Part shown: in pieces, positions 1-64,000 of the stretch | Position numbering within the stretch: the first letter of the stretch is position 1 | Layout of the letters: each line of letters starts with the position of its first letter | DNA from: Stygiolobus caldivivus | GTDB taxonomy: Archaea > Thermoproteota > Thermoprotei_A > Sulfolobales > Sulfolobaceae | Direction: 5' to 3' | Length of the DNA stretch: 64,000 bases | Assembly: GCF_019704315.1 (NCBI RefSeq) | Contig: NZ_AP024597.1 | Span: forward strand, 1,612,001-1,676,000 | The notes under the pieces: model-generated | Seen by the model: only the letters and a program-made list of their open reading frames with translations | What the model was told of the DNA's origin: nothing | Database searches by the model: none | Made by a program: the position numbers and the translations under genes

Positions 1-209
1 GCACTATGGTACAAGCTATTTCAATGGTGAAGAAGCAAGGTGCTAAAAACGTTTATGTATCAGCTGTCCATGGCCTCTTTATAGGAGATGCGTACTCTAA
101 GCTAATACAAGCCGGTGCATCAGAAGTCATAATCACCAATACTATACCGCAAGACCCGAGCAAAGTATCTGTCGTAGACGTATCAGATGCGATAGCGAGG
201 ACAATATGA
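1..209 (+). CDS. prs: Ribose-phosphate pyrophosphokinase, C-terminal end (partial)
   Basis: This is the last 68 or so residues of PRPP synthetase, the enzyme that makes phosphoribosyl pyrophosphate from ATP and ribose 5-phosphate for nucleotide, histidine and tryptophan synthesis. The frame is open to the left edge (first whole codon at base 3). The visible stretch TMVQAISMVKKQGAKNVYV follows the family's PRPP-binding loop, and YVSAVHGLF and the DVSDAIARTI tail are typical. The stop overlaps the next start as ATGA (206-209), which indicates translational coupling with the methyltransferase. Confidence 0.9.
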   Translation, partial: TMVQAISMVKKQGAKNVYVSAVHGLFIGDAYSKLIQAGASEVIITNTIPQDPSKVSVVDVSDAIARTI

Positions 210-1117
210 ACTACGCGTATTTGAACCTAGATAACATTTTTTTAGCTTTACATGAACTCAGGAGTTTGATCCACGGTACTGAAAAAGAATATTATTACGG
301 CGTAGCACTTTACGACGGAAGTGAAAAAGTAGCCGAAAAGTCAGGGACGATTAAGAAGAGTGGTGTAGTCTTAGCCATGTCTACTGACGTTAAGGACATA
401 GTAGACCAACTACGGGGCCACTGTTTTTCGGTGGACATTGACGTACCGATGAGGGAGTATAAAAATTACGCAAAAGGCGTTTACGGTGAGGTCGTGTCCA
501 GCATAAAGACGTCAAAGAAGTGTGATAAATTAGACCTGATAGTTACTGAAGGCATGATTATCGCAGGAAAAAGGGCTTCGGAAAAGGACACATGGTCTCT
601 AATTTCCCACTCTAAAAGGCCCTATACCCAGTCCGGTTCCCTAAACCCCGAGTTGGGGAGGGTCATGGTAAACTTGTCTGAGTCTTCCCAACAAATATTA
701 GACCCTTTTGTGGGTACCGGGACGATCATGATAGAGGGTAAATGGCTAGGGCTAAACTGTATAGGTAGTGACATAGACCCTTCCATGGTCTACAAGACGT
801 TATTTAACTTGAAGCATTTTAATTACGACTGCGAAATCCTTCAAGCTGATGCCACATTTCCGCCGATGAGAGAAACTGAGTCTGTAGTTACAGACCCGCC
901 CTATGGCAGGTCTTTTTCCCCTAAGGGATTATCAGACTTATATGAGGAATTTTTTTATAGCGTCGTGGAACTGGTCAGGGGAAAAGTAGTGTTTACTACG
1001 GATTTCAAGTTCGACTGGCGTGATGCCTTAAAAAGCTCTGGATTTAAAGACATCCAAATACACACCATATATGAGCATAAAAGTCTGAGTAGGGCTATTT
1101 ACGTGGTAACCAAATGA
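206..1117 (+). CDS. tRNA (guanine-N2) methyltransferase, Trm11/Trm-G10 family
   Basis: Predicted SAM-dependent N2-guanine methyltransferase, most likely acting on G10 of tRNA as archaeal Trm-G10 does. The N-terminal 150 residues are a THUMP-like RNA-binding region of divergent sequence. The Rossmann-fold catalytic part starts near residue 165 with DPFVGTG (166-172), the SAM loop. The N-methylase motif DPPYG is at 230-234, and the family block HSKRPYTQSGSLNPELGR (135-152) lies just before the fold. At 303 aa it is slightly short for the family. It overlaps prs by 4 nt and RNase Z by 4 nt, so the three are probably co-transcribed. Position specificity is inferred from family membership. Confidence 0.85.
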   Translation: MNYAYLNLDNIFLALHELRSLIHGTEKEYYYGVALYDGSEKVAEKSGTIKKSGVVLAMSTDVKDIVDQLRGHCFSVDIDVPMREYKNYAKGVYGEVVSSIKTSKKCDKLDLIVTEGMIIAGKRASEKDTWSLISHSKRPYTQSGSLNPELGRVMVNLSESSQQILDPFVGTGTIMIEGKWLGLNCIGSDIDPSMVYKTLFNLKHFNYDCEILQADATFPPMRETESVVTDPPYGRSFSPKGLSDLYEEFFYSVVELVRGKVVFTTDFKFDWRDALKSSGFKDIQIHTIYEHKSLSRAIYVVTK

Positions 1118-1989
1118 TAAAGGTATATTTTATTGGGACAGGCGGGGGTGCACCTAATAAAAGAGGGTTACCTGCATTATTATTACAAAGAGAAGGCTTA
1201 TATGCTCTCTTTGATGCTGGAGAAGGTACTCAACAACGCTTAATCGACTCTGGACTGGGTTTCATGAAGATTAGAGTAATAGGGATATCACACCTCCACG
1301 GAGATCACGTATTAGGGTTGCCCGGGCTGTTAGAGACTATGGGAATGTATTCTAGGAGGGACAAAATAACCCTATTAGGCCCGTCGGGGCTAAAGGACTT
1401 CTTATTGGAAGTCTTTTCAAGGACACACTTCCAGCCCAATTTCAGTATCGAATTCAGGGACAGCTATGAAGACGCTGACGTAAGGATAACTAAATTTAAG
1501 ACGTGCCACGTGATAGAGTCTTACGGTTTCCTATTTGAGGAGAAAGAGAGGATTAAAATAGACGCAGAAAAGCTCAGGTCTGAGGGGGTAAACGATTGGA
1601 AAATTATCAGGCTATTAAAGGAGGGAAAACGGGTAGAGATCGGTACTAAAGTCCTTATCCCGGAAGACTACTTGGTAAAGAAGAAGGGGGTCAGAATAGC
1701 TTATACCGGTGATACCGCACCGTGCGCCTCTGTAATCAATTCCGTAAGAGACGTAGACCTTTTGGTCCACGACTCCACCTTCCTTGACGAGAAAGAGGCA
1801 CACGACTACGGCCATTCTAACAGTAAAGACGCTGCCGAGGTCGCCCTAAGGTCGAACGCGAAGAGACTGGCCCTAATACACATAAGTCCCAGATACGACG
1901 ATGCTACACCCCTCCTGAAAGAAGCCCTTAAGGTCTTTGAAAAAGCCTTTCTCCCTGAACCCTTTTCTTATTACGTCATTAGGGACTAG
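1114..1989 (+). CDS. rnz: Ribonuclease Z
   Basis: Endonuclease that removes the 3' trailer of precursor tRNA. It is a metallo-beta-lactamase fold protein of 291 aa, the usual length for the short form. The zinc signature HLHGDH is at residues 60-65, FDAGEG near 33, a TGDT motif near 198 and the final HIS histidine near 256. The start ATG overlaps the upstream stop by 4 nt. Together with the CCA enzyme 1.5 kb downstream, this cluster covers both steps of tRNA 3'-end formation. Confidence 0.95.
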   Translation: MIKVYFIGTGGGAPNKRGLPALLLQREGLYALFDAGEGTQQRLIDSGLGFMKIRVIGISHLHGDHVLGLPGLLETMGMYSRRDKITLLGPSGLKDFLLEVFSRTHFQPNFSIEFRDSYEDADVRITKFKTCHVIESYGFLFEEKERIKIDAEKLRSEGVNDWKIIRLLKEGKRVEIGTKVLIPEDYLVKKKGVRIAYTGDTAPCASVINSVRDVDLLVHDSTFLDEKEAHDYGHSNSKDAAEVALRSNAKRLALIHISPRYDDATPLLKEALKVFEKAFLPEPFSYYVIRD

Positions 1990-1994
1990 AAAAG

Positions 1995-2429
1995 TTATTC
2001 TTGTGGGATAGGGTTTTCCCATAACGGGACTCCCTTAGCTGTCTTAGGTGTGAGCCAATCTATGACCGCTTGTGGGTCATCGTACTCTATCCTGACCTTT
2101 ATAGGACCGAGGGGGGACTCGTTTTCGTTATCCACAAAAGATATCCTCCTCACTGCAGCGGCTTGCTTATTCAACATGAAAGAAATGCTATTACCGCTGA
2201 CACCTTTGTAGAGGTACTTTCTGGCAGAATCGAGTATCTTCTCGTCACGAAGTGCCCTGTGAAACCTCAATAAGGACTTTAACGTCGACGACTCCCCGAT
2301 AACTACCAAAGAGATACCAACTTTCTCTTCCTTAATCCTCTCGAAGTCAAAGAAGTTGAGCATCGCTTGGAGCACTTTATCTTTATTCTCAGATGGCCTT
2401 ACTTCGGCCTCAACTATTATCCTAGTCAT
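1995..2429 (-). CDS. UPF0201 family protein (DUF54), RNA-binding-like
   Basis: A 144-aa archaeal protein of the UPF0201 family. The N-terminal [19 protein letters not shown] is the beta-alpha start seen in the family, and the conserved block [18 protein letters not shown] lies near residues 53-70. No biochemical function is established; the fold resembles ribosomal protein L5. It follows the UPF0200 nucleotide kinase with a 4-nt overlap, a pairing I recall as common in Sulfolobales, and converges with rnz with only 5 nt between the stops. Confidence 0.85.
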
Positions 2430-2953
2430 ATTAACCTATTTACTAAATCTTCCGCCTCTCTCTTAAATTCCTCTAGTCCTTTATCGTTGACTAAGACGTA
2501 GTCCGCTAACGCAATTACCGTACCGATCCCCATTTGGAGCTCTTCAAAGTCCCTTTTCCTAAGACCTTCCATCGTGAGCGAGTCGTCCCTCCTCCCCCTC
2601 CGTAAAATCCTCTCATACCTGACTTTTGGGCTGGAGTGGACATTAATTATCACTACTTCTCCAGCTTTCTTAAACTCCTCGATCTCCTCCCAATTCCTAA
2701 CGCCATCAAAGACTACTACTTTTTCCGAACCATCTAGCTTTTCTAAGCACATCTTGGCCACTACGCCTTTTCCGTGTGAATTACGCATTCTAAACGCGAA
2801 GTCCATGAGCCTTTCTCCTTGCTTCGCTTCTTTACTATACCTCTCCCTGAGTACATCACTCATAGTTATTACTTTAATCCCCTTCTCCCGGAAGAGGTTA
2901 GCTAACTCTCCCTTTCCCGAACCAGGCATACCGGTTATTGCAATTATTTTAAT
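2426..2953 (-). CDS. UPF0200 family nucleotide kinase with unresolved start codon
   Basis: P-loop kinase related to dephospho-CoA and adenylate kinases; the substrate is unknown. The Walker A sequence GMPGSGKG is complete, followed by an Arg-rich lid region (RRGRRDDS). The first ATG is at 2929, but that start would delete the first beta strand, which every P-loop kinase needs. The frame stays open upstream and encodes LIKIIAIT, matching that strand, yet there is no ATG, GTG or TTG before the in-frame stop at 2974-2972. I therefore place the start provisionally at ATT 2953. A GTG at 2963-2961 would reach the right frame only if one base were miscalled or shifted. Confidence 0.75.
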
Positions 2954-2992
2954 TAGTGACCACCTACAACCTCATCAAAGGTGTTTTAAAAA

Positions 2993-3580
2993 TTGTTGAG
3001 GTTATTCATCGCAGTTAAAGTACCTCAATTACCGAAAATTACTGAAGCACTAGACGCCTTGGGGAGAGTGGGAGCTGACGTAAAACTAGTTGAACCGTGG
3101 AACATCCACCTAACGCTAGTCTTCTTGGGTGAACTGCCCGAAAACAAGCTAGACTTGATAAAGGACTCAATGGACGCAGTTAGCTTTTCTTCCTTCAAGG
3201 TAAAGTTTTTCGGTACCGGGGCATTCCCAAACTTGAACAAACCGAGGGTACTATGGATAGGGCTTAATGAAGGAGTTACTCAATTGAGGCAACTCAGAGG
3301 AGAGTTATATAAACAGCTGGTCTCGAGGGGTATAAGGCCTGAAGACGAAAAGGAGTTTTCCCCTCACTTAACGTTAGGCAGGATCAAAGGGCCCAGAAAT
3401 GTAGTAAACTTAGTCCAAGTCCTTAATGAGTACGCCAGTACGGACTTCGGAGAAGTGAACGTTGAAGAGGTGACCCTCTTCAAAAGTACGTTAACTCCAA
3501 AAGGGCCAATATACGATCCTTTATACGGAGTGAGGAGTATTGATAGAAGAGGAGGTACTGAAACGAATAAAGCCAGATGA
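2993..3580 (+). CDS. thpR: RNA 2',3'-cyclic phosphodiesterase (2'-5' RNA ligase-like, ThpR)
   Basis: Member of the 2H phosphoesterase family, which opens 2',3'-cyclic phosphates in RNA, including those in tRNA splicing products. Both catalytic HxTx motifs are visible as HLTL (near residues 40-43 and 124-127). The length of 195 aa is normal. Two in-frame TTG codons (2993 and 2996) can serve as start; the family usually begins MRLFIA, which favours 2996. It is divergent from the UPF0200 kinase and overlaps the CCA gene by 41 nt, so it is likely co-expressed with tRNA 3'-end maturation. Confidence 0.9.
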   Translation: MLRLFIAVKVPQLPKITEALDALGRVGADVKLVEPWNIHLTLVFLGELPENKLDLIKDSMDAVSFSSFKVKFFGTGAFPNLNKPRVLWIGLNEGVTQLRQLRGELYKQLVSRGIRPEDEKEFSPHLTLGRIKGPRNVVNLVQVLNEYASTDFGEVNVEEVTLFKSTLTPKGPIYDPLYGVRSIDRRGGTETNKAR

Positions 3581-4784
3581 TGTAGAGAGGCATAAACTCG
3601 AGAAGATACTGAGTAACGTAATGGACAGGTTAAAAGGGTATGAAGCTGAGGTAGAAGGGTCATTTAGAAAAGGGACATGGCTCAAGGGAGATACTGACTT
3701 AGACGTTTTTGTCTTCTTCCCAAAAGAGGTAGGTAAGGAATACTTAAAGGAAATGGCTATAAAGGAACTAGTATCGCGTTTTTCCGACTACAATTACACT
3801 ATTGCGTATGCGGAACACCCTTACTTAATGCTCGACGTAGAGGGAGTCGAAGTCGATATAGTCCCAGCTCTCAAAGTCCTGAGCGGTAGTGAAGCCGTTA
3901 CTGCGGCTGACAGGACTCCTTTCCATACGAGGTTTGTGACCCAACACCTCGATGAAAAAGGGAAAGACGAAGTGAGGTTATTAAAAAGGTTCTTAAAGGG
4001 TATAGGGGCTTACGGGGCAGAGATCAAAGTCCAGGGCTTTTCAGGTTATGTCAGTGAGCTCTTGATAATCCATTACGAGACTTTTAAGAACACTCTTGCA
4101 GAAGCTTCTAAATGGGTACCGCCGGTAAAGGTGTACTTCACGGAGCCCGCTAGGGAGTTTACAGAACCCCTCCAGATACCAGACCCGGTAGACCCTAGGA
4201 GGAACGCAGCCTCAGCCGTATCCATGGAAAAATTGGGTCTGTTTTCATTAGCATCAAGGTATTACTTGAAAGAACCATCTATGGAGTTCTTTTTCCCCAA
4301 GGAACCGCACTACGATAAAATAAAGGGGGACATACTACTCGTAAACGTAATATTAGAGGAAAATGTGGTAGAAGATATCTTATGGGGGCAGGTCTGGAGG
4401 AACGTAGATAAAATAAGGAATATACTTACTGAAAGGGGCTTTAGAGTGATCGATATCAGTGCGTGGGGGAACAATGAGAAACTGACTATTGCTATACAGC
4501 TGGAGAGTAAAGATATCGGTAAATATTACCTCAATATTGGCCCTTACTTTTATCAGTGGGAGAGCATAGACAACTTTGTCAGAAAAAACGAGAACATCTG
4601 GATAGGTAGGGACGGCAGGCTTTACTCGATTAAGGAAAGAAAAGAGACTGATGTAACAGAAATAGTAAAGTCAAACTTATCTTTTAAGCATAAGTTCAAG
4701 CTAGAATTAGAATGGGTTAAAGAGGTGAAGGGAGACCCATGCCTGATGCGTTTCCTGAGAAAGTCTCCTCCTTGGTTAAAGTAA
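3540..4784 (+). CDS. cca: Archaeal CCA-adding tRNA nucleotidyltransferase
   Basis: Class I CCA enzyme that adds or repairs the 3' CCA of tRNA; the tRNA gene in this window has no encoded CCA. The polymerase signature GSFRKGTWLKGDTDLD is at residues 40-55 with the metal-binding aspartates, and the third carboxylate is in VEVDIVPAL near residue 100. The length of 414 aa fits the archaeal class. The start is TTG 3540, with GGAG at 3527-3530 nine bases upstream. It overlaps thpR by 41 nt and the next gene by 46 nt. Confidence 0.95.
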   Translation: MIEEEVLKRIKPDDVERHKLEKILSNVMDRLKGYEAEVEGSFRKGTWLKGDTDLDVFVFFPKEVGKEYLKEMAIKELVSRFSDYNYTIAYAEHPYLMLDVEGVEVDIVPALKVLSGSEAVTAADRTPFHTRFVTQHLDEKGKDEVRLLKRFLKGIGAYGAEIKVQGFSGYVSELLIIHYETFKNTLAEASKWVPPVKVYFTEPAREFTEPLQIPDPVDPRRNAASAVSMEKLGLFSLASRYYLKEPSMEFFFPKEPHYDKIKGDILLVNVILEENVVEDILWGQVWRNVDKIRNILTERGFRVIDISAWGNNEKLTIAIQLESKDIGKYYLNIGPYFYQWESIDNFVRKNENIWIGRDGRLYSIKERKETDVTEIVKSNLSFKHKFKLELEWVKEVKGDPCLMRFLRKSPPWLK

Positions 4785-5371
4785 GGGAGATCATATACCC
4801 CTACTATGACAAGGGGATAGAGGAAGAGCTCCTAAATAACGGTGTAGAGGAAGTCTTTTCCTTCGGGAACACGCAGTTGGGTAAATACCGTGTGATAGGA
4901 AAGGGTAAAAACGGTATAGTCGCGTATATGGGGGGAGGTAAAGTAATTAAGATAAGGAGGAGTGATTCACCTAAGGAGAGCCTTAAAGTTGAGGCAAAGA
5001 TACAGTCCTTAGCATACCCCGTATCACCCAGAGTATACAGTTACGGCAAAAATTTTATAATCATGGAATACGTCCACGGTAGGCACTTATCTAAAAGCGA
5101 AAGTATTGACGTGATCATTGGCTTGCTCAGGGCAGCAAAAGAATTAGAGGATAAGAAAATAGAACACCAAGAGCTGGTAAGACCTTATAAGAATGTGTTA
5201 ATCAGCGACAAGATTTACATTATAGATTATGACGATGCTACCATAAAAGAAAAGGCCAGAAATGTTACTTCGGTATTGTCGTGGTTAAAAAGGGTAGACC
5301 TTGCGAGGAAGTATATAAAAGGAGCTACCATTGAGGATATAATCAGAGAACTGCTGGTATCTTTTTCTTAG
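4739..5371 (+). CDS. Atypical serine/threonine protein kinase-like protein
   Basis: A compact 210-aa kinase-fold protein. Seen: glycine-rich loop GKGKNG (54-59), lysine in VIKI (71), glutamate in VEAK (85), hinge EYVHG (110-114), catalytic-loop equivalent HQELVRPYKN (143-152) and metal-binding IIDYDD (161-166). The canonical HRD aspartate is replaced (HQE), so catalysis may be altered or use another acid. It resembles the small Bud32/Rio-like kinases of crenarchaea. The gene starts inside the end of cca, which suggests coupling, and converges with the zinc-ribbon gene with a 29-nt overlap. Confidence 0.75.
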   Translation: MPDAFPEKVSSLVKVREIIYPYYDKGIEEELLNNGVEEVFSFGNTQLGKYRVIGKGKNGIVAYMGGGKVIKIRRSDSPKESLKVEAKIQSLAYPVSPRVYSYGKNFIIMEYVHGRHLSKSESIDVIIGLLRAAKELEDKKIEHQELVRPYKNVLISDKIYIIDYDDATIKEKARNVTSVLSWLKRVDLARKYIKGATIEDIIRELLVSFS

Positions 5372-5559
5372 GCTTTATGTTGATATCCTCTAGGTTTGGT
5401 ACCGTTATTTCATGACCGCATCTAGGACACTTTCCGCCATAGATGAGTCTTATCTCTGAAGGTGTCCTTACTCCGTAGAAGTCTTGTCCTACTTTTTCAA
5501 ATTTATACAAAGTGTGCCCACAGTTTTTACATGAGTATTTGACCGGTATCTTTACTCAC
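5343..5559 (-). CDS. Small two-CxxC zinc-ribbon protein, start or frame disturbed
   Basis: The frame from 5555 to the TGA at 5345-5343 encodes about 70 residues with two zinc knuckles, SCKNCGH and KCPRCGH, about 40 residues apart, joined by a conserved-looking YGVRTPSEIRLIYGG segment. No function is known to me. A TATA box (revcomp ATATTTATA, about 5580-5590) predicts transcription starting near 5559, where a GTG stands. That GTG is one base out of frame: removing one G after AGTAAA would give MSKIPVKYSCKNCG. The alternatives are a GTA or ATA start. It is too small and irregular for ordinary gene callers, but the zinc motifs make coding very likely. Confidence 0.65.
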
Positions 5560-5689
5560 CAGATATCCTATTTGCACTCTATAAATATATTTAGGATGCC
5601 ATGTCTTACCTTAACAGTCTTATGAAGAGATAGTTAAAGGAGTGCTATAACTAAGTGAGGGAGAGTTAACCGAAAGTATTAGGTATTAC

Positions 5690-5730
5690 AAATGAATTCA
5701 TTTATATATGAGATATAATCAACTTTTTAG
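5690..5730 (+). promoter_or_regulatory. Promoter of tRNA-Pro, with a 14-nt palindrome upstream
   Basis: CTTTTTAG at 5723-5730 is a good crenarchaeal TATA element about 26 nt before the expected transcription start close to the tRNA 5' end (5755). Just upstream, AAATGAATTCATTT (5690-5703) is a perfect palindrome that might bind a dimeric protein; its role is unknown. Confidence 0.5.
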
Positions 5731-5754
5731 TGCACAACAACATAACAACTATAT

Positions 5755-6052
<298 letters not shown>

Positions 6053-6232
6053 TTTCCATCACGTATTAGGGTTGCTAAAATAGCTTTATAGTTATTAGCA
6101 ACTCGTTAATTTTTGCTATATTCATTCGTCAAGTTGAAAGAATACGGCAAAGAGACATTTATTGTAATAAAATACACATTTATGTATTTTATAACTGCCT
6201 AGGATTTATCCCGCTAATCTGGTTGTGAGGAC

Positions 6233-6438
6233 CTTCATGCATCCTTTGCTAATTATAATATCCTCTGTTAAATTAATATAATTCAATGTACAAATAATAC
6301 AGTCTCGAAAGATTATTCTATGTAAATTAAGTTATTAACCCGTCATCCTACACTTTTACACTGTTCCATGTATTGATATTGCCTTGTATATATTCAGTGA
6401 CTATAATCTCACTCCATTAGACAAATGGAGATCACAAA
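6233..6438 (+). repeat. Dispersed degenerate repeat, copy A
   Basis: About 200 nt, similar to copies at 6605-6805, 52775-52980 and, inverted, 19575-19768. The left block here is AATATCCTCTGTTAAATTAA followed by TATAATTCAATGTACAAATA. The right block is CTATAATCTCACTCCATTAG followed by ACAAATGGAGATCACAAAAG. All copies lie between genes and have no open frame. It is probably a decayed non-autonomous element. The region 6060-6860 otherwise shows no gene that I can support. Confidence 0.55.
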
Positions 6439-6604
6439 AGGGCCGTAAAAGACCCAGAAAGGGCGGTATAAAAAATTTTACTAATTTTTAGATATTATTT
6501 ATGCTAAACACTTATCAATATTATTTTATCTAGTATTCAAATTTTTCCGATTTTCCTTCTATGTCATGAACGGATAAAGGTTAATTCCCTGTTGCGGATC
6601 GTTA

Positions 6605-6805
6605 ACGTCTCCATTTTAAATTGAAATATCCTCCGTGGAATTAGTATAATTCTATGTATAAGTAACCAGAGGTATGTTTAACATCATAATTTAATTAAAG
6701 TTAAAGCATCCCCCCATTACCCATCTTATCAGCATTTTAGTATTAATTTTACTTGACGTATAATAACAGTTAAAATAGCTCAATAAGACAAACTGAAATT
6801 GAAAT
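6605..6805 (+). repeat. Dispersed degenerate repeat, copy B
   Basis: The left block contains GGAATTAGTATAATTCTATG followed by TATAAGTAACCAGAGGTATG; the right block is CAGTTAAAATAGCTCAATAA followed by GACAAACTGAAATTGAAATC. The segment GAATTAGTATAATTC is shared exactly (15 nt) with the inverted copy near 19740, and TATGTTTAAC follows in both. Confidence 0.55.
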
Positions 6806-6837
6806 CTATCTGTAATCAACCCCTTGTTGCAGTTCTC

Positions 6838-6850
6838 ATGAAAAAGACTA
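6838..6850 (-). terminator. T-rich 3' end signal of the Kelch/Fn3 gene
   Basis: On the minus strand this reads TAGTCTTTTTCAT, 12 nt beyond the stop of the surface-protein gene. The identical 13-mer stands 9 nt beyond the MarR gene (27921-27933). Short T runs end many crenarchaeal transcripts, so I read both as terminators. Confidence 0.4.
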
Positions 6851-6862
6851 TATCATGCTCGG

Positions 6863-9004
6863 TCATTTTTCTCTCTCTATGACCACCATGATTATGGCTA
6901 AAGAAACGATGAATAAAACTAGAATCACTAAGGCAGTGGTCAAGTTGATACTTAAACCATCAACTGTTGAAGTTACAGGTAGTATGGAGTGTACAATAGT
7001 AGAGTTAGCGTCAGTAGACGTAGTGTCCGTAATAACAACATTTGAATAACTTGACAAGTATACAGTATAAATTTGAGGCTCAGAATGGTATAGAGCATTC
7101 CCCGCAACTATCTGAACTCCTGTTTTCCCCGGAGTAAGGGGAACCGTTACGTGGTTTAAGGTAGTGTTTTCAAATAACGTGCCGTTAACATAAACCAGAT
7201 AATATGTAGCGTACGGCGTGTCTGTCCAATTCACGTTAAGTAGATTGCCTTCAAGGGTAATTTGTACTTGAGGTAAAGGTGGAACTAAGTAATAATTAAC
7301 TAATAAGCTAGTGGATTGGATGCCAGCTTGGTTAACAGCCTCTAAAGTAACGTTATAAGTCCCGAAAGGCAAGTTGAGAAGTATTGAATAATTTGAAAGG
7401 CTTAGATTCTCCAACATTTTACCATTTGAGCTTACGATTAGTATAAATTTTGAAGGTTGTGATGAATTCCATGATAACAATAACCCGTTAACGAGTCTTG
7501 TAGCTACTAAGCTTACGTTAGCCTTGGTAATTGCCACAAATTCTACTTCGGCCGGACTACTGTTCCCGAATTCGTTATACGCTATCACTCCGACCCTATA
7601 AGTAACGCCCGGGGTTAAATTGGTAAAAGTGTAAGAAGAGATATTACCTACGTTCTCCTCAAAGCGTAAGTTTCCCCCCTCAATGAATAGATAATACCCC
7701 TCGATAGGGAACCCACCGTTAAATGTAGGCCTCCACATCACAGTGGCGTTCTTATCTCCCAGTTTTACTTTTACTAATGGGGTGTTCGGGACTGAGAAAG
7801 GAGTTAGAGTAATAATTTCTGAAGGTGTACCATTTCCTACTTTATTAAAGGGAATAATCTGAAAATGATATGTGACCCCATCGACCAAATTACTAAAAGT
7901 GTAAGAAGTAGAGTAAGTAATTATTGAACCTCTCTGGCCGTTATTCCCCCAGTAGTTAATATAATACCCAGATGAGCTATTATCGTCCCAAACTAACGTA
8001 ACCGTTCCGTTACCGGCCGTGTAATAGACTAAGTTAGGTCTAGGTGGGGGTAGTTCTATTTTTATGCTCTGAAAAGCGTTGGTAAAGTCCTGAGAAGGCA
8101 GTTCATTACCTCCTACTATATATAGAGTATCACCAACTTGAACATAACCGCTATACTCAGTAGGTACACTCTCGACAAACCCAGGGTAATACCAACTTCC
8201 ATTATAATAATAAGCCACTACCCCCGGATCGATAATCCCGTGGTTAAAGAAATATCCCCCTACAATATAAATAACACCTTGTTGATATCCTAATGCCTCA
8301 CCCTCGATCCCCGAACTCAAGGGAGTTAATTTTACCCAAGAATTATTAGCCGGAAAATACTCGTATACGCAAGCTGTATCGTCTGCATAACCTATATACC
8401 CACCTACCACGTAAAGTACTGTCCCGTTAAAGAAATAACCTGAGTCAGATAGCGGTTGAGGAGTTTTACCTATAATCTCCCACTGACCGGTCTGGAATGA
8501 ATAGACTTGAATTAAGTCAGAAGGTGGAGATATTGTAAATCCCGTGAAATTGGCTCCCCCTACCACATAGAGTTCATTATTATACACGAATACGATTTCG
8601 TTGTACACTGGTCTAGGCATTGAGTTTGAAACGACAACCCAATGATCACCTTGGAGCTTTAATACTCCCCCAAATATATTCGTGAAATTAGCCCCCCCTA
8701 CTACGTATAACGAACCGTCATAAACTACAGCCCTAGCCCCAGCTAGGGCAAAGGGCAAGCTTGGGCCTTGGACCCACTTCCCGTCCGAGTACACATATAC
8801 GTTAGGCACTGGATAGGGCCCGGCCGTATTTCCCCCTATAACATATATGGAGCCGTTATAATATGCTACAGCTGGATCCTGAATAGGTATAGGAAGGCTT
8901 TGCAACTCATTACACTCAAAGGCCACATTGGAAGAAGATATAAGTATTGTTAAAGGACTTAGTATTAAAAATACGAGTAATAGACTTATAACCCGTTTCC
9001 GCAT
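6863..9004 (-). CDS. Membrane-anchored extracellular Kelch-repeat and fibronectin type III protein
   Basis: A 713-aa exported protein. Residues 1-25 form a signal peptide (MRKRVISLLLVFLILSPLTI). About six Kelch-like repeats, each with the pattern YNGSIYVIGGN or similar, fill residues 45-310 and should form a beta propeller. About four fibronectin type III modules follow (for example NLTPGVTYRVGVIAYNEFG), and a C-terminal membrane helix (near 688-708) ends in charged REREK-like residues. Many N-x-S/T sequons fit heavy glycosylation. A TATA box (revcomp TTTTATAATA, 9027-9037) about 27 nt upstream of the ATG predicts a leaderless mRNA. The likely role is adhesion or sugar binding at the S-layer; the ligand is unknown. 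It is the first gene beyond the int(N) relic. Confidence 0.8.
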   Translation of the reverse strand: MRKRVISLLLVFLILSPLTILISSSNVAFECNELQSLPIPIQDPAVAYYNGSIYVIGGNTAGPYPVPNVYVYSDGKWVQGPSLPFALAGARAVVYDGSLYVVGGANFTNIFGGVLKLQGDHWVVVSNSMPRPVYNEIVFVYNNELYVVGGANFTGFTISPPSDLIQVYSFQTGQWEIIGKTPQPLSDSGYFFNGTVLYVVGGYIGYADDTACVYEYFPANNSWVKLTPLSSGIEGEALGYQQGVIYIVGGYFFNHGIIDPGVVAYYYNGSWYYPGFVESVPTEYSGYVQVGDTLYIVGGNELPSQDFTNAFQSIKIELPPPRPNLVYYTAGNGTVTLVWDDNSSSGYYINYWGNNGQRGSIITYSTSYTFSNLVDGVTYHFQIIPFNKVGNGTPSEIITLTPFSVPNTPLVKVKLGDKNATVMWRPTFNGGFPIEGYYLFIEGGNLRFEENVGNISSYTFTNLTPGVTYRVGVIAYNEFGNSSPAEVEFVAITKANVSLVATRLVNGLLLSWNSSQPSKFILIVSSNGKMLENLSLSNYSILLNLPFGTYNVTLEAVNQAGIQSTSLLVNYYLVPPLPQVQITLEGNLLNVNWTDTPYATYYLVYVNGTLFENTTLNHVTVPLTPGKTGVQIVAGNALYHSEPQIYTVYLSSYSNVVITDTTSTDANSTIVHSILPVTSTVDGLSINLTTALVILVLFIVSLAIIMVVIEREK

Positions 9005-9092
9005 TGGTAAAGTTTAGCTAACCGCATATTATAAAATCTCCCGTAATTTGAACTCTAAATGTAAATGTTATTTTTAGGCAAAATCTTACTAT

Positions 9093-9842
9093 TTAATCAA
9101 AGATTTTAGACACGACGTAATAAGTCAAGTTCTGCATCGCCATCGATAATTTTAAGAAATACGGATCTATCAATAACTTTGACGAAACGTATATTTCTCT
9201 CTTACCAGACCGGATAGCTTTAACTACAGCATTAGCTACTTTTTCTGGTTCTACCGCGTATTTGTCGAAAATACTCTCCTTTACGTTTTTAAATGAGTAA
9301 TGGGAAGTAAAATTGGTTTTAACGGGGCCGGGGTATATCCCACTGACCTTGACGTTGTATTTTTTCATTTCGGCCCAGAGCGCATTAGTAAAATGAGCTA
9401 AGGCTGCTTTTGATGCGGAATAGACTATTAGCTTTGGTGACGCGACATAAGCTGCCTCTGAGACTATATTGACAATACTACCGTTTCGCCTCTTTACCAT
9501 ATCCGGTAGGACGGCCTTTATAAAGTATAAAGGGGCGAGGAATAGAGTCCTAACCATGTATTCCTCTTCTTCTAACGAGGTCTCTAGGAAGGACCCGTAT
9601 ATACCAAACCCTGCATTATTAACTAAGACATCAATTTTTCCTAACTTTTCCTTTACTTCATTTATAATCCTGAAGTCTTCGTCCTTATTAGTTACGTCTG
9701 CCTGGTATATTAGGTCTCCTACCTCAGGCTTAGACCTTGAGATCGAGACTACGGTATAACCCAATTCCTTCAGTTTCATCGCCGTGGCTTTTCCTATCCC
9801 TTTACTCGCCCCAGTAACTACTGCGACTTTAGGCTCCTGCAC
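9093..9842 (-). CDS. Short-chain dehydrogenase/reductase
   Basis: Classical SDR of 249 aa. Cofactor loop TGASKGIG near residues 10-17, NNAGFGIYG near 90, catalytic serine in SIVNIVSEA and the YSASK pair (Tyr and Lys) all intact, then PGPVKTNF. The substrate cannot be told from sequence. The C-terminal 40 residues are hydrophobic and aromatic (LTYYVVSKIF), which may place it at the membrane. It stands alone between the surface protein and the TatD-like gene. Confidence 0.88.
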   Translation of the reverse strand: MQEPKVAVVTGASKGIGKATAMKLKELGYTVVSISRSKPEVGDLIYQADVTNKDEDFRIINEVKEKLGKIDVLVNNAGFGIYGSFLETSLEEEEYMVRTLFLAPLYFIKAVLPDMVKRRNGSIVNIVSEAAYVASPKLIVYSASKAALAHFTNALWAEMKKYNVKVSGIYPGPVKTNFTSHYSFKNVKESIFDKYAVEPEKVANAVVKAIRSGKREIYVSSKLLIDPYFLKLSMAMQNLTYYVVSKIFD

Positions 9843-9885
9843 AGATATAGACTTACTTGACTAATCAAAAACTTTTACCCTAATT

Positions 9886-10581
9886 CTACAATTGGTAAGC
9901 TTTCTTAAAGTTTGACTCTATCACCCTTAGAAGTTCATCCTCATTGACTCCTTTTAACTTAGCCAATAAGGGTATAACGGCTGGGATATCTGTGGGCTCA
10001 AGCAATTTACCCCTATACTCATATCCTCCGTCACTTTCCGTAATGATGATGTCCAACGGGGCTTTTTCTACTACCCTCTTGTGTTTTTGTTGAAATGTGA
10101 TTGAAGGGTTTACTGTTATATAATACCCTGCCCCTTGTATGTCTTTAAGTAGGTCCTCTGGGCCTGAATACCAGTGGAATATCGCCCTCTTAACTCCGGC
10201 TCTTGTCAGTACGTTAAATGCGTCCCTCCACGCGTCCAAAGCGTGGACGTTAATTAACTTCCCTGTCTCTGAAGCCTTTTGGGCAAAAAAATTGAAATAA
10301 TTACTCTGTAGTTCTTTAGGTGCTTTCGCAAACCGGTAATCTAACCCCACTTCACCTATGAAGTCAGCTTTGTCTACCATACTAGAAACGAGCTCCAGTT
10401 TCTCCTCATGGACTTTCCAAGGGTGGATCCCGACACCAGCTAAGATGCTCTCAGATCTCAGGCTGAGGGTCTCCAAGGAAGAAGATGAGTCCATAGAGAC
10501 TGCAGCTATTACAAACCCGTCATAATGTTTCTTCAGGTTAGAATAGTGGCAATGTGCGTCATAATACCGGGGAGGATTCAT
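9886..10581 (-). CDS. TatD-family metal-dependent hydrolase
   Basis: A 231-aa TIM-barrel amidohydrolase of the TatD type, a family that includes 3'-5' DNA exonucleases. Metal-binding pieces are in order: YDAHCHY near residue 10, GEVGLDYR near 98, NVHALDAW near 137, FHWYSG near 155 and TESDGG near 200. The family is usually about 255-265 aa, so this is slightly short. Nuclease activity is family knowledge, not shown here. Confidence 0.85.
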   Translation of the reverse strand: MNPPRYYDAHCHYSNLKKHYDGFVIAAVSMDSSSSLETLSLRSESILAGVGIHPWKVHEEKLELVSSMVDKADFIGEVGLDYRFAKAPKELQSNYFNFFAQKASETGKLINVHALDAWRDAFNVLTRAGVKRAIFHWYSGPEDLLKDIQGAGYYITVNPSITFQQKHKRVVEKAPLDIIITESDGGYEYRGKLLEPTDIPAVIPLLAKLKGVNEDELLRVIESNFKKAYQL

Positions 10582-10613
10582 AAGAATATGTTAATGATAA
10601 AAAACAAAAACCT

Positions 10614-11090
10614 TTATGAGTATGTTACGATGTCTAGCCAAACTGTACTGGATATATTCAAGACCTCTATTTTAACCCCATATGAGATGTTCGATAAGGT
10701 AAGGTTTACCTCAGTCTTCCCTTGACTGACAAAGATTACGTCACTGTCATTAGCGTTAAGTAATTTAATTACGAATGGGGCGTGAGACGTAGAATAAACT
10801 GCTATATTATAATGGTTACTGATAGGCTGAACAGTATAGGTATATGTGAAGTTAGAGGAATTGGTACACAGAGTGATACTTACGTTTTTTTGTATAAAAT
10901 GAGAGTAAGAGATTTTCGTAGTATTACTTATTTTATCTATACGCTCTGTAAAAGTCGTGGGTATTGATATAACAAGTTTGCTACCTTGAATCTTTATATA
11001 ATTATAATAAAAACCCAAGGTTGTAAGGGACACCAGAATAACAAAAAGGATCCCGATTATTTTACCTATCATACTAAAGGGCTTATACAA
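10614..11090 (-). CDS. Hypothetical secreted or membrane-anchored glycoprotein
   Basis: 158 aa, not recognised. One N-terminal membrane helix (residues 9-30) is followed by about 125 extracellular residues rich in Ser/Thr/Asn with numerous N-x-S/T sequons (NTTK, NVSI, NSSN, NLTL, NISY). It resembles other single-pass pseudoperiplasmic proteins of Sulfolobales. It lies 6 nt downstream of the MFS carrier, so the two may be co-transcribed. Confidence 0.6.
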   Translation of the reverse strand: MYKPFSMIGKIIGILFVILVSLTTLGFYYNYIKIQGSKLVISIPTTFTERIDKISNTTKISYSHFIQKNVSITLCTNSSNFTYTYTVQPISNHYNIAVYSTSHAPFVIKLLNANDSDVIFVSQGKTEVNLTLSNISYGVKIEVLNISSTVWLDIVTYS

Positions 11091-11096
11091 CTCTAT

Positions 11097-12254
11097 TTAT
11101 AAATTGGATTTCACCTTATTACCCGCTCGGTGCCACGTAAGTAAGGTTAAAAATACTATCAGCAAAGAAGCATAGCCCATTATTAACCCCCATTGTGTAG
11201 TAGACCTAATACCATAAATGCTAACTAGGTACCCCATTAATATACTCCCTATACCTCCTATGATACTACCTAAGTTATATGTCAAACCCGTCATCGCACC
11301 TCTTATTTCTATCGGTACTGATTCGACTATTAACAGAGGTGCTAAAGGCCAAAAACCGGTAGAAATAGTATATATTATTAAACCTAGTCCGACATATCCG
11401 TTAACTACTCCTAGCATAAGCGGTAATCCTACCATTTCACCTATAACTCCCCCCATTATTAAGCTCCTTTTGCTTATGTTATCGGAGATCCTTCCAAACA
11501 CTATGAAAGATATCCCTAAAGCGATGTTTGATACGGTCATTAATATCCCTACTAAAGACTCTGAAATCCCCAGAGAGGAAAGGAATTCAGGGTATACTGC
11601 AAATATTGAGTAATACGAGAAGAACATACCGGATATAACTATAGTAGACCTAATTATGACGCTAGCATAGGGCTTTATTTTGACCTTATTTCTCTTTTCC
11701 GCAAATTTTGTGACATCACTGACTTTAGCAACGATATAGGGGATGAGTATTAGGGGTAAGGCCCCGGTAAGTAGGAATAGTCTCCAATTATCATAGAGGT
11801 ACAAATAGGCTACACCAGTTAATGCATACCCTAACCCATATCCGGCTTGGACGATACCGTTTATCAGACCTTTCATAGACGGAGGGGCGTTTTCATATGC
11901 TATCACAGTCCCTGCAGTCCATTGTGCACCCATAAATAGGCCTTGCATAGCCCTAGCAAAGAGCAATACGAAAGCGTTGGGAGAAAATGCCATTAGGGCT
12001 TGAAACGACGCATAACCAGCCGTACCTATGTTTAATACTATCTTCCTGCCTTTTATATCAGCTACCTTGCCGAATGTGTAGCCACCTATAACCCTAAAGA
12101 TAAGACCTAATGCAAAAAGTAGCGTGCCTATCTCTGTATTTACTCCCAAGCATTTAGAGAGGTCATTGTATACGTAAGTAATAATCAATAGGTCATATAT
12201 ATTACCTGCCCAAGCAAAAACTGAGGCAACTGTTGAGTGTATCCACCTTTCCAT
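11097..12254 (-). CDS. MFS transporter, sugar/organic-acid carrier type
   Basis: A 385-aa carrier with about 12 membrane helices. The MFS loop signature GKVADIKGRK follows helix 2, and QGLFMGAQWTAGTVIAYENAP is the helix 4-5 block of the metabolite:proton symporter (NanT/ShiA-like) branch. It is a clear paralog of the carrier at 61550-62722, sharing FAWAGNIYDLL-like and MGAQWTAGTV blocks. A TATA-like element near 12276-12284 fits a leaderless start. The substrate is probably a carboxylate or sugar, by family only. Confidence 0.85.
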   Translation of the reverse strand: MERWIHSTVASVFAWAGNIYDLLIITYVYNDLSKCLGVNTEIGTLLFALGLIFRVIGGYTFGKVADIKGRKIVLNIGTAGYASFQALMAFSPNAFVLLFARAMQGLFMGAQWTAGTVIAYENAPPSMKGLINGIVQAGYGLGYALTGVAYLYLYDNWRLFLLTGALPLILIPYIVAKVSDVTKFAEKRNKVKIKPYASVIIRSTIVISGMFFSYYSIFAVYPEFLSSLGISESLVGILMTVSNIALGISFIVFGRISDNISKRSLIMGGVIGEMVGLPLMLGVVNGYVGLGLIIYTISTGFWPLAPLLIVESVPIEIRGAMTGLTYNLGSIIGGIGSILMGYLVSIYGIRSTTQWGLIMGYASLLIVFLTLLTWHRAGNKVKSNL

Positions 12255-12382
12255 AACCTTGTTAAGGCTAATTCAATACTTTATTTGTAGAATTATAAAA
12301 AATGTAAACCATGTTTAAATTTGTTAATGGCTAAAAACGGTCTATGGGTTAAAGATTTAACTTTGACTAGGATATTCCTCAC

Positions 12383-14056
12383 GTGGAGATAACAAAAAGA
12401 GAGCCGTTAGCCGGTAACCTTGCCCAGTTACTATTGTTCTTTTCAATGCTCCTCGATAGTAGTAACGCGTATCTGGACTACTCGTACTCGATAACCGCAC
12501 TTTGCCTACTATTAGCTGGAGGGATTATACTTATTACCGGAGTAAAACTAGATGATAAAAGGTCATATTATCTAGTTTTAATCGAATTATTCTCTATACC
12601 GGTAGTATATTTCACGATTACTTTTAACCCTCTATTTCTACTGTTTTACATCCCTTTATTCCTAGGCTTTAAATACGGTTTTAAGAGGGTTAGTCTGGTC
12701 CTCCTCTTCGGGATCCCTCTCCTGTTTCTCCCTGATAAGACTTTTTTCGGCACCGACGAGATCATGATCGGGTATTATTCAGCATATCTGTTTTTACATC
12801 ACCTAAACCCGTATAATAATACGTTAACAGCTAACGTGTACCAGTTCTATCACATAAATTACGCTAAGTATATATTCGGGACTCCTTACACTACCGGGGG
12901 ATTTGTGACCAATCTAGATTACCCCTCATTGTTCTTCTTGATAGAAATTCCCTCAGTAGTTTTAAAAATATCACCAAATTATACAATTCTCTTCTTTTAC
13001 CTTTTAACAGGCTTATTAATGTATTTTTATACTGATAATATGACTTTTTTGTTTTTTATCTCAATATATCTACTTAATTATAATTATCTACTCTATCCTC
13101 TAGGCGGTGTAGATGATATAATCTGGGTGTTCTTTGTCCTGTTGTCGTTTACGGTAAAGGACATTAGAATAAAGGGACTTCTATATGGTTTTGCAATTTC
13201 TTACAAGCAAGACCCGTTAGTCGTCCTACCTTTCTATTTGATGAGGCTGAATGGGAGAGAGGACAGACTTAAGTTTATCCTCTATTCGGCTCTGTCTTTT
13301 TTCCTCCTCAACTCTTATTTTATCCTTTCCTCACCCGTGCTCTTCTTTCAGGACATACTTACCCCGTTAAATGGGGGTTTACTCCAAATTGGCTACGGGA
13401 TAGACTTACTTTCTATCACTAACTTATATTATCTTTACCCACTATTCTTTATAATAACACCGCTTCTAATTATTATTATAGGTATTTTGTTAAATAAAGT
13501 CAAGTGGTACGGCATAGTTTACTTTGCCTTTCTTTTCTTTTACAGAGTCCTATGGAATTATCTAATTTATTGGCCCTTCTTCTCCTATATAGAACCTCAA
13601 AATAGTATTAACAAGAAAGAAAATAACACTAAAAAAGGTTCTTTTAGCAGAGAAAAGAAAAGAGACTTATCCATTATATTTATCGCAATAATATTAATAT
13701 CATTTTTAGGAATATTTTTCCATTTCAATTATATCTCTTACTCTAATTCAATTAAAATAAGATTAATCAAAATATTTGAAGGAGGAAATCACATATACGG
13801 TTTTCTTCTAAATGTAACCTTTGTTGGAAAGGGAGAAATTAAGCCTTTATTCAGGATATTACTAAGTTCTCCTACTATATCTGCTAACGGTTTATTGTGG
13901 TGCTCTAACTCTACGTCACTAAGAAGCGGACAGAGCGAAATTGTATACATTTATGCGCCCTTTGAATTCTTGTATGTAAATGTTAGTGAAAATGAAATTG
14001 TGGAAATAAATGCATACTATTCAGATTACCAAGGTTTTATACAACTAAGGCTATAA
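12383..14056 (+). CDS. Polytopic GT-C-like membrane protein with extracellular C-terminal domain
   Basis: 557 aa, GTG start, about 26 nt below a TATA-like AAGATTTAAC (12352-12361). About 11 membrane helices fill residues 10-395. The loop after helix 4 reads GTDEIMIGYYSAYLF and HHLNPYN, and a later loop has NLDYPSLFFLIEIP. The acidic-residue plus NPY pattern is that of GT-C fold glycosyltransferases using lipid-linked sugars (GT87/DUF2029-like). A charged stretch (about 405-430), a further membrane helix and a 110-residue extracellular beta-type domain follow. The next gene carries two copies of the same module. Likely S-layer or lipid glycan assembly. Confidence 0.6.
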   Translation: MEITKREPLAGNLAQLLLFFSMLLDSSNAYLDYSYSITALCLLLAGGIILITGVKLDDKRSYYLVLIELFSIPVVYFTITFNPLFLLFYIPLFLGFKYGFKRVSLVLLFGIPLLFLPDKTFFGTDEIMIGYYSAYLFLHHLNPYNNTLTANVYQFYHINYAKYIFGTPYTTGGFVTNLDYPSLFFLIEIPSVVLKISPNYTILFFYLLTGLLMYFYTDNMTFLFFISIYLLNYNYLLYPLGGVDDIIWVFFVLLSFTVKDIRIKGLLYGFAISYKQDPLVVLPFYLMRLNGREDRLKFILYSALSFFLLNSYFILSSPVLFFQDILTPLNGGLLQIGYGIDLLSITNLYYLYPLFFIITPLLIIIIGILLNKVKWYGIVYFAFLFFYRVLWNYLIYWPFFSYIEPQNSINKKENNTKKGSFSREKKRDLSIIFIAIILISFLGIFFHFNYISYSNSIKIRLIKIFEGGNHIYGFLLNVTFVGKGEIKPLFRILLSSPTISANGLLWCSNSTSLRSGQSEIVYIYAPFEFLYVNVSENEIVEINAYYSDYQGFIQLRL

Positions 14057-14190
14057 AAATTGTTTTAAGGTAAATTTTTGTCTAATAATCTTACGAGTAA
14101 TTTAATTATTTTAAGATAAATTGTTCTCTCTTTTAATAGTATCGAAAAATCATTTATAGTACTATATCATGAAGGCATCATGAGATAAGG

Positions 14191-16800
14191 TTGAACAAGG
14201 AGACGGTTACAATATTTATCCTTTTGCTTTCCTTAGGAGTCACTGCACTCAGTGTTTTCTATTATTACAATATAGGTACGTATAACTATGTAGGGAGCTA
14301 TAACGGGTATCCACTTTATTGGTACACTCCGTTTCTACCTGCTGTTGTGGTCTCCATAATATCTTTCACATTAGGCATACTCCTTGTATTTACCTCACTG
14401 AACCCAAGTGAAAAAAGGCTTAAAATAAGCCTTATTTCAGTATTTGCATTACTCCTTGTAAGCCTTTTAGTAGCGAGGTTCTCTTTTGGGTTCTCGACGG
14501 AGAAAATATTACTGGAACTACCCTCGCCTACCGATGCACAGTTGATCCAACTATTAGCTTCTAAGTCGCTATTGGATGGACATAACCCTTATACCGAAAA
14601 CTTCGCAAGGCAAATGCTTTCGTCTTTAGCTCCTCAGCAATACACATGGATCTTTAAGTCCGGTACTAATAATTATACACCTTCTAACATCATAGGTTTC
14701 GTCCACGTATTCGACTACCTTCCTTCTGCTGCTCTATATTACCTCCCCGCAGTAGCTCTAGGTATTCCGGCAAATATATACAATTCCATTATCTTAGCTG
14801 TAGGATCTGCTTTAATTTTTCACAGACTTAAAGGTAAAAATAAGGCGCTATTCCCCCTATTGTTGTCCTCTTTTATGTTCATATACTTCGCTCCTTTACT
14901 TCTGTACAGAAATACTGCGGGGTGGTTAATACCATTCGTTATAGCTATCCTCTTCCCTGATAACCCACTTTTAGCAGGGGCTATGCTAGCGTGGGCTTCC
15001 ACATATCGTCTATACGTACTTATATTTACTATCTTTTATCTAATACTGTTGAGTAAAGAGGGGTATAACGTAAAAGACACTATAAAATACGGTCTAGTCT
15101 TTGCGCTACTACTTGATGCCCCATTCGTCCTCCTTAACCCTACCGCATTTATTAACGACAACCTGATCCCGTTCTTAGCTAATTTCAGGCCTTATGATGG
15201 AGGGCCTGGACTGGTCTCTTTAACTTACTTCGGCATAACCATAGACAAAATATTTTACTATCTAGGGCTATCAGCGTCTTTAGTTATAGGATTAGTATTA
15301 TCCCTAAAATATTATCACAAGCTAAGTTACGGGATATTGACATTCCCTTTAATTTCATTTTTCTTCTATTATAGACCTTTACCTTCTTATTACCTATACT
15401 TCCTTCCTCTTATATTTCTTTCCTATATATTTATAGTAAGAAAAGGAGATATAAACATAGATTTATCTAGCAATAGTTTAGCTAGGATATCATCCTATTC
15501 TCTAGTACTGGGTCTATTATCTATCATCTACATGTATGGTGTATACACATTTGGAGTTTTATTAAACCTGGAAATAGGTCTGTCCTTATTTATTCTCTTC
15601 GCCATTACCCCACTAATTATATATTTTAGAGACTTGGTTTTTAAAATAAACAGCTGGTTTATATTTATTATAATCGTTCTTGTTTCTGTAATGATCTTAG
15701 GTTTTATCCCCTCACAGCTCCACGGTACAAACTTTGTATTAATGGGACATGGCTATATCGGAGATGCTATGCTCCTACCAAATCTTGCCTCAGAAAGTAT
15801 TATTAAAGGCATTAACCCTTATACATGCAATTTCCAGCAAATAATGGCTAGAGATCCTTATTTTGGTTCTCTGTATAAAATAATCCCCTATTCCGATGTA
15901 CCTATTAACCTTACTTCCATAAATGCCTCAAAAGTCTTTACACCTTATTACACTCCTAAGGGCACATACATGTATTATGGTCTACCTACAGATAACGTTA
16001 CATTTTATGACTATCCTCCTATGAATGCGATATTCTTAATACCTGCACACCTCCTCCATATCCCTATAAGGCTGTGGGAACCCCTGACTTATGAAGTCGC
16101 TATTACGGCACTGTTTTTACAGCTATTGAGAAGAAAGGAATGGGAAAAATCACTAGCCTTAGTGGTAATCATATTATCCGGTTATTTCGTCTCACTCTAC
16201 GGCTTTACGTTTTTGTTGGACTCAACATCTTGGATAGTTTTCATAATACTAGGTATGGCATTTTATGACATCCCCTTCGTTTTTGGACTGATGACCGGAC
16301 TTGCAATAGACTCAATGCCTCAGGCGATAGTATTATTCCCGTTTCTACTGATTTACGTCTACGAAAAAATGGGTAAAGACTACTTTAAACAATACTTCTT
16401 GACGGCGGTTTTATCAGCACTTTTAATATTGTTACCGTTTGTCCTGACCTATCCAGAGTCCCTATATCTCATGTTATTTCCTGTCATTGCTAAACTGCCC
16501 ATGGCCGGGATAGGGATAACGACCCTATTAGGGACTGCTGTGTACCATACTGTTTGGCCTTTGTCGTCCTTTAAGCCGATACCTTATATAACACTTGCTA
16601 TAACACTTACCTTAGGTTACCTACTTAGGAAGAGACTAGGAGAAGTCTTGATAATGCTCCCCATGTATATAATTCTCACTTTTACAAGAAGTTATCCAGA
16701 GTACTTATTATACTACCCATACATAGCCTTCTTGCTGTGGATAACTATGGAAAAAATGACGAGTTATCAGGGAATAAAAATAAGCAACAACAATATTTAG
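14191..16800 (+). CDS. Tandemly duplicated GT-C-like membrane protein
   Basis: 869 aa, TTG start, about 20 membrane helices. The protein is an internal duplication: the first half has [21 protein letters not shown] with [20 protein letters not shown], and the second half has [21 protein letters not shown] with [20 protein letters not shown]. Both match the loop order of the upstream 557-aa protein. Each half is therefore a GT-C/DUF2029-like membrane module, probably a polyprenyl-phosphate-sugar-dependent glycosyltransferase or scaffold. I know no exact described family for the fused pair. It converges with the MFS gene with a 4-nt overlap. Confidence 0.6.
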
Positions 16801-18230
16801 CCAGCTACGGCAGTAACTTTTTCCTTCTCTCTCACTGCAAACTTGTAGTTCTTAGTAAAGAGGGACCCCAGAAGCGTTAATAACATCATGGAAAACCCGA
16901 ATATCGCAATATAATTAAATGCTGTAGACGAAGGCATATATCCCATAACTAGAATTTGGTTATTAAACATCATTACAATAGGGACTTGGTATGTCTGCAT
17001 TAATGCCGTGGCGACTACAGGGCCTGCAGCACCGCCTATTGTCCTTAACAGTGTATTCATACCCATACCAGTAGTCCTGTACTGGTCTGGTAGGGATAGT
17101 GCTACCATGTTAACAAGGGGGAGGATTACAGCGACGAGGCCTAACGAAGATAAGAAACCGTCTACTAACACGTCTTGGGGCGTAGTACGGTACACCATTA
17201 ATAACATATATGCCAGCATAGATAATATACTACCCATTATGAGGAGGGGCTTAGGGCCTACTTTAGGCATTAGCCTACCAAATATAGGCCCGAAAATGAC
17301 CATACCGAAAGCTACCGGAGACATTAAGAGGCCAGACTGTATAATTGACAGCCCTAAACCGTAAGGTTTAGGGAGTTGCGCATAGTAGACCAAAAATATG
17401 AACACTGTAAACATACCGACCCCAGAAATTAGGCCTACAATATTTGCTACGGCGAAGTTCCTGATTTTAAAGAGGTCTAGCTTAAGTAGGGGTTCCTTAA
17501 CCCTCATCTCGTATCCTATAAAAGCACCGAAGAACAGGAATGAGAGGAAGAGTAACATGAGGTTTTCCGCATTACCCCACCCTAATGTAGGGCCTTCCGT
17601 AATATAGACTAGTAGCATTACTGTGCCCAGTCCTATTAGTGACGCCCCGACATAATCAACCGATTCTTTTACCCTGTGACCAGTATGCGGTAAGTACTTT
17701 AGAGATATCACAAAGAGTATAAGGGATAATATGGCTGCTGTGTGGAACGCATAGGGCCAGCCAAGGTCTTCAACCACATATGACCCTATTAAAAGGCCTA
17801 ATGCAGGACCTATGCCTATTGTAGCACTGAGGATAGCTTGTGCAAAAGCTACTTTTTCTCTGGGGTATAAGTCAGTTATTATCGCAATGGCTATCGGAAA
17901 CATAGAAAATCCGACGCCTTGGATAGCCCTCGCGGCTATTAAGACCCAGATGTTTGGGGAAAAGCCTGCTGTGAATACTGCTATAATGTAAAAGGCTATC
18001 GCTATAACATACATCTTTTTCTTACCGTAAGTGTCGGCTAACTTACCCATCAACGGAGACGTAGCGGCAGCCACTATCATATAGGCTGAAGTTATCCACC
18101 CAGCTAGCGTGGTCGATATTGAAAAGTCGTTTTCGATTGTAGGAAGGGCTGGGATTACCATTGTCTCTACGTAGTTCACTATTAATAACATAGCTGAGAG
18201 AATTAGGAGAGTCCTTGTCTTCAAGTCCAT
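16797..18230 (-). CDS. MFS drug-efflux transporter, DHA2 (14-helix) type
   Basis: 477 aa. [30 protein letters not shown] is broken here into its two halves: [16 protein letters not shown] at the start and the loop motif [11 protein letters not shown] near residue 61. [13 protein letters not shown] and [14 protein letters not shown] are the helix 4 and motif C (antiporter) blocks. Fourteen predicted helices place it with EmrB/QacA-like proton antiporters. It may export toxic organics or metabolites. The start ATG 18230 is the usual family start. Confidence 0.88.
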
Positions 18231-18284
18231 AAAGAGTAGAGTGTAGTCTCAAAATAAAAATATTTCGATATATCTTTTTTACAC

Positions 18285-19055
18285 CTAAGGCCACAAGTAG
18301 TCTACGCCTATACGATCGAGTGATTTTAGCCAGTTAATGAACTTTTTCACGTTCTCTCCTACAAATATTGAACCGTGTTGAGGGGCTATTACTTCGATGC
18401 TGAGTTTTTCTATTTCGCTTAACAAACGGGACAACGCTTTTTTGTTAGCCAGATACCTCCTATGGAACGCCTCCATATACTTTATATGTTCTTCAAAGTT
18501 ATCTACAATTAAATACCACTTGTCTTCTGGAAATACGGCTGCACCTAAATCCCCAGAGAAATAGACTTTTGACTTAACATCGTAGTAATGGAAATTTCCT
18601 GGTGAGTGGAGAAAATGTGCAGGGACTGCTATTATTTCAGAGCTACCGAACTTTATCCTAGTCCCTTCATCTGGTATGTCTACTATCCTCCCCCTTACTT
18701 CCACACCAAGGTGCGGGACGAACCTCTCCCATAGCGTCGATACGTATATCGTAGCGTTAGGTGCTACGTCCATCCATAAGTTTAAGGAACCTATTACGTC
18801 CGGGTCTTGATGGGAAAATAATATGTACTTTATGTTTTCGGGCTTTATGAATTCACCTACGTTTTGAAAGACCCTCTCAAAGACAAAATACCCACCTGGA
18901 TCGAGTAATATGCCCTCATTTCCGTCGGTAATTAAGTATTGGTTAGTAAGAACACCTTTCTCGTACTCTGACTCATCCAAACCTAGCCATATAAACTTGT
19001 GGTCACCATCTTCATATAAGGTGTAGGGTTTGTGAACCTTTAGTCTCGTACTCAT
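18285..19055 (-). CDS. Flavodiiron-type metallo-beta-lactamase-fold protein
   Basis: I choose ATG 19055 (256 aa, MSTRLKVHKPYTLYEDGDHK), because a TATA box (revcomp TTAAATATA, about 19075-19083) is some 25 nt upstream; an open frame extends to 19115. The protein is the oxygen-binding di-iron domain without flavodoxin. Metal-site motifs are SHQDPDVIGS, PAHFLHSPGNF, YFSGDLG and PQHGSIF. The usual HxExDH is HQDPDV, so one His ligand is missing, as in some stand-alone relatives. The likely role is oxygen, NO or peroxide handling, or sulfur-linked hydrolysis. Confidence 0.8.
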   Translation of the reverse strand: MSTRLKVHKPYTLYEDGDHKFIWLGLDESEYEKGVLTNQYLITDGNEGILLDPGGYFVFERVFQNVGEFIKPENIKYILFSHQDPDVIGSLNLWMDVAPNATIYVSTLWERFVPHLGVEVRGRIVDIPDEGTRIKFGSSEIIAVPAHFLHSPGNFHYYDVKSKVYFSGDLGAAVFPEDKWYLIVDNFEEHIKYMEAFHRRYLANKKALSRLLSEIEKLSIEVIAPQHGSIFVGENVKKFINWLKSLDRIGVDYLWP

Positions 19056-19574
19056 TAAGATCATATTAGAATAGAGTATATTTAATCTATGTGTAAAAAA
19101 TATAATTTTTGTCATGATCAGCTAGTCAGAATATGAATTTATACTATTTATACACGATTAATATTTCCTTAATCATAGTTAATTGAGATGTAGATGTCCT
19201 AGCCTTCTAACTAATTCTATGTGCTTTCCAAAGAACGTAATGCTCCTCCCATGACAGTTAAGTATTGGAGAAAACCCACAGAGGGCACCATAGTGAATGC
19301 CTTTAGTCCAATGACGAAAAGTAGAGCTATTACTAAATGCTCCTTTTCACACCTCATCGAGTCCTTGGTCTAGTTGAGGGCGAGCAGATAAACACTTAAA
19401 AGAGTTTATTATACTCATTAAGACGTTAGAGTACAGACGCCCATTCTTGTCTCCAACAAATGTTTCCGCACTATATTTATGGTTCTGTTGTACTTTATCA
19501 ACTTAGCGAGTACAAGATAACTAAATCGGGATATCTTTACTGGAAGGCTCCGTTAACGGGGGGTTCAGATATCT

Positions 19575-19768
19575 TTTGCGATTTCCATTATTTTCAATAG
19601 GGTGTTAAAGGTTAATTATACAAGACGAGAGAGATAATAATACAAGGAAGCTAGTAGGGCAAGCAATAAGGGTATGACAATCCAATTAGATAGAACGTTA
19701 AACATAACTAGTTATTTGTCCGCGAATTATACTAATTCGGGAATGAATATTTTAATTCGCAATGGGGA
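19575..19768 (-). repeat. Dispersed degenerate repeat, copy D (inverted)
   Basis: Read on the minus strand from 19768 this gives CCCCATTGCGAATTAAAATA, then CGAATTAGTATAATTCGCGG, ACAAATAACTAGTTATGTTT and, at the far end, AATAATGGAAATCGCAAAAG. All match blocks of copies A-C in the same order. The rest of the 19116-19858 gap holds no gene I can defend; a 46-codon frame at 19357-19217 is discussed among the rejected items. Confidence 0.5.
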
Positions 19769-19858
19769 CATGGGCTACCCTTATAGTAGGAACTTAAAAA
19801 ATTTGAAGGAAAATTTTTAAATTCAAAATTTTCCGTAATCCCAGAGTCGCGATAGACA

Positions 19859-20707
19859 TTGAAGAAGGTGTTACCGGTCTATTTAATACCGTATGTATTA
19901 ATAGGTACTTTCCTTTACTCCGTTACTAAGGACGGACTGGAGTATGCATCACCTCCTGTCTTCATGGAAATGAGGTACTTATTATCAGGTATAATCTTGT
20001 TCGCGATTACTAGAAAAATAATCATTAATAAAGACATATTCCTCTTAAGCTTATTCACCAGTACTAGTACCGCACTTTGGAGTTATGGACTCCTTTATGT
20101 ACCGCCTTCGGAATCAGCTGTACTGAGTTATACTATGCCCTTATTCGCCATACCTATTTCCTTCCTGGTCCTGAGGGAGACGCCTAAGGTTAACGAAATA
20201 GCGGGAATAGTTGTTGGGTTTATAGGGGTATTAGTCTATGCTAGTTCCCTGACAGTATCGGTAATAGGTGGGACTTTAACGGTTATAAATGCAATATTCT
20301 GGGCTTTATTCTCAGTGTATTATAGAAAACTTAGGGATTATGACCATCTAGTAGTTAACTCTTCACAGTTCTTATTAGGTTCAGTATTTTTCTTATTACT
20401 CATCCCCTTTAACTATAGGCTAGACTTGTCTACACGGTTTCTATTGGACTTTTCATACAGCACTTTCCTAGGAGGTCTAGTCATGTTTTTATTGTGGAAC
20501 TTGATGCTATCGGTAGAGAAAGTAAACAAAGTCGTAGTGCTAATATTTTCGATACCAGTCTTCAGTACACTTTTTGATTACTTTAGGGGTGTCATTGAGG
20601 TAACACCCGCAGTAGTAGGGGGGATGGGAATTATCCTCAGCGGGTTGTTTATATCTGAACTAGGTAAGGAGAGAAAGAGACTTGGCATACAAGCTAAAAG
20701 GAAATGA
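19859..20707 (+). CDS. EamA/DMT-family transporter
   Basis: 282 aa with about 10 membrane helices in two repeats. MKKVLPVYLIPYVLIGTF begins the first EamA half, and SESAVLSYTMPLFAIPISFL is the highly typical helix 3-4 segment of drug/metabolite transporters. The start is TTG 19859; the upstream sequence has AATTTTTAAATTC (about 19814-19826) as a possible promoter. The exported metabolite is unknown. It is flanked by long gene-free stretches. Confidence 0.82.
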   Translation: MKKVLPVYLIPYVLIGTFLYSVTKDGLEYASPPVFMEMRYLLSGIILFAITRKIIINKDIFLLSLFTSTSTALWSYGLLYVPPSESAVLSYTMPLFAIPISFLVLRETPKVNEIAGIVVGFIGVLVYASSLTVSVIGGTLTVINAIFWALFSVYYRKLRDYDHLVVNSSQFLLGSVFFLLLIPFNYRLDLSTRFLLDFSYSTFLGGLVMFLLWNLMLSVEKVNKVVVLIFSIPVFSTLFDYFRGVIEVTPAVVGGMGIILSGLFISELGKERKRLGIQAKRK

Positions 20708-21140
20708 GGCGTAAAAATAAATTAATTAAGGTATTACACTACTAGATTAAGTAAGTGTGCGAATTGGTCTTTGCTGATAAATGATGACTGCACGTCAGGG
20801 CGAAACACTATACTAACGCGTTATAGTAGAGTCCAGCTTTGAACATAAATAGTAGTTATTCTTAATAACTTCTAGTTACTCAGCCCCATCAATTCCCCTC
20901 ACCAGTGGATAGGAGTACTGCGAGTCCTAAGGGGCAAGCTGGTCATGATAGAGAGGTTATAATAGGAATATAGCGTCAGCTTATTTAGTAGCTATGAGAA
21001 GGCTAGGAGGATTGAAAATAACTAAAAGTTACATAAGCGTAAGGTAGACTACACTAAAGAAAGGACATCTGCTGTTACTTACATTAAGTTAAAACTACAC
21101 TACAGATATAAAGAAGGGTCTAAGTCTTATTAATTAACCC
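20708..21140. other. Gene-free stretch before the riboswitch
   Basis: No frame of useful length and no recognised RNA. On the plus strand SPINSPHQWIGVLRVLRGKL can be read at about 20881-20940, but it is bounded by stops and looks like a fragment at most. A C-box-like ATGATGA at 20781 has no partner D box. Confidence 0.3.
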
Positions 21141-21147
21141 TTTTTAA
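21141..21147 (+). promoter_or_regulatory. TATA box of the fluoride-riboswitch/Ehr operon
   Basis: TTTTTAA at 21141-21147, preceded by a purine-poor BRE region. It predicts transcription starting near 21170, so the mRNA would have a leader of about 100 nt. That is unusual for Sulfolobales, where most mRNAs are leaderless, and it is just long enough to hold the aptamer. Confidence 0.6.
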
Positions 21148-21178
21148 CTACTTAACATATTAACCAGTGCTGATTTGT

Positions 21179-21255
21179 GAGGCGGGGTATGGCGTCACCC
21201 TGTGGGCTCATGCCCCGAACCGCCTCCTAACATTGGGGGCTGATGACGCCTACTT
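21179..21255 (+). promoter_or_regulatory. Fluoride riboswitch (crcB RNA) aptamer
   Basis: The core matches the crcB RNA consensus. P1 is CGGGG (21183-21187) with CCCCG (21213-21217). The P1 loop carries TATGGCGTC (21188-21196). GAACC (21217-21221) is the conserved joining strand. P2 is GCCTCC (21222-21227) with GGGGGC (21235-21240). It ends with the hallmark CTGATGACGCCTAC (21240-21253). The pseudoknot GGCGTC (21191-21196) with GACGCC (21245-21250) forms 6 bp. A small extra hairpin CCC-TGT-GGG (21198-21206) enlarges the P1 loop. GAGGCGG (21179-21185) can instead pair with CCGCCTC (21220-21226), which breaks P1 and P2 and gives an obvious ligand-free fold. Confidence 0.92.
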
Positions 21256-21281
21256 CTCTGAAAGGTTGGAAGTATGGCGTC
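21245..21281 (+). promoter_or_regulatory. Start-codon-sequestering hairpin (expression platform)
   Basis: GACGCC TACTT (21245-21255) pairs with AAGTA (21270-21274), then, after bulged T21275, GGCGTC (21276-21281): 11 bp. The hairpin includes the ATG at 21274-21276 and loops out the purine-rich AAAGGTTGG. The same GACGCC is the aptamer's pseudoknot strand, so aptamer and hairpin exclude each other. Confidence 0.75.
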
Positions 21282-22236
21282 GGATGAGGTCTACATAATT
21301 GAAGAGACGTTAGTCCAAGTACTTTCGGTTATACTACTATCACCACTTTATCAAGGTATATATGAAAAGGCTGTAGCGAAAGTACAAGGTAGAAAAGGGC
21401 AGAGTATATTCCAGCCTTACTATGATATCAAAAAACTGTTGGCGAAAGAAGTATTAGTACCTACTACGAGCTCTGATATGTTTATTTACTCCCCTTATAT
21501 CGTGTTCTCTATTTACCTGACGATTTCCTTCGTAATACCGGTAGTCTATCCTGAGCCGGTACTGTTTACTCCTACTGTAGACTTTTTAGGCGGAGCCTTG
21601 TTATTTTCCCTTGCGGCTTTTATAAAGGTATTAGCTTCAATGGAAAGCGGTAGTAACTTTGTCGCACTATCCGCTAGCCGTATCTTGTCTTTTACCTTCC
21701 TATCAGAAGCTACGTTGATCACGGTATTTTTCGGAGTAGCGATTATCACTGGTACAAATAACCCGTACGTGACTTTGTCCTACCTCACCGAAAGCACAGC
21801 CCATTACTTAAGCCTTACTCACATATTCATTTCTATCTCTTTCTTTATGCTATGGCTCTTTGAGACGGGGAAATTACCCGTAGAGAGCTCAGGGCTCAGT
21901 GAACTCGGTATGATAGATGACGGACTACTCTACGAATACAGCGGTAAATTACTAGCCCTTTTAAAATGGGGGTCTTACCTAAAGCAGTACCTCTTGGGGT
22001 CAGTATTACTCAACGTCTTTATTTTTCCTTGGTTTATGGAGACTGGGCCCTTAGGTGCTATTGAGGATGTAGGGGTCATGTTTGCGAAGTGGTTGTTATT
22101 AATACTGATAGCGGTAATAATAAACACTACATTGGCTAAGTTAAGGCTATTCAAAGTCCAGGACTTTTTGGCTGTGGCCTTTTTACTCTCTTTCTTCTCC
22201 TTAATTTTAACGGTATTACCGGGTGGAGCTCCATGA
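21274..22236 (+). CDS. hyfC: Ehr/hydrogenase-4-like membrane subunit, NuoH/HyfC homolog
   Basis: 320 aa, eight or nine membrane helices. It is the NuoH-type subunit that links the peripheral arm to the ion-pumping membrane arm. The diagnostic cytoplasmic loop KVQGRKGQSIFQPYYDIKKL (about 37-56) is intact, and a later loop has ETGKLPVESSGLSELGMID, equivalent to the NuoH acidic loop. First gene of a six-gene operon; the next start overlaps by 4 nt. The start ATG lies within the riboswitch's sequestering hairpin, so expression should depend on fluoride. Confidence 0.88.
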   Translation: MASDEVYIIEETLVQVLSVILLSPLYQGIYEKAVAKVQGRKGQSIFQPYYDIKKLLAKEVLVPTTSSDMFIYSPYIVFSIYLTISFVIPVVYPEPVLFTPTVDFLGGALLFSLAAFIKVLASMESGSNFVALSASRILSFTFLSEATLITVFFGVAIITGTNNPYVTLSYLTESTAHYLSLTHIFISISFFMLWLFETGKLPVESSGLSELGMIDDGLLYEYSGKLLALLKWGSYLKQYLLGSVLLNVFIFPWFMETGPLGAIEDVGVMFAKWLLLILIAVIINTTLAKLRLFKVQDFLAVAFLLSFFSLILTVLPGGAP

Positions 22237-22859
22237 AAGAAATTATAGAACTAATTAACTCAATCATAGTCATCACCGCTTTCTATATCCAAGGACAAGC
22301 ATACTTTAAACCCCAAATATACGCCCAAGCCGTCCAGTCGGGGCTAATATCAGTCCTTTCCTTTTATCTAGCGTTCACAACAGGGGTTTTAGATTATGTC
22401 TTTCTAGGTATTGCAGTTATAGTTATAAGGGCTACACTAGTCACGTTCTTCTTACTAAAGGGGTTAAAGAAAGTCCACGGTTATCGGGAAAATACCCGGG
22501 GGGTGGCCTCAGAACTGATAATCGATTTAGCCTTCTTTTTAACGGCTTTAGTGATAATATATTACTTCGTCATTTCTAGGTACTTTCTAGGTGTAAAAGA
22601 CTATTATAGTCTCGTCTTTTCATTTATGTTATTCTTCCAAGGTCTCTTCTTGATATTAAGCAGAAAGAGTACTATCTCACAGATCTTAGGATATATCGAA
22701 GAAGAAAATTCTTTAGTCTTATTCGGTATATTTTTGATACCAATTCCCTTCTTGGTAGAAGCTAGTATATTTCTGGATGTATTAGGCTTAGTGCTTGTGT
22801 CTTCTGTCCTTACTCGGGTCAAGGGGGAACACAAAGTAATTGAAGAACTAAGGGGGTGA
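22233..22859 (+). CDS. hyfE: HyfE-like membrane subunit
   Basis: 208 aa, about six membrane helices, no cofactor motifs. Its position between HyfC and HyfF homologs and its size match HyfE of hydrogenase-4 and the N-terminal, NuoK-like part of formate hydrogenlyase membrane proteins. A helical segment AFTTGVLDYVFLGIAVIVIR shows the charged residues typical of the NuoK-like region. Overlaps hyfC by 4 nt; it ends 6 nt before hyfF with GGGGGTGAG as an evident ribosome-binding site for that gene. Confidence 0.75.
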   Translation: MKEIIELINSIIVITAFYIQGQAYFKPQIYAQAVQSGLISVLSFYLAFTTGVLDYVFLGIAVIVIRATLVTFFLLKGLKKVHGYRENTRGVASELIIDLAFFLTALVIIYYFVISRYFLGVKDYYSLVFSFMLFFQGLFLILSRKSTISQILGYIEEENSLVLFGIFLIPIPFLVEASIFLDVLGLVLVSSVLTRVKGEHKVIEELRG

Positions 22860-22865
22860 GTGTAA

Positions 22866-24212
22866 ATGGAGGACGGCCAATTACTCTTAACCCTTTTAAT
22901 CCTTATACCCTCGCTCGCAAATATAACATCATTTAACATTAAAGCCCTGAAGAACTCTACGATGATAAGCTCTACTATCTCACTATTACTTTCAATACTG
23001 CTCCTGATCGAAAAGGGTTCATTACTGCCTATAGTAGGTCTATTTTATGTCACAAGCTTTACTGTCTTTTTCATTTTAATGATTAACTCGATATACTTAT
23101 TATCATCCGTGTATTCACTAGAATATATTGAAGATAAGGACGTTAACGGACTACTAAACTCTAAGACTTACTACGTTTTGTTAAACTTTTTTGTATCTTC
23201 TATGTTATTCACGGTCTCCGTTAATAACTTCGGCTTTATGTGGATAGGTGTTGAGCTGACGACTATAACCTCGGCACTGTTGATAACTACCGAATATTCA
23301 GAAGTCTCCTTGGAAGCTACATGGAGGTATATAATAATAGTGTCAGCCGGGGTCACTATAGCCTTATTTTCAATCATCCTAATTTACTACCAGTACCATA
23401 CGCTTACAGTATCAACTCTCCTGAGCTTACATCAGCCCAGTAAACTAATTGAGCTGGCAGTGGGGCTGGCGTTAATAGGCTTTGGGACTAAGGTAGGAGT
23501 ATTCCCCATGTATACTTGGTTACCTGATGCCCATAGCGAAGCACCCTCTCCCGTTAGTGCGTTATTCTCCGGCGTACTATTACCGTCCGTCTTATACGTC
23601 TTATACAGAGTGTACCAATTAGACCCCCTAGCTAACCTATACCTAGCCTTCTCAGTACTTTCAATCTTGACCGCTTCGGTTATTTTAACTTATCAATGGA
23701 ATATAAAGAGGCTCTTTGCGTACTCTACGATAGAAAATATGAACCTTGCATTGATCGGGCTAACTATAGGTCAGCCCGCCGGTGCTTTAATCCTGTTACT
23801 CTCTCACGCCTTCGGTAAAGCCTCCGCCTTCTATTCCTCCGGCGTCCTCGTAAAGGTGTTAAAGGAGAAGAGAATAGACGAATTTAAAGGAGTTAATAGG
23901 CTAAAACTGGCGTCATCTTCTCTCCTACTTGCTTCATTAGCAGTGACTGGGACCCCGCCTTTCGGGACTTTCGTAGGAGAGTTCTTAATATTACGGACGT
24001 TGTTAGAAAGAGGGCTTATATTACCGCTTATAGTACTTCTAATAGCTATCCCGTTAGAATTTATTTCAATAAATTACCACGTGAATAAGGTAATATTCTC
24101 CGGTGGGGAGAAGGGAGCGGTCAGAGAACCGCCTATAATGTCATCTATTTCGCTAATCTCATCGATCATATCGCTAGTAATAGGGGTATTTTACCTCCTG
24201 ACGGTGATGTGA
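22866..24212 (+). CDS. hyfF: HyfF-like antiporter-type subunit (NuoM/MrpD family)
   Basis: 448 aa, about 13 helices. Channel residues needed for ion translocation are present: Glu130 in WIGVELTTITS and Lys208 in GFGTKVGVFPMYTWLPDAHS, followed by EAPSPVSALFSGVLLP, the invariant helix 7-8 block. It should move H+ or Na+. It lies upstream of the catalytic subunit in the order C-E-F-G-I-B. This is one of two antiporter-like subunits in the operon. Confidence 0.9.
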   Translation: MEDGQLLLTLLILIPSLANITSFNIKALKNSTMISSTISLLLSILLLIEKGSLLPIVGLFYVTSFTVFFILMINSIYLLSSVYSLEYIEDKDVNGLLNSKTYYVLLNFFVSSMLFTVSVNNFGFMWIGVELTTITSALLITTEYSEVSLEATWRYIIIVSAGVTIALFSIILIYYQYHTLTVSTLLSLHQPSKLIELAVGLALIGFGTKVGVFPMYTWLPDAHSEAPSPVSALFSGVLLPSVLYVLYRVYQLDPLANLYLAFSVLSILTASVILTYQWNIKRLFAYSTIENMNLALIGLTIGQPAGALILLLSHAFGKASAFYSSGVLVKVLKEKRIDEFKGVNRLKLASSSLLLASLAVTGTPPFGTFVGEFLILRTLLERGLILPLIVLLIAIPLEFISINYHVNKVIFSGGEKGAVREPPIMSSISLISSIISLVIGVFYLLTVM

Positions 24213-25384
24213 AAATGAGGAGGTATAAGTGGAGCGAGAAAGGGAAAGGGAGGAGGATAGGGAGATTAGGTAAGTACTGTCTTTATGAAAACGAAATCAC
24301 CGAAGAGGTATGCGATATCGAAAGACCTAAGAGGGGAGACGCTTACGGTAGCTTTAGGTTCGTTTACGGTCCGTCGTCAGGGGGGTTACTGGAGAGCATA
24401 AAGTTTGACATAATTACCGATGGAGAGAGAGTACTGTATATCGACGCGACCCCATTTAAGGAGAGGGTTATTAAAGTAAAGGGACTAACTGTCGGAGACG
24501 CCATAATGAGGATAGAAAGGATAAATGCGCCTTTTTCGGCATCACATACATTATCTTTTCTTATGTCTGTGGAAGACGCTTTAGATATTGACCCTGATTA
24601 CCAAGTACAGCTCAGGAGGATCTTAGAGATGGAACTGGAGAGGATAAGGAACCACCTCTTTGTAATCTCGAGGCTTACTGAGATGGCTTCACTGTCCGTA
24701 CCCACCTATGACCTCCTCTCACTAGTCGAGGATATGAACAGGCTTATAGGGAACGCATGTGGACATAGGTATTTCTTCGGAGTCAACGAAGTGAATGCCG
24801 TAAATTGTGACTTTGAAAGTGTAGGAGGACGTGTTGAAAAGGTACAAAATAAGTTTAAGGAGATCTTTGAAGGGCTACTGGAGAGTAGGATTTTCATAGA
24901 TAGGCTCCAGTCCAACGGAAAACTGAAAGACGAGATGTCGATAGGACCGGCAGCGAGGGCTTCAGGTTTCGCCTACGACGCAAGAGTCGATAGTGGCTAT
25001 CTGCCCTATAAGGACTTCGGCTTCGAGGTGATTACGAGAGAAGAGGGAGACGCTTTCGGGAGGTTCCTGGTCAGGGGTTATGAGGTCTTAGAGTCTTCCA
25101 GACTTATCCAAGACATAGTCCACTCTTTACGGAACCCTGTTGGAGTCTATAAGTTACGAGGAGGTGGAGAAGGGTTAGCCCGTGTCGAAAGCCCCTCTGG
25201 TGACCTCGCATATTACGTAAAAGTAAATGATGGTGTCATTAACGAGGTATTTTCCCTTTACCCGTCTTATGTAAACCTGAATCTTTTTCTTAAAAGTGTA
25301 ACCGGGACTATCTTTACAGACTTCCCTTTTAACTGGGAAAGTTTCGGGATTTGGGTGAGTGAGGTCGGGGTGAGACTGTGTTGA
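24209..25384 (+). CDS. hyfG: Hydrogenase-like large subunit without NiFe ligands (HyfG/NuoD homolog)
   Basis: 391 aa from GTG 24209; ATG 24215 is the more likely start, because GGTGA (24203-24207) stands at ribosome-binding distance. The fold follows NuoD/HyfG (RLTEMASLSVPTYDLLSLVED, GPAARASGF, RGGGEGLARVESPSGD). The two CxxC motifs that bind NiFe are absent: the first position reads RINAPFSASH (104-113) and the C-terminal one GTIFTDFPFNWESF (about 368-381). The only cysteines lie elsewhere. It therefore cannot be a NiFe hydrogenase; like NuoD it probably forms a substrate or quinone pocket near the last iron-sulfur cluster. Confidence 0.88.
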   Translation: MKMRRYKWSEKGKGRRIGRLGKYCLYENEITEEVCDIERPKRGDAYGSFRFVYGPSSGGLLESIKFDIITDGERVLYIDATPFKERVIKVKGLTVGDAIMRIERINAPFSASHTLSFLMSVEDALDIDPDYQVQLRRILEMELERIRNHLFVISRLTEMASLSVPTYDLLSLVEDMNRLIGNACGHRYFFGVNEVNAVNCDFESVGGRVEKVQNKFKEIFEGLLESRIFIDRLQSNGKLKDEMSIGPAARASGFAYDARVDSGYLPYKDFGFEVITREEGDAFGRFLVRGYEVLESSRLIQDIVHSLRNPVGVYKLRGGGEGLARVESPSGDLAYYVKVNDGVINEVFSLYPSYVNLNLFLKSVTGTIFTDFPFNWESFGIWVSEVGVRLC

Positions 25385-25986
25385 AAAACTGGTGGTTTAT
25401 CCGTGGGCTAAAAAGGGGAGTAATAACTGAAGACAAACCTAGAGAAATAGCACCTTGGAGTACTGAAATCTCAGGGTCTGGTGAAGTGAATTGTCCTACA
25501 GGCGCAATAAGAGACGGAAAGTGGGAGCCCGGTAAGTGTATATTTTGTAGAAAGTGCTACCCCAATTATAGACCGACTTTAAACCCTTATATCTCGACAT
25601 TACATAAAAGTGAAAAAACGTTTAGGCGCTCTTTCTACTTGTATGTAGTAGACGCTGGGACATGTGGAGGGTGCAATTTAGAGTTGAAGCTTATTGCATC
25701 CCCCCAATATGACATGACTAGGTTTGGGATTTTTTTCACCAATACGCCGAGGCATGCAGACGCATTAGTCCTCACGGGAGTCTTAACAGAGAGAATGAAT
25801 GATGTGATCAAGGAAGCATATGAAGCGATGCCCAGTCCTAAAGTAGTTATCCTATTGGGAGCTTGCGCGATTTCTGGAGGGATAATAGGAAAGGGTATAC
25901 CGAGTGATGCGAACATAATAGTCCCAGGATGTCCACCTAACCCGTTTACAATTTTAGATTCCCTCAGGAAGGTGAAGGGCGGATGA
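25378..25986 (+). CDS. hyfI: HyfI/NuoB-like small subunit with fused ferredoxin half-domain
   Basis: 202 aa, GTG 25378 or TTG 25381. Residues 35-65 are a ferredoxin-like segment with CPTGA (Cys39) and CIFCRKCYP (Cys54, 57, 60), enough for one 4Fe-4S cluster; this is a remnant HyfH fused to HyfI. From residue 90 the NuoB fold carries CGGC (96-99), GACAISGG (Cys163) and PGCPP (Cys185), the full ligand set of the terminal N2-type cluster. So the electron path is complete although the NiFe site of the partner is gone. It overlaps hyfG by 7 nt and hyfB by 4 nt. Confidence 0.88.
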   Translation: MLKNWWFIRGLKRGVITEDKPREIAPWSTEISGSGEVNCPTGAIRDGKWEPGKCIFCRKCYPNYRPTLNPYISTLHKSEKTFRRSFYLYVVDAGTCGGCNLELKLIASPQYDMTRFGIFFTNTPRHADALVLTGVLTERMNDVIKEAYEAMPSPKVVILLGACAISGGIIGKGIPSDANIIVPGCPPNPFTILDSLRKVKGG

Positions 25987-27731
25987 ATGTACCTCTATGG
26001 TTAGTTCTAGTCTTAGCGTATTTGCCTCCTTTACTATCCGTTGTAAGAAGTAAACTGGGATACCTATCTATAACGTTGCTCTCCATAACTCTTGCTTCTC
26101 TATCTATTATTGAACCAAATGGAGTGTTCAGTTATTTTTTACTCCTTTCTTCTATTGTGTGGCTTATTATCTCTACTTTTTCTCTATTCTCACCTTGTGA
26201 AAGACTGTTAGAGGCTCTATTATCCTTATCTATCTCAGGGATGGTAACGATACTTGAGAGCACAAACTATTTGGAGTTTTTAGTTGGCTGGGAGGTAATG
26301 TCAATACCCATATACGCGTATATTGCGATAAAGGGCAACTATAAGTCGGCTTTCGTGTTTATCGCGTTTAGCGAAATTAGTACGGTACTCCTCCTCTTCT
26401 CGTTCATAATAGCGAGCACACAGAGCATGTATTTCGCACCCCTTAGTTCCCCCCTACCTCTGATCATAGGCAGTATAGGGTTTATTGTCAAAATGGGAGT
26501 GACCCCTTTTATGGTAGCTGAATGGTTGCCAATATCACAAGGTAATACCCCTGGTAACATGTCTGCTTTAATTAGCTCTACAGTGACCTTAATGGGAGTT
26601 TATGGGATAGTAAGGATGTCCTCCCTGACCGGCTTTATTCCGATAGGTTTTCCCTTAGCACTTATGATCTTAGGGGCTGTTACGACGTTTTTTGGTGCAC
26701 TATATGCTTATGTTTCTGAGAGTATTAAGGGGGCTTTGGCATTTAGCACTGTTGAAAATAACGGTGCTATGTTGAGCGAACTGGGTATCTTTATGGTCTC
26801 TAAATCTCTGGGTATGCTCGAACTGGAATATCTATCACTTTACGGTGTAATTCTATACTCGTTTGCACATTCCATAGCTAAAACAGGCTTATTTTTGACC
26901 TCTTCTCTACAAGGTTCCACTGCAATTTCTCTAGCAAAGAAGATCAGGGACAAGCTGTATTCAATAGCTCTAGTGCTGATTTCAACCTCTATGTCTGGAC
27001 TTCTGCCGAACCTAGGTGGAGTATCTTCTTGGTTATTACTAGAATTACTCTTTATATCTGCTTACATCCTCCATAACTCCTCATCCATCTTTTTCATCAT
27101 ATCAGGCTTTACCATAGCCATGGGGGAAGGTTTCGCTACAGCGTTTATGATAAAATATGTATCATACTTAAGCGTATTTAAGAGGGACGAGGAAAGAGTT
27201 TACAAGCCCCTTTCCGTCCCCATATTTACATCCGGTCTTTTAGTATTTTTACTAGGGTTCACCCTGCCATATGTCCTCTATCCCTATAAGACTTCTCTGC
27301 TCTCTTTGGGGATGATTTTTAACAGCGTCCTAATCACGTGTTATAACGGACACACATTTGGGGGCATTTCACCCTTATATATCGTGTTAATGGTAGCTAC
27401 GCTTTCATCAGCGACATATATCGCTTTCGGGAGACCGAAGACCAGAAAAGTAAGGACGTGGAATAACGGAGTTGTAGACCAAGAGGAGTACACGGCATAT
27501 GCCCTTTCAAACAACGTGAGGTTGATGTTAAGGAAGATCTTACGACATGAAAGTGTTTATATTAATACAGATGCTACAGACGTAGTGTGGAAGGAAATGA
27601 TAAGAATAGGGATTATGATAAGAAAAATAGGTAAGCTAGTAGGTAGAAATTTAGTTAATAGTTCTATCCAATGGTATATTATCTACTTAATTATAACGGT
27701 ACTCCTAATAGTGGTCATTATTACGTTATAG
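25983..27731 (+). CDS. hyfB: HyfB-like antiporter-type subunit (NuoL family)
   Basis: 582 aa, about 14 helices. Ion-channel residues Glu104 (LVGWEVMSIP) and Lys170 (FIVKMGVTPF) are present. The normal EAPSPVSALMSG block is altered to GNTPGNMSALISS, unlike HyfF in the same operon. The C-terminal 100 residues form a cytoplasmic stretch and a last helix (WYIIYLIITVLLIVVIITL) as in NuoL/HyfB. Last gene of the operon; about 210 nt follow before the convergent MarR gene. Confidence 0.85.
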   Translation: MNVPLWLVLVLAYLPPLLSVVRSKLGYLSITLLSITLASLSIIEPNGVFSYFLLLSSIVWLIISTFSLFSPCERLLEALLSLSISGMVTILESTNYLEFLVGWEVMSIPIYAYIAIKGNYKSAFVFIAFSEISTVLLLFSFIIASTQSMYFAPLSSPLPLIIGSIGFIVKMGVTPFMVAEWLPISQGNTPGNMSALISSTVTLMGVYGIVRMSSLTGFIPIGFPLALMILGAVTTFFGALYAYVSESIKGALAFSTVENNGAMLSELGIFMVSKSLGMLELEYLSLYGVILYSFAHSIAKTGLFLTSSLQGSTAISLAKKIRDKLYSIALVLISTSMSGLLPNLGGVSSWLLLELLFISAYILHNSSSIFFIISGFTIAMGEGFATAFMIKYVSYLSVFKRDEERVYKPLSVPIFTSGLLVFLLGFTLPYVLYPYKTSLLSLGMIFNSVLITCYNGHTFGGISPLYIVLMVATLSSATYIAFGRPKTRKVRTWNNGVVDQEEYTAYALSNNVRLMLRKILRHESVYINTDATDVVWKEMIRIGIMIRKIGKLVGRNLVNSSIQWYIIYLIITVLLIVVIITL

Positions 27732-27920
27732 TGTTTACCCATGTCGAGAAGCGGTTAAAATAGTTAAAAGCGGTGCAAAATGCTATAGCCTTTTTCATCA
27801 CGTCAAAAACGCGTTAGGATAAGTTTTAACTTAAGATAAAAATGGGCAAGTTAATTGAATCAACCGGCATACCTTGCATTAACCAGCGTTACTTTCCCTC
27901 TTTTTCCATTAGGATTTACT

Positions 27921-27933
27921 ATGAAAAAGACTA
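27921..27933 (-). terminator. T-rich 3' end signal of the MarR gene
   Basis: On the minus strand TAGTCTTTTTCAT, 9 nt beyond the MarR stop and identical to 6838-6850, which follows an unrelated gene. I read it as a transcription terminator; a shared insertion-scar origin is possible. Confidence 0.4.
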
Positions 27934-27942
27934 GGTACGTTA

Positions 27943-28389
27943 CTATTCAGTTTCTCCTTTTACTTTAACTTGGCTGTCTCTTTTACACTCCTCTTCCATT
28001 ACCACTTTAAAGAACTCAATTACGTTGTCTTTTTCCTTAACTTTATCAAGTAATGAGTTGATTAATTCCTTATATCTAGCCCTGACTTGTTCTAATATAC
28101 TCTCCCCGCTCTCTGTAATCCTTACTTTTACGACCCTCCTGTCCTCGGCGTCTCTTTCCCTGCTCACATATCCAAGCCTGTCTAACTTGTCCAGCACTTC
28201 TACCATGGTAGACTTATTTACGTCTACAAGTTTAGCCAACGATGTAACGTTCTTTTCTCCCTGAGTCAAGTAGTAAAGGACTTGGACTTCGGTGTAAGTA
28301 AGCCCGAGTTTTTCAGCTTCCATCTGTAGGAGCTTTTTCAGCTTTTTGTGCCCTTTCAACACTATTTCCCATTTCTCCAACTCTAACAC
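27943..28389 (-). CDS. MarR-family transcription regulator
   Basis: 148 aa winged-helix dimer. LGLTYTEVQVLYYLTQGEKN leads into the recognition part VDVNKSTMVEVLDKLDRLGY, then the beta wing (ERDAEDRRVVKVRITESG), the classic MarR order. The gene lies inside the end of the efflux-pump gene: the start at 28389 overlaps it by 77 nt; an internal ATG at 28326 would shorten that overlap to 14 nt but remove helix 1. By context it should sense a toxic ligand and control the pump. Confidence 0.88.
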   Translation of the reverse strand: MLELEKWEIVLKGHKKLKKLLQMEAEKLGLTYTEVQVLYYLTQGEKNVTSLAKLVDVNKSTMVEVLDKLDRLGYVSRERDAEDRRVVKVRITESGESILEQVRARYKELINSLLDKVKEKDNVIEFFKVVMEEECKRDSQVKVKGETE

Positions 28390-29986
28390 CTTTTCTTGCT
28401 AATGATAATATTCCAGACACTACTAATAACACAGCCGATATATTTAGCATTAACCTAAATCCAGACATAAAGGAGGGTGCTATTGCTGAGACAAAGAACG
28501 TAGGCGTATCTATATGGGACGCGATACTGGCCGGTAACGAGGACGCTATACCCGCTAAAGGGTCATAACCCAGTAGAGCTGAAAATATCGCCACTGCTGC
28601 AGGCAAATTGAGGCTTAAATGCACACCGTATGATGCAAGTGCTTTATCAATAGATGAGTTCAATGTGTATGACATACCCGTTATTACTACGCTAAAATAG
28701 AGAGCTACACTTAACGCAGAAGCTGAGTTTTGTAAAGACGCTCTCATACCTGAAGCAGCACCTCTTTTCTGTATGGGGACTGAAGCCATTATATCAGCCA
28801 TGTTTGGCGAAGAAAATAAGCCCATCCCGGCACCCATTATAAAGGAGATAGCGAAGAACTGCCATAACTGGAAGTCATAAGGTAGTAATGAGAGTAGGAA
28901 AAAGCCTAATGCGCTCACGAAAAGGCCTAATGTAGTAAGTACTTTTGAACCATATTTGTCTGATAGTATTCCACTCACCGGACCTAAGGCTGCAAAACCT
29001 AACATGTTAGGGATTAAATAGAGCCCGGCCCAGAATGGAGTCTGAGAGTAAGGGATCCCATGGAGGGGTAGCCATATCCCTTGGAGTAGCACTAGCATCA
29101 TAAGTAATATCCCTTGTCTTGCCATTGAGGCGATAAAGTTGGAAAAGTTAGCGACCGAAAAGTCTCTGATCTTAAACAGAGAGAGGTCAAACATTGGGTT
29201 CTTTACTTTTCTTTCTACGGCAATAAATGCACCTAAGATTACTAGTGACAAAATAATCCCGGAAATTACATAGGGACTACCCCATCCTAGTTGTTGAGAC
29301 CCATAAGGCAAAAGCCCGTATGTAACTGAGATTAGGAGTAGTGTAATACCCACTGCAAATAATACGTTCCCTATTACGTCCAAGGTCTGTTTTACGGGTT
29401 TTTGTATGTCTCTCAAGGACTTAATACTCCAGACAGTACCTACCAAGCCTACCACAAAATCTAAGAGAAAAATATATCTCCAGTCGATTACAGATAGCAC
29501 TCCCCCTATAATAAGCCCCGCTACTCCTCCTACTAAACCCGCTACTTGGTTTAGTCCCAGTGCTTTCCCGAGTTCGTTTTTGGGGAAATAGTCAGTTAGT
29601 ACTGCTGCACTATTTACCATCAGCAAGCCTCCCCCTACACCTTGGAATAGCCTAAGTATTATCATCTCTAGGACAGCTGTATTTCCGTAACCTGTTATAG
29701 CTGAGATTAGACCTGAGGATATCGCAAAGACTAAGAACCCTATAGAGTAAAGTTTAGCCCTTCCCTTTAAGTCTGAGATCCTCCCAAATGTTACTACTAG
29801 TGAGGAAGTGACTACCATATAACCTAAGATCAACCAGATTAAGTAACCGAGTGCATCAGGAGAGGTAGGGTTAAACTTTAGGCTGTTGAATATTTCTGGT
29901 AGGGCTATTATTATCATGTTGTAATTAGCGAATGCAATGAAAATTGCAATACTGGTATTTGATAATGCTATCCACTTACTTTCCAT
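28313..29986 (-). CDS. MFS drug-efflux transporter, DHA2 type
   Basis: 557 aa, 14 helices. Motif A is VTFGRISDLKGRAK; LRLFQGVGGGLLMVNSAA is the helix 4 block and GLNQVAGLVGGVAGLIIGG carries the antiporter motif C. The gene shares organisation with EmrB/QacA pumps and is a distant relative of the 477-aa pump at 16797-18230. Its stop lies within the MarR gene. It is divergent from the GT4 gene, with about 190 nt between. Confidence 0.88.
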   Translation of the reverse strand: MESKWIALSNTSIAIFIAFANYNMIIIALPEIFNSLKFNPTSPDALGYLIWLILGYMVVTSSLVVTFGRISDLKGRAKLYSIGFLVFAISSGLISAITGYGNTAVLEMIILRLFQGVGGGLLMVNSAAVLTDYFPKNELGKALGLNQVAGLVGGVAGLIIGGVLSVIDWRYIFLLDFVVGLVGTVWSIKSLRDIQKPVKQTLDVIGNVLFAVGITLLLISVTYGLLPYGSQQLGWGSPYVISGIILSLVILGAFIAVERKVKNPMFDLSLFKIRDFSVANFSNFIASMARQGILLMMLVLLQGIWLPLHGIPYSQTPFWAGLYLIPNMLGFAALGPVSGILSDKYGSKVLTTLGLFVSALGFFLLSLLPYDFQLWQFFAISFIMGAGMGLFSSPNMADIMASVPIQKRGAASGMRASLQNSASALSVALYFSVVITGMSYTLNSSIDKALASYGVHLSLNLPAAVAIFSALLGYDPLAGIASSLPASIASHIDTPTFFVSAIAPSFMSGFRLMLNISAVLLVVSGILSLARKGVRVGEMGNSVERAQKAEKAPTDGS

Positions 29987-30178
29987 CTTTGTTCGGAGAT
30001 GAACTATTAGTTTATGAATATAAATTTCTTTCTAACGAGCAGACTTTTACATTTGTTAGATTATAATTACAGTTCTTACTTCTATCTGAGGTGAAGAACT
30101 CGCATCCGTGTCTAATACTTATCTAAAATAATTCTTTGCAAATAGTTTTATACGTATCCAAGTTTAGATAATCTTAAC

Positions 30179-31234
30179 TTGAGATTACTTTTTATTAACC
30201 ACAGGGATATATTTCATCCCCAAGCTGGCGGGGCTGAGCAAGTAATATATGAAGTAGGAAAACGGCTAGTGAAGGAAGGAATAGAAGTCTACTGGATGAG
30301 TGAAAACAAGGGACATGCAGAGGGTGAAGTTGACGGGATAAGGCTGATCCGTAAAGGTAACCCCCTTAGCCTCCACTACTATTCTCTTAGGGAAGCCGGT
30401 AAATATGATGTAGTCATTGATAGCATAGCACACGCAGTACCGTTTTTTTCGTATAAAGTTAATAGAAAGACCATAGGGTTAATACACCACGTCCACCAAG
30501 ACGTAGTGGATTTTGAACTCAACCCGGTCCTATCACGTATCGTTAAACACCTCGAAAAAGGGGTGAAAAACTACCGTAACCTGATCTCAGTGTCCAACAC
30601 TACTAAGAAGGAACTTATTAAGAGGTTCGGTATAGATGAGGACAAGATAAGAGTTATATACAACGGTATAGACCACGAAAAGTTCAAGCCGGGCGAAAAG
30701 TCGGAGTACCCTCTCGTCCTCTGGATAGGTAGACTCAAGAAATATAAGAACCCACTGGACGCCATTAAGATCTTTAAACGGCTTAAGAACAGGAAAGCCA
30801 TCCTGACTATAGTAGGCACTGGAGAGATGGAAGACGAAGTTAAAAGAGCTATTTCTGGGGAAAAGAACATATTCTTCTTAGGAAGGGTCGAGGAGGGAAA
30901 AAAGATAAATTTATACCAAAAAGCTTGGGTGGTACTGTCTACTTCTTTTATCGAAGGTTGGGGGATGACAGTAGTAGAAGCAAATTCCTGTGGTACGCCT
31001 GCAGTCGCTTATTCTAAAGGTTCCCTCCCTGAAATCATACAAGACGGGGTTAACGGCTTTTTAGTGGAATATAAAAATTACGATAAAGCCGCTGAAGACA
31101 TAGACTATATAATTGAGGACGAAAACACTATGCGGTACTTTTCAAAACTGAGCTATGAGTCATCGCTTAGGTACGATTGGAATAAAACCTCAGAAGAGTA
31201 TTATAAGTATATATGGGAGATATCAGCAGACTAG
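30179..31234 (+). CDS. GT4-family glycosyltransferase
   Basis: 351 aa, GT-B fold. MRLLFINHRDIFHPQAGGAE is the N-terminal acceptor-domain start with the GGAE loop, VIYNGIDHEKF is typical of GT4, LWIGRLKKYKNP opens the nucleotide-sugar domain, and the donor motif EX7E is in EGWGMTVVEANSCGTPAV. The TTG start is about 26 nt below TTTTATA (30146-30152), so the mRNA is leaderless. It probably adds a hexose to lipid or glycan. The next gene overlaps it by 22 nt. Confidence 0.9.
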   Translation: MRLLFINHRDIFHPQAGGAEQVIYEVGKRLVKEGIEVYWMSENKGHAEGEVDGIRLIRKGNPLSLHYYSLREAGKYDVVIDSIAHAVPFFSYKVNRKTIGLIHHVHQDVVDFELNPVLSRIVKHLEKGVKNYRNLISVSNTTKKELIKRFGIDEDKIRVIYNGIDHEKFKPGEKSEYPLVLWIGRLKKYKNPLDAIKIFKRLKNRKAILTIVGTGEMEDEVKRAISGEKNIFFLGRVEEGKKINLYQKAWVVLSTSFIEGWGMTVVEANSCGTPAVAYSKGSLPEIIQDGVNGFLVEYKNYDKAAEDIDYIIEDENTMRYFSKLSYESSLRYDWNKTSEEYYKYIWEISAD

Positions 31235-32133
31235 ACAAGGCCAAAGTACTCTATGAGGACTATAAGAAGAAGAAAGACAAGACTCTTCTTGAAGAAGCCG
31301 TGAAATTACTAGAAGGGGAAGATAGCCCGCAAGCTCTAAACCAACTGGGGCTAATATACACCGAGCTCGAGAGATTTGACGAGGCTGAAGAGTCTTTCAG
31401 AAAAGCTTTAAAGAAGTCTAAAAACGAGGAAGACGTTTCTATCATAAAATTTAACCTCAGTATATGCCTCTTTAGGAAGAAAGACTTATCTTCGGCATAC
31501 CAGCTACTTAAGGAACTTTCTCTAGGTAAGAGTGTAGTAAAAGTACCTGCCCAGAGGCTACTGGCTAAAGTCTGTTTAGCTATGGGGGACATTAAGCACG
31601 TAGATGAAGCCCGTGCAATACTGGAAAACTTCGACCAACCTACCGAAGACCTTATCGTAGCATACATATATTTAGCTAGAAATGGGAGGAGAGAGTACTT
31701 GAAAAAAGCATTAGAGTTAGCACGTATACTGGGTAACAAGAAACTTTTAGCAGAAGCCCTCCTGACATCGGATAAGGAAGAAGACCTAGAGGAAGCCTTA
31801 GCTATATTCAGGGAGTTAAATGATGTAAGAGGCGAAGCCAGAACCTTGTACAGGCTGTCCTTCTATCGGCCAGACCTACTATACGAAGCTCTACAAAAGC
31901 TCGAAGAGTACGGAGAAGGAACTGATAGCGATAAAGTAAGGCTCCTCAATGAGCTCTATAAGAGGACTAACGTGATAGACTTCTTAAAAAAGGCTATAAA
32001 TTATGCTGAAAGGGCAAATGAGACCTTGTTCTTAGCCAGAGCGTATGTGGAACTATCAAAACATGAAAATGAGGTAGAAAATTTAAGGAAAGCTGTTAGA
32101 TACTACGAAGAATTTATATCAAAGCATTTTTGA
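31213..32133 (+). CDS. TPR-repeat protein
   Basis: 306 aa, all helical. Repeats with the pattern ALNQLGLIYTELERFDEAEESFRKAL (shown as AEESFRKALKKS) recur every 34 or so residues. No enzyme motif. TPR proteins act as scaffolds; the 22-nt overlap with the glycosyltransferase suggests they work together. No signal peptide, so cytoplasmic. Converges with the nitroreductase with a 15-nt overlap. Confidence 0.8.
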   Translation: MGDISRLDKAKVLYEDYKKKKDKTLLEEAVKLLEGEDSPQALNQLGLIYTELERFDEAEESFRKALKKSKNEEDVSIIKFNLSICLFRKKDLSSAYQLLKELSLGKSVVKVPAQRLLAKVCLAMGDIKHVDEARAILENFDQPTEDLIVAYIYLARNGRREYLKKALELARILGNKKLLAEALLTSDKEEDLEEALAIFRELNDVRGEARTLYRLSFYRPDLLYEALQKLEEYGEGTDSDKVRLLNELYKRTNVIDFLKKAINYAERANETLFLARAYVELSKHENEVENLRKAVRYYEEFISKHF

Positions 32134-32637
32134 GCCCCAGTAGTCCTTAAATAGTACTTCCTCTGGCCTTTTGACGTCTTTATGCCTCGGCTGGTATGTA
32201 GGATCTGGATAGCCTAAAGAGAGGAGGGTCATTAAGACCTTATCTTGGGGTATTTTCAAGAGCTCCTTAGCCTTCTTATTTTCATAAGCGGCTATCCAAC
32301 CCACACCGAGTCCTACTGAATAAGCTGCCAGCACGAAATATAGGGTAGCGTTAGCCGTATCTATCATCCACGTCTCGGGACTTACATCTGGTTCGGCTAC
32401 CACAGCTATACCTACTGGAGCTTCTGCAATGTGAGAAGCGCCCTTATGCAAGGTAGAGAGTTCTCTCTTTATCAGGTCGTCGGTAATAACGATAAATTTC
32501 CACGGCTCCCTATTGTTAGAATTCGGGGCATAGTTTGCAACTCTTATCAGCTCCTTTATTAGTTCCATCTTGACTGGCTCACTTCTGAATTTCCTTATAC
32601 TCCTTCTCTCTATAAGGAAATCTATTATGGAGTTCAC
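32119..32637 (-). CDS. Nitroreductase-family flavoprotein
   Basis: FMN-dependent oxidoreductase. I choose GTG 32637 (172 aa), giving the usual family start NSIIDFLIERRSIRKF, rather than the longer frame from 32694. Seen: RRSIRKF phosphate-binding motif, APNSNNREPWKFIVI (near 40-54) and VGWIAAYENKKAKELLKIP. The electron acceptor is unknown; relatives reduce nitroaromatics, quinones or flavins or dehalogenate. Confidence 0.85.
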   Translation of the reverse strand: MNSIIDFLIERRSIRKFRSEPVKMELIKELIRVANYAPNSNNREPWKFIVITDDLIKRELSTLHKGASHIAEAPVGIAVVAEPDVSPETWMIDTANATLYFVLAAYSVGLGVGWIAAYENKKAKELLKIPQDKVLMTLLSLGYPDPTYQPRHKDVKRPEEVLFKDYWGSKML

Positions 32638-32693
32638 GTGTCTGAATTTCGACAAGGTCGGTGAAAAAGTTAACTTACGGAAATTCGGGGACA

Positions 32694-32732
32694 AGGGGAT
32701 CTCATCGAAGCTCTACTGAGCACTTGATCCCC
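32694..32732. repeat. Nested inverted repeat
   Basis: AGGGGATC (32694-32701) with GATCCCCT (32726-32733), and inside it GCTC-TACT-GAGC. It could form a cruciform or an RNA hairpin upstream of the nitroreductase. The gene-free stretch to 33153 otherwise shows only a 13-base C run (32867-32879) and a doubtful 71-codon frame. Confidence 0.5.
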
Positions 32733-32866
32733 TCGCTGGTTATTATAGATCTTTAAGACTAAGGATTTAAAACCTTCGGCTAAGAAGAAAAAGGTCAAAA
32801 ATCAGGACCTAAGCTACTTCTCTTTGGATAGAAGAGCTATATTATTTACCTCATAGGGGAGTTAGT

Positions 32867-32879
32867 CCCCCCCCCCCCC
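32867..32879 (+). repeat. Homopolymer of 13 C
   Basis: A run of 13 C residues, very unusual in a 60% AT genome, directly after AGGGGAGTTAGT. No coding frame spans it, so phase variation of a protein is unlikely. The length may vary or be misread in sequencing. Confidence 0.8.
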
Positions 32880-33153
32880 ATTAATTAAAAAATTGTATCT
32901 GAGGAAGACAAGAGGGTCTTAAACCATGGGGATCCTTGATTAAAATTTTCTTTTTGAGACTCCGTGAAGACGCTAGCTTAGGTCCTTCAGCCCCGTTAAG
33001 CTCATATTCAAACTATTATAAACACCTCTACCGCTCAGGAATACTTATAAAAGCCCTCAAGCATAAGGCTAACTATCCTAATGAGAAATTTCTCGGACAT
33101 ATTATGGAAGTACAGATAGGGAAAACGATACGTATTAAAAAAAGAATTTAACT

Positions 33154-33546
33154 TTATGACTTGTCTATTTTCCATAATACTGCACTTACTATTATCAGTA
33201 TAATATCTAGGGCCCAGCTTAATTCCACGTATATGTTCACTGGTAAAACCTTACCTATAAATAGAGCCGGTGCTGTTCTAGTTTCTGTGAGTAAAGCGAA
33301 GTCTATTATGTAAAAGATCAGCGAAGGTAGATAGAGATTTTTCAGCCCAAGTAAAAATATCACGGCAGTAATTATCGCTAAAGCCGACGTAAAACCGAAG
33401 AATATACTATATATCTCTGTAGCAGTTAGATTTCCTGGGAATACTACATGTGCTGCCAAGACTAAATGTACCCCTGCCCATAAGGACGCTCCTAATAGTC
33501 CTACCCATCTTGTTATAGACACAGCTATTGGTGTTCCTCTTTGCAT
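33154..33546 (-). CDS. Small four-helix membrane protein, unknown function
   Basis: 130 aa, four membrane helices (about residues 10-32, 47-66, 70-88, 103-124). WVGLLGASLWAGVHLVLAAH in the first helix, with a conserved-looking Trp/His pair, recalls CopD/cytochrome-b-like four-helix proteins, and the histidine could bind haem or metal. I do not recognise the family. A TATA-like element lies in the AT-rich stretch just upstream (33560-33575). Confidence 0.6.
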   Translation of the reverse strand: MQRGTPIAVSITRWVGLLGASLWAGVHLVLAAHVVFPGNLTATEIYSIFFGFTSALAIITAVIFLLGLKNLYLPSLIFYIIDFALLTETRTAPALFIGKVLPVNIYVELSWALDIILIIVSAVLWKIDKS

Positions 33547-33696
33547 AGAGGTAAAGATACCAACACTTTATATTTGTCTTTACCCAAACTTTTGGGGAAA
33601 AATTTTAAAGTTATGTGTGCAGTCAGTGCTAACATTTATTACTTTTAAAAACGAGATAAAGATTTTTAGAGTATAAACATTAAAAATGATAAAAAG

Positions 33697-35907
33697 TTAC
33701 TCGCTTCTGAGTGTTTTATTCTTAATCTCTACGATAGCTGTAATTACGGCTAACAATAGAGAAACTATAACTAACTCCATTACCGGTGAACCATCAGCAA
33801 CGGTTAAGCCTTCAAGCGTAATCGTATCAGTCTGGGAATAGGTGTTGATATATAAAAAGTATCCGTGATTGTATAGATACAAGTTTTTACCAAAAATCCC
33901 TACTGGGATATAACTGCCGTTTAGGGAAAATATGCCATCAGGGGGAACTATTAAGGTTAAATCCTCCTCCCTAGAGCTAGCACCCTTTTCGTAAAAGATA
34001 ATCATAGGAGTAGTTGAATAGACCTTTAAACTTGGAGCCAGTGAGGATAGTAAAAAACCTGAACCATGTGTTGGATCGCAATTACTGGCGGGAGAATTAA
34101 TAGATGCTTGGTTCATAGCTCGAGAATTAATACTACCTTCAATGTCAGTATTTAAGGTACTTATGATACTTGTAATTTGTGAAATATTTAGTGAAGAATA
34201 TCGGTATCCATAAAAGTCAAGATTTGTAAAAGACGCTGAAACATCCGTTAGATAGGCTAGCTCTTTGAGACCTTGAGGATAAAACTCGTACAAGGTTAGC
34301 TTAGTACCGTTGACTAAAACTAAGTATTCTTGCCCTATTATGTACACTATGTCTGAGCGGAGTGATGTGATATTGTCCTCACTCACTTCATAGAAATTCT
34401 GCTGATCCAATAATAATAAGCTACCGTTATAATAGGTTATTACATACGGTAGTGTTAAGTTTATAGAAAATACAGCCACCGAAAACGTTACGTTCAAAAA
34501 CTTATTAGTAGATAAGTTTTCATAAAACAGCGGGACTGATAAAATACCGTGAGGATTTTCTATGTTACCAGCGTAATTAATTAATGTAAAGAAGATCGCT
34601 ATAGATGCCATAAACTCTTTGGAGTATAATAACCGACCCGTCAAGGAGTAGATGGAATAATTAATTACTCCTACGGTAGACAGTGAATAGGGATAGTTTA
34701 TATAATTTGTAACCGAAGCCGAAGTCATATTAAGGTAGACGGGACTCTTAAGCACGGGTAACCCTTCTAACGTCACGATTTCTATCACGTCCTTATTCAG
34801 GGTTAAAAACAGGGGCGAAATATTACTTCTTAGTGTCAGATTAAAGACCGTCTCTAATTTCCCGTCATTATACCTTAATACAGTTAGGGTATTACTGCTA
34901 CTGCTGTAATTAAGGGAGTATAGGGAATCATTATAGACAGTAAAAGGCGAGGAAAGGACGAACGTATTGTTGCGTAATTGACCGTTATTGCTAAGCTGTA
35001 TTATAGTGTCGTTAAATTCACCCTGGACTATAGGTGTAGGCTTTAACCTAAGGGCTTCAAGAAGAGCAAACGAAGAATTGACTTTCTTGGCTTCCCCTAC
35101 AACTTGGTACATGATGGGCGATAAACATGAAGCTGTTTCCTGAGTATATGATTCCCCTAACCCGTTCCCCGAGACCTCAGTTACTACGTCTATAAACTCA
35201 TTTGAGAATTTTACGCATGTTAAAGGAGGACTTATAAGGGGGAACTGGGCGGATGAGAAGCTGTTCTGGATGGACGAAATTAATGTAACATTTCCTCCCT
35301 GATAGATTATCTGCTCATTAGGCAAAGTACATCCATGATATAGAAGTACTTTGTCAACATGATCCGTAGCTAAATTGATTTTTAACACATATATACTAAA
35401 ACTTCGATACAGAATTACTTCGCCAAAGAAGGGATAAGGGGGAAAGTTTAAGGAATATCCTACAAGGCAATTGTCGGCTGGGCTGTAATATAAGAAATGG
35501 AAATTAGAGATATTTGAAACATTAAGGTCTTTCATAGACCAGGTGTACAAGTTGATTGCCACAATGTACAAGTTAGGTACTAAATGCCTTAGTTGGTGTG
35601 AAAACCGGGATAACTTAACATAGTATAAAATTAAACACCCGTCTCTAGCCGAAAAGTGTAGAATTTGCACATGGGTACTAGGTATCACGAAGCTGTGTTT
35701 GATCGTCCCTTGATAAAAGGTAAAGGAAGTGGAACTTTTGCTCATATTTTCAATGTATAGCGTGAAGTTAGAGCCATATGTGAACATGCCCAAGAGATTA
35801 GGGCTTGAACGACTTACGTTTTCCTGACTTGACGCAAAGACTGTTAGCGAAGACAAGACTTCAAGAGTAACTAGCAGTAGTACTATCGACAAGTTCTTCC
35901 TGTTCAC
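33697..35907 (-). CDS. Large surface-exposed protein with C-terminal membrane anchor
   Basis: 736 aa, not recognised. Signal peptide at residues 1-25 (NLSIVLLLVTLEVLSSLTVF), then about 670 residues rich in Ser/Thr/Tyr/Asn with dozens of N-x-S/T sequons and beta-strand periodicity, then one membrane helix near 705-725 and a charged tail (EIKNKTLRSE). Repeated phrases such as LYSLNYSSSSNTLTVLRYNDGK suggest a propeller-like architecture. TTTTAAAC on the minus strand (about 35928-35936) is 26 nt above the ATG, so the mRNA is leaderless. Confidence 0.7.
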   Translation of the reverse strand: MNRKNLSIVLLLVTLEVLSSLTVFASSQENVSRSSPNLLGMFTYGSNFTLYIENMSKSSTSFTFYQGTIKHSFVIPSTHVQILHFSARDGCLILYYVKLSRFSHQLRHLVPNLYIVAINLYTWSMKDLNVSNISNFHFLYYSPADNCLVGYSLNFPPYPFFGEVILYRSFSIYVLKINLATDHVDKVLLYHGCTLPNEQIIYQGGNVTLISSIQNSFSSAQFPLISPPLTCVKFSNEFIDVVTEVSGNGLGESYTQETASCLSPIMYQVVGEAKKVNSSFALLEALRLKPTPIVQGEFNDTIIQLSNNGQLRNNTFVLSSPFTVYNDSLYSLNYSSSSNTLTVLRYNDGKLETVFNLTLRSNISPLFLTLNKDVIEIVTLEGLPVLKSPVYLNMTSASVTNYINYPYSLSTVGVINYSIYSLTGRLLYSKEFMASIAIFFTLINYAGNIENPHGILSVPLFYENLSTNKFLNVTFSVAVFSINLTLPYVITYYNGSLLLLDQQNFYEVSEDNITSLRSDIVYIIGQEYLVLVNGTKLTLYEFYPQGLKELAYLTDVSASFTNLDFYGYRYSSLNISQITSIISTLNTDIEGSINSRAMNQASINSPASNCDPTHGSGFLLSSLAPSLKVYSTTPMIIFYEKGASSREEDLTLIVPPDGIFSLNGSYIPVGIFGKNLYLYNHGYFLYINTYSQTDTITLEGLTVADGSPVMELVIVSLLLAVITAIVEIKNKTLRSE

Positions 35908-35944
35908 ATTTCGATCTGCTACTACATGTTTAAAAGGACTTTCA

Positions 35945-36271
35945 TTATTGTAATCCTTTCAATTTATCTTCAACTTCTCTATATAATCTCCTTACTTCTT
36001 CATCTTGGATACCTATCTTATCAGCTACTCTCAGGGTTTCTTTTATTATACTCAGGTAGTTTTTTGATTGAAAACCTTCGGTACTTATGCTAGCCATGCC
36101 TAGAGCGAGCGCTAAAACGTCTTTACCGCTTTTTTCTTGAGCGAAGGCTACAATTGCTTTTATCGTGTTTTCCCAAACCTTTCCTGCTAGTGAAAAATCG
36201 TTTTCATTTATCATCTTTAGGGATAAAAATAAGGCGTCCCTTATGAACTGTTCCGCAAGTCTCATTAACAA
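35945..36271 (-). CDS. Small all-helical protein, possibly PaREP1/HEPN-like
   Basis: 108 aa. The sequence FSLAGKVWENTIKAIVAFAQ followed by KNYLSIIKETLRVADKIG resembles the helical PaREP1/HEPN-type proteins of crenarchaea, which often have RxxxxH RNase motifs; here no such motif is evident. ATG 36265 (third codon) is an equally good start. Function not known. It lies 37 nt upstream of the large surface-protein gene on the same strand. Confidence 0.6.
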   Translation of the reverse strand: MLMRLAEQFIRDALFLSLKMINENDFSLAGKVWENTIKAIVAFAQEKSGKDVLALALGMASISTEGFQSKNYLSIIKETLRVADKIGIQDEEVRRLYREVEDKLKGLQ

Positions 36272-36593
36272 TATCCTAATGCTACCAGAGTTAAATACTC
36301 ATCTAAATCTATGTATCTGTACATCATTTCATAATCACTACTATACTATAGTCCTAAGACTTTATTAACCTGAGCCAGAGGGTATAATAGACACTTGTCT
36401 AAGATACAATTAACACCTCCACTGTATCACTAAGAGCTGTTGCACTCCGAAATGCGGAAAGATCATGAGGGGTCTCGCGTATCTTTTTAGTACCAGCCTT
36501 AAACACAGCGAGATGACTAACCAAAGACTAGTGTTTCGAAATACTCCTTAAAAGTTAACAAGTAAATATAAAGGATAGCGGGGAAATATAATT
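36272..36593. other. Gene-free stretch with the promoter of the DUF2203 gene
   Basis: AAATATAAA (about 36565-36573) is a TATA box some 25 nt before the GTG at 36594. I see no frame, no RNA signature and no repeat in the remainder. Confidence 0.4.
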
Positions 36594-36959
36594 GTGGAAT
36601 ACCCTTATTTTGACCTAAAAAGCGCTAGGGAACTGTTACCATGGCTTAGACAAAAGCTCAGTGAGATGAAAAGGATCAAGTATATGGCAGAAGAGAGCTT
36701 GATGAAAGGGGATAAGTCCGCGATACTCCAGTATACTCTTATGATTGATAAGATCGTTAAGGAAATTACGGAAAAGGGGGTAATTTTGAGAGACCCAGAT
36801 ATGGGGTTAGTTGACTTCCCTGCTGTAATAAATAATAGGCCCGCTTATTTGTGCTGGAAAACGGGTGAAAAGGACATTATGTACTGGCATTATGCGGAAG
36901 AAGGGTATAAGGGGAGGAAAAAGATAACCGGTGAGGAAGAAATATTGAGCCTGACATAA
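36594..36959 (+). CDS. DUF2203 family protein
   Basis: 121 aa. N-terminal [20 protein letters not shown] is the family's helical start, and the conserved C-terminal block is present: GLVDFPA, then [20 protein letters not shown] and GRKKI. The invariant Cys, Trp and His in this block may form a metal or redox site, but no function is known. GTG start, likely leaderless. Converges closely with the next gene. Confidence 0.85.
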
Positions 36960-36965
36960 TTGGGT

Positions 36966-37259
36966 TTACGCGAGGAGGCTTAAGATCATTAAGAGTATAA
37001 CTAAAATAAACATAACTAAGCCTATTATTAGGGCTAACTTAGCCATGTCTTTATTACTACCGAAAACTATGGGGATAGGACCTATGAATATTACTCCCCC
37101 GTACTCGGTCTTACTTTCCCTTTCTCCTTGTCTTTCCTCACGGTTTTCCTTTTTCTTCGCTCCCCTGACTATTTCAAAAATAAGCCCTATGACCACAACT
37201 ATTATACCAAAGAATACAAACGATAACCCTATTGCAAATAAAAGTTGTTGAGTTATCAT
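36966..37259 (-). CDS. TIGR00304/DUF131 family membrane protein
   Basis: 97 aa with two membrane helices (about 5-30 and 74-96) and a charged loop between. YGGVIFIGPIPIVFGS is the family signature in archaea. Function unknown. It follows the OLD-like ATPase gene by 10 nt and may be co-transcribed with it. Confidence 0.8.
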   Translation of the reverse strand: MITQQLLFAIGLSFVFFGIIVVVIGLIFEIVRGAKKKENREERQGERESKTEYGGVIFIGPIPIVFGSNKDMAKLALIIGLVMFILVILLMILSLLA

Positions 37260-37269
37260 ATAGTTAATT

Positions 37270-38751
37270 CTATGTCTCGAAGGATTTAATTTTATTTGCT
37301 AAAATTTCCATCTCCTTGGGCATCTCTATCCCATCATTCATTGTAACGAGTTCTCCTATACTATTCCTGAATTTATCGTAGTCAAACCCTCTCTTCTTAA
37401 ATACGTTAACTAACCAACTGTAGGTATCACTTTTGGTGAGGTCTCTGAGCTCCTTTTCATCTGGGTTTATCCCAAACCTCTTTATAACGTCTATCAACCT
37501 AGTCTTTGTATAGTAATTTTCTACCTCCCTCCCTAGGGGGACGCAATAGTCCCTTAATGAGGGGTCGACGCGATCACACAGCCCTAAGAAAATAACGTTA
37601 AGCCCCAATAGGTTTTTCATTTGTGTCCACAGATGTAACTCTATGTCGTTACTGGCTTTATATACAGAAATACCCATTTCCTCATTTGAAATACCTATCC
37701 TTTTTAACCAGTTGAGTATTACTGAAGGCTCAGCTAAGTCACTCGTCAATATTATAAATTTACTGAAGAGTAAATCGCTCATATTAGCCCTCAGCAGACC
37801 TAATACTGTCTTCAGCTGTTCGTCAGGCCTGACCATTATAGCGGTAGATACACCGTTGTTCTTTTTCATTATAATATACGAGTCCACATTGGAGCTTACA
37901 ACGTAAGGAGAGTGTGTCGTAATGAAGACCTGGAAGACGTTTTTACTAGTCCACTCTTTTATTAGTTTCATTATCCTTGACTGTAATGTGGGGTACATAT
38001 TTACTTCAGGTTCTTCTAATAACAAGATTTTACTACCGCTTAACCACAAGATAAAGAGCATCAAGACTACTCTCTGAAAACCACTAGCAGCTAAGTCAAT
38101 GTATATCGGTAAGTTTTGTATATTAAGGACTAACTTGTTGGTGTCCCAAAATTCTACACCCTTTATCTCGGGGATAGTATCGCTAATGAGGTTTACAAAG
38201 TCGTACCACTTCCTCTTCATATTTATCGGGCTTCTGTGCATCTCGACCATTTTCTTTACTACTGAGTCGAAGTACATTTGGTCAAATATTGGGACATATT
38301 CCACAGCTTGGGACGCGAAAGAAAAAAGGCTCCTGACACTTTCCAAATTTTCACTAGTAGGCGGTGAATTATTTATATTTAGCGTGTCTAAAGACCACTC
38401 AACGTATTTATTATTATACTTGATTTTGTTAGTGACTTCTATCCTCATCCTCATGGGTTTACCTATGGCTTTTGCCGTTTCATCTTCATTGAACTCAATG
38501 ACACCGCCGATCGTTATCGGTTTCGAGACATCGTAGTCCTTCCAAAGTAACATATATTCACCTTCTCTGTCTTCAACGCTCCTCTTGTCTAGACCGGAAC
38601 CCATGTTCTTTATAAATAGATATAAGGCTGTCAGCAAGTTAGTCTTACCGTACCCGTTATACCCGACTATGACGTTCAGCCCGCCTAGACCTTCTAGTTT
38701 GACCGAGGAAAGGCTTCGAAAGTTATTTACATAAAAGTCAATAACCTTCAT
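37270..38751 (-). CDS. AAA ATPase of the OLD/RecF-like family
   Basis: 493 aa. Walker A GYNGYGKT (30-37), ABC-type signature region with SGFQRVVLML (about 277), Walker B ILLLEEPEVNMYP and the switch histidine in ITTHSPYVVS. The C-terminal 170 residues look like a degenerate TOPRIM nuclease: FIILTSDLAEPSVILNWL stands where OLD proteins have an Glu-bearing first strand, and VIFLGLCDRVDPS where they have the DxD. OLD-like proteins act in anti-phage defence or DNA repair. No helicase partner is next to it. The family call is good; the activity is inference. Confidence 0.75.
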   Translation of the reverse strand: MKVIDFYVNNFRSLSSVKLEGLGGLNVIVGYNGYGKTNLLTALYLFIKNMGSGLDKRSVEDREGEYMLLWKDYDVSKPITIGGVIEFNEDETAKAIGKPMRMRIEVTNKIKYNNKYVEWSLDTLNINNSPPTSENLESVRSLFSFASQAVEYVPIFDQMYFDSVVKKMVEMHRSPINMKRKWYDFVNLISDTIPEIKGVEFWDTNKLVLNIQNLPIYIDLAASGFQRVVLMLFILWLSGSKILLLEEPEVNMYPTLQSRIMKLIKEWTSKNVFQVFITTHSPYVVSSNVDSYIIMKKNNGVSTAIMVRPDEQLKTVLGLLRANMSDLLFSKFIILTSDLAEPSVILNWLKRIGISNEEMGISVYKASNDIELHLWTQMKNLLGLNVIFLGLCDRVDPSLRDYCVPLGREVENYYTKTRLIDVIKRFGINPDEKELRDLTKSDTYSWLVNVFKKRGFDYDKFRNSIGELVTMNDGIEMPKEMEILANKIKSFET

Positions 38752-38863
38752 TCCTAAACCACACTACGATCTATTTAGAGGGCATAGATATAATCGTTAA
38801 ACGCTTGATTTAAGGATATTCACTATGGAGAGAAAAAAGGAGGTATTATTAGTGCTAAGGATT

Positions 38864-39652
38864 TTAAAGGATACACCTGAGGATCCCACCGTCTACCGGT
38901 ATTAATGCACCGTTTACATACGTGGCTAAGTTTGAGGCTAGAAATATGACCACATTAGCGACTTCCTCGGGTTTTCCGATCCGCTTCAACGGGACATCTC
39001 TTACAATATCCTTTAAAACCTCGTCTTCATTTTTACCTTCTCTCCTTGCCCTATCCTTCACTAACTGGCTCACACGGTCTGTCAGAGTCCAGCCCGGCAT
39101 TATACCGTTTACAGTTATACCTCTCGGGCCTAATTCCCTCGAAGCGACTCTAATTAGACCGGATAAGGAAAGTCTGACCACATTAGAAAGGTCCAGGTTA
39201 TCAATAGGCTGTTTAAGGGTCATAGAGGTAGATAGTATAATACGCCCTCCTTCTTTCATCCTTTTTCCAGCTTCCCTAACGGCCACTACGGCGCTCATTA
39301 AAAGGAGATTAAATGCGTCAGCCCAATCTTCATTCTTTAACTCTTCAAGGTTACCGGGTTTAGGACTACCAGTAACATAAACTAACACGTCCAATCCTGA
39401 AAGCCTCTTATACCCTTCGTCAATTAGCTTCTCTACATCTTCAGGTTTCGAGAGGTCTGCCCGTATATAATCTACTTTTCCTAACTGCTTAAGTTCCTCA
39501 AAAGCCTTTATTAAATTACGCTCGTCATGAGAGGATATTACCACTTCAGCACCTTCCTCTAGAAACCTCTTAGCTATTGCGAAGCCTATCCCTTTACTTG
39601 ATGCTGTCACGATCACCTTCTTCCCCTTTATCCCTAGGTCTATTTTCTCCAC
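38864..39652 (-). CDS. SDR-family protein lacking the catalytic Tyr and Lys
   Basis: 262 aa. The cofactor loop VTASSKGIG and LVYVTGSPKP (NAG equivalent) are present, as are the active-site serine segment IILSTSMTLKQ and PGWTLTDRV. Where SDRs have YxxxK, this protein has LSNVVRLSLSGLIR, so Tyr becomes Ser and Lys becomes Arg. C-terminal NGALIPVDGG is normal. It may bind NAD(P)H without classical catalysis or use another mechanism. The start overlaps the end of the uracil-DNA glycosylase gene by 59 nt. Confidence 0.85.
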   Translation of the reverse strand: MEKIDLGIKGKKVIVTASSKGIGFAIAKRFLEEGAEVVISSHDERNLIKAFEELKQLGKVDYIRADLSKPEDVEKLIDEGYKRLSGLDVLVYVTGSPKPGNLEELKNEDWADAFNLLLMSAVVAVREAGKRMKEGGRIILSTSMTLKQPIDNLDLSNVVRLSLSGLIRVASRELGPRGITVNGIMPGWTLTDRVSQLVKDRARREGKNEDEVLKDIVRDVPLKRIGKPEEVANVVIFLASNLATYVNGALIPVDGGILRCIL

Positions 39653-40265
39653 CCATGAAATATTCTAACGTTACTGTTTTTGAGCTTGACGCAGGGTTAA
39701 GTACCTCCCTTATTTTTTTGAAATCGTCTTCCAGAACTTTTCTCAAGTTAGGGTTGTAAAGGGCAGCAGCTGGATGATACGTGGGGAACACTCTTATGAC
39801 CGTATTTTCGTCTTTTTTCCAATTGAATTCCTTGCCCCTAACTTTAGTTATAGATGTAAAAGTCCTGCCCATAAGTGAAAACACGTAAGAAGTTGAATGC
39901 CTACCAAGTGTTACGATAATTTTAGGCTTAATTAAGTCTATCTGAGCCTTTAAATAAGGGCTACATGACAATATCTCGCTATCAGTAGGGTCTCTATTCT
40001 CAGGGGGCCTACATTTTACTACATTCGTTATGTATACTTCCTCTCTTTTCAGCCCTAAAACTTCTGTTATTAGCTTTGTTAGTAACTTACCGGCCGCACC
40101 TACAAAAGGCCTGCCCTCTAGGTCTTCATTTTCACCGGGTGCTTCTCCGATAAACATAATTTCTGCTTGAGGGTTCCCTTCACCTGGGACAGCGTTTTTC
40201 CTAGTCTTCCATAGGTCACATTTTTTACAACTCCTCACTTGATCCGCAATTTCTTGCAAATCCAC
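39594..40265 (-). CDS. udg: Family 4 uracil-DNA glycosylase (4Fe-4S)
   Basis: Removes uracil arising from cytosine deamination, a strong need at high temperature. 223 aa. Cys13 and Cys16 (RSCKKCDLWK) plus VVKCRPPENRD and ILSCSPYL supply the 4Fe-4S ligands; motif 1 is GEAPGENED and motif 3 is PTYHPAAAL. The C-terminal 30 residues (after REVL) are a charged extension not typical of the core and are the part that overlaps the SDR gene in another frame. Confidence 0.95.
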   Translation of the reverse strand: MDLQEIADQVRSCKKCDLWKTRKNAVPGEGNPQAEIMFIGEAPGENEDLEGRPFVGAAGKLLTKLITEVLGLKREEVYITNVVKCRPPENRDPTDSEILSCSPYLKAQIDLIKPKIIVTLGRHSTSYVFSLMGRTFTSITKVRGKEFNWKKDENTVIRVFPTYHPAAALYNPNLRKVLEDDFKKIREVLNPASSSKTVTLEYFMGGENRPRDKGEEGDRDSIK

Positions 40266-40296
40266 GGAGATCTATTAATTTTATAAAGCTTATAAT

Positions 40297-40605
40297 TTAT
40301 TGACCTTGGGCTAATGACTTATACATCTCGTCTATCATCTTGTTCAGCTTTTCCTTAGCCTCATTAACATTTTTCCTTAAGGAATCTGTGTCTTTTCTCT
40401 CTATTGCCTCTTTAATACTTAAAGCGTAGGTTGACAATTCTCTATCTGTAGAATATCTCCTTATGAACTCCTTTAGTTCTCTCTCAACCCATGGAAATAC
40501 TGCCTCTTGTCTGTTGGAAAGATGTAACGAGACCTTCTCCATTGCAGTCCTCGCTAATATTAGGTCTTGGAGTATGAGAAACTTTTTTGCCTGAGACACT
40601 ACCAA
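40297..40605 (-). CDS. Small helical protein, unknown function
   Basis: 102 aa, nearly all helix with heptad-like spacing in the second half (DSLRKNVNEAKEKLNKMIDE). Not recognised. It lies 31 nt upstream of the uracil-DNA glycosylase gene on the same strand, so it may belong to that transcription unit. No signal peptide, no cysteines. Confidence 0.6.
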   Translation of the reverse strand: MVVSQAKKFLILQDLILARTAMEKVSLHLSNRQEAVFPWVERELKEFIRRYSTDRELSTYALSIKEAIERKDTDSLRKNVNEAKEKLNKMIDEMYKSLAQGQ

Positions 40606-40633
40606 TATTAGCTAGGAGGAATAATTAAGATTA

Positions 40634-40695
40634 CCCCACCCATCACCGGGATCTGAGGGACTGACCAGCAATGAGGATCCTCAGCCGGGTGGGGG
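40634..40695. repeat. Long imperfect hairpin upstream of a C/D RNA
   Basis: CCCCACCC near 40635-40642 pairs with GGGTGGGG near 40688-40695. Inside are CCGG/CCGG arms and the 12-nt palindrome TGAGGATCCTCA. GC content is well above the surroundings. It might be part of an RNA gene or a transcript end; I cannot decide. Confidence 0.4.
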
Positions 40696-40699
40696 ACAT

Positions 40700-40754
40700 T
40701 TTATGATGAAGTCGACATAATCGGAAAGATGAAGAGGGGTCGATAGCCTGACTA
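40700..40754 (+). ncRNA. C/D-box guide RNA candidate 1
   Basis: All four boxes are in order: C ATGATGA (40703-40709), 12-nt guide AGTCGACATAAT, D' CGGA (40722-40725), 3-nt spacer, C' ATGAAGA (40729-40735), 12-nt guide GGGGTCGATAGC, D CTGA (40748-40751). This compact symmetric layout is that of archaeal 2'-O-methylation guides. The targets were not identified. It lies between two genes, its D box touching the end of the AAA_15 gene. Confidence 0.65.
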
Positions 40755-41591
40755 TAAGGTCTTATTAGGTGTAATAAGTAAGAGCCTAGCCTTAGTCTCA
40801 TTAAACATTTTCTTTACTTCGTCTATCTCGTTTTCATCCATGTGGGCTTCCGGATCTTCAATTATTATAAACTCACTTTCAGTGGCTCTTGTAAGAAAAA
40901 CCTTCAACGCTAATAACGATAAGGTGTCAGGGGGAGCATTCTGAATGGGAGATTTATCAATATATACTGCATTCTCTTCTTGGTCAACATAGATTTTATG
41001 ACCGTTAATTTCATCGCTGAACCCTTGAGGGAGGATCATTGAGTTAATGAACTCAGCGGCGATCCCGAAGGCTTTTGGTATTCCGGGTGCTTTTTCGTAT
41101 TGAATGACAAGAAATCTGCTGAACGCCGTTAGGAGCCCGACTCTTCCCGCAGGTATTATTGAGGGCTTCACTCTCTCGATCCTAGAAAAATAGAAGGAAT
41201 CTACTTCAAAATTAGCCCTCAGCCCTTGTTCTTTCAACTGGGGGACCTCCTTAAGCTCTACTTTGGCTGACACGCTACCTTCTTCTACCTCTCCCTTAAT
41301 CATAAGTGAGGGGAGTTCTATTTCATAAGAAGCTTTAAACCAGTTTTTAGCTACGTCTAAGTCCGATGTTAAAAGCGTTAAAAATGTCCTCTCAAAAGTC
41401 TCCTTCCACCCATTAACAGGATCCCCTTTTATATAACCGTAGAGCCTCGGGATATTGTTTATAGTCTTTAATAAATAATAAACTAGCCTCCCACTATAAT
41501 ACTTAGCTTCTCCAGGTGATGAAAGGTAACTTCTCTTTAAATCAGTGTTTATCTCCACGAGCTCTCCGCCAACTTTTATCCTAACTAGCAT
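40752..41591 (-). CDS. AAA_15-like protein with degenerate P-loop
   Basis: 279 aa. The second half follows AAA_15 ATPases: IPAGRVGLLTAFSRF, APPDTLSLLALKVFL and Walker B EFIIIEDPEAHMDENEI. At the position of Walker A the protein reads SSPGEAKYYSGRLVYYLLK, so the GxxxxGK(S/T) is lost although the following helix is kept. It probably cannot hydrolyse ATP alone. Divergent from the aminopeptidase gene. Function unknown; the intact homologous ATPase fold at 37270-38751 is a different family. Confidence 0.65.
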   Translation of the reverse strand: MLVRIKVGGELVEINTDLKRSYLSSPGEAKYYSGRLVYYLLKTINNIPRLYGYIKGDPVNGWKETFERTFLTLLTSDLDVAKNWFKASYEIELPSLMIKGEVEEGSVSAKVELKEVPQLKEQGLRANFEVDSFYFSRIERVKPSIIPAGRVGLLTAFSRFLVIQYEKAPGIPKAFGIAAEFINSMILPQGFSDEINGHKIYVDQEENAVYIDKSPIQNAPPDTLSLLALKVFLTRATESEFIIIEDPEAHMDENEIDEVKKMFNETKARLLLITPNKTL

Positions 41592-41634
41592 GTGTGTAGA
41601 TAGTTTTTTAGGTATTTATATCCAAGTGTGCTTT

Positions 41635-43983
41635 ATGGAGATATTGAAGTATGAAGTCTTTTTGGACTTCAACTTCAAGGAACTTACATATAAAGGCTCT
41701 GAGAAAATTTTCTGCAAACTCGGTGCTAACGAAAAGCTCGTGCTGGACGCAGTAGGGCTTATAGTGAAGTCGGTAAGGCATGAAGGGAAAGCACTGAACT
41801 TTTTACAAGAGAAAGGTAAAGTCGCTATTGATATAAGTAATATTGAAGGAGTTATAGAAGTAGAATTCGAAGGAAAGGTTAAGGAGACAGGACTGGTAGG
41901 TATTTATAAAGCACCCTATAACGGAAAATATATAATATCTACCCAGTTTGAGTCAAGTCACGCTAGGGAATTTATCCCTTGCGTAGACCACCCTGCTTAT
42001 AAGGCTATCTTTAAGATTTCTGTAAAAGTCGACAGAGATCTAGATGTTATTTCCAATATGCCGGCTGAAAAAGTTGTAGAGACTGAAGACGGCAAAAAGG
42101 TGGTCGAGTTTAAAGAGACCCCTAAAATGTCCACGTACTTACTATACCTAGGAATAGGAAAATTCGAGGAAATAAGAGATAAACTAGAAGACATAGACGT
42201 AATAGTAGCTACCGTACCGGGGAAAATAAGTAAAGGGAAACTGGCACTAGAGGTAGCTAAGAAGGCCATAGAGTTTTATAATAACTACTTCGGAATAAAG
42301 TACCAGTTACCTAAGGAACACTTAATAGCAGTACCGGAGTTCGCTTTCGGAGCTATGGAGAACTGGGGCGCTATAACTTTCAGGGAGACAGCATTACTGG
42401 CTGACGAGAACTCCTCTTTTGCTCAGAAAAGGAGAGTGGCAAGTGTGATAGCTCATGAGCTCGCACACCAGTGGTTCGGAGACCTAGTTACGATGAAGTG
42501 GTGGGACGACCTTTGGTTAAATGAAAGTTTCGCTACTTTTATGAGTTACAAAGCAGTTGACGCATTATTCCCGTCTTGGGACTTCTGGGCTGAATTCCTG
42601 ATGGATGAGACTTCGAGTGCCATGTTTAGGGATTCGCTCTCAACTACCCATCCTATAGAAGCACATGTAGAGTCCCCTGAAGAGGCTGAACAGATATTTG
42701 ACGATATTAGCTACGGGAAAGGTGCAAGTATACTTAGGATGGTCGAAGCGTATATAGGAAAAGAAGCGTTTCAGAGAGGGATCCAATATTACCTGCAAAA
42801 ATACAAATTCTCTAATGCTACTGGAAATGATTTCTGGGTTAGTTTAGAACAAGGCTCAGGCCAGCCCGTCAGTGAGATAGTAAAAGACTGGATAACTAAG
42901 GACGGTTATCCACTAATACACGTAAATGTCGAAGGTAGGAAGATTAGATTGATACAAGAAAGGTTTGCATTTACAAATACCACACCTAGGGTATATGTAA
43001 TACCTATAACTTTAGATATCAACGGCAAAAAGACGACATTCTTGATGAAGGACGAGAGCGTAACGATCGAAGCTGAAGAAGACGTTAAATCACTTAAGCT
43101 CAACTTGGATAGGACAGGGTTTTATAGAGTGCTATATGATGACGTCGGCTTGTTCTTTGACTCTAGTCCTAACCACTTAGAAAGGTGGGGTTTACTAGAT
43201 GATTACTATAACTTTTTGTTAGCCGGTAAAATAGGTTATGAAACTTATGAGAATATAGTTAGGAACTTAATGAACGATGACAATTATATGGTAGTAGACG
43301 AGATAAGGGGAGAACTGTTCAACCTATGGAGTATAAATACTTCCAAGTACACTCTTATCAACGAGTTCTTAGAATTACAGACAGCACGCTGGAGTAGTAG
43401 AAAGGACGAAAATTCGAAAAGGATCTACGGGAACTTACTCAGGACCTTTGCGTATGTAGACAATAAGTTTGCCATGGGGTTAGCAGTAGCCTTCGAAGAC
43501 TATGATAGGCTCGACCCTAACATAAAGGAAGCAGTAGCAACAGCTTATGCAATAGCCTTTGGAGAAGAGGCTTACGACGATTTATTAAAGAAGTACAGAG
43601 GAGAGAAGTTCGATGAGGAGAGGAGCAGGATCCTGAACGCCATGCTGAGTTTCAGAGAACCGTACTTAGTCGTTAATACGTTAAGTTTAGGGCTAATAGG
43701 AGAGATCAAAAGGCAGGACACGGCTAGGATATTACCCTTAGTAGCCAGAAACCCCTATACTAGATTTGCCGTGTGGAAATGGTTGGAGACTTATATGGAC
43801 AAGCTAAGGGAGTTTTATGAAGGTACAGCGATTTTAGGTAGGTCACTGAGGGGGGCAATACCCTACCTAGGAATAAACATTAAAGAAGTTGAAGACTATT
43901 TCACTACTAGAGTATTCCCGGATATAAAGATAGAAATAGATAGTGCATTAGAGATCTTGAGAATATTAAGAAGACTTGCTTAG
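41635..43983 (+). CDS. M1-family zinc aminopeptidase (tricorn-factor F2/F3-like)
   Basis: 782 aa from ATG 41635. TTTTTTA (41604-41610) lies about 26 nt upstream, so I reject the longer frame from 41545. GAMEN exopeptidase motif near residues 239-243, zinc site HELAH (274-278) with Glu297 in LNESFA, and the ERAP-like C-terminal helical domain. Removes N-terminal residues from peptides released by the proteasome. It converges with the next gene, overlapping 18 nt. Confidence 0.95.
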   Translation: MEILKYEVFLDFNFKELTYKGSEKIFCKLGANEKLVLDAVGLIVKSVRHEGKALNFLQEKGKVAIDISNIEGVIEVEFEGKVKETGLVGIYKAPYNGKYIISTQFESSHAREFIPCVDHPAYKAIFKISVKVDRDLDVISNMPAEKVVETEDGKKVVEFKETPKMSTYLLYLGIGKFEEIRDKLEDIDVIVATVPGKISKGKLALEVAKKAIEFYNNYFGIKYQLPKEHLIAVPEFAFGAMENWGAITFRETALLADENSSFAQKRRVASVIAHELAHQWFGDLVTMKWWDDLWLNESFATFMSYKAVDALFPSWDFWAEFLMDETSSAMFRDSLSTTHPIEAHVESPEEAEQIFDDISYGKGASILRMVEAYIGKEAFQRGIQYYLQKYKFSNATGNDFWVSLEQGSGQPVSEIVKDWITKDGYPLIHVNVEGRKIRLIQERFAFTNTTPRVYVIPITLDINGKKTTFLMKDESVTIEAEEDVKSLKLNLDRTGFYRVLYDDVGLFFDSSPNHLERWGLLDDYYNFLLAGKIGYETYENIVRNLMNDDNYMVVDEIRGELFNLWSINTSKYTLINEFLELQTARWSSRKDENSKRIYGNLLRTFAYVDNKFAMGLAVAFEDYDRLDPNIKEAVATAYAIAFGEEAYDDLLKKYRGEKFDEERSRILNAMLSFREPYLVVNTLSLGLIGEIKRQDTARILPLVARNPYTRFAVWKWLETYMDKLREFYEGTAILGRSLRGAIPYLGINIKEVEDYFTTRVFPDIKIEIDSALEILRILRRLA

Positions 43984-44688
43984 CAGGGTAATTATATAGT
44001 CTACTTTATCCTTTTTTATATCTTCGTAAAACGATATTTGCTCCTCTTTTATCTCTCCTGAAAGGGGTAGTGACGTGACAAACCCCTCATCACCGTTATA
44101 TACTAATGTGAAATTCACGCGACGATTCAATATAGAAACTAGGTTCTTTTCTATCTCACTTCTAACGTTAGTTGTCTCTTGTAACCGTTCTTGTAATGAC
44201 TGCTGTTGAACAGCTATAGTTGAGTTTAATTCAGACAACCTTTTCTGAGCTTTCCACACTACATAACCTGAGATACCTGAGAGGAGAAGGATAGGCAAGA
44301 TTGAAATAGTTAACTCAATCTTTCCGAACAAGTAGAGAAGGAGCCATACCACTACCCCAACCGGGATAAGAATTGACGGAGTTATGACTCTCATCTTCTT
44401 AAGCCTTTCATACTCACGTTTACATTTTTCGGTCTCTTTGCTGAGCTGACTTATTTCGTCAGACCCGTAGGATTTTTTCTTATTCTCAAACCAACTGGCC
44501 CAATCAGGACTGCCGGTTATAACTGTAGTGTGGACTCCCCTAGAGGCCCTGTCTAATAGTAACGATGCAAAGTCATAATCAAAGTCTGGACTTATAACAG
44601 TCAGTTCTTTCTCTGAGCCTAGAATTATATGCCTTGCTTTTTCTAAGATTTTTGAGGACAGTAAAAAATCCAAACTGTTCACCTTCAC
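43966..44688 (-). CDS. Membrane protein with PLD-like N-terminus and coiled coil
   Basis: 240 aa. Residues 1-65 look like half of a phospholipase-D fold (ARHIILGSEKELTVISPDFD, then GVHTTVITG) but there is no HKD motif. A coiled coil (about 78-98), two membrane helices (about 103-140) and another coiled coil (about 145-180) follow, then a short beta end. Not recognised as a named family. It follows leuS directly (1 nt apart), so it is co-transcribed with it. Confidence 0.6.
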   Translation of the reverse strand: MKVNSLDFLLSSKILEKARHIILGSEKELTVISPDFDYDFASLLLDRASRGVHTTVITGSPDWASWFENKKKSYGSDEISQLSKETEKCKREYERLKKMRVITPSILIPVGVVVWLLLYLFGKIELTISILPILLLSGISGYVVWKAQKRLSELNSTIAVQQQSLQERLQETTNVRSEIEKNLVSILNRRVNFTLVYNGDEGFVTSLPLSGEIKEEQISFYEDIKKDKVDYIITLLSKSS

Positions 44689-47511
44689 TCAGATTAAGAC
44701 AATTCCCGGGCTTAAGGGGAGTGCTAGACTTTTCTTTCCCTTTATGTCCGGACTTAACGTGTCCTTAGCGTCATATATTACGATTTCGGTAAGATTTAAC
44801 TTATTCATGATAAACCTCAAATTGGAGACTAGTACTTTTTCTTCATCTAAATCGTTATGGGTATACAATTCCCTAACTAATGAGGGTAGTTCAGAAGCTA
44901 CCTCATAAAGTCGCTTAGCAGTAGCATCATCACCTACATCTAACATAAAATCTTTTAACGTCTGTCTCTCTTCTATAGCCCTTATGGCCTTCCTTAAGAC
45001 CTTCTTTAACTCGGGATCGCTGTTAACATAAACTATCAGTTTCTCGGGTTCTTTACTCATATTAGCTGACAGCTCATTTATCTTATCTACAAATAGTCTG
45101 AGATACTCTATCTCTAACAGTGCACCTCCGTCGACTTTCAGCTCCGTAGGTTCTGGGAATTTTTGTGTAACGACAAAACTATCATTAAAATAGTGCCATA
45201 TCTCTTCAGCTATATGAGGAGTGAAAGGTGCCATCATCCTAATCCATACAGACAAAACACTCCCCACCACATCCTTATTTATAACACTGTTTGTAAGCTC
45301 TACATAGTCCTTAATGACCTCGTACATAGTATAAAATACATTGACATAAGCTGAGCGAAAATCTAACTTCTCCATGGCTTCATCGATCTTTTTGACATAG
45401 TTTGATACTATCGATGATAACCACAGGTCTGCTTTCCTTATTTCTTGTGTTGACGGCGCCTTTAATAACATAATTATGTAATCGTGAATATGCTTAAGTT
45501 GATCCCCTATACTTTTGGCTATTGACGAGTTAAACTCTATGTCGTCCCCTATAGATGAAGTCGAAGTTAAAGCTAACCTTACTGTATCTACTCCGTATTC
45601 ATTTATAGCTCTAGCTAGCGGGTAGATATTACCAAAACTCTTACTCATCTTCTTACCGCCTACTCTGATAAACCCGTTGGTAACGATCTGCTTAGGAAGC
45701 ATATTTTCACCGAATACGGCCACGTGGTGGTAAATATAGTACGCTAGATGGTTCTGGATTAAGTCTCTGCCACTGTGCCTGGAGTCGACAGGGTACCAAT
45801 AGAGGAACTCTTTCCTCAGTTCAGCGACTTCAACTGGTAAATCATTTTGCTCTCCCCTACCTAACATTACATAATCCCAGAATTTATCGTCCACCTTGTT
45901 TAGGTCTATTTTCTTGACCTTGTGGGCTATAGTGTAGAAAGCGGTATATATTGTCGAGTCACTTAGGCTATCTATTATCTCCTTAGAGTCCCAAGGCAGT
46001 CTAACCCCTAAACCTCTTGACCTGGTAAAAGCCCTTGGTTGTAAATTAAACACTACTTTTTCCATCTCCCTTTTAGCATCGTCAGGTACAAACTTTATCT
46101 TATCCAAGGCTTTCAAAGTTGAAGCCTTCCAGATACTATTGGAATAGTTAATGAACCACTGTTCGTTTATTACTTTGACTACTATCTCCGCCCCACATCT
46201 ACAGTAGACAGGGCCATTAGAGATCTCATAGATAGTAAAGTGTGCGTCCAAATTCTTTAATATATCAATTAAAGCCTTCCTAGCCTCTCTTACACTTTTA
46301 TTTACCACCCTTTCCTTTATAGTGTCCCTGATAAAACTCGGTACATGATCTAGTACGTCTTCCCTTATAACTCCCTTATGATATTCTATTCTATATAGGG
46401 CGTCTATATAATCTTTTAACTCTTGGGCGTTCGTAGTCTGGGCAATGGCTAATACTTCTGAAGCCGGGATATCACCATATTCGTCACTAGAAATTACTGG
46501 GATTATCTCAAAGCTCTCCCCCAACTCCGTTAATGCGAGGTAGTGTATAGGTTCATGTGCAGGGACGGCCATCACTATCCCGGTCCCCTGTTTCGGCTCT
46601 ACATATTTACTCTTAACGACCTTCATGTCCTTGTTAGTCAGCGGGTTCTTTACCTTGTAGTTTACAAGCTCATCTACAGTTATACTTTTTTCTTCTTCAA
46701 GATCCATTTGATACTTTAACTTCTGATAGGCGTAACGCGAAAGGACAAGTCTCTTTCCACTCTTCTTGTCGTTTACTATGAGGTATTCTGAGCTGGGGTT
46801 AATCAAAAGTGCTACAGCACCGAAGACTGTCTCAAGCCTTGAAGTAGCTGCCGGAAAGAATAACCCAGAATCTGATGCGAAGTATATGACATCAACGTCA
46901 ATTACCTCCGGTTCTATATCACCACGTGTGTCATGCATCCCAACGGGGAACTGGTCGTTAGGGCAATATGGCACAGCCGACTTTTCTTTCTTCAGGAAAC
47001 CTAGCTCCATTAGCCTCTTGTACTGCCACTGGACGAATTTTTCAAAATAGGGGTCAACTGTTGTAAATTTCCTCCTCCAGTCGACACTTAAGCCAAGTGT
47101 TTTCGCTGTGTTCTCCATGTCCTTCATAAAGTATTCAGCCAAGTATTGGGGGTCTGAAAACTTCTCCACTTCTTCTTCTGGGATCCCATATACTTTAACG
47201 AAGGTAGAGACTATATCTTCGTCCTTCTTCTTAACCGCTTCAGCTATAGAGAGTATAGGAGTACCGGTATATTGAAAAGCAAAGGGAAATAATACGTTGT
47301 AGCCCTTCATCCTCAGGTACCTTGCATAGATATCACCAGTAATATAAGTCCTACCGTGGCCTATGTGCAGAGGGCTATTAGTGTACGGAAAAGCAACTGT
47401 AATTAACCTCTTAGGCCTCCCTTCTTTAGGATCCGCTTCATATACTTTGTTCTCTTCCCACGTCTTTTGCCACTTTGATGCTATCTCGTTTAGGAATGAA
47501 GAAACACTCAC
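44689..47511 (-). CDS. leuS: Leucyl-tRNA synthetase
   Basis: 940 aa, class I. HIGH motif as PLHIGHGR (48-55), the long CP1 editing domain with GTGIVMAVPAHEP, and KMSKS in GGKKMSKSFGN (near 626). Length and architecture are those of the archaeal/eukaryotic LeuRS. Charges tRNA-Leu. The start ATG 47511 lies 26 nt below the radical SAM stop. Confidence 0.97.
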   Translation of the reverse strand: MSVSSFLNEIASKWQKTWEENKVYEADPKEGRPKRLITVAFPYTNSPLHIGHGRTYITGDIYARYLRMKGYNVLFPFAFQYTGTPILSIAEAVKKKDEDIVSTFVKVYGIPEEEVEKFSDPQYLAEYFMKDMENTAKTLGLSVDWRRKFTTVDPYFEKFVQWQYKRLMELGFLKKEKSAVPYCPNDQFPVGMHDTRGDIEPEVIDVDVIYFASDSGLFFPAATSRLETVFGAVALLINPSSEYLIVNDKKSGKRLVLSRYAYQKLKYQMDLEEEKSITVDELVNYKVKNPLTNKDMKVVKSKYVEPKQGTGIVMAVPAHEPIHYLALTELGESFEIIPVISSDEYGDIPASEVLAIAQTTNAQELKDYIDALYRIEYHKGVIREDVLDHVPSFIRDTIKERVVNKSVREARKALIDILKNLDAHFTIYEISNGPVYCRCGAEIVVKVINEQWFINYSNSIWKASTLKALDKIKFVPDDAKREMEKVVFNLQPRAFTRSRGLGVRLPWDSKEIIDSLSDSTIYTAFYTIAHKVKKIDLNKVDDKFWDYVMLGRGEQNDLPVEVAELRKEFLYWYPVDSRHSGRDLIQNHLAYYIYHHVAVFGENMLPKQIVTNGFIRVGGKKMSKSFGNIYPLARAINEYGVDTVRLALTSTSSIGDDIEFNSSIAKSIGDQLKHIHDYIIMLLKAPSTQEIRKADLWLSSIVSNYVKKIDEAMEKLDFRSAYVNVFYTMYEVIKDYVELTNSVINKDVVGSVLSVWIRMMAPFTPHIAEEIWHYFNDSFVVTQKFPEPTELKVDGGALLEIEYLRLFVDKINELSANMSKEPEKLIVYVNSDPELKKVLRKAIRAIEERQTLKDFMLDVGDDATAKRLYEVASELPSLVRELYTHNDLDEEKVLVSNLRFIMNKLNLTEIVIYDAKDTLSPDIKGKKSLALPLSPGIVLI

Positions 47512-47537
47512 AATTAGAAAAATGGAAAAGGAATATA

Positions 47538-48590
47538 TTAAGGTATGACTTCCGTAGAGTCCTCAGTGGGGTCGTACCTGAGGTCTTCCAAATTTATCAC
47601 ACCTTCTCTAATGAGACCCTTTATTTCGTCAATCCTCGATAAGACTATCTTAAGGTATTCCTTCGTAACTTCATCGACGACTTTAAACCCTTCTTCTCCC
47701 CAATACTTTTCATGGATAGTGTAGAGGCATCTTCCCCCGCAATATTCCTTATATTCACAGACTTTACACTCCTCAGGTAGGGGCTCTTCTAGGAGTCTAA
47801 ACGACTCAAGGCTTCCGAGTTCTGCCCATTTCTCCCTGACAGCAATAGGGCAGGATAATACCCTACCGTCTGTAGATACTGAAACACTATCATAACCGGC
47901 TCCACAAGCCACACCCCTATATTTCTTGAAGAAATACGCACTTATAACCCCTAGGAACGGGACTATCTTAACTATTCTACCTTTTCTCAGTTCAGCCATA
48001 AAGTATTCCATAAGCCTCTTAATACCCGGTAAGTAGGATGAGTAAGCCCAATTCTCAAAGTCCCACCTTTCGCTCCAAATTACGTTTAACTGCCAGTGGA
48101 CTTTGTCAAAGACCCCTAAAGACAACAAGTGCATAACTTCTTCATAGATGTCAGCGTCCTGAGTCACAGCCATCCTGGCAATTGTCTCAACCCCTAAGCT
48201 CTTGAGATATGAGGCGTTCTTGACCACTACCTTATATATCCCCTTCCCTCTGTGCTTATCTGTAACTTCTTCCCTCCCGTCTATGGAAAGTAGAGCTACG
48301 TCCATTTTCTTCCAGTAAATTTCAGGGAGTAACCTTACGGCTACCCCGTTAGTTTGTATACCCCACCTTTTAGCCCTAATTGTATCCATCACCTGGATTA
48401 TAAACTTAGGGTTCATTAACGGTTCTCCACCGTAAAATATCACAGTAGCGTTAGGGTCTCTTTCAATATTTACCTTAAGCTTATTTATATCGTACTTGAC
48501 ACCCCACGGCACAGTCTCCTTAGGGAATGAGCCGCCACAGTAATCACATGTGAGATTACATTTTCCCGTGGTAAGTACTAACCAGAGCAT
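47538..48590 (-). CDS. Radical SAM/SPASM protein, putative peptide-modifying
   Basis: 350 aa. The radical SAM cluster motif CNLTCDYC is at residues 12-19, followed by the SAM-binding [12 protein letters not shown]-terminal SPASM/twitch region has [34 protein letters not shown] and further Cys for auxiliary Fe-S clusters. The family (close to TIGR04084, AF0577-like) is predicted to modify peptides or proteins; no precursor peptide is evident nearby. Immediately follows the M20 peptidase gene (stop and start adjoining). Confidence 0.85.
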
Positions 48591-49862
48591 TTAACGGCCC
48601 AACTCCGATAATAACTCTTTCATCCACAGCATTCCCAGTTTATAATCGTCTACGTATATGTTCTCGTTGAAAGAGTGGATGTTAGAACCGTAGTTATCTA
48701 CTCCGACTCCATCAGCTATTTGTTTAATGTCCAAATGTCTGCTGATCATTTCCATAGGCCCTGTGCCTGGACTGTTAGGCAATACAACGGGTTCAACACC
48801 ATAGACTCTCTGGGCTGAGCTTATTAAAGCTCTTGCTATCTCACTGTTTATTGACGTCCTGTAAGGTCTTACGGAACCGTACTTTACGATTTCGACCCCG
48901 TAAGGGGCTAAATACTCTTTCAGCAGTTTCAATACTTCCTCAGGGTCTTGGTCTGGGACCAACCTGAAGTCTATCTTCACGAAGGAATAAGAGGGTATTA
49001 CCGTCTTTGAACCCTCCCCAGTATACCCACCATAAATCCCCGCTATGTTACACGTTGGTTCCTCTATCAGTCTCACCATCCCTCCCTTCTGGACTTTCTG
49101 TTCTACTGCTTGTTCTAGGTATCGCTCGTCTATACTTAGGTACTTTTTCTCTTCATCGGTTAACTTCTTGACTTTATCGTAAAAGTGGGGAATTAAAACT
49201 CTCCCGTTCTCATCCCTCAATGATCTCAGCACGTAGACTAAATCCCATACGGGGTTCTCTGCAATTGGCGCATACATAGAGTGGAGGTCTTTAGGGGTCT
49301 TTTTCCTCAGCTCCACGTACAATAAGCCCTTAACGCCTAAGACTATTTGTGGGGCGTTGTTAGGGGCCCTACCCGAACCCTCCCATAGTATGTAGTCAGC
49401 CTTAAACTTCTCGCGGTAGTCTTTTAGGAAATCCTCCATATTAGGGCTTCCGATCTCTTCCTCTCCTTCATACAGAAACTTGATGTTTATTTTTAGTTTA
49501 TTCTCCCTCATTAGATCTATTATGGCTTGTAACCTTGCGAGGAGTGATCCTTTATCGTCACCTACACCCCTAGCATAAATTTTGCCGTCTTTAACAACGG
49601 GATTGAAGGGGTCTGTGTTCCATTTGTCTAAAGGCTCTACCGGCTGAACGTCATAGTGGTTATAAACTAAGAGTGTCTTTGAGGCACCAACGTTTATTTC
49701 TCCGTAAACATAAGGGTTTTTAGACTTATGCCTTATTAACTCAGCCTTAATACCGTTTTCTTTCATGTAATCGACGAGAAATCTTGCCCCTTCTTCTCCT
49801 TTTCCTTTTGCTGATGTAGTGTCTATCTTGAGAAATTCGAACAAGTCCTTGAAATAATCCAC
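48591..49862 (-). CDS. M20-family metallopeptidase
   Basis: 423 aa. Metal ligands: NHYDVQP (His, near 87), GVGDDKGSLL (Asp, near 118), YEGEEEIGSPN (catalytic Glu pair, near 150) and the last His in SNIHSFNEN. Family of dipeptidases, carboxypeptidases and deacylases such as ArgE/DapE; the specificity cannot be told. Divergent from the 112-aa gene, with about 30 nt between starts. Confidence 0.9.
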   Translation of the reverse strand: MDYFKDLFEFLKIDTTSAKGKGEEGARFLVDYMKENGIKAELIRHKSKNPYVYGEINVGASKTLLVYNHYDVQPVEPLDKWNTDPFNPVVKDGKIYARGVGDDKGSLLARLQAIIDLMRENKLKINIKFLYEGEEEIGSPNMEDFLKDYREKFKADYILWEGSGRAPNNAPQIVLGVKGLLYVELRKKTPKDLHSMYAPIAENPVWDLVYVLRSLRDENGRVLIPHFYDKVKKLTDEEKKYLSIDERYLEQAVEQKVQKGGMVRLIEEPTCNIAGIYGGYTGEGSKTVIPSYSFVKIDFRLVPDQDPEEVLKLLKEYLAPYGVEIVKYGSVRPYRTSINSEIARALISSAQRVYGVEPVVLPNSPGTGPMEMISRHLDIKQIADGVGVDNYGSNIHSFNENIYVDDYKLGMLWMKELLSELGR

Positions 49863-49894
49863 AATATTTAAACTTCTTTGAAGTAAATTAAGTT

Positions 49895-50233
49895 ATGCTT
49901 AAGTATGCTGAATACACTCGTCATGGATTAGGAGAACCTCTGGGTAACGTAAACGTCTATAAGAAAGTTGAAGACGGAAAGGTCGTAGCTATACTAAAGG
50001 TCCTGGTCTATAAGAATCAATCTTTTGCCGTCTACGAAACTGATAGACTCGAAGGCGGAGAGGTAGTCGAAATTTTACCTAATTCACTGCCTTCAATCCT
50101 CAGGGTAGTTAAGAAATACTATGACCCTAAAATTGACGATATAACTGTCCTAGGTGAGAAAAAGTTCGTGGATGACTTCCTAGAAGAGTTTAATAAATCG
50201 CTTAGTGACGAAGATCTTAGTCCTCCTAGCTGA
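49895..50233 (+). CDS. Conserved crenarchaeal small protein
   Basis: 112 aa, alpha/beta, MLKYAEYTRHGLGEPLGNVN at the start. It may belong to DUF2286, a crenarchaeal family without known function, but I am not certain. No cysteine, no membrane helix; acidic C-terminus. Short divergent promoter region shared with the M20 peptidase. Confidence 0.65.
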   Translation: MLKYAEYTRHGLGEPLGNVNVYKKVEDGKVVAILKVLVYKNQSFAVYETDRLEGGEVVEILPNSLPSILRVVKKYYDPKIDDITVLGEKKFVDDFLEEFNKSLSDEDLSPPS

Positions 50234-50278
50234 CTAAGTGATGTAGGCTAGCGGGAACGATAGGTGAGTAGATAGACG

Positions 50279-50334
50279 CGATGATGAAGAAAATGTGAAG
50301 GCAGAGAGGTGAGCGACCATTCATGCACTGAGCT
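50279..50334 (+). ncRNA. C/D-box guide RNA candidate 2, predicted 23S rRNA target
   Basis: C ATGATGA (50281-50287), guide of 14 nt, D' CAGA (50302-50305), spacer GAGG, C' TGAGCGA (50310-50316), 11-nt guide CCATTCATGCA, D CTGA (50328-50331). The second guide is complementary to UGCAUGAAUGG, which I recall as the sequence of archaeal 23S rRNA in the helix 69-71 neighbourhood; the fifth guide base from D would direct methylation of the U in GCAUG. D' and C' are variant but correctly spaced. It sits alone between two genes. Confidence 0.68.
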
Positions 50335-50335
50335 A

Positions 50336-50962
50336 TTACATAGTGTGAGAATTTACCGGGACTACCCAGATGATCACGTACTCCGTCTCATATCCGTCAA
50401 CATCCCAAACCGGTAAGAAGACTACTGTACCGGGTTTAACGTTTCCAATTGATATACTCACGTTATACTCTCCGAAACCAGATACGTTCTTGACGAAAGT
50501 AACGCTTACATCTTTTGTAATCCCAGATATATAGTCAGTATACACTGGGTCGTAGTAAAATGACTTATTTAAATAAAGGTAGAAGTAAATTGTAGAGTTG
50601 GGCTTAGCTTCTATAAAGTTTGGTAGTACGTAAAATACAGTTAGGAGCTTAGAGGAGTTGGAGGCATAGTCTACAGCGAAGGTAATACCCCTAACGTTTT
50701 GGATAGAATTAGGTACATTTACTAAGGTCAAGTTGTTCTTAACATGAGCTATTAGTGCCTCTTCTGCTTGAAAGTTCGGTTCTTGTACGTCTGCATTAAA
50801 TACGTAAGGGGTAGGCTCAGCACTTATTTTTTTAATAGGAGCAGTAGTTGTAACAGTCATTCGCGGCGGTGCTACAAAATACGTAGTGACATAGATTACG
50901 GCAAAGGCAATCCCTAATGAAAATAATACACCGGTAATTGTTGCTATTAATACTTTATTCAC
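50336..50962 (-). CDS. Membrane-anchored extracellular protein
   Basis: 208 aa, not recognised. One N-terminal helix (5-30, ATITGVLFSLGIAFAVIYVT) then a Pro/Thr-rich linker and an extracellular beta-rich domain with several N-x-S/T sequons. A TATA box (50986-50994) is about 26 nt upstream, so leaderless. It shares a palindromic promoter region with the divergent HTH regulator and is its likely target. Confidence 0.65.
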   Translation of the reverse strand: MNKVLIATITGVLFSLGIAFAVIYVTTYFVAPPRMTVTTTAPIKKISAEPTPYVFNADVQEPNFQAEEALIAHVKNNLTLVNVPNSIQNVRGITFAVDYASNSSKLLTVFYVLPNFIEAKPNSTIYFYLYLNKSFYYDPVYTDYISGITKDVSVTFVKNVSGFGEYNVSISIGNVKPGTVVFLPVWDVDGYETEYVIIWVVPVNSHTM

Positions 50963-50976
50963 GAATGATAGATCAT

Positions 50977-51003
50977 TTGGAATACTTTATATATCTATTC
51001 CAA
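50977..51003. promoter_or_regulatory. Palindromic operator framing a TATA box
   Basis: TTGGAATA (50977-50984) and TATTCCAA (50996-51003) are perfect inverted repeats separated by 11 bp that contain TTTATATAT, the TATA box for the 50962 gene. A dimer bound here would block TBP. The membrane-bound HTH regulator encoded 48 bp away is the natural candidate. Confidence 0.65.
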
Positions 51004-51050
51004 TGTGGAGGTTAGGAAAAGTTTATTTAACATTAAGCGTAATTGTTAAT

Positions 51051-51500
51051 ATGCAATTAGATCTACGACAATCTACGAAGAAAGTCTATTACTACATAAT
51101 GCAGAACAGAAACGGTGTGACATTGAAACAGATCCAAGAAGACTTAGGCTTTTCATCTACAAGCGCAGTGAGGTATCATATTAACAAACTTAAGAGTGCT
51201 GGGTTAATCCAAGAGACATATGAAGGAAAGTATGTAATTAAAAAAGTTGTACTCGACGATGACTATATTCTCCTCTTCAACTATATATTACCTAAAAGTG
51301 TCTTCTTTGCCTCATTCTTCCTGACGTCCTTCGCTCTGTTACTTTATTTATGGAGACTGGATTCAGTAGGCATGGAAGTGTTTTCTTTAATAGTAGTTTT
51401 CATAGCAGGAATAGTTTTCGTATTTGATACCGTGAAGAGGTACACTAAATTTATGAGTGAAGTAAGAGGTAAAATAAGCAACGAGGGAGATGATGACTAA
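51051..51500 (+). CDS. Membrane-anchored winged-helix regulator
   Basis: 149 aa from ATG 51051, chosen because GTTTATTTAA (51020-51029) is a TATA box some 26 nt upstream; a frame extends to 51003. Residues 5-65 form a winged helix (GVTLKQIQEDLGFSSTSAVR, YHINKLKSAGLI) of ArsR/Lrs-like type, and two membrane helices (about 80-125) follow, with an acidic tail. One-component membrane regulators of this layout are known in Sulfolobales archaellum and surface-protein control (ArnR-like). Divergent from the 50962 gene. Confidence 0.8.
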   Translation: MQLDLRQSTKKVYYYIMQNRNGVTLKQIQEDLGFSSTSAVRYHINKLKSAGLIQETYEGKYVIKKVVLDDDYILLFNYILPKSVFFASFFLTSFALLLYLWRLDSVGMEVFSLIVVFIAGIVFVFDTVKRYTKFMSEVRGKISNEGDDD

Positions 51501-51569
51501 TCTCCCTCCAAATAAAGAGGAAAATCTTTCCATAATTCATGTCCAATACTCTATAAAAAACCAAACTAA

Positions 51570-52646
51570 TCAATTTACATTTTCATATTTTCTTACCCTA
51601 GTCTGGTAAATAAAAATCGATATACCCCAGACTAGGCCGAATGTAGCTATAATTAGAATCCCTATATTGCTCCACCACACATCTCCGTTTATCAACGCTA
51701 TTAAATCCCATAGCCCACCGGTTAAACTAAATTCGGACTGTATTAGACCTAAAATCTCTAAGCTCCCTATAAGATACGCTACAATAATTGATACAATAGT
51801 CATTGTCATATTATACCAGACTTTTCTCAACGGGTTTCCAATAAATGCCCATCTGTAAGCACCGTTCATGAAGAAACCATCAGTGGTATCTATTAATGAC
51901 ATACCTACGGTAAAAAGAAAGGGGAAAACTAGCAGAGACCAAAGAGGGATTTTAGTAAACGCACCAGCAGTACCTGCACTTATTGCAAGTAGGGCAGTTT
52001 CTGAGGCTGTATCAAAGCCCAGACCGAAAAGGAACCCTATAGGGTAAAGGTAGTATTGATTGCTAACAATCTTGAAGAGTTTCTTGAAATATCTATTCAT
52101 AAACCCCCTCTTCAATAACGTTTCATCGAGCTTTGACTCATCTAATCTTCTGCTTTTAGCTAACTTAAATAACTCGTATATTTCGAAAAGGACTAATAGA
52201 TTAAGTAAACCTATTGTGTATAAGAAAACTCCGCTGATAAGAGTCCCAAGTATTGAGCCTATATTCTCTAGCTCAGGGATCTCAGACTCAATAGCTCTAG
52301 TAGCAATCATTATCGCTACTGAAAGAATTATGACGACTGAAGAATGCCCTAATGAAAAGAATAAGCCCGTAAACGTAGATCCTTTTCCCTCCTGAACCAG
52401 TTTTCTTGTAGAGTTATCTATAGCAGCTAAGTGATCAGCGTCTACTGCATGCCTTAGACCGAATAGGTAAGCGAGGACACCTAGTGTAAAAAAGCTTCCC
52501 ATAATTGTCTTTACTTTTACCTGAAAATTTCCTACTTCTGACGAGATTATATTTAGCCATAAAAAAAGAAATACTGTTAATATAATTTCAATTCCGTAAA
52601 ATAAAATTATTTTCCACATTTTATCTGATAAATTAGCCCAAGCCAT
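51570..52646 (-). CDS. NiCoT-family nickel/cobalt permease
   Basis: 358 aa, eight membrane helices. The metal motif HAVDADHLAAIDN (HX4DH) is near residues 64-76; GLFFSLGHSSVV and LGFDTASETALLAI are the other three NiCoT signatures. High-affinity uptake of Ni2+ (or Co2+), for example for NiFe hydrogenase or urease elsewhere in the genome; the Ehr large subunit here has no nickel site. A TATA box (revcomp CTTTATAA, 52671-52678) and a palindrome precede the start. Confidence 0.93.
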   Translation of the reverse strand: MAWANLSDKMWKIILFYGIEIILTVFLFLWLNIISSEVGNFQVKVKTIMGSFFTLGVLAYLFGLRHAVDADHLAAIDNSTRKLVQEGKGSTFTGLFFSLGHSSVVIILSVAIMIATRAIESEIPELENIGSILGTLISGVFLYTIGLLNLLVLFEIYELFKLAKSRRLDESKLDETLLKRGFMNRYFKKLFKIVSNQYYLYPIGFLFGLGFDTASETALLAISAGTAGAFTKIPLWSLLVFPFLFTVGMSLIDTTDGFFMNGAYRWAFIGNPLRKVWYNMTMTIVSIIVAYLIGSLEILGLIQSEFSLTGGLWDLIALINGDVWWSNIGILIIATFGLVWGISIFIYQTRVRKYENVN

Positions 52647-52650
52647 GTAT

Positions 52651-52671
52651 ATATGGATAGGTTATCCATAT
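52651..52671. promoter_or_regulatory. Palindromic operator of the nickel permease
   Basis: ATATGGATA-GGT-TATCCATAT, a perfect 9-bp inverted repeat with a 3-bp centre, lying exactly between the TATA box (52671-52678) and the ATG (52646-52644), over the expected transcription start. A repressor here would stop transcription; a nickel-sensing regulator such as NikR is the obvious candidate. Confidence 0.75.
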
Positions 52672-52774
52672 TATAAAGTTTACCACCCATAACATAATTT
52701 TTTACCACCGGAATTGTGAATAAACTTATAGAATTATTTTCAAATAGACTTGTCAAATAGCCAAGTAGCTAAGG

Positions 52775-52980
52775 CGTCCATTGCAAATTGTAATATTTGC
52801 TATCCAATTAGTATGATTTATGGACAAATAATACAACACTTGTAAATTAATTCTGCGTAACCTAAACTACAACGCCCTAGACATATGCTTTATATACACT
52901 ATTCTTGTTGATATTACTTAACGCAGTTTAATAGTTAAAATCTCACTACAATAAGACAAACAGGGATTACAAACGAGATC
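52775..52980 (+). repeat. Dispersed degenerate repeat, copy C
   Basis: Blocks in the shared order: GTCCATTGCAAATTGTAATA, CCAATTAGTATGATTTATGG, ACAAATAATACAACAC and, at the right, TAGTTAAAATCTCACTACAA followed by TAAGACAAACAGGGATTACA. Nothing else is recognisable in the 52680-53052 gap. Confidence 0.55.
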
Positions 52981-53052
52981 TCAATCACCCGAAGAAGGCA
53001 CTAAAATGGTTATGGATAAACTTTTTCTCAAAGAGTTTAAAGAGATGGCAAG

Positions 53053-53646
53053 ATGGGATTAGCTAATCTAATGCTGAAACACTATTACGGGGATTATACC
53101 TTAACTTTCTATTCAGATATTATAGTCTTACTTTCAGTGACCCTCATTATATCGAGCTATGTATTATCTCCTTTGAAAGTCCATACTCGCCTCTCCCTCA
53201 TCATACCAGATATTACGGCCTTATACTTAGTCCTCGTTAGCAAGAATTTGACCATAGGATTAGGACAGGACTTAACCGAGGGGACATTCATCACTTTTTT
53301 GCAAATGAGAGGCAAAAGGGCCGTATTTTTGGTCTTTATTCTTATAAACGTAATTCTACCGTACGTCTTTTTCATACTACTATCGCTACTTATCTTCTAC
53401 TTATCGAATTTTTTCAGTTCTATCGTATATACAGACTTTACATCCTATTACATTTATTCAACCGGGGGAAACCTCGTCTTAACGCTGTTGTTAAAGAGAC
53501 CTCTCAGATCCTTCTTCATAGGAAACTTGCTCAATGTAAGCGTGATATTCATGTCCTTAACCCAATACCATGTTCCAGTATCTACTCTCTTAGGATTAAG
53601 CTTTTACGGCATAAGTTATGTCTTGTTTTTAAGGATGCAACTTTGA
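53053..53646 (+). CDS. ABC-2-like membrane protein
   Basis: 197 aa, six predicted membrane helices. TEGTFITFLQMRGKRAVFLVF resembles the coupling-helix region at the start of ABC-2 permeases (short, one half of a typical channel). It is the first of four collinear genes ending with an ABC ATPase, so it is probably the channel. The next gene starts within its stop (TTGA overlap). No exact family recognised. Confidence 0.6.
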   Translation: MGLANLMLKHYYGDYTLTFYSDIIVLLSVTLIISSYVLSPLKVHTRLSLIIPDITALYLVLVSKNLTIGLGQDLTEGTFITFLQMRGKRAVFLVFILINVILPYVFFILLSLLIFYLSNFFSSIVYTDFTSYYIYSTGGNLVLTLLLKRPLRSFFIGNLLNVSVIFMSLTQYHVPVSTLLGLSFYGISYVLFLRMQL

Positions 53647-53999
53647 GAATCTCAGAAATCTTGTTATCAGTCGGACTGTTAATAATCATTTTAGGCTCCA
53701 TAATATTCCCTATTTCTACATCACCAGCCACCTATAAAGGAGTATTTACCTTACCTCATTGGGCAAAAACTGCATATTTATTAGGGAACATCACCGTAAA
53801 TAATACTTATGTCACTACATCATTCACATTAAATAACACAAATATAACTGTTTCAGGTAACATTACCGTAATATTTCACGGAATAAGACTGTTTTACGGT
53901 AGCCCTTATAAGGAAGTAGGTATTTCTTTGGCCGCAATTGGTGGAGTCCTTCTCTTAGTGAAGTATTTCTTAACCAGGGGTTCCAAAAGGAGGTTATGA
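53643..53999 (+). CDS. Two-helix membrane protein with extracellular loop
   Basis: 118 aa, TTG start overlapping the previous stop by 4 nt. Helices at about 5-25 and 92-110 frame a 65-residue extracellular loop with NITVNNTY and NNTNITVSGNIT sequons. Not recognised; by position an accessory subunit of the ABC system. Confidence 0.6.
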   Translation: MRISEILLSVGLLIIILGSIIFPISTSPATYKGVFTLPHWAKTAYLLGNITVNNTYVTTSFTLNNTNITVSGNITVIFHGIRLFYGSPYKEVGISLAAIGGVLLLVKYFLTRGSKRRL

Positions 54000-54060
54000 T
54001 TTCTCTATTGTTTACAGAAAAGAAATTTTTTTATAATCAGTCTCCTAAATATTATTTAGA

Positions 54061-54960
54061 ATGAGTTTTCAACCATTTGGTTACCCTAACAGCCCTATGG
54101 GATACCCTAATAGCCCTATGGGGTATGCTTCTGGTTCTATGAATATGATGATGTGCATGCAACCCGTAGGGTTGGGCGGAAAACAACAGATGATCCCTAC
54201 TCAATATCCAGTAAACTTACAGTATGTCGCCCAGCAAGTTACTATGTACCTAATGGGACAAGGTTTTCAAGTTTTCCCAATGAATGGACAAAATATGGCC
54301 ATAATCCAAGCACAGCACACAAGTTTATTCGGAGCTCTTACTGGTTCTAATAAGGCTTACACGATAAGGATATGCCAAGGTCCTAATTACGTAATGGTAG
54401 AGACTGGTATGACGGATCTAATTCAAGACTTGTTACCTTTAATAGCTAGCGGAGGTGTTGCAGTACTTTCCGATGAAGAACTCCATAATAAGTTATTAAC
54501 ACTGCTCGGAGGAGGTGCTGCTGCATTTGATGCGTACAATGTAGTTAAAGACCTTATGCAAGAAGACCAGATAATGAACACAGTAATGATGGCTGTAATG
54601 AGCGCACCTCCCCTATATCCTACACAACAGCCTTATGGACAGCCCACTGCCCCTTATTCACAAGGGTATTACCAGCCCCAAGGCTACTATCTACCAGCAC
54701 AGCAGTACCCGCAACAATACTCTCAGCCACAATATACGCAACCACAATATAATATTCAGCAAAACGTTCAACAGAGCCAGTCTAACCAAAAGTGTTGGAA
54801 CTGTGGTGCTTTAGTTCCGTCAGGCTCAAAGTTCTGCCCTAGCTGTGGAGCTTCCCTAATTCCCGTAAAGTGTCCTAAATGTGGATATATTAACCAAGCT
54901 AACGCTAAGTTCTGCTCCAGTTGTGGTACACAACTCACCCAGACAAAGCAGACCTCTTAA
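54061..54960 (+). CDS. Low-complexity P/Q/Y-rich protein with two C-terminal zinc ribbons
   Basis: 299 aa. N-terminal tandem repeat YPNSPMG (twice) encoded by a near-exact 21-nt DNA repeat (54082-54123), a folded domain of about 130 residues (SLFGALTGSNKAYTIRICQG and VETGMTDLIQDLLPLIASGG), a 70-residue Gln/Pro/Tyr stretch, then CWNCG-x15-CPSCG and CPKCG-x15-CSSCG double zinc ribbons. A TATA box TTTTTTATAA (54026-54035) gives a leaderless mRNA. No function known; the disordered stretch suggests a scaffold or condensate-forming protein. The gene sits between ABC membrane parts and the ABC ATPase. Confidence 0.75.
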   Translation: MSFQPFGYPNSPMGYPNSPMGYASGSMNMMMCMQPVGLGGKQQMIPTQYPVNLQYVAQQVTMYLMGQGFQVFPMNGQNMAIIQAQHTSLFGALTGSNKAYTIRICQGPNYVMVETGMTDLIQDLLPLIASGGVAVLSDEELHNKLLTLLGGGAAAFDAYNVVKDLMQEDQIMNTVMMAVMSAPPLYPTQQPYGQPTAPYSQGYYQPQGYYLPAQQYPQQYSQPQYTQPQYNIQQNVQQSQSNQKCWNCGALVPSGSKFCPSCGASLIPVKCPKCGYINQANAKFCSSCGTQLTQTKQTS

Positions 54961-55000
54961 ATGTAAGAGAATTACCCTTTTTAACTGATAATGTGAGATC

Positions 55001-55882
55001 GTGTCTGTGGAAGTAGTCGAAGCTGAAAACCTTACAAAAAGGTATGGTGATACTGAAGTATTACATAAAGTCTCTTTTATAATTGAAGAAAAGAGCATTA
55101 CGGCTCTTTTAGGACCTAATGGTGCAGGGAAATCAACGTTACTCAAGATCGTAGCTGGCCTAATTAACCGTTCCTCTGGCAAGATAGCCGTTTTAGGAGA
55201 AGACCCTTGGAAAAACGAAAAGCTCCCAAGGTACGTCTCTATCCTTCTAGACAAGCCGTATTTACCGCCCTTTATGACTGTATGGGACGTTTTGAAAGAA
55301 GCTAAAAGTGAGTTTGGAGTTGATTACCGGGACGTAGAGGAGATCCTACATACCCTTAACATTACGTCTTTCTTGAAGACCAAGATCAAGGACTTATCTA
55401 CTGGGACTAAACAGAAAGTCCAAGTTGCTTTTTCCCTCCTGAAACTTCCAAAACTAGTTATAGCCGATGAACCTACTGCGAACCTTGACTTGTCAACCAG
55501 GTTTGAAGTATATAATACGTTTGTAAAGTTAGCAAGTGAGGGGAGTGCCATTATAATAGCTTCTCACCTAGCTTCAGAGCTGATCTCGATCTCGACTCAC
55601 CTACTGGGGCTGAATAATGGGATACTGAGGGTCGCTGATAGACTCGATAGGTTAATCAAGAAAAAGGACATGATGGAAGAATTTTACATAGTTGTTGATG
55701 ATGTAATAAGGGCTAAGGAATACCTCCAGAGTTATAACCCAGTCATCATGGGGAACCAGATAAAGGTTAGGGGAGAACTACTGCCCATCGTAAAGGCACT
55801 GTTGGAACATAACGTTAAAATATTCTACATAAGAAATAGCTTATTAGACAAAACGGTTATGAGCGAGCTAGGGTGGGAATGA
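55001..55882 (+). CDS. ABC transporter ATP-binding protein (ABC-2 export type)
   Basis: 293 aa, GTG start, TATA TTTTTAA (54973-54979) 26 nt upstream. Walker A GPNGAGKST (near 39-47), signature LSTGTKQKVQ (near 135), Walker B KLVIADEPTANLD, switch His in IASHLASE. The 70-residue C-terminal extension is common in CcmA/DrrA-like exporters. Likely partner of the membrane proteins at 53053-53999. Confidence 0.9.
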   Translation: MSVEVVEAENLTKRYGDTEVLHKVSFIIEEKSITALLGPNGAGKSTLLKIVAGLINRSSGKIAVLGEDPWKNEKLPRYVSILLDKPYLPPFMTVWDVLKEAKSEFGVDYRDVEEILHTLNITSFLKTKIKDLSTGTKQKVQVAFSLLKLPKLVIADEPTANLDLSTRFEVYNTFVKLASEGSAIIIASHLASELISISTHLLGLNNGILRVADRLDRLIKKKDMMEEFYIVVDDVIRAKEYLQSYNPVIMGNQIKVRGELLPIVKALLEHNVKIFYIRNSLLDKTVMSELGWE

Positions 55883-55935
55883 GTTGTCGTGTGACTAAAG
55901 AGGACTAAAAAATGAGTTATGACTGATAGTACTCG

Positions 55936-56265
55936 TTACACATCTACTTCTATCCACCCGTTATTGTCTCTGACTTGATACGTTTTTAACCCTAACTTTT
56001 CCTTCGGAGCGTCTGGGGCTACATAAGGGGGTTCCAACATATTGCCTGTTCTAAGGTCAAATACTGCGTAGTGACATGGACACCTAACTGTCATTTTCTC
56101 TTCATCTAATTGAGTCAATATACATCGTGCGTGTGTACAAACAGCGTCTATCCCATAAAAAGTGTCGTTTATTTTAGCAATGAATATTACCTTATCTTCT
56201 ACTTTAACTGGTGCAAACTTGGCTTTTTCTAACGCTTTAGAACTGATTGTACGTTTCCAAACCAT
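55936..56265 (-). CDS. Rieske-type ferredoxin
   Basis: 109 aa soluble 2Fe-2S protein. Ligands Cys43/His45 (CTH) and Cys62/His65 (CPCH) are spaced as CxH-x16-CxxH. No membrane helix, so a ferredoxin of the NirD or dioxygenase type rather than a cytochrome bc subunit. Its electron partner is not adjacent. Confidence 0.92.
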
Positions 56266-56310
56266 AACAGAACTTATGTATTAAAGTATTAAAAATTAAA
56301 TTTAGCTTTT

Positions 56311-57507
56311 TTAAGTCGTTACAATCCATTTCCTCACCAAGTAGGAAAATAGGAAACCGCCCAAGATCGTAGTTACAATAGCCATGATTATTATTTGAGA
56401 ATATTGATCAGTATCTATAATTCCACTCGTCAGACCTAGAGTAGCGACCACTAACCCAACCTCGCCTCTAGGTAACATGCCCACGGAAGCTATGAGAGAG
56501 CTTTTTACCTTTTTAGTGACGAAGAAAGCTACAGGGAAAATACCAGCTATTTTCCCTATTACAGCTAAAAAGCTCATGAGCAACCCTAATAATAAGTCGT
56601 TAATGTTCAAAAACGTAGTATAAGGGGTTTCCATCCCCACATAGATGAAAAAAACCGGCCCAAAAATCGATAGTAAGGTAGAAGTAAATTGGACAATCCT
56701 CACAGACTTAGCGCTCTCGGCAATTGCTACTCCGGCTACAAAAGAAGCAATAATAGGAGAGAAACCGAGAAGTAACATGATGAGGACAAGGGTAAACAGA
56801 ATTACGAGTGACACATTATTGATCAAATTATCATCTATCCTCCCGATAATTTTCGGGATAAAGAATACTGCTGAAAACAATATAATTAACCAAGCTGCAA
56901 TTATCTCTAATACATTAATAGCCACTTTCCCAACTGACAATGTTTTTAAGGATACTACTTCTAAGATAACCGACAATATAATTAGAGATACTACGTCGTC
57001 AAGTGCTGCGGCTGAAATTACCAACCTCGTAAAATCGTGTTTATATAATTTATACTCCTCTATAATCGATGAAGTCGCGGCTAAACTTGTCGCCGCACTA
57101 GCCGCACCCATAATTGCCGAAACAGCTGTACTATATATTATAGAAAACGTAGCATAGACTAGATACGTAGGGATAACAGCACCTGCTGTAGCTGCGATGA
57201 AACCTGGTAACCCTGATTCCCTGAGCCCTTTGAAGCCGTGTGATAGCCCTGCAGCAAATATTAGGAGTACGACCGAAAAATCAGCAAATAATACCAAGTA
57301 AGAGTTTACTGAGAAGATCGATAGTCCTACCAAATTGTTTATATAGCCGCCTAATGCGTATGGGCTTAAAGCTATTCCGACAAATATTTCCGCTATTATT
57401 ATAGGCAGGTAAAAACGCTGACTAACAAGTCTGCCCATCTGCGCGAAGGTAAGCAACGTAAATAGCTCTAGTAGTGTCAGATATACAACGTCACTAGATT
57501 CTACCAT
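56311..57507 (-). CDS. CPA2-family Na+/H+ antiporter
   Basis: 398 aa, 12 to 13 membrane helices. The helix 5 block VISAAALDDVVSLIILSVIL contains the Asp-Asp pair used for cation exchange (NapA/KefB type). Helix 10 has a Lys in VIGKIAGIFPVAF, consistent with electrogenic exchange. No C-terminal regulatory domain. Helps pH or salt balance of an acidophile. Confidence 0.9.
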   Translation of the reverse strand: MVESSDVVYLTLLELFTLLTFAQMGRLVSQRFYLPIIIAEIFVGIALSPYALGGYINNLVGLSIFSVNSYLVLFADFSVVLLIFAAGLSHGFKGLRESGLPGFIAATAGAVIPTYLVYATFSIIYSTAVSAIMGAASAATSLAATSSIIEEYKLYKHDFTRLVISAAALDDVVSLIILSVILEVVSLKTLSVGKVAINVLEIIAAWLIILFSAVFFIPKIIGRIDDNLINNVSLVILFTLVLIMLLLGFSPIIASFVAGVAIAESAKSVRIVQFTSTLLSIFGPVFFIYVGMETPYTTFLNINDLLLGLLMSFLAVIGKIAGIFPVAFFVTKKVKSSLIASVGMLPRGEVGLVVATLGLTSGIIDTDQYSQIIIMAIVTTILGGFLFSYLVRKWIVTT

Positions 57508-57562
57508 AACCTCACTATATTACGATCACTAGATTTATTTTTAATGCTCTCAAATAAACTCT

Positions 57563-58528
57563 ATGGCACTGTTAAGAAGAGGAGAAAAGAAGATCTTCCA
57601 TATAGATTCACTAAACCAGCACATGAGAGAAGTCATAAAGACTGTTATGGACGTGAACCTGAACGATGTAGTGAGATATTATGGGCTGAGATACCTTTCG
57701 CCAAAAATCGGAGAACCTATATTTATCCCCTACGGAAGGTTAGACGGAAATTTCAGAAAATTCGAAGACGCGTTTGATAAGCTATACGAGGAAATCGAAA
57801 AAGTAAAGGAGGAAGGGTTAAGACAATACTCTGAATGGTACCCTAACTCTATGTTTCTAAATCATTACAGAATTGTTTTCTATTCTTATACCGATCAAGA
57901 TGACGGAGTATTATACGGAATAGGGGCTGAACCCTTAGCGGTTACACCGACTACATCATACCCTATAGATAAAATTCAGGACGGTGATGTAGTAGTAGGG
58001 ATGCAATTATTTAATATCGCCTTAATGAAAGGCCTGAAACTTAAGTTTTACGACCTAATTCGGGACAGAAGGGAAGAGATCATAGAAGCTTATAACTGGC
58101 TATACACACAATTCCACGCCAAGTATGATACCAAGGATAAGGTGTTCCTCACTGATATTGCTACTTATTATATGAAGCGGTTTTTCGGAGTCATCGATAA
58201 CTTGGCTAAGAATACAGAGTTTGCAACAGAACTAAAGGGTAAAAGAGCAATAGTGCCTATAGTAGAAAGCAGAGCTAAAAAAGACGGACCTATAAAAGAA
58301 GTCATGGAAAAAGAGTTTTATGATTACATAGACCAAGGGAACTATTACAAAGTAGAGGCAATCCCCGCTATCTATAATCGTGAATTCGTAGGTAAACTGC
58401 TGAAGGCTATAATGAACGGTTTTGATGAAATTCTATTACTCTCCGAGAAGAAGATACAGATCCCGGAAGAATTGAAGGAACTAAAGGTCACGGACCAGGG
58501 AGAAAGGTTTGTACTACTCAGCAAATGA
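57563..58528 (+). CDS. Conserved hypothetical protein
   Basis: 321 aa, soluble, mixed alpha/beta, acidic and Lys-rich. Not recognised. RYYGLRYLSPKIGEPIFIPY and GIGAEPLAVTPTTSYPIDK are distinctive. No signal peptide, no metal or nucleotide motif. TTTATTTTTA (57533-57542) is about 26 nt before the ATG. Confidence 0.7.
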   Translation: MALLRRGEKKIFHIDSLNQHMREVIKTVMDVNLNDVVRYYGLRYLSPKIGEPIFIPYGRLDGNFRKFEDAFDKLYEEIEKVKEEGLRQYSEWYPNSMFLNHYRIVFYSYTDQDDGVLYGIGAEPLAVTPTTSYPIDKIQDGDVVVGMQLFNIALMKGLKLKFYDLIRDRREEIIEAYNWLYTQFHAKYDTKDKVFLTDIATYYMKRFFGVIDNLAKNTEFATELKGKRAIVPIVESRAKKDGPIKEVMEKEFYDYIDQGNYYKVEAIPAIYNREFVGKLLKAIMNGFDEILLLSEKKIQIPEELKELKVTDQGERFVLLSK

Positions 58529-58837
58529 CTTCTCCCTTTTTTCCTAAAATAGGGGTTAGGGTACGTAAACCTCGTCAAGGGGATGGCTCCCTTACTTATA
58601 TGCGACTTTGTTGAGGCATTTTTACCAGTGTCAGCCGACCCACTCCGCAGCTCAATTGAGGGCCTAGTAGGAATGAGGGAAGGTGTATCTTCATCATCTC
58701 TCCTTCACGGGATCCAGAGGCTTTCTGTAATGAATTCCAGAGTAGGCTTCTGATCCTAACTACACTCCACCAAATGTAGTCCCAAAACATGGTGGGAAAG
58801 GTGAGCCCTCTGAGAGAGAATCCCGATCAGGAGAAAG
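58529..58837. other. GC-richer gene-free stretch
   Basis: Roughly half G+C, clearly above its neighbours. No tRNA, no full C/D box. On the minus strand ATGATGA occurs once (about 58694-58700) without a D box, and a 64-codon frame reads FWDYIWWSVVRIRSLLWNS and further. It may be a structured RNA or a decayed element; nothing firm. Confidence 0.35.
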
Positions 58838-59749
58838 TTAGTTTTTGTCCTTGTACCACAAGAACATAGGCGAAATCAAAGATAGGAACAGCAGGTATAT
58901 TGGCAGGTGGTCATAGAATATGGAGAGTACATAACCAATAACTGTCGGAGATAGTTTGATCATGTTCGTAGACCCTAGTATCGAGAGACCGGAAAGTGCC
59001 ACTGAGTAAGCTAAGGTATAGGGGACTATGATAAAGACAGAAGGATCTGAGTAATACTCTGCAAAAGGGATTGCCATTATTATTGAAATTACTAAACTCA
59101 AAGTACACAGAGAGATAATACTAGGTAATATCATATCGACTCCTAACCTGTTGATAACTAGGTAGTACTTTCTTGGAAAAGGCGAGAAGACCTTATAGGT
59201 AGCAAATGAAGATAAACTAAAGCTCAATACCATGAGAAACATAGTCATGAATTGTCCGTAAGGTATGGAGTGGTAATTTACGCTTTGCCTCAAAACTGAA
59301 GACGAGTTTAGGATAACTTCGTTCCCGTCAACGACTATTTCTGTAATATTACCTGAACTAATTACCTCATCAGCGTAGGTGCTATAATAGAACGTTGATG
59401 AGTCCGATAAAGTCTTTACTTCAATTTCTTTATGTATTGACGTAAAATTTATTTTTAATACGCCATCGTATTTAGGAGGGTGAGAAATAATAATACAAAA
59501 AAACCCGTTTGTCGAATTGACCTTAATATTGTTAACTGACACCTCTACGGGTACACCTTGACCCTTATAATTAAATACATAACCGTACACATGTATAGTA
59601 CCGCCTAAAACATAATACCCGCCTACAATATCCACAATATGGGGTCTGAATGCAAAAACTAATAACGAAATTATAATGGTTATGAGAAAGATAGAGTAGG
59701 GGAACTGGTGTTTAAAAACCATTCTCAAGGAATAGGAGAGCTTCATCAA
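58838..59749 (-). CDS. ABC-2-type permease with extracellular beta domain
   Basis: 303 aa. One N-terminal helix (15-35), then an extracellular domain of about 100 residues starting YYVLGGTIHVYGYVFNYKGQ, like a carboxypeptidase regulatory-like beta sandwich, then five helices (about 163-295). It overlaps the ATPase gene upstream by 38 nt. Exporter of unknown substrate; the inserted domain may hold surface proteins or peptides. Confidence 0.65.
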   Translation of the reverse strand: MMKLSYSLRMVFKHQFPYSIFLITIIISLLVFAFRPHIVDIVGGYYVLGGTIHVYGYVFNYKGQGVPVEVSVNNIKVNSTNGFFCIIISHPPKYDGVLKINFTSIHKEIEVKTLSDSSTFYYSTYADEVISSGNITEIVVDGNEVILNSSSVLRQSVNYHSIPYGQFMTMFLMVLSFSLSSFATYKVFSPFPRKYYLVINRLGVDMILPSIISLCTLSLVISIIMAIPFAEYYSDPSVFIIVPYTLAYSVALSGLSILGSTNMIKLSPTVIGYVLSIFYDHLPIYLLFLSLISPMFLWYKDKN

Positions 59750-60395
59750 TATCTACCTCTCTTGTCTCAAACTTGTGCTTTCCTCTAAATCTCATTTCAA
59801 GTGTGTCGTCTGCTATGTTCTCTAGGTAATATTGGTACTTATTCCCGCCATCTTGTATAACTTTTATGACTTTAAACTTTAGTCCTTTTTTCCCGGTAAC
59901 ATGTACGATTTTACCCCTGCTCAGGACGATAAAAAAGTCTACTAGGTCGTAGATTGTACTGGGTTTATGACTAGTTAATATTACTCCACCCCTAAATTCC
60001 TTAACCTCATTTTCCATCCCTACGAACTCATCAACCAGCAGGTAGTCGGGGTCTTTTACCAGTTGTAGTCTAAAGGCGAGCTTCTTTAGCTCGATATAGG
60101 ATAAATCCTTAATTTTCCTGTTATCATCACTTTTTTCTCCTGCAAACCCGAGGACCTCTCTTACAGTATAGTTAGGAGGAAATAAGGGTACTTGAGGTAC
60201 ATAGTCTACCTTTCCGTCAATTAATACTCTCCCTGAAGAAGGCCTTCTTAAACCGGCTATGATTTCGGATAAGAGCGTTTTACCGGATCCGTGATACCCT
60301 ACAATTCCGACCTTTTCACCCTTAACTACAGCTAGAGATATATCATGGAGGACTTTAACACCGTGTATTATTAAGTCTACGTCCTTGAGTTCCAC
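59712..60395 (-). CDS. ABC transporter ATP-binding protein, compact
   Basis: 227 aa. Walker A GYHGSGKT (33-40), Walker B YLLVDEFVG, switch His in LTSHKPS. The signature LSGGQ is replaced by IKDLSYIELKKLAF, and Walker B has F instead of P after DE. Wzt/TagH-like start (DVDLIIHGVKVLHDISL). Forms an exporter with the 303-aa permease. Confidence 0.8.
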   Translation of the reverse strand: MELKDVDLIIHGVKVLHDISLAVVKGEKVGIVGYHGSGKTLLSEIIAGLRRPSSGRVLIDGKVDYVPQVPLFPPNYTVREVLGFAGEKSDDNRKIKDLSYIELKKLAFRLQLVKDPDYLLVDEFVGMENEVKEFRGGVILTSHKPSTIYDLVDFFIVLSRGKIVHVTGKKGLKFKVIKVIQDGGNKYQYYLENIADDTLEMRFRGKHKFETREVDIDEALLFLENGF

Positions 60396-60472
60396 GTATA
60401 AACGTTAGAATAGATACCAAAAAATTTTGTCAAAGACTGTGAAAAATGGCTCATAAGCTGTTTAAGATACTG

Positions 60473-61336
60473 TTACCTATTAGACCTCTTATAGACTTCT
60501 AGTACTGATACGTAATCACTTTCACCGTAGCCCAAGGCTTCAACCATCCTATATAGCTGTAATGCTATGGAAGATAACGGGTTAACTACCTTTACATTCT
60601 GCGTTTCTTTATTTATTATTTCGAGGTCTTTTCTCATGTGTTTTACAGCAAACTGGGTCGAATAATCATTATTTATCATCTTCGGTACTTTCAGCTCCGA
60701 CGTGGGAGACTTAGCACTACCGTATAGTGCTAGGACTTTATGGACGTCTTCTGGTTTCAGACCTGACTTTACCCCGAAATTATAAGCTTCTGCTAAAGCA
60801 GCGACGTATACTCCTACCATTAAGTTGTTTACGAGCTTTGCATATAAGCCCATTCCGTTCCCTCCCATATATAGTATAGTAGAAGCTGTCTCTGACAAGA
60901 TGTTTTTAACATCTTCTACTTTTTCCTCAGGTCCGCCTAGTAGTACTGTTAGTTTCTTTTGCTCAGCAAATATTGAAGTGCCAATTACAGGTGCGTCATA
61001 CATGTAGCCACCGTTCTCTGATACTTTTTTAGCTATGTTAATAGACACTGAGGGGGAAATGGTTGACATATCGATTATTACTTTTCCCTTTGTGTAGGGT
61101 ACTAAGGGAGTCAGGAAGTTACTAACTGCTTCATCATCAGCAAGCATTGTAATTAAGACGTCGACTTCTTTGATTAGTTGAGTAGGGTCTTTGACGTATT
61201 TTACATTGTATTCTTTGCTAAATTGTACTGTTTTATTCTCCGTTCTATTATATACTACGTCTAACTTACCGGCCTTTACCAAGTTCGCACCTATCCTATA
61301 ACCCATTATACCTAGTCCAGCTAAACCTATTTTCAT
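60473..61336 (-). CDS. Beta-hydroxyacid dehydrogenase (3-hydroxyisobutyrate dehydrogenase-like)
   Basis: 287 aa. NAD(P) loop GLAGLGIMGYRIGANLVKAG at the start, substrate motif DAPVIGTSIFAEQ (normally DAPVSGG), catalytic Lys in GLYAKLVNNLMVG (near 168). The altered DAPVIGT, without the Ser-Gly-Gly, suggests a substrate other than 3-hydroxyisobutyrate, for example succinic semialdehyde or glyoxylate type. Single gene. Confidence 0.88.
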   Translation of the reverse strand: MKIGLAGLGIMGYRIGANLVKAGKLDVVYNRTENKTVQFSKEYNVKYVKDPTQLIKEVDVLITMLADDEAVSNFLTPLVPYTKGKVIIDMSTISPSVSINIAKKVSENGGYMYDAPVIGTSIFAEQKKLTVLLGGPEEKVEDVKNILSETASTILYMGGNGMGLYAKLVNNLMVGVYVAALAEAYNFGVKSGLKPEDVHKVLALYGSAKSPTSELKVPKMINNDYSTQFAVKHMRKDLEIINKETQNVKVVNPLSSIALQLYRMVEALGYGESDYVSVLEVYKRSNR

Positions 61337-61549
61337 TTAGTAATTCGACAACCAACGAATGAATAAAAAGTTTACCTAGGTAAGACTTTAGGATTTTTCA
61401 AACGGGGCATTTCATTAATTTTGACTTAATCTATAATGTAAAATTACGGACTGCAAATGAAAAGTTTTTATTGACTTTTGATAATTTATATTAAGTTATA
61501 AGAATAACAAATAAACAACTTTTTATTTAAACAACTTTTCAATTTTTTT

Positions 61550-62722
61550 ATGCCAAGTAATTACGTCCATTCTACCATAGCCTCAACACTGGCATGGGCT
61601 GGAAACATTTACGACCTACTGTTACTTACATATGTGTATTCCTTCCTAGAGAAAGAGTACGGAATAGACTTTTTCGAATTTACAATTCTGTTTGCCCTAG
61701 GTTTGATAGGGAGGGTAATTGGCGGGACATATTTCGGCAAAATAGCTGATAAAATAGGTAGGAAACCGGTACTAGCTATAGGTACAGCTGGGTATTCCTT
61801 ATTCCAGCTTTTGTTGGCTTTCGCTCCCGATGTAGAAGTCCTTTACGCTTCGAGGCTACTTGAAGGGATATTTATGGGCGCTCAATGGACCGCAGGGACT
61901 GTACTAGCCTATGAAAATGCACCTTATAACTTGAAGGGCATTGTTACCGGCATTGTCCAGTCTGGTTACGGAATAGGATATGCGTTTACCGGAATTACAT
62001 ACATATTCTTGGGCAGTGATCCTAGGCTCTTCTTAGTTACCGGGAGTTTACCGCTGATCTTAGTACCTTATATGAAATTGATAAATGAAAGTAAAGTTTC
62101 AGCTCACACAGCCCACTTTGGAATAAGGCTAAAAGACTACTTACCAATCCTTTTGAAAGCAACAGCCGGGATGGTAGGAATGTTCTTAGCTTATTTCGCT
62201 GTATTCGGGAACTACACGGTTATAGCGAATGAGTATCTTGACCTAAAACCTTACACTTTAGGCATTTTAATGACAGTTGCAAATCTGGGACTAGCGTTGT
62301 CTTTTATTCTATTTGGTAGGTTAGCTGATAGATTCGATAAGAAAAAATTAATATATATAGGTGTTGCAGGTTTACTTTTGTCATTACCATTGGCTGTACC
62401 ATTACTCAGACTCCCTCCTATACTCCCAATGGCCGGGGTAGTAATCTATGCCTTTTCAACCGGCTTTTGGCCCTTAATGCCCTTGTTACTTGCAGATGCT
62501 GTCCCCACGGAAGTAAGGGGGTTCTTATCCGGGTTTGCTTATAATATTGGCGGTATGGTAGGAGGGTTCGGAAACATCATACTGGGTATCATAGAACAAT
62601 TTTTCGGTGTCGATTCTCTTGTAAAAGCTATAGACATAACAGGTTTATTTGCAATATCTGTAGTATTAGTAAGTGTTATAACATGGCCTAAGAGTAAGGG
62701 GAATGTAGTTCTCTTGGAGTGA
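61550..62722 (+). CDS. MFS transporter, paralog of the 11097-12254 carrier
   Basis: 390 aa, 12 helices. STLAWAGNIYDLLLLTYVYS, GKIADKIGRKPVLAIGTAGY and GIFMGAQWTAGTVLAYENAP align with the first carrier without gaps, at some 45-50% identity by eye. Proton-linked uptake of an organic acid or sugar is likely. CTTTTTATTTAAA (61519-61531) is the TATA box, about 26 nt upstream, so leaderless. Confidence 0.88.
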   Translation: MPSNYVHSTIASTLAWAGNIYDLLLLTYVYSFLEKEYGIDFFEFTILFALGLIGRVIGGTYFGKIADKIGRKPVLAIGTAGYSLFQLLLAFAPDVEVLYASRLLEGIFMGAQWTAGTVLAYENAPYNLKGIVTGIVQSGYGIGYAFTGITYIFLGSDPRLFLVTGSLPLILVPYMKLINESKVSAHTAHFGIRLKDYLPILLKATAGMVGMFLAYFAVFGNYTVIANEYLDLKPYTLGILMTVANLGLALSFILFGRLADRFDKKKLIYIGVAGLLLSLPLAVPLLRLPPILPMAGVVIYAFSTGFWPLMPLLLADAVPTEVRGFLSGFAYNIGGMVGGFGNIILGIIEQFFGVDSLVKAIDITGLFAISVVLVSVITWPKSKGNVVLLE

Positions 62723-62788
62723 TAACGAATAAAGAAGAAAAAGGCTTAATATTTTAAAAAATAAAGAAGTAATTAAAATTTTATTGAT

Positions 62789-63097
62789 TTATTTTTTCTT
62801 TAATTTCTCTATTATTTCTTCGGTCTTTTTGATATAAGTATCTAGTGCAGTCTTTATATCCTTCAAGCTCATTTTAGTCTGGTTTTCCTTTAACTTATCC
62901 AGTTTCCCTAAAACTTCCTTTACTTCTTTTTCTAAGTCGTCTACTTTTTTACCTTCCTTCTTAGCTTTGGCTAACTCAGAATTCAGGCTATTATGTATGG
63001 AAGAAGTCACTTTCGTAATGTCTTTCACTATAGTCTCTTTTTCATTGTAAGTCTTAGATTTAACCTCCTCTAATAGTTTCTTTAATTCCTCTAACAT
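62789..63097 (-). CDS. Small coiled-coil protein
   Basis: 102 aa, about 30% Lys and nearly as much Glu; heptads run through the whole length (LEELKKLLEEVKSKTYNEKE). No known family recognised; may be DNA- or membrane-associated. TTAAAACTTTT on the minus strand (63124-63134) is a plausible promoter. Confidence 0.6.
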   Translation of the reverse strand: MLEELKKLLEEVKSKTYNEKETIVKDITKVTSSIHNSLNSELAKAKKEGKKVDDLEKEVKEVLGKLDKLKENQTKMSLKDIKTALDTYIKKTEEIIEKLKKK

Positions 63098-63321
63098 CCT
63101 TTCTGAATACTACTTGTATGCAAAAGTTTTAAGGTTTTTCACTTTAGTTACGAATAGCCTTCTCGTAACCATGACCAGAATATTTCCATAAGATAATACG
63201 ACCAACATCACAATAAAAACCCTATAAACTCGCATTGAACACAACCTCAATTAGACAGGCTACAAAAACTTTCCGATGGGCCCACCACCTTATATACTCT
63301 AGACTAAGTAAGGTGTTACTC

Positions 63322-63426
63322 ATGAGCCTCATTGAACACCTAAAACTGAGGAGAATAAGGAAATCGATACGGAATGCCTACATACATTACCCTTCTAGCC
63401 TAGAGATAAAGAAACCTTCTGTATAA
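63322..63426 (+). CDS. Possible 34-residue basic protein
   Basis: ATG 63322 is preceded by GGTG (63312-63315) at ribosome-binding distance and by TTATATAC (63290-63297) 26 nt upstream, which is better support than chance. The product begins MSLIEHLKLRRIRKSIRN and is strongly basic. Its end overlaps the NSUN gene by 40 nt. Homologs not known to me. Confidence 0.4.
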   Translation: MSLIEHLKLRRIRKSIRNAYIHYPSSLEIKKPSV

Positions 63427-64000
63427 TCAACGTAAGGTATAAAACGCTTGTAGTATACGGTTTTTGCATTAACCGACTTTATTACGTTTTCACCCTCTTC
63501 CGGGAAAAGTGAGCACGTAGCGTATACTACGTTGTCCGAAAGCGTTAAGGCGTTTTCTAACAATACTTCCTGTAGCTTGGATAATTCCTGAACCCTTTTC
63601 TCCGTTAGTCTAAGCAATACTGTCGGTTCATTAGCTATCATACCAGAAGAACTGCAAGGAGCATCTAGGAGCACCTTATCAAATTTCTTTGAAAAAGAGA
63701 TATACCTTGCATCAGCATGGATAATATTAACTTTATTCAGGTTTACCCCAGCACTCTTCATGAGGGCTATCTCTTTCCTCAACCTCTTATAGTCCAATTC
63801 CGTAACCGTTAAATTAACGCCGTTATCAGTCAAAGCCATCACCAGAATTGACTTTATACCGGGTGCGGAAGTCATGTCAAAGATCGTCTCACCCTTCTTA
63901 GGATCCAACGTATTGACTACACTAACACTCGCCTTATCTTGGATAATTATCTTATAGTCCCTAAATTCTTCTAACTTCGTGAGGTCACCTTTTAATACCT
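63387..64000 (-). CDS. NSUN/RsmB-type RNA cytosine-C5 methyltransferase (partial)
   Basis: C-terminal part, open past the right edge (the frame reads LEEFRDYKIIIQDKASVSVV upstream of the first TTG at 63908). SAM loop FDMTSAPGIKS, first catalytic motif LLDAPCSSSG and YATCSLFPEEGE with the second Cys are present. Methylates C5 of cytosine in tRNA or rRNA. Short at the C-terminus, with no PUA domain. Confidence 0.9.
   Translation of the reverse strand, partial: VLKGDLTKLEEFRDYKIIIQDKASVSVVNTLDPKKGETIFDMTSAPGIKSILVMALTDNGVNLTVTELDYKRLRKEIALMKSAGVNLNKVNIIHADARYISFSKKFDKVLLDAPCSSSGMIANEPTVLLRLTEKRVQELSKLQEVLLENALTLSDNVVYATCSLFPEEGENVIKSVNAKTVYYKRFIPYVDYTEGFFISRLEG

Follow-up and report, generated by a model that had tools for sequence, protein, structure and literature searches.

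A predicted fluoride riboswitch precedes an operon for an Ehr-type, complex-I-like membrane complex in Sulfolobaceae and other archaea

We found a predicted fluoride riboswitch directly upstream of a six-gene operon for an Ehr-type (energy-converting hydrogenase-related) complex in the window, that is, in the whole stretch of 64,000 nucleotides of the Stygiolobus caldivivus genome analysed here. We consider it fairly probable that this RNA is a translational fluoride-ON riboswitch, that it controls the Ehr pump, and that the pump serves acidophiles as their fluoride defence instead of the Fluc channel.

Results

The leader of the operon contains a fluoride riboswitch aptamer

The window was searched with cmscan, and we obtained a full-length match to RF01734 with E = 2.1e-9. 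A search of the complete genome (2.96 Mb) returned the same single copy, at 21176-21259. The initial annotation had proposed a fluoride riboswitch at this place on the basis of the crcB features, among them P1, P2, the GAACC joining strand and the pseudoknot. We checked the coordinates letter by letter and recovered every one of them (Table 1), and the Infernal score lay above the curated gathering score of Rfam (45.5 versus 34 bits). The end that it had given, 21255, missed the predicted expression platform, which runs to 21281. The RNA shares with RF01734 all conserved elements and the position in the 5' UTR. It differs from the usual fluoride riboswitch in its target, an Ehr operon, and in an additional hairpin between P1 and AACC. 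This hairpin (GGGC/GCCC in the window) is one insertion relative to the Rfam consensus, and 16 of 18 aligned relatives have a hairpin there.

P1, P2 and the pseudoknot are backed by covariation. In the aptamer helices 95% of the alignment cells were paired, compared with 36-54% in slid controls, and both sides changed in 12 of 17 pairs. The pseudoknot was 99.1% paired over 18 sequences, with changes on both sides in 4 of 6 pairs. Since 20 further genomes of Sulfolobaceae have the aptamer at this position, and since its helices and pseudoknot covary, we regard it as more than a product of chance. A chance match to RF01734 was also ruled out by the E-value together with the conservation. The identity proposed earlier is thus supported by score, covariation and recurrence, as a prediction from sequence: the aptamer is a genuine member of the fluoride riboswitch class and would be expected to bind fluoride.

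The candidate TATA box, if correctly assigned, would probably put the start of transcription just 5' of P1. A simple scan placed A/T-rich TATA-like boxes 5' of the aptamer in almost every relative, with variable spacing. The same scan picked another candidate in the window, at approximately 21130.

Table 1. Coordinates of the predicted riboswitch and of the operon genes in the window
Feature	Position	Strand	Basis
Predicted fluoride riboswitch aptamer (RF01734, crcB motif)	21176-21259	+	45.5 bits, gathering score 34
P1 stem, GGGT 21185-21188 with ACCC 21197-21200	21185-21200	+	Rfam alignment, coordinate check, covariation
Pseudoknot 5' strand GGCGTC	21191-21196	+	partner 21245-21250
Extra hairpin GGGC/GCCC between P1 and AACC	21204-21215	+	insertion relative to Rfam consensus
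Conserved AACC joining strand	21218-21221	+	Rfam alignment
P2 stem, GCCTCC 21222-21227 with GGGGGC 21235-21240	21222-21240	+	Rfam alignment, covariation, coordinate check
Pseudoknot 3' strand GACGCC, also part of the expression platform	21245-21250	+	alternative partners 21191-21196 or 21276-21281
CTGATGACGCCTAC	21240-21253	+	conserved aptamer feature, letters checked
Probable archaeal TATA box (CCTTTTTAA)	21139-21147	+	read by eye
Predicted expression platform, GACGCC-TACTTC 21245-21256 with GAAGTA 21269-21274 and GGCGTC 21276-21281	21245-21281	+	MFE fold
Ribosome-binding-like sequence (AAGGTTGG), within or beside the loop of the platform	21262-21269	+	sequence
NuoH/HyfC-like membrane subunit, 320 aa	21274-22236	+	PF00146, 4.3e-32
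HyfE-like membrane subunit, 208 aa	22233-22859	+	NCBIfam PRK11492, 2.6e-10, below cut-off
HyfF-like antiporter/pump subunit, 448 aa	22866-24212	+	PRK06458.1-2, 613 bits, cut-off 437
NuoD/HyfG-like subunit without [NiFe] cysteines, 391 aa	24209-25384	+	PF00346
NuoB/HyfI-like Fe-S subunit, 202 aa, with an extra N-terminal ferredoxin-like four-cysteine stretch	25378-25986	+	PF01058
HyfB-like antiporter/pump subunit, 582 aa	25983-27731	+	PRK06459, 630 bits, cut-off 460

The predicted expression platform shares a strand with the pseudoknot

In the minimum free energy fold of the UTR, the platform hairpin closes over the ribosome-binding region and the start codon, and the free leader adopts this fold (-55.7 kcal/mol, z = -3.4). 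The motif GGTGA stands at the ribosome-binding-like position in most relatives. The start region (21272) repeats exactly the GTATGGCGTC of the aptamer (21187), and therefore two partners compete for one strand. At the level of sequence, the two pairings of the 3' pseudoknot strand are mutually exclusive.

We detected the platform hairpin in 33 of 33 leaders of the first set, where it takes up 2-6 bases of the pseudoknot. Matched arms in this set reached -16.2 kcal/mol, shuffled arms -13.2 kcal/mol, and none of 20000 shuffles was as good (p = 5e-5 when each clade was represented once). The effect was weaker in an independent set, in which 31 of 20000 shuffles were as good, and the hairpin itself is weaker in part of the Thermoplasmata. 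The downstream arm tracks the sequence of the pseudoknot, with CACC/GGTG in Marsarchaeota and CTTC/GAAG in a Micrarchaeon.

The shared strand, the matching of the arms and the covariation of the aptamer argue for a translational fluoride-ON switch as the best reading, with both fluoride binding and the direction of switching as predictions. When fluoride is absent, the 3' pseudoknot strand would pair with the ribosome-binding and start region and translation would be blocked. Mg-bound fluoride would lock the same strand into the pseudoknot of the aptamer, which would free the start site. The pseudoknot strand of the B. cereus fluoride riboswitch is likewise shared with the expression platform (PMC11077080). 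The predicted platform in the window would mask the start site, unlike the terminator platform of bacteria. The same paper cites an archaeal fluoride riboswitch that acts on translation and was put to use in a hyperthermophile (PMC11077080).

The operon encodes an Ehr-type complex

The riboswitch is followed directly by six genes on the same strand (21274-27731), whose first ATG lies 15 bases past the end of the RF01734 match. Adjacent genes overlap at four of the five junctions, and a gap of six bases was found at the fifth. The initial annotation had described them as a complex-I-like operon of the Ehr type with no fluoride channel, and our assignments agree with it.

The NuoD-like subunit aligns to MbhL, the large subunit of the membrane-bound hydrogenase, and to the 49 kDa subunit of complex I. 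Its AlphaFold model (pLDDT 89.6) was closest in fold to the large subunit of E. coli FHL and to complex I 49k. In the window the sequence ERINAPFSASH stands in place of the N-terminal CxxC, and the C-terminal CxxC is missing; no CxxC was found at either [NiFe] site among 77 relatives. Two groups of four cysteines are conserved in the NuoB-like subunit and correspond to two Fe-S cluster sites. The lysines and glutamates characteristic of proton pumps are conserved in both antiporter-like subunits, as E130, K209 and K318 in the HyfF-like subunit (conserved in 76 relatives) and as E104, K170 and K300 in the HyfB-like subunit. There was no formate dehydrogenase gene among the six genes.

NuoH, NuoB and NuoD together with antiporter-like subunits in one operon, and a large subunit lacking the CxxC ligands of [NiFe] throughout the relatives, are the marks of Ehr. 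Those of formate hydrogenlyase or hydrogenase-4, [NiFe] cysteines and a formate dehydrogenase partner, are missing. Since the [NiFe] cysteines were lost while the Fe-S and pump residues stayed intact, we classify the complex, by its predicted subunits, as Ehr-type and not as a hydrogenase or formate hydrogenlyase.

Riboswitch and operon occur together

Among 31 Sulfolobaceae genomes, 21 carry both riboswitch and operon (one operon being a relic) and 10 carry neither. Each of the 21 has one fluoride riboswitch, always directly 5' of the Ehr operon or its relic. HyfF orthologues (E < 1e-90) were detected in 20 of these 21; in the remaining genome only a decayed fragment is left, and its riboswitch is the weakest. 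The split between both and neither is seen inside several genera, and therefore riboswitch and operon were probably gained or lost jointly, more than once. Gene order differs between clades by circular permutation, so that the operon begins either with nuoH or with hyfF, and in both arrangements the riboswitch stands at the front. When we extended the comparison to the class (229 genomes), all 21 Ehr genomes, called at > 549 bits with the next best at 144, had RF01734, and 7 other genomes had it elsewhere or before a relic.

In the genome with the relic, a riboswitch of 35.4 bits precedes a hyfF fragment with stops (L021, G023:C1:254873-255260). The reading frame of nuoH seems to be broken in two loci of genus g7 (L039 and L040, genomes G012 and G014). 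In G014 one base is missing just past the start codon in comparison with relatives, and L040 contains runs of N. These breaks appear to be either decay or sequencing error.

To look outside the family, we scanned GTDB genomes once, using the NuoD-like alignment. The scan relied on exact peptide patterns, by which close relatives are favoured, and returned archaea only (Sulfolobales, Marsarchaeota, Micrarchaeota, Thaumarchaeota and Thermoplasmata). RF01734 was located directly 5' of the operon in four of these loci (L055, L056, L057 and L062), was in place and below the cut-off in another four (L054, L058, L059 and L060), and the same aptamer motif was recognised by eye in L061, L065, L066 and L067. 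We also sampled the Thermoplasmata phylum and observed the Ehr complex in 44 of 390 genomes. There, 41 operons had a readable 5' end and 19 of them had RF01734 in place above the cut-off. A custom covariance model (R1) raised this count to 39 of 41; it was trained on Ehr leaders from 18 other loci, and its low-scoring matches lean on position.

Over all clades, a fluoride aptamer was found 5' of 71 of the 73 operons with a readable 5' end (approximately 97%), of which 43 pass the Rfam cut-off and the others, sub-threshold, found with the custom model or by eye, are individually weaker. The 71 comprise 20 from Sulfolobaceae, one from Marsarchaeota, one from Thaumarchaeota, two from Micrarchaeota, and 8 plus 39 of 41 from Thermoplasmata. 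The fluoride aptamer was not found with RF01734 or the custom model 5' of the Thermoplasmata operons L139 and L150. These two share a different conserved leader upstream of nuoH, of about 60 bases (GTATTTGAT...CCATTATT.TGAAA.TATCTGGTA).

The Ehr genomes tested lack the Fluc channel

CrcB/Fluc was absent from all 31 Sulfolobaceae genomes, that of the window included, and from every one of 11 further Ehr genomes. Among the Thermoplasmatota sampled, 0 of 44 genomes with Ehr had the gene, compared with 164 of 346 without Ehr (Fisher p = 6e-12, weakened by kinship, as the genomes are not independent). Sulfolobaceae that lack Ehr likewise have no Fluc, and the exclusion may therefore reflect acidophile lineage or habitat and not replacement.

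The single CLC of the genome was closer to ClcA (1e-30) than to CLC-F (4e-10) and has the GREGP motif of the chloride type. We rejected CLC as a hidden fluoride exporter, as the motif was of the chloride type wherever it was found and CLC is present with or without Ehr, independently of it. Another, unrecognised fluoride exporter could be expressed constitutively.

Discussion

We think that Ehr is most likely a fluoride-induced, redox-driven ion pump that would protect acidophiles from HF. HF, with a pKa of about 3.2, passes freely into the cells of acidophiles and dissociates there into H+ and F-. Acidophiles hold a positive-outside membrane potential weakly or reversed. It is this potential on which Fluc depends (PMC11139923). 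A membrane pump related to complex I and hydrogenase-4, with the hydrogenase site lost, could pass electrons through its Fe-S clusters to an acceptor and pump ions outwards, most likely H+. Such pumping would offset the load of protons and fluoride that HF brings in at low pH and would repair the proton gradient, a possibility already raised in the initial annotation, and Ehr would be the fluoride defence of acidophiles in place of the Fluc channel. What we infer in this scheme is that fluoride is bound, in which direction the switch acts, which ion is pumped, where the electrons come from and go to, and how the cell benefits.

Fluoride might instead be extruded by Ehr itself, as F- or F-/H+, through an antiporter-like subunit or a redox pump, which would make it a third kind of exporter replacing Fluc and CLC-F. 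The near-obligate pairing with the riboswitch (71/73) would suit such a function, as would the lack of Fluc in all Ehr genomes tested, its exclusivity with Ehr in Thermoplasmatota, the Cl-/H+ type of the genome's own CLC, and the fact that exporters are the usual first targets of fluoride riboswitches (PMC11139923). However, the conserved lysine and glutamate residues are those of proton pumps, and the pKa of HF implies re-entry at low pH, so that export of plain F- would be futile. To our knowledge there is no fluoride site in the superfamily to which Ehr belongs, and we find fluoride export by Ehr unlikely. A redox bypass or reductase that is needed when fluoride blocks central enzymes such as enolase and pyrophosphatase, with ion pumping incidental, is quite improbable in our estimate. 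Metabolic genes do occur among fluoride regulons (PMC11139923), the NuoB-like subunit has its two cluster sites and the NuoD-like site does not resemble that of a hydrogenase; but every clade retains both pump subunits, with their conserved pump residues, and we saw no partner gene specific for a substrate within the operon.

We give scarcely any credence to formate oxidation coupled to H2 under fluoride control, that is, to a true formate hydrogenlyase. The annotation and the name used in the literature suggest it and the fold of the large-subunit model resembles it, but the missing NiFe ligands in all 77 relatives contradict it, and the operon lacks a formate dehydrogenase gene; we rejected it on the ligands. 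It is also very improbable that the leader has merely been inherited as a relic, or that it responds to another ligand than fluoride. The aptamers of Thermoplasmata do deviate from the consensus in the core, and one Sulfolobaceae genome keeps its riboswitch before a decayed operon. Against this, the window aptamer has a canonical core (45.5 bits), its pseudoknot is kept through compensatory changes, and it is gained or lost jointly with the operon. The reading that we prefer remains the ion pump induced by fluoride.

The literature link between crcB RNAs and 'formate hydrogenlyase' genes, pointed out in the initial annotation, was confirmed (PMC2864571, PMC11139923). The association was mentioned shortly in 2010, and 'formate hydrogen lyase' has been placed among the commonest targets of fluoride riboswitches and explained as formate oxidation (PMC11139923). 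Judged by the predicted subunits, that explanation does not fit this operon. The operon shares membrane-arm subunits and the fold of the large subunit with E. coli formate hydrogenlyase/hydrogenase-4 (PDB 7z0s), and differs from it by the lack of NiFe ligands and formate dehydrogenase. Published Ehr complexes are relatives of group 4 hydrogenases and complex I without CxxC ligands, to which no function has been assigned (PMC10284858, PMC7304191). The window operon resembles them in the lack of CxxC, and the archaeal branch described here differs by its tie to the fluoride riboswitch. Clusters of the same kind of genes, called 'putative hydrogenase 4' or formate hydrogen lyase, were reported from Thermoplasmatales of acid mine drainage; their Ni-binding motifs are missing, and 'some other function' was suggested, with apparently no regulatory link made to fluoride (PMC3750248). 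They are likely identical with Thermoplasmata loci of our set.

The riboswitch class, the mention of 'formate hydrogen lyase' and Ehr as complexes of unassigned function were already known. As far as the open literature goes, four points are apparently new: the near-obligate link across archaeal phyla, the fact that the linked genes have lost the hydrogenase ligands, the mutual exclusion of Ehr and Fluc, and the platform at the start site together with its covariation. The archaeal 'formate hydrogenlyase' genes studied here are, with very few exceptions, coupled to fluoride sensing, and their genomes are without Fluc. This suggests that the archaeal Ehr complex acts in the defence against fluoride, and thus these relatives of complex I gain a job that can be tested. 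It would offer an explanation of how acidophiles withstand HF under conditions in which a passive channel that relies on the membrane potential is expected to perform badly. It may also concern bioleaching, in which fluoride is a known problem (PMC12831704). Were Ehr itself to export fluoride, it would be an energy-coupled third kind of transporter beside Fluc and CLC-F, switched by its own riboswitch.

Variant aptamers and neighbouring genes

GC-rich leaders of Thermoplasmata carry a variant aptamer, mostly below the Rfam cut-off (L058:4651-4720, L059:4758-4832, L060:149-221), which we also observed upstream of nuoH in L061, L065, L066 and L067. It has GGAGGCGUC for GAUGGCGUC, together with CAAUG or CGAUG for UGAUG. 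The changes from A to G and from U to C resemble a compensatory swap at the long-range A6-U38 pair, in the numbering of the T. petrophila structure.

Other fluoride riboswitches precede genes of MutS-like ATPases with MutS domain V (L055:13846-13909, L057:353-417, L023, L024 and L025), and in Marsarchaeota and Thaumarchaeota these form tandem pairs beside the Ehr operon. Close to its Ehr operon, L061 has a second fluoride riboswitch (3708-3770, reverse strand; 41.6 bits), which precedes the gene of a NUDIX hydrolase. In the window, a gene for an EmrB/QacA-like MFS efflux protein is convergent to the operon (28313-29986, reverse strand), and MFS genes also lie near the Ehr operons of L054, L055 and L057.
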